A program made the translations under genes and the position numbers. Below the pieces are notes generated by a model. It saw only the letters and a program-made list of their open reading frames with translations, had not been told where the DNA came from and searched no databases. Shown here piece by piece: positions 1 to 34,832 of a stretch of 34,832 nucleotides of DNA; position 1 is the stretch's first letter, and each line of letters opens with the position of its first letter. This DNA comes from Caldilineaceae bacterium. Lineage in GTDB: Bacteria; Chloroflexota; Anaerolineae; Caldilineales; Caldilineaceae. Location of the stretch: assembly GCA_020433455.1 (NCBI GenBank), contig JAGRCP010000033.1, forward strand, positions 1-34,832, read 5' to 3'.

Positions 1-6
1 TCCCGC

Positions 7-71
7 AAGTCCCCGGCACGGACCAGATCCAGTGTGGTTACCTGATAGATCGTGGTCCGTGCCGGGGACTT
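7..71. repeat. Long perfect palindrome (19-bp stem)
   Basis: Bases 7-25 and 53-71 are perfect reverse complements (19 bp), and a GATC pair (26-29 with 48-51) extends the stem after one bulged base. The loop is about 18 nt. Neither side carries a T-run, so this is not a standard intrinsic terminator. It could be a dispersed palindromic repeat or the 3' end structure of a gene lying left of the window. Confidence 0.75.
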
Positions 72-195
72 TATATTCTTGCGTTGGCCTTAGCGGTTTG
101 GCGATCCCGGAGAGCGCCCCGCGCTATGTTGTTGGCAGACGCTTGCCGGACGATCTACGCCTGATTATTGCGGCGTTCATCATAAATGCAGGAGC

Positions 196-232
196 CAAAG
201 CAGGAGGCGTAAACTTTGCGCCTCCTGCTTTG
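196..232. terminator. Hairpin, possible terminator of the gene left of the window
   Basis: Bases 196-209 and 219-232 form a perfect 14-bp stem with a 9-nt loop. The outer end is CAAAG/CTTTG, and only a short T stretch lies within the arm. It sits upstream of the xseA promoter, so it could end transcription entering from the left. The 1-297 stretch otherwise holds no gene I can support. Confidence 0.45.
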
Positions 233-281
233 ACGTTAGGTCAACGAACCAGCCGCTTCCTTCTGCCTCTCCCCGCGCATA

Positions 282-290
282 TGTTACAAT
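282..290 (+). promoter_or_regulatory. Extended -10 promoter for xseA (near-leaderless)
   Basis: TGTTACAAT has the TGn extension followed by a TACAAT -10 hexamer, ending 7 nt before the xseA ATG at 298. No convincing -35 is seen; TTCTGC at 261-266 is weak. A start site 6-7 nt after the -10 would put the mRNA 5' end at or next to the start codon. No Shine-Dalgarno sequence is visible before the ATG. Confidence 0.45.
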
Positions 291-297
291 CTCTTCC

Positions 298-1500
298 ATG
301 CAGCCCATCACCATTTCCGCCCTGACCACCCACATCGTCTCGCTTTTTGAACAGGACGTTCTTCTGCGCGATGTCTGGGTGACGGGTGAGGTCAGCACGT
401 GGAAGCGCGCGGCCAGCGGGCACATCTACTTCAGCCTCAAAGACAGCGGAGCCGCTATCAACGCCGTCATGTGGCGTGGCAGCGCGCTGAGCCACAGCTG
501 GCTGCCCCAGGCCGGCGATCAGATTACAGCCCACGGTTATGTGGGCGTCTATCCGGACCGGGGCGCTTATCAACTCTACGTCAATCGGGTTGAGCCCGCG
601 GGGCGGGGGCAGCTATACGCTGAGTTTGAAGCCCTCAAGCAGCGATTGGCTACGGCGGGGCTGTTTGATGATGCGCGCAAGCGCGCCCTGCCCGTCACGC
701 CCCGGCGCATCGGCGTGGTGACCAGCGCAGACGCTGCCGCCCTGCGCGACATCCTGCGCACGCTGAGCGCGCGTTGGCCCCTGGTCGACGTGATCGTCTT
801 TCCCACGCTGGTGCAGGGTAGCGAGGCGCCCCGGCAGATCGTGGCTGCCCTGGCCGCGGCCAATCGCTACGCTCAGGAGACTGAGCCGATTGATCTCCTC
901 ATTTTGGCCCGGGGAGGCGGCAGTATTGAGGACCTCTGGTCCTTCAACGACGAGCAGGTCGCCCATGCTGTGGCCGCCAGTACGCTGCCCGTCATTTGCG
1001 GCGTGGGGCATGAGACAGACTTCACCATTGCTGATTTCGTGGCGGATTTGCGTGCGCCCACGCCCACGGCCGCGGCCGCGGCCGCCGTCCCCGATCGGAA
1101 TGATATGCTGGAGCGTCTCCGCCTGATGCGCCGTACGCTTCAGGAGCAGGCCTTCTCCCGCCTGGACGCCGAGCAGACCCGCGTGGATCGCCTGACGCAG
1201 CGTCTCCACCGGGAAAGCCCCCTGCGCCGCCTGGACGGACAGCGCCAACTGCTGGACGAACGCCGCGTGCGCCTGGAGCGGGTTATGACGCTGCATCTGC
1301 GCCGGCGCGGCGAAGGCATCTCTGCTGCGCGTCGGCGGCTGACCGCGTTATCGCCTACGGCAGTTTTGGCGCGCGGTTACAGCATTGTGCAAAATGAAGC
1401 CGGCTCCATTATTACCGCGCCTGACGAAGCGCTTGACGGCGATACCCTGTGGATAACGGCCGCCCGCGGCCGCTACGGCGCGGTACGACGCGGGAAATAA
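298..1500 (+). CDS. xseA: Exodeoxyribonuclease VII large subunit
   Basis: This is the catalytic large subunit of exonuclease VII, which degrades single-stranded DNA from both ends during repair. The protein has 400 aa, within the family range. An N-terminal OB-fold/tRNA_anti-like domain (about residues 5-100, with GHIYFSLKD) is followed by the ExoVII large-subunit core: [45 protein letters not shown] and [21 protein letters not shown]. The C-terminal part is Arg/Leu/Glu-rich and probably a coiled coil, ending in LARGYSIV, as usual. The ATG at 298 gives the family-typical N terminus and lies directly behind an extended -10 with no ribosome-binding site. The small subunit gene xseB, often the next gene, is not here; a lipoprotein gene follows instead. 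Confidence 0.96.
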
Positions 1501-1605
1501 TAAACCCCGGCGGAAATAATGCGCAGCTATTTGAGCGCTTATTCACGTCTTCTGCTATCTCCCGACACAAACGTGTTGAAACCCATATCATCGGAGCAAT
1601 TCATA

Positions 1606-2616
1606 ATGAAACGATTTTTATTGATCCCCGCCCTGCTTTTGCTGGGCATTGCCCTCAGCGCCTGCGCCTTGATGGGCGGCGGCGCGGCAAATCCCGAGCC
1701 GACGGTTGATGAGGCCCGGGTCATCGTCCCGACCTTCACGCCCACGCCGGTGGGCGCCGAAGTCGTTGCACCCACCGAGCCGCCTCCGGTCCAGAGCGAG
1801 GCGGATGCGCCTACCGCGCCGCCGGCGGAGGAACCTACGGCCACGCCTGAGCCCACGGAAGAGCCGACTGCCACGCCGGAACCCGCGGCCAGGCTCTATG
1901 TCAACATCGACCTCGTCAATGTGCGCCAGGGCCCGGGCACGGGGTATGGCTTGGTCGGCACGGCGGATCAAGATCAGGAGTTGGAAATTATCGGCAGGAA
2001 TGAAGCGGGAGACTGGTGGCAGATTTGCTGCGTCAACGGCGAGCCGGGCTGGGTATTCGGTGAGCTGGCACGCGTCGAAAATACGGAAGGGGTGCAGGTC
2101 GCAGCGAACATCCCGGCCCTGCCCGTGGCCCCGACTCAACCGCCTGCGCCCACGGCCGCGCCGGTTGAACCCACGGAACCGCCTGCCCCGCAACCCGCGA
2201 CCGATGCCGATCTGGGCCCCTGCGGCGGCGATGACGGCTGCAAGTTCCGCGTGACGGGCGGCCCCGCTACCGGCGGCAACGGCGGGATGGAGCTGAAGCT
2301 CCAGTTTGCTTTTGTTCACGGCGGCCGCGGTGATGAAGCCCAGGGTAGCTACTTCGTGGTCCTCAAGAAAGACGGCGTCAAGTTGCCCGTGCCTGATAGC
2401 GTGCGCAGTATCGCCAAAACCAAGCAACAGGGCCAGCTTGGGGAATACAATTACGAATTTTCCATGGGAACAAGCAGCCTGCCGGGGAACTCGGTGCAGG
2501 GCAGCTACCGGGTTTGGGTTCTCGACGGCAACGGCGAGCGGGACAGCGAGCCCTTTGACTTTACCATCGATAACCCCCAAAATGGCCTGCTGTGGATCAA
2601 GTTTGATCAGGGTTAG
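1606..2616 (+). CDS. SH3b-domain lipoprotein
   Basis: A secreted lipoprotein of 336 aa, probably anchored outside the cytoplasmic membrane. The signal peptide MKRFLLIPALLLLGIALSAC ends in the lipobox LSAC, with Cys20 as the lipidation site. A Thr/Pro/Glu linker (about residues 25-95, PTATPEPTEE) leads to a bacterial SH3 domain at about 97-170 (LVNVRQGPGTGYGLVG, WWQICCVNGEPGWV), a fold that often binds cell-wall peptides. A second Pro-rich linker precedes a C-terminal beta-rich region (about 210-336) that I do not recognise. I chose the ATG at 1606 because GGAG at 1593-1596 is well spaced and the signal peptide begins there; an in-frame ATG at 1519 would bury the signal. The exact ligand is unknown. 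Confidence 0.88.
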   Translation: MKRFLLIPALLLLGIALSACALMGGGAANPEPTVDEARVIVPTFTPTPVGAEVVAPTEPPPVQSEADAPTAPPAEEPTATPEPTEEPTATPEPAARLYVNIDLVNVRQGPGTGYGLVGTADQDQELEIIGRNEAGDWWQICCVNGEPGWVFGELARVENTEGVQVAANIPALPVAPTQPPAPTAAPVEPTEPPAPQPATDADLGPCGGDDGCKFRVTGGPATGGNGGMELKLQFAFVHGGRGDEAQGSYFVVLKKDGVKLPVPDSVRSIAKTKQQGQLGEYNYEFSMGTSSLPGNSVQGSYRVWVLDGNGERDSEPFDFTIDNPQNGLLWIKFDQG

Positions 2617-2691
2617 CGAGCCCCGGCGGAAATTTGCATATCTGTAGCTATTTGTATTCAAGTTGTCGGTTTTTTGTTACGGCCGGCATTC

Positions 2692-2745
2692 GGAAACGCC
2701 AAGCTCCAGCCCGACAATCGTGACGGGCTGGAGCTTGGCGTTTCC
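2692..2745. terminator. 22-bp perfect hairpin after the lipoprotein gene
   Basis: Arms 2692-2713 and 2724-2745 are perfectly complementary over 22 bp with a 10-nt loop. It lies 75 nt after the lipoprotein stop, with a T6 run at about 2670-2676 in front rather than behind. It may act as a terminator or mRNA stabiliser. The length and perfection also resemble a mobile palindromic repeat. Confidence 0.6.
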
Positions 2746-2814
2746 ATGCGTCGATTCGTCATCGGGATGGCGCTTGCGGATATTCGCTTAACTGCATGAT
2801 ACCTGAGCCTCGCT

Positions 2815-2843
2815 TTGGCGAGCCTCCCCGTCTCTCGTATAAT
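2815..2843 (+). promoter_or_regulatory. Sigma-70-type promoter of the TerC-family gene
   Basis: TTGGCG at 2815-2820 and a consensus TATAAT at 2838-2843 are separated by exactly 17 bp. Transcription would start near 2850, giving a leader of about 40 nt with GAGG at 2879-2882 before the ATG at 2890. Confidence 0.8.
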
Positions 2844-2889
2844 GAGCGCTGATTTTTTATCGCATCCCTGTCCGAAATGAGGAACCTAT

Positions 2890-3666
2890 ATGGCCGAACT
2901 TTTTACCGTGGACAATTTGACGGCGCTGGCGATCCTGCTGGTGTTGGAGATTGTCCTGGGCATTGACAATATTATCTTTATTGCGATTTTGTCGTCGAAG
3001 CTGCCGCCCGCACAGCGGGGACGGGCCCGCAGCCTGGGCATTATGCTGGCGGTTGTCACCCGCCTGATTCTGCTCTTCAGTATTACGTGGATCATGCGCC
3101 TGACCGAGCCGCTTTTCACCATTGCCGGCCACGGCTTCTCCGGGCGGGATCTGATTTTGCTCGGCGGCGGTCTTTTCCTGATTGCCAAAAGCACCCACGA
3201 GATCCACGAAAAGCTGGAGTCGGAAGAGCATGAGCGGCATACGGTGAGCCGCGCCACCATGGGAGGGGTTATCGCCCAAATCGTGGTGGTGGATATGGTC
3301 TTTTCTCTGGATTCGGTTATCACCGCGGTGGGGCTTTCCGGCGATTTGCTGGTTATGGTTCCGGCGGTCATCATCGCCGCGATTATTATGCTGACTGCGG
3401 CCGGTCCTGTTTCTAACTTCGTGGAGCGCCATCCCACCATGAAGATTCTGGCGCTTTCCTTCCTGATTCTCATCGGTTCGCTGTTGGTTATTGAGGGCTG
3501 GAATCCCGAATTGGTGCACCAGTATCACCTCAAGAACTATGCGTACTTTGCAATGGCCTTTTCTTTTCTGGTCGAACTGGTCAATATGCAACTGCGCAAG
3601 GGGAGCAATCCCGTTCATCTGCAGAACGAGCCCAAAATGCCGCAGGAGGGTCTGGCCGGCGATTGA
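2890..3666 (+). CDS. TerC family integral membrane protein
   Basis: A polytopic inner-membrane protein of the TerC/YgdQ/YoaE family, whose members are linked to tellurite resistance and, in characterised bacterial cases, to metal (manganese) export. It has 258 aa with about seven hydrophobic segments. The two family signature helices with buried acids are present: VLEIVLGIDNIIFIA (about 18-32) and VVDMVFSLDSVITAVG (about 135-150). A cytoplasmic charged loop HEIHEKLESEEHERH lies between them. The start is supported by GAGG 7 nt upstream and the family N terminus (LTALAILLVLEIVLGIDN). It has its own promoter at 2815-2843 and a terminator right after the stop, so it is probably monocistronic. 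The substrate cannot be read from the sequence. Confidence 0.92.
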   Translation: MAELFTVDNLTALAILLVLEIVLGIDNIIFIAILSSKLPPAQRGRARSLGIMLAVVTRLILLFSITWIMRLTEPLFTIAGHGFSGRDLILLGGGLFLIAKSTHEIHEKLESEEHERHTVSRATMGGVIAQIVVVDMVFSLDSVITAVGLSGDLLVMVPAVIIAAIIMLTAAGPVSNFVERHPTMKILALSFLILIGSLLVIEGWNPELVHQYHLKNYAYFAMAFSFLVELVNMQLRKGSNPVHLQNEPKMPQEGLAGD

Positions 3667-3691
3667 TGCCGGCTCCGCAACCGCTCAAAGT

Positions 3692-3723
3692 AAAAAAGCC
3701 TCGGCATTTGCCGAGGCTTTTTT
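3692..3723. terminator. Bidirectional intrinsic terminator
   Basis: A6-GCCTCGGCA and TGCCGAGGC-T6 form a 15-bp stem with a T-run on each strand. It lies between the convergent TerC-family gene and msrA and can serve both. Confidence 0.93.
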
Positions 3724-3734
3724 ACTTGATTTGC

Positions 3735-4289
3735 TCATTGCTTGAGGCGGTCTGCATATTCCTTGCGGAACTTAGCCACCTTGGGCGCAATGATGATTCG
3801 GCAATAGCCCTGTCCCGGATTGTTATAGAAGTATTCCTGGTGGTACCCCTCGGCCGGATAAAAGCGCTCGAAGGGCGTTATTTCGGTGACGATAGGGCGT
3901 TCCCACACGTTCGCTTCTTCCACCGCACGTACGACTTCCTCGGCGTCGGCCCGCTGTTCTTCATCATGATAGAAGATGACGGAGCGATACTGGGTGCCCA
4001 CATCATTGCCCTGGCGATTGAGCGTCGTCGGATCATGGTAGGTCAGGAAGACGGCGAGTAAATCCCGATAGGAGATTATCCGGGGGTCGAAGGTTATCTG
4101 GATAACCTCAGCGTGACCCGTCTGTCCTGTGCAGACGGCGGCGTAGCTGGGGTATCCCACCTGCCCTCCCGAATAACCCGAAACCACATCGGTCACGCCT
4201 GCCAGCTCCAAAAAGATGGGCTCCAGGCACCAAAAGCAGCCGCCGCCCAGTGTGGCAACTTCTAAATTTTTATTTCCATTTTCACTCAT
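3735..4289 (-). CDS. msrA: Peptide-methionine (S)-S-oxide reductase
   Basis: Reduces methionine-S-sulfoxide in proteins and free methionine, repairing oxidative damage in the cytoplasm. The 184-aa protein has the catalytic motif GGGCFWC (nucleophile Cys18), the substrate region YSGGQVGYPSY, HDPTT, and EGYHQEY. A further Cys in GQGYCRIII near the C terminus could act as resolving cysteine. I chose the ATG at 4289 because AGGAG precedes it with good spacing and family homology begins just after; an ATG at 4352 would add 21 unrelated residues. It lies downstream of the Gfo/Idh/MocA gene with a structured 99-nt spacer. No msrB is fused or adjacent. Confidence 0.96.
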   Translation of the reverse strand: MSENGNKNLEVATLGGGCFWCLEPIFLELAGVTDVVSGYSGGQVGYPSYAAVCTGQTGHAEVIQITFDPRIISYRDLLAVFLTYHDPTTLNRQGNDVGTQYRSVIFYHDEEQRADAEEVVRAVEEANVWERPIVTEITPFERFYPAEGYHQEYFYNNPGQGYCRIIIAPKVAKFRKEYADRLKQ

Positions 4290-4316
4290 CTGTTTTCTCC
4301 TTTTCCCTTTCGCACA

Positions 4317-4360
4317 ATTGCCGGACTGGAGTCCGGCGCCTTCGGGCGGCATCCGGCAAT
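4317..4360. other. Two overlapping inverted repeats upstream of msrA
   Basis: Outer arms 4317-4325 and 4352-4360 (ATTGCCGGA/TCCGGCAAT) enclose a second hairpin 4320-4326/4331-4337 (GCCGGAC/GTCCGGC). The two share the left arm, so only one can form at a time. It lies between the Gfo/Idh/MocA stop and the msrA ribosome-binding site. It may be a terminator without a U-run, or a switch; I cannot tell which. Confidence 0.5.
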
Positions 4361-4388
4361 CGCCGTGTATTTGCGGACGGTCGCTTGT

Positions 4389-5417
4389 TTACTGTAGCTG
4401 AATCGGCTGTCCGCTCTGCGACGATGCGACCATGGCCTCCATCATGGCAATACTGCCCAGGTTATCAGCTGCGGTCGTGGCGTAGGCGGGCGTTTCCCCT
4501 GTTCGGATGGCCTGGATAAACGCGTTGAGGCTGCCCGCACGCCCCAGTAACGGCTGCTGGGGAAGCTGAATGCGCTGGGCGCGCCGGCCGGTTGACTTGA
4601 CGAAGATACGATCCCGGCGTGCGCTGTTTGCGCCGCCGCTGCGGCTGGTCCATTCGATTTGCCCTTCATCGCATTCCATGCGCCATTCGCCCGCCCAGTT
4701 GGTCTGTCTGCCCGTACTGATCCAACTGCCCTGATAAACCACCATGGTCCCGCCGGCAAAGCGAATGATGGCCGCGCCGATGGGCGGATCGATATAGCTG
4801 CTGCCCGGCGTATTCCACGTGCGGCAGTAGAGTTCCACCGGCTCATCCTGCAGGACCATGCGCATGAGGTCGAAGTGGTGAATCGCCATATCCACCAGCA
4901 GCGGCTGGCGGAGCAAAAAATGGTGCGACGCCCGCCGACCCAGATTGCGACGGAATTCAATGCTGATTTGATGCGGCCTTCCCAGCGCACGCGTACGGAT
5001 GATTTCCGCGGTTTTGCGCGGCGCAGGGAAGTAGCGGTAATTCTGACTGACCATGGCAACCAGTCCCGTTTGGGCGGCGGCATCGGCTAGGGGACGGGCG
5101 GCATCCACTGTAAGCGCCAGGGGTTTTTCGACCAGAACGTGTTTGCCCGCGTTCAGGGCGGCGACGCCCAGCGGCACGTGACCCTCGATGGGCGTGGTCA
5201 CGAGCACTGCATCATACGCTATGCGTTGGTCAGCCTCCTCCAGTGAGCTAAAAAAGCGTTCCGGTTCCACACCCAACTCCGCTTGAGCCAGGGCCCGGGA
5301 ATTCTCATCAACCTCTACATAGCCCGCTACTTCTAGATCCGGCACGATGGGGAGCACTGTGCGCGCCCAGGAACGTCCCCAGCCGCCAAGACCTACCTGC
5401 ACAAGTTTAATTGACAT
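4389..5417 (-). CDS. Gfo/Idh/MocA family oxidoreductase
   Basis: An NAD(P)-dependent sugar or inositol dehydrogenase-like enzyme of 342 aa, about the family norm. The N-terminal Rossmann fold begins with VQVGLGGWGRSWART (residues 6-20) and contains the signature VLVEKPLALT (Glu97-Lys98-Pro99; the Lys is usually catalytic). VSQNYRYFP (about 123-131) marks the domain junction, and the C-terminal alpha/beta dimerisation domain follows (SIEFRRNLG, DMAIHHFDLMRMVL, with His residues where the family has catalytic ones). The substrate is not predictable. The start at 5417 gives the expected beta-strand N terminus; AGAGGA lies slightly far upstream. It may be co-transcribed with msrA. Confidence 0.92.
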   Translation of the reverse strand: MSIKLVQVGLGGWGRSWARTVLPIVPDLEVAGYVEVDENSRALAQAELGVEPERFFSSLEEADQRIAYDAVLVTTPIEGHVPLGVAALNAGKHVLVEKPLALTVDAARPLADAAAQTGLVAMVSQNYRYFPAPRKTAEIIRTRALGRPHQISIEFRRNLGRRASHHFLLRQPLLVDMAIHHFDLMRMVLQDEPVELYCRTWNTPGSSYIDPPIGAAIIRFAGGTMVVYQGSWISTGRQTNWAGEWRMECDEGQIEWTSRSGGANSARRDRIFVKSTGRRAQRIQLPQQPLLGRAGSLNAFIQAIRTGETPAYATTAADNLGSIAMMEAMVASSQSGQPIQLQ

Positions 5418-5503
5418 AAGTTTTTCCGCTTTCCTCTAACGAAAATTCGGGTGGTCCATCTTCTGCATATTTTGTTGCCGCATCAAGCGTGCCATACTTT
5501 CTG

Positions 5504-5527
5504 ACAAGTCAACAAGTCAACAAGTCA
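5504..5527. repeat. Three tandem 8-bp repeats at the end of the DinB-like gene
   Basis: The unit ACAAGTCA occurs three times without mismatch. The copy at 5520-5527 contains the stop codon of the minus-strand DinB-like gene; the others lie in its 3' untranslated region. Confidence 0.85.
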
Positions 5528-6100
5528 AGCTCCTCGGGCCGCTTTTGCTTGACGGACAATCTCGGCAATTTGCGCCAGGTGACTATCATCATGAAAGAGA
5601 CCGAGGACAAAATAGCCGATGGCGTTGTTCTCGCCTACGAATTCATAGGCCGTATGCCGGTTTTCCAGGTCGGGCGAGTCGGGCCACATGCCCAAGCTGG
5701 CCAGGCGTATGCGGCGGCTTTCCTCCAGGCGTCGGCGGCAGTGGGCAATTGTGGTTACGTTTTCCCAGGGCTCTTCGCTGCGCGAGCGGCCATGATTGGG
5801 AACGCCCCGGGCCATCTCTGCAGCCAGCGCGGCTGATTCTTCCGACGATGCTGTGGTGTGAACGATGACGTGACCTAACGTCCAGGCGAGATTGACGTCT
5901 GCATTCTCGGCGGAAAAGGAATCATGTGCGTCAGGATCCACCGGTATAAATGTTACGTCCTCGTCAACGCATCCGGCGATAAGCGCCAGCATCTCGTCGA
6001 TCATTTCGTTTGTCAGCGTAGCCAGGTCCTCCGGCGTCAGGCGTGCCGTCAAGTCGGCAAACGCTATTTCTCTTTCTTGTACGGGCGTAAAGTTCAGCAT
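5525..6100 (-). CDS. DinB-like four-helix-bundle protein
   Basis: A 191-aa protein of the DinB/YfiT-like superfamily, putative metal-dependent enzymes with a four-helix bundle; some members are thiol-dependent transferases, most are uncharacterised. The metal-binding histidine pattern is visible: His77 in [11 protein letters not shown], and His170 plus His174 in [19 protein letters not shown], which is the typical C-terminal HxxxH helix. The N terminus [11 protein letters not shown] matches family starts. It lies 47 nt downstream of the rRNA methyltransferase gene on the same strand. The function of this member is unknown. Confidence 0.82.
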
Positions 6101-6147
6101 GAATTGTTTCCTCGCATAATATTGGATTCCATATATACCTTCACATC

Positions 6148-6933
6148 TCAGCGAGCGCCGCCGCGTTGGCGCGCTGCTTCCATGAGTATGACTGAGCCGG
6201 CAACGGCCGCGTTGAGAGATTCTGTGCCGCCGTGCATGGGAATCATAATGGGGGTGGCCACGGCACGGGCCGGCGCGCGTGCGCCCTCCGCTTCGCCGCC
6301 TACAATCAGCACGGCCGGTTTACGCCAGTCAACCTCGGTATAGGCCCGATCACCCGCTGCGTCGGCCAGATAGACGGCCGCGGACGCGGGCAACTGAGCG
6401 CGTAACGCGCTCCACGTATCGAATTGACTGAGGGGAAGCCGGAAATGAGCCCCCATAGCCGCCCGCAGCGTTTTGTCATTGTAGGCGTCAACGGTGCCCG
6501 GCGCAAAGAGCGCCCAGTCCGCGCCGGCGGCTTCCGCCGTGCGCAGGAGCGTCCCGGCATTCCCGGGATCCCGGATGCCGTCCAGCACCAACGCCAGACT
6601 TACCGCCGCGGGAGGCGGATGGCGGGGGATCGGCGTGACGGCGGCAATGCCCTGAGGCGTGACCGTGTCGGCCAGGACGGCAAAGACTGCCGACGTGCAT
6701 GGTGCGCAGGGCACATCGGCGGCGCGCATTTCGCCGAGTAGCGTCGAGGCCCGGACATTGTCTGCTACACGCTCTGCATCGTAGAAGACCTGCACGGGAC
6801 GTACGCCCGCGCGCCAGGCATCCTCGACCAGGCGCACGCCTTCGATGAGGATTTGTTGCTCTTTATCGCGATTGCGCCTGCGCTGGAGTTTCCGCGCAGA
6901 CTTGATACGGGCATTGGTCGGGCTGGTAATCAT
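6148..6933 (-). CDS. TrmH/SpoU-family RNA 2'-O-methyltransferase
   Basis: A SPOUT-class methyltransferase that transfers a methyl group from SAM to a ribose 2'-OH in rRNA or tRNA. In 261 aa it has an N-terminal RNA-binding domain ([17 protein letters not shown], then [12 protein letters not shown]) and all three SpoU motifs: [21 protein letters not shown] (about 117-137), IVGGEAEGA (about 209-217) and [21 protein letters not shown] (about 229-249). The knotted SAM pocket is formed by motifs 2 and 3. The N-terminal sequence resembles the 23S rRNA methyltransferases often found near rplT/pheS. The target nucleotide cannot be assigned. It lies downstream of the rplT terminator, on the same strand. 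Confidence 0.94.
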
Positions 6934-6989
6934 CAGATTCTGGACTTACCATTTTGCAGAATCGATCCGCAGATCGCAAGCCTATTGAA

Positions 6990-7019
6990 AACGGCGAGGG
7001 CTTTGTAGCCCTCGCCGTT
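6990..7019 (-). terminator. Intrinsic terminator of the infC-rpmI-rplT operon
   Basis: Arms 6990-7002 and 7007-7019 form a 13-bp GC-rich stem with a 4-nt loop. On the minus strand it is followed by a short T-rich stretch (GTTTTC). It lies 31 nt after the rplT stop. Confidence 0.75.
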
Positions 7020-7050
7020 ATGTATCTGCACAGTTGTGGATCCTTGCCGG

Positions 7051-7404
7051 CTAAAGCTGTTCTTTAGCCAGTTCGGTCAGCTTGGTAAAGGTTGCGGCAT
7101 CGTGAACGGCAATGTCCGCCAACACTTTGCGATCAACCTGAACGTCGGCCAGCTTCAGGCCGTGGATGAAGCGACTGTAGCTGAGGTCGTTCTGCCGAGC
7201 CGCCGCGTTGATGCGGGCAATCCACAGGCGACGGAAGTCGCGCTTGCGGTTGCGGCGGTCGCGGTAGGCGTAGAAGAGCGATTTCAACATGGCCTCATTG
7301 GCGCGGCGGAACAGCTTGGACCGCGTGCCGTATTGGCCTTTTGTGAACTTCAAAACTTTCTTATGCCGCTTGTGGGCATATACTTTCGGTCGTGAACGTG
7401 GCAT
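7051..7404 (-). CDS. rplT: 50S ribosomal protein L20
   Basis: L20 binds 23S rRNA early in large-subunit assembly and, in several bacteria, represses its own operon. The 117-aa protein has the family pattern: [61 protein letters not shown] and [22 protein letters not shown]. The start is the ATG at 7404, with AAGGA upstream and an N terminus that is nearly universal; an ATG at 7440 would add 12 foreign residues. Last gene of infC-rpmI-rplT, 97 nt after rpmI. Confidence 0.97.
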
Positions 7405-7501
7405 CTTTCTTTTCCTTTCCGTGAGGGCGGATTCAGGCAAAACCTGAAATCACTTACGAGCCGATCACGTGCTGGTAGTGTAACGGGACAAATGCAGGCG
7501 G

Positions 7502-7711
7502 TTATTTACTGACGGCCTTGCCGCCGGTCTTTTTCACCTGCTTGATGTTCGCCTTAACGGTGCTGGGCACGGCATGGCGAAAATCGCTGTTTTGGCTGCT
7601 GGTCTTCTTGCGGCGCAAGTGGGTGCGACCAGCCTTCATGCGCATAAGCTTGCCCCGCTTGGTAAGACGGAAGCGCTTTGCGGTTCCCTTGTGGGTCTTC
7701 ATTTTAGGCAT
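7502..7711 (-). CDS. rpmI: 50S ribosomal protein L35
   Basis: A small basic large-subunit protein of 69 aa: [22 protein letters not shown], then the Lys/Arg-rich [13 protein letters not shown] segment (as [10 protein letters not shown] here). The family usually has 63-67 residues. A strong ribosome-binding site (GAAGGAGG) lies just before the ATG. It sits between infC and rplT in the conserved order, but a terminator-like hairpin at 7773-7796 separates it from infC. Confidence 0.97.
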
Positions 7712-7772
7712 AGTGGCCTCCTTCTACAGACTTCGTTAACTTTCTACTGCTGGTCCAACTGTGCAGACATAC

Positions 7773-7797
7773 AAAAACGGGCCGAGGCCCGTTTTTT
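7773..7797 (-). terminator. Intrinsic terminator or attenuator between infC and rpmI
   Basis: AAAAACGGGCC (7773-7783) pairs with GGCCCGTTTTT (7786-7796), with A- and T-runs on both sides, so the hairpin has terminator form on either strand. It sits inside the infC-rpmI-rplT operon, 62 nt upstream of rpmI. No clear promoter follows it; a TTGGAC lies downstream on the minus strand but lacks a matching -10. Partial read-through or regulated termination is therefore likely. Confidence 0.8.
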
Positions 7798-7889
7798 ACA
7801 ACGTTTCCTTGCTTCCCGCTTTTTTGCTTTTGCTGCCGGTCTTTCCCTTGGCGAATCCCGGGAGAAGTACCGTTATGCAGAAGAAACCG

Positions 7890-8432
7890 TTACGTTTTGG
7901 GCGCGAGCAGCATAATCATGCTGCGACCGTCCATGGTCGGACGCTGCTCCACTTCCGTAACATCCGCCACCTCTTCGGCGACTCGCTTGAGCAGATCACT
8001 GGCCACGTCAAAGTGAACAATCTCCCGGCCCCGGAAGCGGACGCGTATGCGCGTTTTGGCTCCGTCCTTAGCGAATTTCCGAATTTTGGATATCACCACA
8101 TTTACATCATGGTCGTCGGTTTTGGGGCGCAGGCGTAATTCCTTGATTTCGATCTGCTTTTGCGCTTTGCGCGACTCGCGCTCGCGCTTCTGCTTTTCGT
8201 AGAGGTACTTGCCGTAATCCATCAGCCGGCAAACCGGCGGTTTGGCATTCGGCGCAACCTCTACCAGATCCAGATCTTTTTCTTCGGCAATAGCCAACGC
8301 TTTTTCAATCGTCACGATACCAAGCTGCTCGCCGTCATCGCCGATGAGGCGTACTTCGCGCGCGCGAATGGATCGATTGATCCGGGTGTTATCGTTCCGC
8401 TTGTTAGACCGAACGGGCGCTCTTCTACCGAT
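7890..8432 (-). CDS. infC: Translation initiation factor IF-3 (AUC start)
   Basis: IF-3 binds the 30S subunit, prevents premature joining of 50S and proofreads start-codon selection. With an ATC start at 8432 the protein has 180 aa. The N-terminal domain (TRINRSIRAREVRLIGDDGEQLGIV, residues about 17-40, then IEKALAIAEEKDLDLVEVAP), the linker (DYGKYLYEKQKRERESRKAQ) and the C-terminal domain (EIKELRLRPKTDDHD, KTRIRVRFRGREIVH) are all present. No ATG, GTG or TTG in this frame covers the N-terminal domain; the first GTG (8315) would delete about 39 residues. AGGAG at 8444-8440 is 7 nt from ATC. Rare AUU/AUC starts on infC mediate autoregulation in Escherichia coli. Confidence 0.93.
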   Translation of the reverse strand: MGRRAPVRSNKRNDNTRINRSIRAREVRLIGDDGEQLGIVTIEKALAIAEEKDLDLVEVAPNAKPPVCRLMDYGKYLYEKQKRERESRKAQKQIEIKELRLRPKTDDHDVNVVISKIRKFAKDGAKTRIRVRFRGREIVHFDVASDLLKRVAEEVADVTEVEQRPTMDGRSMIMLLAPKT

Positions 8433-8491
8433 ACGTCGTCTCCTTACTCTGCAGCGTTCTTGTAAAATTCCCTGAGGAAAATAAAATTGAT

Positions 8492-8522
8492 GCGTCTCCC
8501 CTTAAATCTCCAGAGGAGACGC
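8492..8522 (-). promoter_or_regulatory. Stem-loop at the 5' end of the infC leader
   Basis: GCGTCTCC and GGAGACGC (8492-8499 with 8515-8522) form an 8-bp stem, followed on the minus strand by a T/A-rich stretch. Transcription from the promoter at 8530-8559 should begin near 8523, so the stem would be the first element of the mRNA. It may protect the 5' end or serve as a regulatory site; L20-mediated control is a possibility I cannot verify. Confidence 0.5.
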
Positions 8523-8529
8523 TATGACA

Positions 8530-8559
8530 AGTATAACATTTGGCCCGTTTGAACGTCAA
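8530..8559 (-). promoter_or_regulatory. Promoter of the infC-rpmI-rplT operon
   Basis: On the minus strand TTGACG (8559-8554) and TATACT (8535-8530) are separated by 18 bp. It precedes infC by about 90 nt. Confidence 0.82.
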
Positions 8560-8609
8560 GCGGAAAAAGTTATGAAAATTGGAACCGACCCGGCGCGGCT
8601 CCACTGACC

Positions 8610-9299
8610 TTAACGGCCGCCCAAAGGGCTCTCCGGTTGGCCCAGCGGGCTGGCGGGTTGGCGCGATCCGCCGCGTGCCTTGGGAACGCCGACCAGGTGC
8701 GGATCAGCTTCCGGGCCTATACGTTCATATGGCTCCAACTCGACAACCGCCACGGTCCAATACCAATCCTTGCCCCGGAATTGCGCAGGGAATTCCATCT
8801 CATATGCGTAGATGCCCCGCCAGTTCGGTCGCATGCCGTCGGTGCGCCGCGCGTCATGCAGCCCGTTATGGGACTCGCCTTCCAGCCAGCCGCGCACCTC
8901 AAAGCCCATATTTTCGCCCAACTCGCCGTCCCATCGCCATTCGAAGCGTATGCGGGCCGAATCCAGGGCAACGCCGTCGCGCGGGCGGATCAGAACGGGA
9001 GCCGGAATTCCGTTTTCTTGTCTGATCACGGCTCCGGCCTGGGCGGGAGCCGCCCCTTGTCCGGTGATAGCTTGCACTGTCGCCTCTACGGCCCGGGCTT
9101 GGACTGTGGCCTGTACGGCTTCTGCAATGCGCGTGGCCATTGCGCCGTCAGGGCCGGGCGTCGCCGCTTGCACGACATCCTCGCCGGCTTGGATATCGCC
9201 AGCCGTCGCAACAGGCGTTGCGCGCACGGCCGCCATGAGCGCTGCGCAGAAGGCCAATCCAATCAGACAGAGGGTGAGCATCTTCGGACTTTTCAACAT
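8610..9299 (-). CDS. Secreted protein of unknown function
   Basis: A 229-aa exported protein. The N terminus MLKSPKMLTLCLIGLAFCAALMAAVRA is a signal peptide or signal anchor; LAFC is not a proper lipobox, so Sec cleavage after an AxA-like site is more likely. An Ala/Val/Thr-rich stretch (about 45-85, EAVQATVQARAVEATVQA) is low-complexity and helical. A beta-rich domain follows (about 95-200), beginning APVLIRPRDGVALDSARIRFEW and containing GKDWYWTVAVVELEP, like an Ig/FnIII-type module. The tail repeats SPLGQPESPLGG. I chose the ATG at 9299 because AAGGAGG lies 8 nt upstream; the ATG at 9320 lies before that site. It is downstream of thrS but separated by 366 nt. Confidence 0.8.
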   Translation of the reverse strand: MLKSPKMLTLCLIGLAFCAALMAAVRATPVATAGDIQAGEDVVQAATPGPDGAMATRIAEAVQATVQARAVEATVQAITGQGAAPAQAGAVIRQENGIPAPVLIRPRDGVALDSARIRFEWRWDGELGENMGFEVRGWLEGESHNGLHDARRTDGMRPNWRGIYAYEMEFPAQFRGKDWYWTVAVVELEPYERIGPEADPHLVGVPKARGGSRQPASPLGQPESPLGGR

Positions 9300-9665
9300 G
9301 ACAATTGCCTCCTTGTGCATTGCCGGACAAAGCAGGCGGTAAATCCCGGCGCAAAGAAGCCTCGGTTTCGGCTCGAGACGGAACGTTGCTATTCCCGCCG
9401 TAGAATTTACGCCTCAATAAAGTAAGTCTTGCGACTGTCATCATACATTCAATGTCAAGCGAAAAATCTCACATCTGGCAAAGATTGTCTCATAGGGAAG
9501 CAAAATAAATTTTTGACAAATCGTAGGGGCGTGAGATGCGGCGAAAGAGTTTTCTGCTCATTGCCTATTCATCCGGCCGCCGCACCTCGTGCCTCTACCA
9601 CAGTATCCCGCGCTTATTCGTGCTCACTATCAGCTGCAATTCAGCTGCGATCAGTTTTGCTTCCT
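9300..9665. other. 366-nt intergenic stretch, no gene seen
   Basis: It lies between thrS and the secreted-protein gene, both on the minus strand. A TTGACA occurs on each strand (minus strand near 9460, plus strand near 9512), but neither has a good -10 at the right spacing. Open frames crossing it have no recognisable content. The direct repeat CAGCTGC at about 9633-9650 is short. I see no terminator with a T-run after thrS. Confidence 0.6.
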
Positions 9666-11501
9666 TTACAGCAGCGGCGAGCGCGTGGCAACTCGTTCCG
9701 TAACCAGCGCCAGAAATTCCCCGAAGGGCAGATCATTTTGGCGTGATCCGTCCCGCTTGCGCAGGGCGACGCTTTCGTTCTCGATCTCCTGGTCGCCTAC
9801 GACCAGCATGTAGGGCACCTTCATCATTTGTGCCGCGCGGATTTTTGCGTTCATGCGTTCGCCGGCCAGATCGGCTGCCGCGCGTACGCCTGCGGCCTGA
9901 AGTTGCGCTTCCAGGCCCAGGGCATACTCATTGTGCGCGTCGGTAATCGGGATGATCCGTACCTGCTCTGGAGCCAGCCAGACCGGGAATACGCCGGCAT
10001 AGTGCTCAAGCAGAAAGCCGACCATGCGTTCATGGGTGCTCAGGGGCGCACGATGGATACAGAGCGGCGTTTCCTCCTGGCCTTCGTTGTTGATAAAGGT
10101 CAGGTCGAAGCGCGGCGGCACCGCAAAGTCCACCTGATTCGTGGCCAGCGTAAATTCCCGGCCGATCGCGCTCCAGACCTGCACGTCGATCTTGGGCCCG
10201 TAGAAGGCCGCCTCGTCGGCTACCTCGACGAAGGGAACGCCGCCGTGCTCCATGGCCCTCCGTACCATTTCTTCCGTCTTGGCCCAAAGGAGCGGATTGT
10301 CCACATATTTTTTGCCCAATCCTTTGGGATGGTGGGTGCTCAGACGCATGACGTAGCGTTCCAACCCAAACAGCTCGAAGTATTTGAGGTAGAGTCCTAC
10401 CACGCCCAGAAACTCTTCTTCAAATTGATCCACCGAGCAGTAGATGTGGGCGTCATTCATCTGCATGGACCGCACGCGCATAAGGCCGAAGAGTTCGCCG
10501 CTCTTTTCGTAGCGATAGCACGTGCCGTACTCGGCCAGGCGTACGGGCAGATCCCGGTAGCTGCGCAGCTTGGAGCCGTAAATTTTGTGGTGCATGGGAC
10601 AATTCATTGGCTTTACATAATATTTTATCCCGTCCAACTCCATAGGCGGATACATGCTCTCGGCATAGTAGGGCAGATGGCCGCTGCGGATGAAGAGGTC
10701 CTCCTTGGTGACGTGAGGCGTCCGCACGTGCTCATAGCCGGCGTTCGTCTCCATCTCATGGGCCAACTTCTCCAGCTCTTCGACGATGATGGTGCCGTTG
10801 GGCAGCCAGAGCGGCAGGCCGGGCCCGATTTCTTCGTCGAAAATGAATATCTCCAGTTCCCGCCCCAGCTTGCGGTGATCCCGCTTTTTGGCCTCCTCCA
10901 GCATCTTGAGGTGCGCCTTGAGTTCTTTCTTGTTGCGCCAGGCCGTGCCATAGATGCGCTGGAGCATGGGATTCGCTTCGTCGCCCCGCCAGTACGCGCC
11001 CGCCACGTTCATGAGCTTGAACGCGTCCGTACGCAGTTGGCCCGTATGCTCCACATGGGGGCCGCGACAGAGATCTTCAAAGCTGTCCTGACGGTAGGTG
11101 CTGATAACGGGCTTCTCGTCGATTTCGTTGCCGTATTCATCCACCTCACCCGCATCCAGCCCGTCGATTAGCTCCAGCTTGTAGGGCTGATCCGCGAAAA
11201 GTTGCCTGGCCTCGTCGGCGCTCACCTCCCGATACTCGAAAGGGTACTTGCCGGAGATGATGCGCTTCATGCGCGTTTCGATTTCTTCCAGGTCTTCAGA
11301 TGAGAAGGTCCTCGGCTTGCCTTCCGCATCCGTCCCGAGATCGAAATCATAGTAAAAGCCCGTATCGATGGGCGGACCGATGGCGATTTTAGCCTCGGGA
11401 TAGAGTTCCAGCACGGCCTGAGCCATGACGTGGGCCAGGCTGTGGCGGAGCTTGTAGAGTTGATCGTCCTCGTGTTTTTGATACCCGTTCTGTTCGCTCA
11501 T
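9666..11501 (-). CDS. thrS: Threonyl-tRNA synthetase lacking the TGS domain
   Basis: Charges tRNA-Thr and edits mischarged Ser-tRNA-Thr. At 611 aa it is about 30 shorter than usual because the N-terminal TGS domain is absent; the protein starts almost directly at the editing domain. Editing-site residues are visible: His20 and His24 (HSLAH), Cys145 and His149 (DLCRGPH). The class II catalytic core has the zinc ligands Cys301 (MNCPMHH), His352 (NDAHIYC) and His483 (CIHRAPL), spaced much as in the E. coli enzyme, plus GPGLPLWLPNG and GLMRVRSMQMND. The C-terminal anticodon-binding domain runs from about 505 (WLAPEQVRIIPI). The ATG at 11501 follows a 2-TM protein by 18 nt, leaving no room for a TGS domain. 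Confidence 0.97.
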   Translation of the reverse strand: MSEQNGYQKHEDDQLYKLRHSLAHVMAQAVLELYPEAKIAIGPPIDTGFYYDFDLGTDAEGKPRTFSSEDLEEIETRMKRIISGKYPFEYREVSADEARQLFADQPYKLELIDGLDAGEVDEYGNEIDEKPVISTYRQDSFEDLCRGPHVEHTGQLRTDAFKLMNVAGAYWRGDEANPMLQRIYGTAWRNKKELKAHLKMLEEAKKRDHRKLGRELEIFIFDEEIGPGLPLWLPNGTIIVEELEKLAHEMETNAGYEHVRTPHVTKEDLFIRSGHLPYYAESMYPPMELDGIKYYVKPMNCPMHHKIYGSKLRSYRDLPVRLAEYGTCYRYEKSGELFGLMRVRSMQMNDAHIYCSVDQFEEEFLGVVGLYLKYFELFGLERYVMRLSTHHPKGLGKKYVDNPLLWAKTEEMVRRAMEHGGVPFVEVADEAAFYGPKIDVQVWSAIGREFTLATNQVDFAVPPRFDLTFINNEGQEETPLCIHRAPLSTHERMVGFLLEHYAGVFPVWLAPEQVRIIPITDAHNEYALGLEAQLQAAGVRAAADLAGERMNAKIRAAQMMKVPYMLVVGDQEIENESVALRKRDGSRQNDLPFGEFLALVTERVATRSPLL

Positions 11502-11519
11502 GATTCTCTCAACATTCTT

Positions 11520-11900
11520 TCAGCTTATTATGGTCGTCAGAGTATCGGCAATGTCAACCAAAATCGCCGACACCCCGCGAAAAAGTGCAGCAAAAAAAAC
11601 CAACAGACTCTGCTCGATGGGAGCAACCCGGCTAGGCCAGCGATAGTGGGCTACCGACCAGGCCAGGATGATCACGGCGTACCAAAACCGCCGTTTTGCC
11701 CGACGCGCGCTTCTGGCCTTGAGCACCAGGTCAAGGGGCGTGGCGTCCGTCTTGAGCTTGATCTCCTGGGGCTTGATGTCAACAAGCGCATCCTTGTTCC
11801 AATTCTTGAAGAGGTTTCGGATAAAGGCCCCTGCGGCAGCCGCAAGCAGCACCAGGAGAAACTGGATCAGCAGTGGCAAGTTCAGGAATGTGGCAAGCAT
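11520..11900 (-). CDS. Small two-helix membrane protein upstream of thrS
   Basis: A 126-aa protein I do not recognise. Two hydrophobic segments are clear: about residues 3-25 (FLNLPLLIQFLLVLLAAAAG) and 72-90 or a little beyond (FWYAVIILAWSVAHY), with a further amphipathic stretch near 98-120 (LLVFFAALFRGVSAILVDIA). Between the first two lies a basic cytoplasmic-type region (KARSARRAKRR). It ends 18 nt before the thrS start and has an extended -10 promoter at 11952-11960, so the two genes are probably one operon. The ATG at 11900 lacks a clear ribosome-binding site, and about 45 nt of leader are expected. Confidence 0.68.
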   Translation of the reverse strand: MLATFLNLPLLIQFLLVLLAAAAGAFIRNLFKNWNKDALVDIKPQEIKLKTDATPLDLVLKARSARRAKRRFWYAVIILAWSVAHYRWPSRVAPIEQSLLVFFAALFRGVSAILVDIADTLTTIIS

Positions 11901-11951
11901 GGGAGTCTATTCCGCGGTTATCAAAAAGGTCGCCTGGTAGACAACTCAATC

Positions 11952-11960
11952 AGTATAGCA
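11952..11960 (-). promoter_or_regulatory. Extended -10 promoter for the small membrane gene and thrS
   Basis: On the minus strand TGCTATACT combines a TGn extension with a TATACT -10. The -35 region is weak. The same nine bases form the -10 region of the tRNA-Val promoter at 14134-14142. Confidence 0.6.
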
Positions 11961-11980
11961 CAACATGACGGACTTTCCAC

Positions 11981-12009
11981 TTGCGTTTTTACTGAACTTG
12001 GATTATTTT
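11981..12009 (+). promoter_or_regulatory. Promoter of the orphan gene at 12056
   Basis: TTGCGT (11981-11986) and TATTTT (12004-12009) are 17 bp apart. The expected start of transcription, near 12016, falls inside the GAAC-N4-GTTC palindrome at 12012-12027. Confidence 0.5.
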
Positions 12010-12011
12010 AT

Positions 12012-12027
12012 TAGAACTTTTGTTCTA
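12012..12027. promoter_or_regulatory. LexA-type palindrome (putative SOS operator)
   Basis: TAGAAC-TTTT-GTTCTA is a perfect 16-bp palindrome containing GAAC-N4-GTTC, the core of the Gram-positive type LexA box. It overlaps the predicted transcription start of the gene at 12056 and lies about 60 bp from the divergent thrS-operon promoter. Identification as a LexA site is inferred from the motif and position only. Confidence 0.5.
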
Positions 12028-12055
12028 GATAGCCTCCTGGACACGCATATTCACA

Positions 12056-12454
12056 ATGGATATTTTATCAAGCTTAGACATTATCAACCCGCTGGACGGC
12101 ATTTTCGGCCGTATCCTGCACGGCCCCATGCATCGCTTTACCTTTACGGCCGACCCCGGCCGTAGCGGACTTGACGTCGAGATGATGCTGCGCCAATACG
12201 GCATCCGCGTGTGGGGGCGGGAAATGGATGACAGCCTGGACCGGGCTCTGCTCGTCAAGCGATCTCAGGCGGTCTGGGCCGAGTATCTTCTCTGCCGGGC
12301 GGGCGTTTCGCTTACCTGCCCCTTGCTGGATCCGCGCAATGAGCATTACCGGCTTCAACATGCCCGCGGAACCATGCCTGTGCCATGGACGGAAGACGGA
12401 ATCGGCGCGCATAGCTTTGTGGACCGCATAGTCGATTTGATCGACCGCTTTTGA
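12056..12454 (+). CDS. Hypothetical protein, possibly SOS-controlled
   Basis: A 132-aa soluble protein I do not recognise. It has no signal peptide or membrane segment. Visible features are an N-terminal MDILSSLDIINPLDGIFGRI, a central charged region (GIRVWGREMDDSLDRALLVKR) likely to be alpha/beta, and two Cys residues (LLCRAG, LTCPLL). A stop codon at 12026 and the lack of other starts make the ATG at 12056 the likely start; no ribosome-binding site is seen. It is the only plus-strand gene between two minus-strand units, with its own promoter and the LexA-like palindrome. Its codon use looks like that of its neighbours. Confidence 0.65.
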   Translation: MDILSSLDIINPLDGIFGRILHGPMHRFTFTADPGRSGLDVEMMLRQYGIRVWGREMDDSLDRALLVKRSQAVWAEYLLCRAGVSLTCPLLDPRNEHYRLQHARGTMPVPWTEDGIGAHSFVDRIVDLIDRF

Positions 12455-12519
12455 TTGCCCGAGACAGATCAGCCCTGGATAAACGGACGGACACGCGCGG
12501 CGGAAGAGCCTGCGCCTGA

Positions 12520-12537
12520 CGAGGAGTTATCTCCTCG
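12520..12537. terminator. Small hairpin between convergent genes
   Basis: CGAGGAG (12520-12526) and CTCCTCG (12531-12537) form a 7-bp stem with a TTAT loop. It lies between the plus-strand orphan gene and the stop of the minus-strand peptidase. There is no T-run, so termination is uncertain. Confidence 0.35.
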
Positions 12538-12544
12538 CCGCGCC

Positions 12545-13747
12545 TTAAGTCCCTGCTCCTCTCGGCGCGGCTTCTCCGGTCAGCCATTCCGCGGCCTGCC
12601 AGGTCAGGAGCAGCAGGTGCTGCATTCCCCTGGGCAGAAGCCGCGGGGTAATCCATTCCTCCAGCCGATGGGCGTTGCCGCCTTCCGTAATGCCCACGCA
12701 GACGGCGGGAATGCCCCTGCTCAGGGGGATATTGGCGTCGGTGCTGCTGATGCTCAGTTCGGGTATGCCGGTTAGGCCCGCTTGGGCCAGGGCATTTACC
12801 GCGCCGATCACCAGCGGGTGCTGGGCGCTAATCTCGCCGCTGGGGCGATCGCCGATTGTCTCTATGCTGAACTCAATATCGGCGTTCTTCGCCGCGCCGG
12901 TTTGATAACGTTGCATAATGGCCTGGACCTGCGCATCAATTGCGGCCAATCCGGCCGGCGTTTCGCTGCGCATATCCAACTCCAGCCAGGCCGTCTGGGC
13001 AATGGTATTGATGGACGTGCCGCCGGCGATCCGCCCGATGTTGAATGTCGTGCGCGGCGTTTCCGGCGCATCCAGGCGGGTCAGATCCGCGGCCAGACGC
13101 GTCAAGCCGTGTATGGCGCTGGCCTCGCCAAAGTCGCTCCAACTGTGGCCGCCGGGCGCCGTTGCGCTGATGCGGTAACGCCTGGAACCCAGCGCCCGAT
13201 GGACAATACGGCCCAGGCCCATCCCCTCAATGACAATTGCCGCGCCGAGATTATTTTGCAGCCGATCGACGGCCGCGCGCATGCCGCGCAGATCGCCCAA
13301 TCCTTCTTCACCGCTGTTGGCCACCAGCCAGATGTCTGTAGGAGGAGTGTAACGCGCCAAAACTCTGGCCAGGGCCAGCAGCCCCGCCACGCCGGTGGAA
13401 TTGTCGCCCAGTCCGGGGCCGTAGACGCGTTCAGCCTGACTATCGACGCGTATGCTCAGGTCCGTCTCCAGGGGAAAGACCGTATCCGTATGGGCGCTGA
13501 CCATGAGCGCAGGGCCGCTTTGTCGGCCGGGAATGCGGCCATAGACGTTTTGCTCTTCATCCCGGCTTACATCCTGGAGGCCCCGCGCGCGGAACGCTTC
13601 TTCCACCCACGCCGCGCGTCCTTGTTCCTGGCCCGTGGGCGCAGGAATCTGCTGCACCTGGATACAGAGATCGAGCAGCTGCTTGCGCTGCATGCGGAAT
13701 GCAGCGGCAACTTTGGCTATGTCAGGCTGTTGATCTGGTCTTTGCAT
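12545..13747 (-). CDS. M20-family metallopeptidase under T-box control
   Basis: A zinc-dependent amino- or dipeptidase-like hydrolase of 400 aa, in the M20/M25/M40 clan and closest in pattern to PepT-like enzymes. The metal ligands and catalytic residues are in place: SAHTDTV (His86, catalytic Asp88), GLGDNSTG (metal-bridging Asp115), NSGEEGLGD (Glu147 base, Glu148), IVIEG (Glu174) and GGNAHRLEEW (His360). The bridging dimerisation domain is at about 190-300 (PGGHSW). It has no signal peptide, so is probably cytoplasmic and could release amino acids from peptides. It lies directly behind a complete T-box leader, so expression should rise when the cognate tRNA is uncharged. AGGCG before ATG 13747 is a weak ribosome-binding site; an ATG at 13693 is an alternative. 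Confidence 0.9.
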   Translation of the reverse strand: MQRPDQQPDIAKVAAAFRMQRKQLLDLCIQVQQIPAPTGQEQGRAAWVEEAFRARGLQDVSRDEEQNVYGRIPGRQSGPALMVSAHTDTVFPLETDLSIRVDSQAERVYGPGLGDNSTGVAGLLALARVLARYTPPTDIWLVANSGEEGLGDLRGMRAAVDRLQNNLGAAIVIEGMGLGRIVHRALGSRRYRISATAPGGHSWSDFGEASAIHGLTRLAADLTRLDAPETPRTTFNIGRIAGGTSINTIAQTAWLELDMRSETPAGLAAIDAQVQAIMQRYQTGAAKNADIEFSIETIGDRPSGEISAQHPLVIGAVNALAQAGLTGIPELSISSTDANIPLSRGIPAVCVGITEGGNAHRLEEWITPRLLPRGMQHLLLLTWQAAEWLTGEAAPRGAGT

Positions 13748-13763
13748 CGGCTGCGCCTATCCG

Positions 13764-13791
13764 TTTCGTGCAATAAATTTCGTGCAATAAA
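13764..13791. repeat. Tandem 14-bp duplication after the T-box terminator
   Basis: TTTCGTGCAATAAA occurs twice back to back. It fills the space between the T-box terminator and the peptidase start, overlapping the terminator T-run at one end. Confidence 0.8.
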
Positions 13792-14040
13792 AAAAGCTCC
13801 GTCCTCATGGGACGAAGCTTTCTCCGCGGTTCCACCCAAGTTGCCGCCGAAAATCGTTCGGCGGCCGCTTTGAAGCTGATAACGGAGCCGGCCGGAAAGC
13901 CTTTTGTTTGGCAAGCAAACCTTTGGGGCTTTCACTTACGGGCGGTGACATTTGCCGGGAATTCGCAATGATTTGCAGCCGATGATCATTGCTCTCTGGG
14001 AATTCGGGAATGGCAAATGCGTCCCGATCATTGCTTTGTC
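13789..14040 (-). promoter_or_regulatory. T-box riboswitch, probably sensing tRNA-Thr
   Basis: A cis-acting leader that reads the charging state of a tRNA. On the minus strand Stem I has a lower helix CGGG/CCCG (14026-14023 with 13942-13939), a specifier loop, a helix TTTGCC/GGCAAA, the AGAGAG bulge (13997-13992) and an apical GGCTGCAAA. GAAAGCC/GGCTTTC (13933-13927 with 13901-13895) starts later stems. The T-box TGGAACCGCGG is at 13834-13824. The terminator, an 11-bp stem (13794-13804 with 13810-13820) plus T-run, overlaps the antiterminator pairing TGGG/CCCA. Specifier ACC (13946-13944) followed by a purine suggests Thr, and TGGA pairs with a tRNA having U73, as in many tRNA-Thr. GUC (Val, 13949-13947) is an alternative reading. 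The T-box itself is secure; the ligand is inferred. Confidence 0.92.
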
Positions 14041-14043
14041 GAT

Positions 14044-14120
<77 letters not shown>

Positions 14121-14133
14121 GTAACGAGACGCC

Positions 14134-14162
14134 AGTATAGCATGTCGTCTCAAGATCAGCAA
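14134..14162 (-). promoter_or_regulatory. Promoter of tRNA-Val and probably the T-box/peptidase unit
   Basis: On the minus strand TTGCTG (14162-14157) and TATACT (14139-14134) are 17 bp apart, with a TGn extension before the -10. I find no other good promoter between it and the peptidase gene. Confidence 0.72.
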
Positions 14163-14243
14163 AATTATGGGCAATCCAAAGGCGTACTGTGCACGCCGGC
14201 TTCAGATTGTCGTGCATCAGCAGATTACGGCAAAGGCAGCCGC

Positions 14244-14909
14244 CTAATTGGAGAAGATATAGCCGGTCGGCCCGCTGCTCATGGCGTTGAGTTCGCTCTG
14301 GGTTTCCAGCATATAGCGCGTCAGGAGCATTTCCCGGTTCAGAATCTTGTTCTCCGCCCGCAGAAGTTGGGCGACGCTCTCCGCTTCCAGCAGTTGCTGC
14401 TTCTCCTCATTGCTTACTTGCAGGGCGATGGCCAGCATGTAGGCCAACATTTTCGGCTCCTGGGGAATGCGGCTGAGCTGCATCTTCGTATCGTGAACGG
14501 TCGATAAAAGCTCGGCGTACTCCAGCAATTTGGGCCGGAGGCGCTCTCCCAGCGCCGCAGTGGTCTGATTCTGCTCATCAACAATAGGGTGTTCCGAGAC
14601 ATGCGCACTCAGGTACGGGCGGCTGTAATCCAGCTCGTTGATCTTGAAGCGCCGGGCGCCTATGGCGATGATATTCATGCGTCCGTCTTTTTCCCGCTTT
14701 GTTTTGACGATGCGGGCCGTAGTCCCGATATCTTGCGGAATCGCAAAGCCGCCTACCTCTTTACCTTTCCGGATCAGGACGACGCCGAAGGGACTTTTGG
14801 TCTCGATACAGTGGCTGATCATTTCCCGGTAGCGGGGCTCGAAAACGTGCAGCGGCAGCATCATGCCGGGAAAGAGCACGACATTGAGTGGAAAGAGAGG
14901 CAGATGCAT
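14244..14909 (-). CDS. Lon substrate-binding (LON/PUA-like) domain protein
   Basis: A stand-alone protein carrying the N-terminal domain of Lon protease, with no ATPase or protease part. The signature LPLFPLNVVLFPGMMLPLHVFEPRYREMI starts at residue 3, and the PUA-like beta domain runs to about 120 (SPFGVVLI, GTTARIV, RMNIIAIGARRFKI). A helical C-terminal part follows (about 130-221, MLAYMLAIALQVSNEEKQQLLE). I chose the ATG at 14909 (221 aa), with GAAGG 7 nt upstream, because homology begins there. A TTG at 15002 with GAGGA upstream would add 31 unconserved residues and cannot be excluded. The role is unknown; related proteins are common in bacteria. Confidence 0.88.
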   Translation of the reverse strand: MHLPLFPLNVVLFPGMMLPLHVFEPRYREMISHCIETKSPFGVVLIRKGKEVGGFAIPQDIGTTARIVKTKREKDGRMNIIAIGARRFKINELDYSRPYLSAHVSEHPIVDEQNQTTAALGERLRPKLLEYAELLSTVHDTKMQLSRIPQEPKMLAYMLAIALQVSNEEKQQLLEAESVAQLLRAENKILNREMLLTRYMLETQSELNAMSSGPTGYIFSN

Positions 14910-15074
14910 GGGCTCGCCTTCGGACCTTTCACTATCAATCATATCTTGTAAGTCAATGCGACTGCGGCGGTGGCCGGCGTCGCTGTGTTCCGGGCTATTC
15001 AAAGGTTAGTTCCTCGTTTCAACTTGCTCGTTGGGTAATCGCCCGGATTATCGCAAATCGTCGCAACCGTGGCG

Positions 15075-16196
15075 TTACCAATCTTCTTCATCCGGCGCGT
15101 CAGTCGGCGTCGTTTTCATAATCTCCCGCAAAATTACCGTGGCGTAAGCGCCTTTTGGGAGCGTAAAGTCTATGCGCAGGTCTCTTTTGCCGTCGTTGGG
15201 CATATCAATCAATGCGACCGTCAGATCGGGCGTCAGGATGCGCCCCAACCGCCGGGTTCCTTCGACACGCGCCTTGGCAAAGCGATCCAGCGCTATATCG
15301 GCCGCGGCGAAGATCTCCGCTTCCAATGCCCCGGCTGCATGGTGAGCCGGCCGCATTTTACTGCCGTACATGGGCGCTGTAAAGCTGATCTCATGTTCGG
15401 CGTAGCGCGACTGCTCTGCTGCAACATCTTCTACATCAAACATGCCGCCCGTGGCGTATTTTTTGGCCACGTCACCCGGCAGCAGCCTGGTGAATTCTCC
15501 CCGCCGCACGCGTGCGTCCAGGTAGCAATTGCAGAGAAAGCTTTGGTAGGCCGAGATCATGAAGCGGCGCTGCCATTTATCCCGCACGTATTGCTTGCCC
15601 CGCAGAATTTCGGAGCCCCGGGCCACGTTGCCGCCGTCAATGCCGAAGCGCTGAAGGCCGAAATAATTCGGTAAGCCGTCGCGCTTGATCTGCTCACAGA
15701 CCTGCTCGGCGCGCTTCAGGGCTTCACCGGCGGGCGACTCTGCGTCGCCGATTGCGATGTCGCTAATCACAATCCGGAAGCGATTGCCCAGGAGATGGCC
15801 GGTTCGCAACTTGTTACTGTGAAAACGCGCCCACTCGACCGTGACGGGCAGGTTGTCGGCAATGCGTCCGGCCGCCTCCTCAGCAAACTCCGCCGGCTGA
15901 TGACCCACGTTAAGACTGAAGGTCTGGGTTGTACGGGCATATTTGTCCTTCATCCCCGCAAAGCCCACTGCGCCTCTGGGCAAGTTAAATAATTTGCTCA
16001 GACGCTTTTCCACCTCTTTTGTCGTCAGCCCTGTCTTGGTTAGACGCACATAGAGGTGCTGTCCCTCGTCAGCGGGCTCGTACAGGGGAATTTCCTCAAC
16101 GATAAAGTGTTCGTTATCCGCCCGTAGCGTACCGCCGATGCCCGGCAGTGATTGCGTAATATACGCCGGTTCCGTACCTGAAGAAAAGTCTAGCAT
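15075..16196 (-). CDS. truD: tRNA pseudouridine(13) synthase TruD
   Basis: Converts uridine 13 in the D loop of tRNA-Glu and some other tRNAs to pseudouridine. The 373-aa protein has the TruD catalytic motif AGMKDKYARTTQ with nucleophile Asp84. It also has an N-terminal DNEHFIVEEIPLYEP and HLYVRLTKTGLTT, LLGNRFRIVI (about 134-143), and LPNYFGLQRFGIDGGN (about 174-189). A TRUD insertion domain lies between about 190 and 320. The length is typical. It lies 42 nt after the methyltransferase gene and probably shares its operon. TruD is patchily distributed among bacteria. Confidence 0.94.
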   Translation of the reverse strand: MLDFSSGTEPAYITQSLPGIGGTLRADNEHFIVEEIPLYEPADEGQHLYVRLTKTGLTTKEVEKRLSKLFNLPRGAVGFAGMKDKYARTTQTFSLNVGHQPAEFAEEAAGRIADNLPVTVEWARFHSNKLRTGHLLGNRFRIVISDIAIGDAESPAGEALKRAEQVCEQIKRDGLPNYFGLQRFGIDGGNVARGSEILRGKQYVRDKWQRRFMISAYQSFLCNCYLDARVRRGEFTRLLPGDVAKKYATGGMFDVEDVAAEQSRYAEHEISFTAPMYGSKMRPAHHAAGALEAEIFAAADIALDRFAKARVEGTRRLGRILTPDLTVALIDMPNDGKRDLRIDFTLPKGAYATVILREIMKTTPTDAPDEEDW

Positions 16197-16238
16197 TTGT
16201 CTGGTTTTGGTGAAGGAAGATGACTTCCAAAGCGGGGG

Positions 16239-16934
16239 TTAATATTTTTCAAAGAGTAAATTGTAGCAGAAGAGCGTACCAAGCTGGGCCATGAAGCCGA
16301 ATTCAGCTTCTTCGGCCCAGGTGCGAATCAGGCCGGGCGGTACGTATGCCGGATTGGGCATTTCCTCGCTGATCATCAGGCGTCCCCAGAACCTGAGCAC
16401 GCGCCGCAACTCCCGCAACGCGCCATAGCGATCCGGCGTCTGGGTAAGCGTGGCGATGACCGCTGCAATGTCGATGGCGTTATCGGGGAGGGGGAGGGAG
16501 TTAGCCCCTGCATGATGAAATTCGACGCGCGCAGCCAATCCTGCCGCGGTCAGACGCTTTTGGGCCTGCTCCAACAGCGGCGCCTGGATGTCCACCGCGT
16601 GGACGCGACCCTCATCGCCCACCCGGCGCGCCATTTCCACTGTGAAGACGCCCGTGCCGCAACCCAGGTCCAGAACCGTCATGCCGGGCTGGATGGCCAA
16701 AACGTCGAACAGCGCGGTCGGATTGCGATAGGCCATACGCAGGGGATGATCCAGCATTTTGGCAAATTGGTGGGGCATAGGCCGAGGGTCTTGCAGGCAG
16801 GCCACGCGCTCGGAGAGCAAATAGCCTGCCGCGCTTCCGCCGCTCCATGCTGCTATATTCTGAACTGCCCGCAAAATGCCCATACGCCTGCTTTCAGTAG
16901 CTTGCAACCATGGACCGCGGCTAACGCTGCCCAT
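16239..16934 (-). CDS. Class I SAM-dependent methyltransferase
   Basis: A Rossmann-fold methyltransferase of 231 aa with unknown acceptor. SAM-binding motif I is VLDLGCGTGVFTVEMARRVG (about 87-106), the acidic strand-2 end is VHAVDIQ (about 111-117), and motif IV is near NAIDIAAVIATLTQTPDRY. ALRELRRVLRFWGRLMISEE is the usual post-motif helix and strand, as in UbiE/Methyltransf_11 enzymes. The start is uncertain: the ATG at 16934 leaves a 9-nt gap after the ArsA-like gene; ATGs at 16883 and 16778 (MPHQFAKML, where homology may begin) are alternatives. No strong ribosome-binding site decides between them. Confidence 0.86.
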   Translation of the reverse strand: MGSVSRGPWLQATESRRMGILRAVQNIAAWSGGSAAGYLLSERVACLQDPRPMPHQFAKMLDHPLRMAYRNPTALFDVLAIQPGMTVLDLGCGTGVFTVEMARRVGDEGRVHAVDIQAPLLEQAQKRLTAAGLAARVEFHHAGANSLPLPDNAIDIAAVIATLTQTPDRYGALRELRRVLRFWGRLMISEEMPNPAYVPPGLIRTWAEEAEFGFMAQLGTLFCYNLLFEKY

Positions 16935-16943
16935 GGTCTTTCT

Positions 16944-18182
16944 CTATGCCGCCTCTTTATCCGCCTCTTTATCCGCCTCTTTATCCGCCTCTGTGGGCGG
17001 GAAGCGCACGGTTAGCATCCCGTCCTTGAAAAGGGCTCCGCTGGCATTCCGGTGGGCCAACACGGTGGGCAAAAGCAGCTCGCGTTTGAAGTTGCCGATG
17101 CTCACGAAGAGTTCGTCACCCCGTTTGACCAGCTTGACCTTGTTCAATTCTACGTTGGGGAGAGGCAACTGCAAAATCAGGTCTTCGCCGTCTTCGATGA
17201 CCTGCTGGGCCTTGCCCACAAAGAGCACGTCGCCCGGGTCTGTGTCGCCGAAGAGAGAATCACCCATTTTGCGCAGATTCTCAATCCCCACCATCTCTTG
17301 TTCAAACCAGCCGGCTTTGAGGATGGGCAACGGGTAGAAATCCCGTTCGATCATACCCAGATATTCAGCCTGCGCCTCCTGCATGTGGCGCAGGTAGTCC
17401 GATTCGCTGGGCTCGGCGACGAAGGCATTGCCCCGGCCGTCGCTGGCAACGCCGGGCAGAATGCGGTTGACTATGGCTGCGTCCACCGGATAGCCGAAGA
17501 GCGACAGGTAGGTAACGGCGCGTGCGCCTTCCTTGATGACCATCTTTTCGGGATTGAGGACGACCCGGTAGCTTGCAATCTCGGGATTGATCAGCACCTG
17601 CTGCAATTCGCGCACGCCCGCCACCAGATTGTCCAGACTGGTGAAGACATCTTTGTCGGGCATGAAGCGCTTGACCAGGCCGGCCGTCAGGCGCATGGTC
17701 GTGTCGCCCCAGCCCATGATGCGGCCCATGTACCACTGAAAGCTTTCGGGCATAGTCAGGAGGCGCATGGTTTCGCCCGTGGGCGCTGCGTCCACAATGA
17801 CCCGGTCGTAGTTGCCTTCCTGGGCCTGCTTGTTGATGTGGAGCAGGCTCACGATTTCCTCCATGCCGGGAATGACGGCCAGCTCTTCGGCAATGGCCTT
17901 CTTCATGCCCTGGCCGCGCAGGACGCCGTTCATATAGCCCTGCATCTCGCCCCAATGCTCTCTGATTTCGTCCAGGACGTTAATTTCCTGAGCGAAAAGG
18001 TTGGGGGCAATCTCCCGGGGTTGTCCGGTTAAGGGAACGTCCAGGCTGTCGGCCAGGCTGTGGGCGATGTCGGTGCTGACTACCAAAGTGCGGTAGCCCA
18101 GATCGGCGCTGCGCAGAGCGGACGCCGCGGCGGTCGTGGTCTTGCCGACGCCGCCTTTGCCTAAGTAGAGAATGATTCGCAT
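16944..18182 (-). CDS. ArsA/GET3-family ATPase with HSP20-like C-terminal domain
   Basis: A P-loop ATPase of the ArsA/GET3 branch of the SIMIBI class, 412 aa. The deviant Walker [14 protein letters not shown] is at residues 8-20, followed by [13 protein letters not shown] (switch I) and [15 protein letters not shown] (switch II, about 130-144). No arsenic genes are nearby and the Cys triad of ArsA is not visible, so an arsenite role is unlikely. The C-terminal 80 residues ([29 protein letters not shown]) form an HSP20-like domain seen in ArsA homologues of Chloroflexota and Cyanobacteria. The tail consists of EADK repeats. It may handle membrane-protein or cofactor delivery. The ATG at 18182 is preceded only by GAAGAA. 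Confidence 0.92.
16951..16992. repeat. 12-bp tandem repeat encoding the EADK tail
   Basis: GCCTCTTTATCC occurs three times in perfect tandem (16951-16986), with a partial fourth copy. On the coding strand each unit encodes a four-residue EADK-type step. Unit changes keep the frame, so only the tail length would vary. Confidence 0.9.
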
Positions 18183-18286
18183 AGTTATATTCTTCGGGTA
18201 GATGTATCGTTTCGCAGATGAGAGACAAGCTGCCGGCCCTTGCAGAATGCATGCGGGCCGTCGTCTGAAACGTGACCCGCCAGTCG

Positions 18287-18312
18287 TGCGTGACGATACG
18301 CTCCGTCACGCA
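18287..18312. other. Inverted repeat upstream of the ArsA-like gene
   Basis: TGCGTGACG (18287-18295) and CGTCACGCA (18304-18312) form a 9-bp stem with an 8-nt loop. Further CACGCAT-like copies follow at 18310-18335. It could be an operator or a terminator lacking a T-run. The 241-nt space at 18183-18423 holds no gene that I can see. Confidence 0.4.
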
Positions 18313-18423
18313 TCACGCACAAATATTCACGCATTACGCTGTTACAGCAGTTGTCACCCAAAACTACGCATGCATGGGACCGGAGTTGCACGGCCGCGGC
18401 AATTTCAAATGAACCGCTAACAG

Positions 18424-19119
18424 TTAGGCATCGTTTTTTCGGGGGCGGGCGGTCTTCCGACGCAGTGCGCGCCAGCACAGCCAGCCCGTCAGCGCTATCC
18501 CGCCGGCCGCGGCGTAGGCTGCCGCGCGGCTCATGCCGAACCAGCCGCGAATCTGCCACCAAAATTGGGGAAGGCGGCTCCAGTAGCTCCAGCGCCAGGG
18601 GCGGCGGTGGCCTATCTGGAGTACATACTTGCCGATCTGATTTTGCGGACTCCAGACCACAAGGTAACAGCGTCCGCTGATGAGGGTTTTGGTATCGATG
18701 ATGGGGCCGGGATAGTAGCGCGCGCCGGTGAACCGATCGCGTTCCGGCGCAGTCAGCTCGGCGGGAGGCGGCGCGACGACGACGCTAAAGCCCGCGGGCA
18801 ATTCGATGGGCAGCCGCCCCGCGTCTGCGCTGTAGGGCAGGCTCTGGGCAACAACGGCAAAGGCAGGCGCAACCATCTTTCCCTGGGGCAGGGCGGGAAC
18901 AAAGATCTGGGCGCGCAGGCGCTCGCCGGCATGGCACTCGCTGCTGTACACGTGAACCTGCCCGGGCTGATCCAGGCGGTTGAAGATCAACTTGAGACTG
19001 CGAAAATTATCGAGATGCAGACTATCGGCGAAATGTCCGCCGGGCATGTCGGGAAAACAGGGCAAGCTGCCCGCCGGTATGGTATTGGCCTCGAGGGAGG
19101 GGAGAGAACGATTGCTCAC
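18424..19119 (-). CDS. Hypothetical protein with C-terminal membrane anchor
   Basis: A 231-aa protein I do not recognise. Most of it (about residues 35-175) is beta-rich, with FVPALPQGKMVAPAFAVVAQSLP and CYLVVWSPQNQIGKYVLQIG. A Trp-rich stretch follows (WRWSYWSRLPQFWWQIRGW), and one membrane helix (about 199-218, AAAYAAAGGIALTGWLCW) is followed by a positively charged end (RALRRKTARPRKNDA). That order suits an external domain held by a C-terminal anchor, yet no signal peptide is visible. The first possible start is the GTG at 19119, since an in-frame TAG lies about 50 nt upstream. A lost or frameshifted signal peptide is possible. Confidence 0.68.
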   Translation of the reverse strand: MSNRSLPSLEANTIPAGSLPCFPDMPGGHFADSLHLDNFRSLKLIFNRLDQPGQVHVYSSECHAGERLRAQIFVPALPQGKMVAPAFAVVAQSLPYSADAGRLPIELPAGFSVVVAPPPAELTAPERDRFTGARYYPGPIIDTKTLISGRCYLVVWSPQNQIGKYVLQIGHRRPWRWSYWSRLPQFWWQIRGWFGMSRAAAYAAAGGIALTGWLCWRALRRKTARPRKNDA

Positions 19120-19200
19120 GAAATAATGACCTTTGCCTGTGAAAAGGACGGTATGAGCAAAAGTCTAGCACCCGCCCGATGACGCGTCAATATTCTGATT

Positions 19201-19229
19201 TTGACCGAGGATAATCCATCATATACCAT
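19201..19229 (+). promoter_or_regulatory. Promoter of the glycosyltransferase gene
   Basis: TTGACC (19201-19206) and TACCAT (19224-19229) are 17 bp apart; TATACC, two bases earlier, is an alternative -10. It precedes the ATG at 19261. Confidence 0.55.
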
Positions 19230-19260
19230 ACAAAGCAAACCAAACGAGAGCCGAATTTAT

Positions 19261-20250
19261 ATGCAGCCAGCATCCATTTTACAAGCCGACAGCGCCGCCG
19301 ACCGCCCCACGTTTTCCGTGGTCATTCCCATTTGGAATGAGGCCGCGGTGATTCCCGAACTCTACCGCCGGGTTCAGGAGGTCATGGCCGAGGCCGGCGG
19401 TTCGTGGGAGTTGATCTGCGTGAATGACGGCAGCGAGGACAACTCACTCCAACTGTTGCTGGAACTGCGCGCGGCCGATCCCCGGGTCCGCATCATCGAT
19501 TTCAGCCGCAACTTTGGCCATCAGGTCGCCATTACCGCGGGCACGGATTTTGCCGAAGGCGATGCCGTCATCATCATGGACGCGGACCTTCAGGATCCGC
19601 CGGAGACGATCTTGCGCATGATTGAGCGGTGGCGGGAGGGGTATGAAGTAGTCTATGCCGTGCGCGTCAGCCGGGAAGGAGAGACCTGGTTCAAATTGTG
19701 GACCGCGAATCTCTTCTATCGCCTGCTTCAGAGCATCGCCGACATCAACATTCCCCTGGATGCCGGTGATTTCCGCCTCATGGATCGCCGGGTCGTGCTG
19801 GCCATGCGCCGCCTGCGGGAGAAGCATCGCTTCATGCGCGGGTTGAGCAGTTGGGTCGGTTTTAAACAGATCGGCGTAGAGTATGAGCGGGCCGAGCGGT
19901 ATGCCGGCGAGACCAAGTATCCTCTACGCAAGATGCTGCGTTTAGCCATGGTTGCCATCACCAGCTTCAGCTATCTGCCTCTGCAATTGGCCACCTATTT
20001 TGGCTTTGCCTTTGCTATTCTCAGCCTTGTGGGCATCATCGTCACCGTGATTCTCCGTCTTTCCGGCAATCTCTTCTTTCTGGGGCAGGCCACTACGCTG
20101 GTCAGCGTCCTTTTCCTGGGCGGCGTGCAGCTTATCTTCCTGGGCATCCTGGGCGGCTATTTGGGCCGCATCTATGACGAGGTGAAGGGCCGCCCCCTCT
20201 ACCTGATCTCCCGCGCCTACGGCTTCGTGAGCGATGAACGACCCCAATAG
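19261..20250 (+). CDS. Family 2 glycosyltransferase, GtrB/DPM1-like
   Basis: Transfers a sugar from a nucleotide donor to a polyprenyl phosphate at the inner face of the membrane. With the ATG at 19261 it has 329 aa. The GT-A domain contains [18 protein letters not shown] (about 18-35), [12 protein letters not shown] (51-62), [17 protein letters not shown] (80-96) and the metal/donor motif [10 protein letters not shown] (106-115). [12 protein letters not shown] (about 167-178) is typical of this subfamily. Two membrane helices close the protein (about 240-265 and 278-300). I reject a TTG start at 19201 because it coincides with the -35 box. The sugar and downstream acceptor are unknown. Confidence 0.93.
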
Positions 20251-20311
20251 CAGGAGTCCCCGTAACGAAATGATCGGGCTTCTGACGGGGTCATTGGATA
20301 TCTCGTCAATC

Positions 20312-23300
20312 TTATTCTTCCACCACAAAAACCTCGCCCCCGCTGCGCCCCCACACTTCGGGGAAGTACATCTCCTCAGCATGAACCGGCAGGACCCGAT
20401 ACTCGCCGGGCAGGGCGGCCCGCACCTGGAAGGTGTACTGATACGTGCCCGCGGGCAGGTAGGTGGCGAATAGCGCCACCTTCTCATCCCGCATGTCGGT
20501 AGCCGTGGGAATCCAGTAGCGCCAGGGCATGGAGCTGTCGGTAACGTCCTCCATCTGCGGGCCCTGTGCGCCGGCGCTTTCCGTAGCCAGGCTGGCGTTG
20601 ACGGGTTCCGTGCCCGCGGGAAGAGGCACTTCCACCAGCAGATGATAGAGGTCCTTGGGCGCGACAATCGTGGCGGTGACGCTGATGACGTCGCCCACCG
20701 CGGCCCGGCTGATGGTTTCTCCGTCAGCCGCGGCGAAGCGGCGCGTCACGGCAATGCCCCGGTTGCGGGGCGAGACGGCCGGCGCATCTACGTAAGTGCG
20801 CAGACTCGCCGTGTAGTACATGCGCCCGCTTGCGTTGTCCCTGCTCAGGCGCAGAATGTTGGTCTCATCCCGCAGGAGGTCAGACACGGCCGCACGCAAT
20901 CGGGTGCGCGTATCCACCGTCTCCGGCGTGACCTGGCCGCCGCCCAGTTCCGCCTCGTTGAGCGAAACGTCCCATGCGTAGTCGGCCTCCAGTTCGCCGG
21001 TGGCCGCCAGCCAGTCGGTCAGCGCAATAATGCTCCAGGCGTTCTCCTGGGTGGTCGCCCAGCGGCCGGATTCCCGCGCGCTCATGAGCCAGCGCACGGC
21101 ATTGCCGAGCAGGGGCTGGTCCGGATCCAGGCGGGTAAACGCGGTCAGGACGATGGCCGTGGTGCGCAGGTCGGTGTTGAGGGTCATGTAATCCACGTCC
21201 GCCTCGTGCCAGGACGCGCCCGTGGCGCTGGTCTGGACCGCGCCGTACAGCTCATCCAGCAGCGTCTCAATGCGGGGATCGCCGTCTGCGTCATCGTTCA
21301 TGTCGGCCAGGGCCATGGCCAGATAGGCCTTGCCGTAGTAGGCCAGGCGCGCCCGGGCGTCGTAAAGCGTTGCCGCGCGGCCGGGGTCGCCCTGGCCCAT
21401 TTCCGCCAGGACGAAGTGCATGAAGGCCATCTCGTTCAGCTCCCAGTTGTTGGCCACCGCATCGGGCGCCTGGAATTGGCGCTCCAGATACCCGACGGCC
21501 CGGTCCAGCGTATCCTGGGGGACGGCGTACTCCATGCGCTCGGCTTCGGCCAATCCCCAGAGCACGTAGGCGCTCACATAGGCGGATGATTCTTCTCCCG
21601 GCCAGTAGCCCCAACCGCCGTCGGGATTCTGACGATTGACCAGCTTTTGGACGCCTACGCCCATTTGGTAGGCAAGCTGTTGCGCCAGTTCGGCATCCTC
21701 CACGCCCAGTTCGCGCAGGGCCCGCCGGGTAAAGAGATTGGGCAGGAAGCGGCTGACGGCCTGTTCATTGCACTCGTAGGGATAGTGCTCCAGATAGTCC
21801 AGCCCTTCGAGCATGCCCGCGGCCAGACTCGGTTCGATGGTGACGGACAACTCGCCGTCATCGGTGGCGCCGTCGGGTACGCGGATGGCCTCGACTCGGC
21901 CTGTGGGCGGCACTTCGCCCGCGGTTGCGACCGTTTCCGGCGTCTGATAGCGGACTACGGGCAGGGTTATGCGCACCGCATCGCTCGCAACGCTCGACGT
22001 CGCGGTGAAGGTAAAGGTCACTTCCTCCGCGTCCTTCATCACCGTCACGGGCAGATCAAAGCGCGCCTGCCCACCGGCATCCAACTCCGTGACGAACCCG
22101 GTTTCCCCTTCCGCGTCCGCGCCCTCAATCCCAATCTGCAATCTTAGCTCTGCAATCCTTTCGTCGGTCGTATTCATGACGACCGCCCCGATCTGGGCTC
22201 GGTCGCCTGCTGTGAAGAAGCGGGGCAAGGCCGGGCGAATCTGCAAATCCTGGGTTGCGACCAGTTCATGACGGCTATCGCCCACCTTGGTGTCGTCGCT
22301 CGCGCCCCGTACGACCAGAACCCACGTCGTCAGGTTTTCGGGCAGGGTGACGCTAAAGCTCGCCTGCCCCGCGTCGTCGGTGACCAACTCTGCATCCCAG
22401 TAGGCCGCATCCCGAAAATCTTCCCGCACTTCGAGCATACTGATGCCGCCGCCCCCGCCGCCCCCGCCTTTGGGGCCTTCGGCCAGCAGCCGGCTGAGCT
22501 GGTCTTCGTTGATGACCAGCAGCGCGCCCGTGCGCACCCCCAGGGGACGCCGGGCGTAGAAAACGTCCGCCAGGCTGGACTCCGTCTGGCCGCCCAGGGC
22601 AAAGATGGCCTTGTCGATCAGGGCGACGGACAGTTCGGCGTCGGCCACGGGCGCGCCCGTCACGTCGGCCACGTCAATCGTGTAGGTGATCTGCGTGCCG
22701 GGTGCGACCGTTTCTGCACCCGGGTCTACCGTGATGGTCAGCTCCTTCTCCCTTACGTCTACTGCCAGCTCCGTCATGCCGACCGCCATGGCCGGGAAGG
22801 GGTTGCTCTCATCCACGCCCTTGAGCAGGATCACGCTCACGTAAATGTTGGGGATGGCATCCGCGGTAACGGGAATTTCCAGGGTAGCGCTGTTGCTTGC
22901 CAGGGTGACGACCCGGGCGTCGATTACGCCGCCGCGCTCGATGGTTACCAGGGCCTGCACCCGACCGGCGAAGGGGCTGGGCACGAGGATTTTGGCTGTG
23001 TCGCCCGGCGCATAGGTCTGCTTGTCCGCCACCAACTCTATGCGGTTGTTATTCTCCCGGGGCCAGGCCACAAAGTCGCTGCCGCCCGCTGCGTAGAGGT
23101 AGCCTGCGCCTGCGCTGATGCGGCCTTCCGCATCCACGCCCGCGGCCGTAATCTGATACTGACCGGCTGCAGCGGGCGTAAACGAAACGGCCGCCATGCC
23201 GTCCCGCCCCGTGGTGACCGTCTCGCTGTAAACGGGCGTACGGTCCACGCTGGTCTTCCAGACGTAGACGCCGTTTTCCTGCGCGTAGACGCTGTTCCAG

Positions 23301-26299
23301 CGGAATTCGTAGATAACTACATCCAGTTCCGCACCGGGATAGGGCGCGCTGTGGGGCGCGCCCAGCGATTCCAGCGTAACCAGATCAATGGTTGCCTCTT
23401 CGCCCACAGAGACCACATAGCGCTCCGGACTGATGCCGATGGCGAATGCGCTCTGATGGACGGGAACGTTCACCTGGTTGGAGACGAATTGGTCCGTCGC
23501 GCTTTGAACGGTGACGTCAATTTGCAGGCTTTGGCTGCCCATGCCCGCGGCCAACTCTGCCGGCGCTTCGATGACGTAACGACCTTGCGCATCGGTAACG
23601 CCCGCGCCCTCCCGTATCAACTCGCCCAAGCTAAAGCCGCGATAGGGGTCGTAATCCTCCGTCGTCGGGTCGTAAGCGGCAAAGCTGTAATAGCGTCCTT
23701 GGGGGCCGTCCTCCCAGCGATAGTCGTAAGGCGAACTGAGGATGCGCCAGGTTACCGGCGCATCAGCCAGGGGCCCGCCGCTGTAATAGGCGGCATCTAC
23801 CGCCACGCGCACGGTTTCGCCCTGGATGTACTCGTCCTTTTCCGGCGTGAAGGTGATCTCGAACTCAGGCTTGCGATAGGCCGCCACCTGAAAGCCTGTG
23901 CCGGCATAGACCGGGTTGGGCGTCCCGGTCTGCACCAGGGCCTCCACGTAGTAATAGCCGGTGGTCGCCTCGTCGGCCAGATCGATAAAGCCGCTGACCG
24001 TGCCGTGCGCGTTGGGGCGTACGGTCCGCCGCTGGATTTCGTCGCCCCGATCATTGCGTACGGTGATGTCAACCCGGGTCTCCTGTGAAGGCAGACGGTA
24101 GCCGTCATCGCCCATCATGCGCAGAATGCCCTTCCAGTTTACCCTGTCCCCGGGCCGATAGACCGGACGATCGGTATAGAAGAAAGTCTGCATGGTCTCC
24201 TGGCCGTACCCGCTGGGCAGGTTGAAATCCCAGGCGGCGATGCCCTGAGACCACTCGGTGGAAGCCACGGCGAAAATTGGGTCGCCGGGCGCGCCGCTTA
24301 CGGCCAGGACCGGCTGCCAGGCGTTATCGCCCTCTACCTGGGCCTGGACCGTCACTAGCCCCGCAGCGTCGGTAACGCCCTGGGCCAGGACGTCCGCGTC
24401 GCTGCGGAATTCTACGGGCGTTCGCCCCGATAGCGGGGGCGTACTGCGTAGCCATGCCAGGACGCCCGCGTCGCTGCGGAATTCTACGGGCGCCTGGGCG
24501 ACGGGCTCGCCCGTGGCCAGATCAGTAAGCCAGGCCAGGCTCGCGCCCGTCTGGCTCTGCTTGATGACCAGGTTGTAATTGCTCAGGATGATGACGTAAG
24601 TATCATGCAGCGTGGCGGGCGCGCCGCCGGCGGTATCGGCTGCCGGGACAGGGCGCGCAATCTGCAGGGCGTAGATGCCCGGCGGCAGATCGCTGCCCGC
24701 GTCGTCCTGCAATTTGATTAGCTCCGTGCCCAGTTCGTTGGCGGCAACCTGGGACGGGTAGCTCCGCTCCCAAATGCGATTGGCTGCCTCATCGGGCACG
24801 GCGTAGTTGTCGAAAGCCTGCCACTGATCCGGTCCGGCCAGCTTGTACAGCTCCGCCGGCGGCAGGCGATAGAGGGCCGCGTCCACCGTTGCCACGTTGC
24901 GATAATAGGCCGCCACGACCGTTGTCGTAAACGCGGTGAAGTGGGTGAAGTTTTCCAGATCGGTCTGGACCGCGGGCGGGTAATCGCCCGTGGTGAAAGA
25001 GAAGCTGAACTCTTTGCCCAGGGTGTTGCCGTAGGCATCGCCCGCCGCGCCGTCTACGGTAACGGTGTAGGCGGTTTGGGGCTCCTTGGGCCAGATTAGC
25101 TGGACATTGGGCGTAGGATAATCCGAGTAGTAGCTGATGACCGTGGTCGTGGTGGGGACCGGCGTCACGTCAACCGCGTCCAGTGCCAGGGTGTAGCTCA
25201 AGGGTGCGGTGAAATAGACGGCGACCGGCGCATCCAGCGGCACGCCTTCATTGCCGTCCAGCGATTCGGTGTAGTCTATGGCCGGCAGCGAGAACGTTCT
25301 GAAATGCACGGCAACCGGCTCGCCCAGATTGCCCGATCCCCTGGCCGATTGGACATCCGCCATCAGCCCGATTACGTATTCCTGGTCGAAGCCCAGCGAC
25401 GCATCGGGCGTGAACGTGACGGTCGTCGAATCATCGTTCCAGGTAAAGCCGCCGGCCACGGCCTGGCCCGGCGCGTCGCCCTCCGTGACCGGCCGCAGGC
25501 TAAACCCCGCTTCCACGGAGGCCTGATCCATAGGTTTGGTGAAGGTGATGGTCACGGGGGCGTCGGGCGGATTGGGGCCTCCCAGCGCCTGGGGCGATAC
25601 GTTGCTGACCGCGGGCGCGCCCGTAGTGAAGCTTGTTTGGTACGGCTGCGCTAGGGGGATGCCGTCAAAGGTGTTGACGTTGTCAACCGTCACCTGATAA
25701 TCGCTGCCCGCATCAAAACCGCTTTCGGGCGTAAAGACGTAGGCGCTGGTCGTGACCCATTCGCCCTGGCCGGCTGCATCCGGCTCCAGCTTGAAGGGAC
25801 GTGGCGTCTCTTCGCTGCCCAGCGCGACGACCGGCTGATTGAAGAGCACGGTGAGATTCTCATCGGTGGCGGTGACGTTGAGGACCTGGAGAGGCACGGG
25901 CGTATTGAGGATGAGGACTACGGGGGCATTGACCTCCGTTCCGTCTGCGCTCAAGGCCGTACGCAGCGTAAATTCGTAGCGCCGGCCCGCCTCCGGCTCG
26001 GCGGCAGGTGTAAAGATGACTGCCGCGTCTTCTACGCGCGTTGCGCCGGCTAATGCGGGCGTCACGGTCAGGTAGTCGGCGCTGGCCGGGTCCATGGCCT
26101 GGTCAAAGGTGATGCGCACCGGCTCGCCCATCCACGGAGCGTCGGCGGCAGGCTCCGTGCTGACGACTACGGGCGGCGTCGCCTGGCGCGGCGGGACCGC
26201 GGCCCGAACGCTGAGCGTTTTCACGGCCGTCCCGCCCAGAAGCAAGGCAATAACCAAGCTCAGAACGGCATAACTTGCGGTGCGGAATAAGCGTTGCAT
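20312..26299 (-). CDS. Alpha-2-macroglobulin family protein
   Basis: A 1995-aa exported protein resembling YfhM/ECAM, thought to trap foreign proteases through a bait region and a thioester. A signal peptide is present (about 1-37, ASYAVLSLVIALLLGG), without a lipobox. Four or more Ig-like (Big_5-type) repeats fill about 45-440 (PVRITFDQAMDPAS, PVTITFTKPMDQAS). The macroglobulin domains begin near 700 (FFYTDRPVYRPGDRVNWKG, MG2). A Gly7 run lies near 1276, followed by VREDFRDAAYWDAEL. The thioester motif CNEQ starts at Cys1510 (21772-21761), in the alpha-alpha toroid domain. The end (YLPAGTYQYTFQVRA, AEEMYFPEVWGRSGG) is the bacterial MG10 domain. AGG precedes the ATG at 26299. It lies 125 nt downstream of pbpC. 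Confidence 0.95.
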   Translation of the reverse strand: MQRLFRTASYAVLSLVIALLLGGTAVKTLSVRAAVPPRQATPPVVVSTEPAADAPWMGEPVRITFDQAMDPASADYLTVTPALAGATRVEDAAVIFTPAAEPEAGRRYEFTLRTALSADGTEVNAPVVLILNTPVPLQVLNVTATDENLTVLFNQPVVALGSEETPRPFKLEPDAAGQGEWVTTSAYVFTPESGFDAGSDYQVTVDNVNTFDGIPLAQPYQTSFTTGAPAVSNVSPQALGGPNPPDAPVTITFTKPMDQASVEAGFSLRPVTEGDAPGQAVAGGFTWNDDSTTVTFTPDASLGFDQEYVIGLMADVQSARGSGNLGEPVAVHFRTFSLPAIDYTESLDGNEGVPLDAPVAVYFTAPLSYTLALDAVDVTPVPTTTTVISYYSDYPTPNVQLIWPKEPQTAYTVTVDGAAGDAYGNTLGKEFSFSFTTGDYPPAVQTDLENFTHFTAFTTTVVAAYYRNVATVDAALYRLPPAELYKLAGPDQWQAFDNYAVPDEAANRIWERSYPSQVAANELGTELIKLQDDAGSDLPPGIYALQIARPVPAADTAGGAPATLHDTYVIILSNYNLVIKQSQTGASLAWLTDLATGEPVAQAPVEFRSDAGVLAWLRSTPPLSGRTPVEFRSDADVLAQGVTDAAGLVTVQAQVEGDNAWQPVLAVSGAPGDPIFAVASTEWSQGIAAWDFNLPSGYGQETMQTFFYTDRPVYRPGDRVNWKGILRMMGDDGYRLPSQETRVDITVRNDRGDEIQRRTVRPNAHGTVSGFIDLADEATTGYYYVEALVQTGTPNPVYAGTGFQVAAYRKPEFEITFTPEKDEYIQGETVRVAVDAAYYSGGPLADAPVTWRILSSPYDYRWEDGPQGRYYSFAAYDPTTEDYDPYRGFSLGELIREGAGVTDAQGRYVIEAPAELAAGMGSQSLQIDVTVQSATDQFVSNQVNVPVHQSAFAIGISPERYVVSVGEEATIDLVTLESLGAPHSAPYPGAELDVVIYEFRWNSVYAQENGVYVWKTSVDRTPVYSETVTTGRDGMAAVSFTPAAAGQYQITAAGVDAEGRISAGAGYLYAAGGSDFVAWPRENNNRIELVADKQTYAPGDTAKILVPSPFAGRVQALVTIERGGVIDARVVTLASNSATLEIPVTADAIPNIYVSVILLKGVDESNPFPAMAVGMTELAVDVREKELTITVDPGAETVAPGTQITYTIDVADVTGAPVADAELSVALIDKAIFALGGQTESSLADVFYARRPLGVRTGALLVINEDQLSRLLAEGPKGGGGGGGGISMLEVREDFRDAAYWDAELVTDDAGQASFSVTLPENLTTWVLVVRGASDDTKVGDSRHELVATQDLQIRPALPRFFTAGDRAQIGAVVMNTTDERIAELRLQIGIEGADAEGETGFVTELDAGGQARFDLPVTVMKDAEEVTFTFTATSSVASDAVRITLPVVRYQTPETVATAGEVPPTGRVEAIRVPDGATDDGELSVTIEPSLAAGMLEGLDYLEHYPYECNEQAVSRFLPNLFTRRALRELGVEDAELAQQLAYQMGVGVQKLVNRQNPDGGWGYWPGEESSAYVSAYVLWGLAEAERMEYAVPQDTLDRAVGYLERQFQAPDAVANNWELNEMAFMHFVLAEMGQGDPGRAATLYDARARLAYYGKAYLAMALADMNDDADGDPRIETLLDELYGAVQTSATGASWHEADVDYMTLNTDLRTTAIVLTAFTRLDPDQPLLGNAVRWLMSARESGRWATTQENAWSIIALTDWLAATGELEADYAWDVSLNEAELGGGQVTPETVDTRTRLRAAVSDLLRDETNILRLSRDNASGRMYYTASLRTYVDAPAVSPRNRGIAVTRRFAAADGETISRAAVGDVISVTATIVAPKDLYHLLVEVPLPAGTEPVNASLATESAGAQGPQMEDVTDSSMPWRYWIPTATDMRDEKVALFATYLPAGTYQYTFQVRAALPGEYRVLPVHAEEMYFPEVWGRSGGEVFVVEE
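24384..24492. repeat. In-frame duplication inside the macroglobulin gene
   Basis: Two 37-bp copies (24384-24420 and 24456-24492) differ at one base and are 72 bp apart, exactly 24 codons. The protein reads PVEFRSDAGVLA and PVEFRSDADVLA (about residues 603-639). Between them lies WLRSTPPLSGRT, coded by a stretch containing the palindrome CGCCCC/GGGGGCG at about 24424-24441. Confidence 0.88.
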
Positions 26300-26424
26300 A
26301 ATGACCTGTCTTTCGCGATCAAATTGTTGACATAAAGTTTGGATGGGCTGATTGCGTTCGCTGCCTGCTTGCTTCATCTGCCAGAATGGCAACTCAACCT
26401 AAATTTGTAAATTACTTGCGTGAA

Positions 26425-29106
26425 TTACTGTTGTGACGCCGCGAATTCTTCTACCGGCCGTACGGTGATGGCGGCTGTTGGGGAGCGGACGGTTGCGCCG
26501 TCGGCCTTGGTTTCGCCTTCCAGGCGGAAGCGATGTTCGCCGGGCGTCAGCGTCCACCACGCCTGAATTGTAGCCGTATCCTGCATCTCTATCAACGTTG
26601 CGCCATCGACCACCAGGCGCAATGCAGCCCATGGGCCGCTATTCGCATAGCCCTGCACGGCGATGCGCTGGCTCGCTGCGGGCAGGCCGGGATGGATTTG
26701 ATAGACGGCCATGTCGTCAGGTCCCGTGAGGACAAGCGGCTCTGTCGGGTTTGGCTCTTCGCCTAGGGATGACGTCGCGTCCCCCGGGATAGATGCGGTC
26801 GCATCCAACACGGGCAAATTATGGCTGATCATCCAATCGTGATAGGCAGGCGGCAGCACCCAGACGACCTGAGTGCGGGTCTCTTCCGCGGGCGTATCCG
26901 GTGCGGCAGGAAGCCCCGTGCGCCGATCGAGCGTAACCCGGCGAAATTGGGTGTCGGGCAGCGCGGGTTCGGTTCCGGCCCGGAAGCGTTCTTGACGCAA
27001 TTGCGTACACGCATCACCGGGGAGCATGCCGCTGGGCCCGCAAATTTCCACCTCTACAATGTCGGCCGGTCGGGCAAAGGGCGGGGGATCGTCAGCGTGC
27101 GCGGCCAGCATCATATCGTGCCAGACGGGGCCGGCCCCGTCCAGTCCGCTCACGCCGACCATGGGCGCGTTGTCGGCGTTGCCCACCCAGACGCCGATAA
27201 CGCGCTCGGTGGAGTAGCCTACGGTCCAGTTGTCCCGCCAGTCGGTGGTCGTACCCGTCTTCACCGCGGCGGGAAAAGGCAATTCCAGCACTGAGCCCTG
27301 GCCGAATGCGGGCCGACGCGCGGCGGGATCAGACAGAATGTCGGTGATCAAATAAGCCGTCTCGGCATCAATCACCCGCTCGCCGCCCAATCTCCCCATC
27401 TCCCAATCTCCTAATCCCCCGCCCTCGACTGCCAGCACGCTCCGCGGCTCCAGCCTTATCCCATCATCCAGCGTACCGTACGCGGCGGTCAATTCCAGCA
27501 GGCGGACCTCGCCGCCGCCCAGGGTAAGGGCCAGCCCGTAGCGCTCGGTGAAGGTGGTGATGCCCGCGCGCGCGGCCAGGGTACGCAGCGTATCGACGCC
27601 GACGCGTTCCAGGGTTTTGACCGCGGGAATGTTGTAGCTGGAAGCCAGCGCGGTGCGCACGCTCACCGGGCCGTGGAAGGCGCGGTCGTAGTTGAGAGGC
27701 GTGTAGGCCTCCGGTTCGCCATGGGCATTGGGTGCATAGAAGGTGGCGGGCAAATCCGCGATGATGGACGCCGGCGTTAGCGGAGCCACGCCCGCCTGCG
27801 CGCTCCACGCGGGGTCCAGGGCCGCGGCGTAGGTGAAAGGCTTGATGGCGCTGCCGGGCTGGCGCAGGCTCAACGCGGCGTTGACGTTACCCTGAATAGC
27901 AGCGTCAAAATAGTCGGGGCTGCCCACCATGGCCAGAATGTCGCCGGTGCGGCTGTCCAGCGTCACGGCCGCGGCGTTGTCAATGCGCCGGTTGGGGTTG
28001 ACGCCGTCGGCGCAAACTGCGGGCGGCTCGCAATTGAGTTGGGCCAGCCGCCGGCTGACGGCCTCTTCGGCCGCGCGTTGCAGGTCCAGGTCCAGCGTGG
28101 TGGTAACGGTGAGGCCGCCCCGGCGGATGGCGTCCGTTCCCAACATTTGGGTGAGCTGGTCCTGGACGTACATGACAAAATGGGGTGCGCGAATGGGGAA
28201 AAGGCGCGCCCGATAGCGCAGCGCTTCTCGTTCAACCAGGACTGCTTCCTCTGCGTCCAGATAGCCCTTCTCCTGCATGAGGCGAATGACAGTCTGCCGG
28301 CGCGCCATGGCTGCTTCGGGATCGGCGAGGGGATTATAGACGCCGGGATTCTGGAGCAGCCCGGCCAGGAGCGCGCACTCGCCGCGGCTGAGCTGGGCCG
28401 CGGGCTTGGCGAAAAAGGTCTGGGCCGCGGCTTCGAGGCCAAAGGCGAAGCTGCCGTAGTAGCTCTGGTTCAGATAGAGGACCAGCAACTCATCCTTCGT
28501 GTAGCGAGTCTCGAGCCGCCAGGCCAGCCAGGCTTCGCGCAGCTTGCGCGTGTAGGATGCCTCCAGCCGCTCGTCGGGCGTGAGGAGGAGCATGCGTGCC
28601 AGCTGCTGGGTGATGGTGCTCGCGCCGCTGACGATGCCGCCGCTGCGCCGGTTCTGAATGGCGGCACGCAGAATGGCGACGGGATCGATGCCCGGGTGGA
28701 GGTAGAAGCGGCTGTCCTCGGTAGCGATGGTGGCCTGGCGACAGGCCAGGGGAATAGCGTCCAGCGTCAGGTCGATCTGCTTGCCCATATCCGGGTCGAT
28801 GACCTCGTAGAGGAGGCGGCCGTTGCGGTCCAGAATGCGGGTAGACGGCCGGACCAGGCGCTGCTCCAGCGCGCTGACGGGCGGCAGATCGGCCAGGAGC
28901 CAGGCGTAGACGATCCCAGCGCTGAGCGAGAAGAGCCCGCCCAGCACGAGGAGCGTTATGTAGATGGGTTTGGGGCAAAACCGGCGGCGCGTCATGCTAT
29001 CGGAACGTGTGTAGCCGGGGCTATGTTCCGGTTGAAACGCGGCGGCTTTGCGCAGGGCAAAATTGTAGGCGAATGGTCTGGACGAGGTCCGGGTTTGCTT
29101 ATTCAT
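26425..29106 (-). CDS. pbpC: Penicillin-binding protein 1C
   Basis: A bifunctional class A PBP that polymerises glycan strands and can bind penicillin as a transpeptidase. It has 893 aa. A membrane helix lies at about 48-70. The GT51 domain has the catalytic Glu130 ([15 protein letters not shown]), [14 protein letters not shown] (161-174) and [16 protein letters not shown] (213-228). The transpeptidase domain has SAIK (Ser419-Lys422), SYN (490-492) and KTGTT (616-620). A BiPBP_C domain closes the protein (about 800-893, [26 protein letters not shown]). AGGAGA lies 12 nt before the ATG at 29106; an ATG at 28995 is possible but lacks such a site. It precedes the macroglobulin gene, the usual gene pair. 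An odd Gly-rich insertion is at about 562-575. Confidence 0.96.
27384..27420. repeat. Pyrimidine-rich low-complexity insertion in pbpC
   Basis: Repeats of the form CCCAATCTCC and CCCATCTCC make a 37-bp stretch, unlike the surrounding GC-rich code. It encodes [15 protein letters not shown] in frame (about residues 562-576), between the conserved SVLAVE and [11 protein letters not shown] blocks of the transpeptidase domain. Confidence 0.75.
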
Positions 29107-29129
29107 TCATCCGTCTCTCTCCTGGCCCC

Positions 29130-29151
29130 TCCGGGAGGTTTCCCTCCCGGA
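29130..29151. terminator. Hairpin between the S9 peptidase and pbpC
   Basis: TCCGGGAGG (29130-29138) and CCTCCCGGA (29143-29151) form a 9-bp stem with a 4-nt loop. It lies 22 nt past the peptidase stop and just before the pbpC ribosome-binding site. There is no T-run, so it may only weaken read-through. Confidence 0.5.
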
Positions 29152-29172
29152 AGCTGTGCCGTAACGCCCATC

Positions 29173-31176
29173 CTACAGATAGCGGGCAAACCAGCCGACC
29201 AAATACTCAAGCCGCGCAATGCGGCGGTCCGTGCGGCCGGCGCGGGAAAGGCCGTGGGATTCGGCTTCGATGCGGACGAATTCGCTCTCTACGCCCACCT
29301 GACGCAGCGCGGTAAACCACTGCTCGCTCTGCTCTACATTGACGCGCCTGTCGCCTTCTGCGTGGATGACCATGGTCGGCGTTTGGACAGCCGCGACATA
29401 GTTAAGCGGCGACTGACGCCAGTAATCATCGAGCCGTTCCCAGGGCGGCGCGTCGTTGAACCAGCATTGGAAAAGCCAGGTAAAGTCGCTGGTTCCGTGA
29501 AAGCTGATCAAATTGCAGAGGCTGCGCTGGGTGACCGCCGCGGCAAATCGATCCGTGTGGCTTACAATCCAGTTGGTCATGTAGCCGCCGTAGCTGCCGC
29601 CGGTGACGCCCATCCGCCGGGTATCTACATAGGGCCGGGCCGCCACGTAATCGGTCCACGCCATGAGATCGCCGTAGGCCACCGCGCCGAAATCGTCCAC
29701 GATGGCGTTCACGTGACGGTTCCCGTATCCCTGGGAACCGCGTGGATTACAGTAGCAGACCACATAGCCAAGCCCCGCCAGCATGTGCAGCTCGTGGAAG
29801 AAGCCGTGGCCGTACTGGAGTTGCGGGCCGCCGTGGATCTCCAGGATGACGGGGTAGCTGCGGGCCGGATCGAAGTCGGGCGGCTTCAGGATCCACCCCT
29901 GAAGACGGTTCCCGTCCGGTCCGTCGATCCAATGTTCTTCCGGCGCGTTGAGCGCCGCGGTATCCAGCCACCCTGCGTTGACCTGCGTTAGCTGCCGCGT
30001 GGATCCGCTTTCCGCGTCCCACAGCCAGAGATCGCCCGGCGTCGTGGCGGTGGCGCGCAGATAGAGAAAAGATCGCCCGGCGGCATCGGGAGAGAGCGAG
30101 CCAATCAGATCATCCTCGCCCAGCACCTGCTCGACCGTTCCATCTGTCGCCTGAACGGTCCCGACAAATGTGCGGCCGTGACGCGAGAAGTTGACGTAGA
30201 GCGCCTCGCCGTCAGACGACCAGGCGGGCGGAACAAAGGCAACGCGCAGGTCCGTATCGCCCAGCGTCAGGTCGCCGGTGGTGATATCCGTGTGTCCGGT
30301 CAAATTTCGCGCCGCGCCCTGATCGGCAAGCGGCACGATCCACAGGTCCATATTCTGCCAAAACTGGCGCACGCCCTCGGAGCAGAAATAGGCGAGGCGG
30401 GTTCCGTCGGGTGAAAACGACGGACACTGTTTGCGGCCCTCGGGCAGCGCCAATTCCGTCACCTCCCCGCCGGCAGCGGAGACCAGGCAAAGGGACAGGT
30501 TCATTTGGTCCCAGTCCGGGTCGGGGGTGCGATTGGCCACAAACGCGATTGTCTTGCCGTCGGGCGACCAGACCGGGTTGACCTCGTCACGCATCCCGTT
30601 GGTCAGGCGGCGGCTCTGTCCGTCGGCGACATCCACAATATGCAGTTGCCGGTACGCCTGGGGCAAAAAGCCCTCGCCGTCGGCCCGGTAGACTGTGCGC
30701 GTGATATGACGCGCGACAACGCCTAATTCCCGCTTCAATTCGTCCTCTTCGCGTGCGATCTCTTCCTCATCCCTGGGGCGAAAGCTCAGAACAATGGAAC
30801 GTCCGTCGGGCGACCAGGCGAACTCGCCCAGGGAGCCGGCCAGCTCCGTGATTTTTCGCGCCTCGCCGCCGTCCGCCGGAATGATGTAGAGTTGGCTCTG
30901 CTTCTCGTTGCCGCGGTTAGAGAGAAACGCGATTTGCCTGCCGTCCGGCGACCAGCGCGGCGCAGCGTCAACCTGATCGCCCACGGTGAACCGGCGCGCC
31001 TGCCCGCCCTGTACGGGCATGAGCCAAAGGTTGCTGTAGCGCTTCTGCGTCCTGCGATCCACCCGCTGCAACGCATAAACGGCCTGCCGCCCGTCGGGCG
31101 AGAGGTCGTAGCCGGTAATCAGTTGGAAACGGTAGAGATCGTCTGCGGTCAATGGTCCGGAAGGGCGAGCGTCCAT
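29173..31176 (-). CDS. S9 family prolyl-oligopeptidase-like peptidase
   Basis: A serine peptidase of the acylaminoacyl-peptidase (S9C) type, 667 aa, cleaving short peptides; no signal peptide, so probably cytoplasmic. The N-terminal beta-propeller (about 10-400) is made of TolB/PD40-like repeats (WSPDGRQIAFLSNR, WSPDGRSIVL, WSPDGKTIAFVANR, FSPDGTRLAYF). The C-terminal alpha/beta-hydrolase has the oxyanion strand ILEIHGGPQ, the nucleophile elbow GGSYGG (Ser528), Asp609 (AEGDRRV) and His641 (ESHGLSR). GGAGG lies 5 nt before the ATG at 31176; an ATG-proximal extension to 31227 is rejected. It is divergent from the U32 gene, with 168 nt between them. Confidence 0.95.
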   Translation of the reverse strand: MDARPSGPLTADDLYRFQLITGYDLSPDGRQAVYALQRVDRRTQKRYSNLWLMPVQGGQARRFTVGDQVDAAPRWSPDGRQIAFLSNRGNEKQSQLYIIPADGGEARKITELAGSLGEFAWSPDGRSIVLSFRPRDEEEIAREEDELKRELGVVARHITRTVYRADGEGFLPQAYRQLHIVDVADGQSRRLTNGMRDEVNPVWSPDGKTIAFVANRTPDPDWDQMNLSLCLVSAAGGEVTELALPEGRKQCPSFSPDGTRLAYFCSEGVRQFWQNMDLWIVPLADQGAARNLTGHTDITTGDLTLGDTDLRVAFVPPAWSSDGEALYVNFSRHGRTFVGTVQATDGTVEQVLGEDDLIGSLSPDAAGRSFLYLRATATTPGDLWLWDAESGSTRQLTQVNAGWLDTAALNAPEEHWIDGPDGNRLQGWILKPPDFDPARSYPVILEIHGGPQLQYGHGFFHELHMLAGLGYVVCYCNPRGSQGYGNRHVNAIVDDFGAVAYGDLMAWTDYVAARPYVDTRRMGVTGGSYGGYMTNWIVSHTDRFAAAVTQRSLCNLISFHGTSDFTWLFQCWFNDAPPWERLDDYWRQSPLNYVAAVQTPTMVIHAEGDRRVNVEQSEQWFTALRQVGVESEFVRIEAESHGLSRAGRTDRRIARLEYLVGWFARYL

Positions 31177-31344
31177 GAAATCCTCCACAAGGTGAATAAT
31201 GGGAAAAGGGTGTAGGCCTGTCCACATCCTACAACAGAGATCGCTGCGATGGGCAATCAGATTTTGGTGCGGACAGATAGTCTGTGCTACCGTCAGTGGA
31301 TTATTCTCTCGTCGCCTTTACGCGCGTGCCAAAGGACAAGCAGC

Positions 31345-33861
31345 ATGGATCGTCAGAAGCCCGAAATTATGAGCCCGGCCGGATATTGGCCCCAGCTTCA
31401 CGCCGCGGTCGAAGCGGGGGCGGACGCGGTCTATTTTGGTCTGAAGCACTTTTCCGCCCGCGCCAAAGTCGGCTTTGGCATGAACGAACTGCCGGACGTG
31501 GTGCGCACGCTCCACGGTCGCGGCGTGCGCGGCTATCTCACCTTCAATACGCTTCTCTTCGATCATGAATTGGCGGACGCGGCGCGGACATTGGCCGCCA
31601 TCGGGCGGAGCGGGGTGGACGCCATCATCGTGCAGGATGTGACGGCGGCGCAGCTTGCACGGCGCATCGCACCGGATCTAGAGATTCACGGCAGCACCCA
31701 AATGAGCGTGACCAGCGCGGAGGGCGTCGAACTGGCGCGCCAATTCGGCGTCAGTCGGGTGGTGTTGGCGCGTGAACTGTCGCTGGACGAGATTCGCGCC
31801 ATTCGTGGGGCCACGGCCTGTGAGTTGGAGATTTTTGTTCACGGTGCGCTGTGCGTTTCGTATTCCGGCCAATGTTTTTCCTCGGAAGCGTGGGGCGGGC
31901 GCAGCGCCAATCGGGGACAGTGCGCCCAGGCGTGTCGGCTCCCCTATGAGCTGATGGTTGACGGCGAAATCCGCCCGCTGGCCGACGCCCGCTATCTGCT
32001 CTCGCCCGGCGACCTCTACGCGCTGCGCCAAATGCCCGCAATCGTCGAGACGGGCGTCAGCGCGCTCAAAATTGAGGGACGGTATAAAGACGCCAACTAC
32101 GTGGCGCTCACAACCGCGGCCTATTGCCAGGCGCTGGATGACGCCTGGGTCGGGCGGGAGTTGGGCATCACTCGGGAGCAGGAGCTCCAGTTGGAGCAGG
32201 TCTATTCGCGCGGGCTGGGCCCCTATTTTATCAGCGGCACGGATCATCAGGCCGTGGTTCAGGGACGAGCCCCCCGCCATCGGGGCGTGCTCATGGGACG
32301 AGTGAGCGCGGTGGAGCAAAACGGGGTTCTCCTCGCGCCCGCGGAGACCCATCGCGTGGCCCCGCTCAAGGCGGGAGACGGGGTGGTCTTTGACGCGGCC
32401 CATCGACGCAGCCCCGAAGAGCGGGAAGAAGGCGGCCGTCTCTATGCCGTGCAACCGCGCAAGCAGGGCCGGCTATGGCTGGAGTTCGGCAACCGGGACG
32501 TGGACTTTGCCCGCATCCAGCCAGGCGATCTCCTTTGGCGCACCCAGGATCACGCGGTGGAAAAGGCGGCCCGACCGTTCACCCGCGCGACCCAGCCGGT
32601 TTATCAGCGTCCGGTGGAGATCAGCGTTGATGCGGCGACAGATCAGCCGCTGATCATGACCTGGCGGCTTGCCGAGCATCCGGCCGTCAGCGTCACGGTC
32701 CGCTCGCCCGAGCCGCTGGGCGAGGCCCGCAACCGGGGGCTGGATCAGGCGTCGCTCCTGCGCCAGTTGGAGCGGTTGGGCAACACGCCCTATCGGCTGG
32801 GAACGCTGGACGCACGCATTACCGGCACGCCCTTTGCGCCCGCGTCCCTGCTCAATGAATTGCGGCGCGCAGCCGTGGCCGCGCTCAGCGCGCAGCAGGA
32901 GATGCCGCCCCAGGCGACCGTGACCGCGCCGGAGGCAGCCCTGGCCGCGCTCCGGCCGGAGCCACGCGCTCACGGGTGTTGGACTCCGCCCGTGCCGTTA
33001 CTCCACCTGCTGGTCCGGTCGGCTGATCAACTGGAGGCGGCGATCGAAGCCCGGCCTGCATCGATTACTTTGGATTATTTGGAGCTTTACGGGCTACGCG
33101 ATTCGGTGGATCGGGTCCAGGCAGCGGGGATTGAAGCGCGGGTTGCAAGCCCCCGGGTGCTGAAGCCCCATGAGCAGCGAGTGGTCAACTTCCTGCTGCG
33201 GCTGGATTGCCCGATTCTGGTGCGCTCAGGCGGTCTGCTGCAGGCGCTGCAGGCGGTCGAACATCCGCCCCTCAGCGGCGACTTCAGCCTCAACGCGGCC
33301 AATGGGCCCGCGGCGCGCGCCTATCTGGCCATGGGGCTCAGCCGCATCACGCCGACCCACGACCTCAACGCCGCCCAGATTACGGCATTGGCGGAAAGCA
33401 TCGGCGGCGACAGGCTGGAAGTGATCGCCTATCAGCATCTGCCGGTCTTTTACACCGAGCATTGCGTCTTCTGCCGTTTCCTCTCACAGGGGACCAGCTA
33501 CAAGGATTGCGGTCACCCGTGTGAATCCCACCGGGTGGCGCTCAAGGATCAGCAGGGGCGCAGTCACCCGGTCATGGCGGACGTGGGCTGCCGCAACACC
33601 GTCTTCGGTGCGGAAGCGCAACAGGCCGCCGGGCATCTGGACGAATGGCTGGCGGCCGGAATCGGCCACGTACGGCTGGAGTTCGTACATGAAAGCGCTG
33701 CGCAGGTCGCCTCGCTCGCGGGCGCGTTTAACGAGTACTTACACAGACGGATCGATGCGAGTGCGCTGAACGCCAAAATCAGCGCGCTCGCCCCCCAGGG
33801 CGTCACAGAAGGCAGCCTCTTTGTTCCCCCCGGCTACCAGGCGATTCCGCTGTTGGCGTAG
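31345..33861 (+). CDS. U32 family peptidase-like protein, RlhA-related
   Basis: An 838-aa protein of the peptidase U32 family; well-studied members (RlhA, TrhP) are now known as RNA hydroxylation proteins rather than proteases. The N-terminal TIM-barrel-like domain begins EIMSPAGYWPQLHAAVEAGA (residues 7-26) and includes VYFGLKHFSARA. The U32 signature with its Cys cluster follows (FVHGALCVSYSGQCFSSEAW, NRGQCAQACRLPYE), probably an Fe-S site. A DUF3656-like middle part and a second U32-like C-terminal half follow, with another Cys set (HCVFCRFLSQ, YKDCGHPCESH). AAGGA sits 8 nt before the ATG at 31345; the open frame back to 31249 is not conserved. The two Cys clusters and the length suggest RlhA-type 23S rRNA hydroxylation, but that is inference. 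Confidence 0.9.
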   Translation: MDRQKPEIMSPAGYWPQLHAAVEAGADAVYFGLKHFSARAKVGFGMNELPDVVRTLHGRGVRGYLTFNTLLFDHELADAARTLAAIGRSGVDAIIVQDVTAAQLARRIAPDLEIHGSTQMSVTSAEGVELARQFGVSRVVLARELSLDEIRAIRGATACELEIFVHGALCVSYSGQCFSSEAWGGRSANRGQCAQACRLPYELMVDGEIRPLADARYLLSPGDLYALRQMPAIVETGVSALKIEGRYKDANYVALTTAAYCQALDDAWVGRELGITREQELQLEQVYSRGLGPYFISGTDHQAVVQGRAPRHRGVLMGRVSAVEQNGVLLAPAETHRVAPLKAGDGVVFDAAHRRSPEEREEGGRLYAVQPRKQGRLWLEFGNRDVDFARIQPGDLLWRTQDHAVEKAARPFTRATQPVYQRPVEISVDAATDQPLIMTWRLAEHPAVSVTVRSPEPLGEARNRGLDQASLLRQLERLGNTPYRLGTLDARITGTPFAPASLLNELRRAAVAALSAQQEMPPQATVTAPEAALAALRPEPRAHGCWTPPVPLLHLLVRSADQLEAAIEARPASITLDYLELYGLRDSVDRVQAAGIEARVASPRVLKPHEQRVVNFLLRLDCPILVRSGGLLQALQAVEHPPLSGDFSLNAANGPAARAYLAMGLSRITPTHDLNAAQITALAESIGGDRLEVIAYQHLPVFYTEHCVFCRFLSQGTSYKDCGHPCESHRVALKDQQGRSHPVMADVGCRNTVFGAEAQQAAGHLDEWLAAGIGHVRLEFVHESAAQVASLAGAFNEYLHRRIDASALNAKISALAPQGVTEGSLFVPPGYQAIPLLA

Positions 33862-33870
33862 TGCGGTTCA

Positions 33871-33923
33871 GCGTGAATCCTCAGGCGGAATATTCGGCTT
33901 TTCACCGCTGGCGGGATTCACGC
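33871..33923. terminator. Hairpin between convergent U32 and gnd genes
   Basis: GCGTGAATCC (33871-33880) and GGATTCACGC (33914-33923) form a perfect 10-bp stem with a 33-nt loop. It may help end transcription from both sides; there is no T-run. Confidence 0.45.
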
Positions 33924-33947
33924 CGGCCTCATGCGCATGATCCGACC

Positions 33948-34832
33948 CTACGCATCATACGTACTTGCGGTCACATCGCCGCCTTCGCCCGTCCAGTTGG
34001 TGTGGAAGAATTCGCCGCGCGGTCTGTCTATGCGCTCGTAGGTGTGGGCCCCGAAGTAGTCGCGCTGGGCCTGAAGCAGGTTGGCGGGCAGGCGTTCCCT
34101 GCGATAGCCGTCGAAGAAGGCCAGTGCACTGGTCATGGCGGGCAGGGGAATGCCCAGCTCCGCAGCCTTGGCCACAACCCGTCGCCAGGCTTGCTGCGCG
34201 TTCTCCACTTCGGTTTTGAAGTAGGGGTCCAGCAGCAGGTTGGTCAACCGGGGCTGGTTGTCATAGGCTTCCTTGATCTTGCCCAGGAAGATGGAGCGGA
34301 TGATGCAGCCGCCCCGCCACATGAGCGCGATGCCGCCGTAATTGAGATTCCAACCGTACTCGGCCGCGGCCGCGCGCATGAGCATGTAGCCCTGGGTGTA
34401 GGAGATCATCTTGGACGCGTAGAGCGCATCATGCAGGTCGGCGACGAAGGCGCTTTTGTCGCCGGTGAAGGTCGAATCGGGTCCGCTCAGCACCTGGGCA
34501 GCCGCGACCCGCTCATCCTTGAGCGCGGAGAGGAAGCGGGCCATGACCGCCTCGGCAATGAGGGTCAGGGGAATACCCATCTCCAGCGCGGAGACGGCCG
34601 TCCATTTGCCGGTGCCTTTTTGGCCGGCGGAATCGAGAATCTTCTCCAGCAGCACGTCGCCGTTCTCATCCCGATAGGCCATGATATCCCGGGTGATTTC
34701 GATGAGGTAGGAATCCAGCTTGCCTTCATTCCAGCGCGCGAAGACATCGTGCATCTCGTCGGCGCTCATGCCCAGCGACTCTTTCATGAGGTAATAGGAC
34801 TCGCTGATGAGCTGCATGTCGCCGTATTCGAT
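33948..34832 (-). CDS. gnd: 6-phosphogluconate dehydrogenase, decarboxylating (C-terminal part)
   Basis: Oxidatively decarboxylates 6-phosphogluconate to ribulose 5-phosphate in the pentose phosphate pathway, making NADPH. The window cuts the gene at its right edge: the frame is open to 34832 (upstream codons read IEYGD), so the N-terminal NADP-binding domain is missing here. About 294 C-terminal residues are present: LDSAGQKGTGKWTAVSALE (substrate loop), ASKMISYTQGYMLMR, NYGGIALMWRGGCIIRS and the C-terminal tail FFDGYRRERLPANLLQAQRDYFGAHTYER with FHTNWTG. These are near-universal in the decarboxylating enzyme. Confidence 0.96.
   Translation of the reverse strand: MEYGDMQLISESYYLMKESLGMSADEMHDVFARWNEGKLDSYLIEITRDIMAYRDENGDVLLEKILDSAGQKGTGKWTAVSALEMGIPLTLIAEAVMARFLSALKDERVAAAQVLSGPDSTFTGDKSAFVADLHDALYASKMISYTQGYMLMRAAAAEYGWNLNYGGIALMWRGGCIIRSIFLGKIKEAYDNQPRLTNLLLDPYFKTEVENAQQAWRRVVAKAAELGIPLPAMTSALAFFDGYRRERLPANLLQAQRDYFGAHTYERIDRPRGEFFHTNWTGEGGDVTASTYDA

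Follow-up and report, generated by a model that had tools for sequence, protein, structure and literature searches.

A predicted LexA-controlled orphan gene of Anaerolineae and its possible link to an FtsK-like DNA motor

An orphan gene of a Caldilineaceae genome, encoding a soluble protein of 132 amino acids, is predicted with high confidence to be under LexA control. The gene (positions 12056–12454, + strand) lies in the window, meaning the whole stretch of 34,832 nucleotides analysed here, which is part of contig C97 of a 5.25 Mb genome in 172 contigs. It is preceded by a palindromic LexA-type operator that is conserved upstream of its homologues, it faces a divergent gene for a small membrane protein, and its relatives on viral contigs are mostly neighbours of FtsK-type ATPases.

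Results

The palindrome and its conservation

The palindrome TAGAACTTTTGTTCTA occupies positions 12012–12027, with its core GAACTTTTGTTC at 12014–12025, inside a divergent promoter region (11901–12055) shared by the two genes, and it ends 28 nt before the start of the 132-aa reading frame. This arrangement, a GAAC-N4-GTTC palindrome ahead of a 132-aa gene, had been described in an earlier note and was verified in the sequence. The window contains no other exact GAACN4GTTC. Taken alone the match is not significant, because 0.45 such matches are expected per window by chance (at least one was present in 36 of 100 shuffles) and the genome total of 34 places equals the 34 obtained with a reversed-pattern control; the genome-wide count was therefore discarded as evidence. 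Judged by sequence comparison, the significance of the palindrome comes from its position and its conservation.

An exact GAACN4GTTC was found within 300 nt upstream of 44 of the 72 orphan homologues in the class, versus 4 of 642 equal-size control windows elsewhere in the same loci (Fisher p ~3e-46, a value that overstates the independence of genes that are related). Allowing one mismatch raises the number to 55 of 72; 28 homologues have no exact box and 17 have none even with one mismatch. The commonest form of the box among the homologues is AGAAC-A-W-N-Y-GTTCT.

Two placements of the box relative to the -10 are also enriched. Among 43 of the 44 boxes (one was dropped because of its short flank), 14 had a -10 hexamer on the orphan strand at offset -7, so that it ends one base short of the box, and 7 had one at +14, starting two bases beyond it; shuffling the upstream flank alone gave an expectation of 0.25 per offset. 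In the relatives, the box thus lies either directly after the -10 of the orphan gene or inside the -35/-10 spacer. A further -10-like signal at +12 on the strand of the membrane gene (8 of 43) was attributed to the palindrome itself and disregarded. In the window itself, a weak promoter-like pair was recognised by eye directly before the operator (11981–12009, + strand), with TTGCGT at 11981–11986 and TATTTT at 12004–12009 separated by 17 nt; a consensus promoter scan of the window did not list this pair. The proposal that the palindrome covers the predicted transcription start is plausible; the promoter match in the window is weak, and the geometry in the relatives is clear.

Elsewhere in the window, two reading frames on the - strand recognised by eye, a 2026-aa alpha-2-macroglobulin-like one (20312–26392) and a penicillin-binding-protein-1C-like one (26425–29106), lie side by side, a pairing known in other bacteria.

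The LexA regulon of the genome

The genome has one LexA match, whose gene (L005:1486–2163) encodes both the DNA-binding HTH domain (PF01726) and the S24 peptidase domain (PF00717); the Ala-Gly bond and the Ser/Lys context can be recognised from its sequence. Its promoter contains three boxes of the GAACN4GTTC type with one mismatch each, GAACAAACGTGC, GCACAGATGTTC and AAACAAACGTTC. A series of three or two boxes at similar spacing was present in 20 of the 25 related lexA promoters analysed (30 loci were fetched, and five were dropped where the pattern missed the HTH). Within the family, the lexA promoters (L005:1342–1418; L106–L133) show an imperfect-box series, GAACAAACGTGC, GCACAAATGTTC and AAACAAACGTTC, at near-constant spacing, while in one genus (G001–G004) the lexA promoters are without the series and the orphan gene is absent too.

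The recA gene is split at contig ends. Of its two N-terminal pieces, that on contig C139 is preceded by two one-mismatch boxes and that on C137 by no box, exact or with one mismatch; no exact box was found at lexA or at either recA piece. The earlier note had held that a different motif at lexA and recA would speak against a LexA site; instead, lexA and one of the recA pieces carry the same motif with one mismatch. As a separate observation, two different recA 5' ends are seen, both cut at contig starts, within the first 300 bases (L006 on C137 and L007 on C139), which could mean that the genome has one damage-inducible and one constitutive recA, or that strains are mixed (contamination 3.9%).

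Inspection of the other 33 exact palindrome places (32 loci) revealed exact boxes upstream of uvrA, uvrB, a gene for a Pol III alpha subunit, a radical-SAM/HhH gene and two genes for FtsK-like ATPases; one of these two has a pair of boxes. In the radical-SAM/HhH gene (L153:1526–2698) the exact box stands 14 nt before the start, making it a further SOS candidate. Many of the other places, inside reading frames or before unrelated genes such as those for a solute-binding protein and an acetyltransferase, may be due to chance.

This regulon resembles the GAAC-N4-GTTC LexA/SOS system, known as the Gram-positive type, in its core operator, in a LexA with an S24 peptidase and in its uvrA, uvrB, lexA and recA targets. 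It differs in the series of one-mismatch boxes at the lexA and recA promoters, and in that a protein family without a match in the libraries searched appears among the controlled genes. With LexA encoded, boxes at lexA, one recA piece, uvrA and uvrB, and conservation upstream of the homologues, reading the palindrome as a LexA site is well founded, and the suggestion that the orphan is an unrecognised DNA-damage response factor gains support from the same conserved box and regulon. In the open-licence literature searched, we found no report of LexA in Anaerolineae or of an FtsK-like SOS motor in Chloroflexi.

The orphan family and its predicted fold

The orphan was described as a gene of unknown function, in agreement with our searches: no match was obtained in Pfam, NCBIfam, PHROGs or PADLOC (the last tried with four members). 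Scattered Pfam matches of single family members (best E 0.006) were treated as chance, and a profile search of solved structures gave nothing useful. Homologues were found in 18 of the 46 genomes of its own family by single-sequence search and in 19 by profile, in 58 of 396 genomes of the class, and in 3 of 400 genomes drawn from the phylum, all three from the same class, so that by this thin phylum draw the family looks class-restricted.

The AlphaFold2 model of the orphan, built with 60 homologues, has a mean pLDDT of 81.5 and a core at about 90 or above. It predicts with high confidence a helix (residues 4–21), a strand (25–31), a helix (38–47), two strands (52–57 and 62–68) and a helix (69–81); beyond these come a looser tail and, at the C-terminus, a further helix. 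Residues 25–81 would form a beta-alpha-beta-beta-alpha core to which N- and C-terminal helices are added. With Foldseek, the best PDB match to the model had an E of 0.1. In VIA-align, the AcuB ACT domain reached a Z of 8.1 (66 residues, rmsd 2.1) and YdjB one of 7.5. The modelled core resembles that of ACT/ferredoxin-like domains such as these two and the aspartokinase regulatory domain, but the identity to the orphan in the top rows is 9–20%, the best Z is at the level that the tool reports for common arrangements, and the orphan has an extra N-terminal helix and a conserved D-x-R-N / P-G-x-x-P tail. The predicted core is a ferredoxin/ACT-like arrangement, so widespread that it points to no particular function.

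The divergent membrane-hairpin gene

Across the operator, on the - strand (11520–11900), a reading frame encodes a 126-aa protein that is predicted to form a membrane hairpin. Its AlphaFold2 model shows helices around a loop with a conserved T-x-x-T-P motif (mean pLDDT 90). Scattered Pfam matches to single members (best E 0.0008) were put down to chance. With an iterated profile, a gene for this small membrane protein was found divergent across the box in 54 of the 72 loci and on the orphan's own strand in none of them; of the 18 loci without it, five have less than 300 nt of upstream sequence.

Among the 396 genomes of the class, the orphan occurs in 58, the membrane protein in 53 and both in 47. 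The membrane hairpin occurs without the orphan gene in six genomes, two of them with a strong match; in the stretches fetched, neither a convincing partner of the orphan family nor an exact box was seen. A correlation between the distance matrices of the two proteins (r = 0.51; the largest of 2000 permutations reached 0.22; 48 pairs) was left out of the argument, since common descent by itself produces such a value.

The promoter scan placed a promoter-like TGGAAA-16-TATACT with an extended -10 ahead of the membrane gene (11952–11979, - strand). Since this site does not overlap the operator, the membrane gene may be expressed without LexA control. On the same strand, thrS starts 18 nt beyond the hairpin gene (window 11900 down to 7051), with IF-3-like and L20-like reading frames, recognised by eye, farther down; the divergent promoter may feed the thrS cluster as well. 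In another genome (G045, locus L048), the hairpin gene is absent and the position directly across the box is taken by thrS.

FtsK-like motors in hosts and on viral contigs

The host FtsK-like ATPase has 383 aa, with alpha and RecA-like domains and no gamma domain by Pfam. An exact LexA box was found within 300 nt of its gene in 20 of 30 loci, compared with 10 of 188 control windows, and the genome studied here has two such motors, both with an exact box. At 29 of the 30 loci there is a gene for a protein with two transmembrane segments (2-TM), whose proline-rich tail ends near a conserved RRFKVVGE. This 2-TM gene, for which no name was found, comes after the SOS-boxed FtsK-like gene at nearly every locus (L212–L241; L247:1075–1494).

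The motor gene stands beside the orphan in just two of the host loci examined: in G032, the orphan, the hairpin and the FtsK-like gene fall within 3 kb, and in G169 the orphan and the FtsK-like reading frame overlap. Strong FtsK-like matches (E <= 1e-50) were counted, from a table scoring the top four candidates per genome, in 46 of 58 orphan genomes versus about 169 of 338 others, or about 215 of 396 overall. By these counts, more genomes have the motor than have the orphan, which is optional if it is a part of the motor.

The relevant part of a study of E. coli (PMC4080785) places ftsK under an SOS (dinH) promoter, and the Anaerolineae genes resemble this case in having an FtsK-type DNA motor gene behind an SOS promoter. 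They differ in that the motor is an ATPase of 335–383 aa without the gamma domain (Pfam), in its separate 2-TM partner, and in the presence of the orphan family next to the phage versions.

The orphan family is also encoded on 13 contigs of a viral contig collection. Terminase matches on all three contigs tried confirm a viral origin, and two contigs (L202 and L203) are identical in sequence over the orphan region. A search of 50,697 phage and 72,556 plasmid records with one orphan member gave no match. Neither an exact box near the orphan homologue nor a hairpin gene was found on any of the 13 contigs.

On nine of the 13, the host FtsK-like profile identified an FtsK-type ATPase in the same gene run as the orphan homologue, and in several of these neighbours the stop and start overlap. 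Pfam added one more ATPase, in L205; L202 ends inside what is the apparent end of the ATPase in L203; L211 has a P-loop reading frame at the ATPase position, without a Pfam match; and in L210 no FtsK-type ATPase was seen beside the orphan homologue. PF01580 was present in seven of the eight phage ATPases tried, and small transmembrane reading frames lie alongside in L199, L203, L204, L206, L207, L208 and L209. The orphan-neighbour ATPase matched the FtsK/SpoIIIE-like phage proteins phrog_1358 and phrog_3551 in four of five viral contigs tried, but its operon partners, the orphan family and the 2-TM protein, had no PHROG match among those tried. The portion of a hot-spring virome paper that deals with such genes (PMC8597652) describes FtsK/SpoIIIE genes in phages, among them one attributed to Chloroflexus, and a higher level of FtsK in communities induced with mitomycin; that portion makes no mention of an orphan-type partner.

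Discussion

Taking these results together, we lean, by a small degree, towards a combined explanation in which the LexA-controlled orphan serves as an accessory between the membrane hairpin and an FtsK-like DNA translocase. Mechanistically, LexA would bind the palindrome and repress the orphan gene, a step strongly supported by the sequence comparisons. The block would be direct, because in the relatives the box overlies the region just after the -10 or the -35/-10 spacer. Upon DNA damage, RecA would trigger the cleavage of LexA and the soluble orphan would be made. It would be co-produced with UvrA, UvrB, the polymerase and the FtsK-like motor with its 2-TM partner, a joint induction that we infer because boxes are shared among the orphan, uvrA, uvrB, polymerase and FtsK-like genes. 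At the membrane, the cytosolic orphan would meet the loop of the hairpin and act as a docking or accessory subunit of the gamma-less translocase; we regard this role with the motor as evenly balanced. Counting against the combined explanation are the presence of motor and orphan side by side in just two host loci, the frequency of the motor in genomes that have no orphan, the hairpin genes in six genomes lacking the orphan, the phage copies with neither box nor hairpin, the 28 homologues that have no exact box, and a fold too general to indicate a role. More speculatively, and by analogy with the SOS-induced FtsK of E. coli, the machine might act at the membrane or septum when chromosomes are damaged, where it would move DNA or clear it.

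Four other readings were weighed against this one. The orphan could be an SOS-induced checkpoint protein of cell division or the envelope, like SulA, YneA or SidA, that works with the hairpin and involves no FtsK-like motor. In several known SOS division inhibitors, control by LexA goes together with a small partner in the membrane, a pattern that the divergent pairing in 54 of 72 loci reproduces. Against this reading, the orphan has no similarity to the known inhibitors in Pfam or NCBIfam, although small inhibitors diverge fast, and the phage copies adjoin FtsK-type ATPases; overall we consider a division checkpoint unlikely.

Rather doubtful as well is the idea of a domesticated phage gene for phage conflict (defence or exclusion), switched on at prophage induction. 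SOS induction coincides with prophage induction, and the 13 viral contigs, with their terminase genes on the three tried, would fit this idea. However, four members are without a PADLOC match, the one member searched against phage and plasmid records found none, and the spread of the family over many genera of a single class, in which promoter and partner are both conserved, suggests a core SOS function.

A toxin-antitoxin module in which the membrane protein is the toxin is improbable: a small hydrophobic protein does lie beside a soluble one under predicted SOS control, but the pair is divergent and not an operon, the SOS box is on the promoter of the soluble member, and the phage copies keep that member without the hairpin. 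Finally, a chance palindrome at a gene that LexA does not control, compatible with the expectation per window and the genome total, is hardly credible given that the box recurs at this position in 44 of 72 homologues, versus 4 of 642 windows, and given the promoter geometry.

Returning to the accessory role of the orphan with an FtsK-like translocase, a wider and more tentative picture, to which we give somewhat less than an even chance, is that Anaerolineae possess an undescribed, multi-part, SOS-inducible and membrane-tethered DNA pump made of a short FtsK-like motor, a 2-TM partner, the orphan adaptor and the hairpin, of which phages would carry a compact one-operon version with motor, adaptor and 2-TM protein.

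With the predicted LexA control, a hypothetical protein would become a conserved member of the DNA-damage response in a large and little-studied bacterial class, and its family would be connected with a DNA motor that phages have too. If the wider picture is true, it would describe an FtsK-type machine built from separate small parts and switched on solely after damage, and it would provide concrete proteins with which to ask how Chloroflexota handle broken chromosomes.
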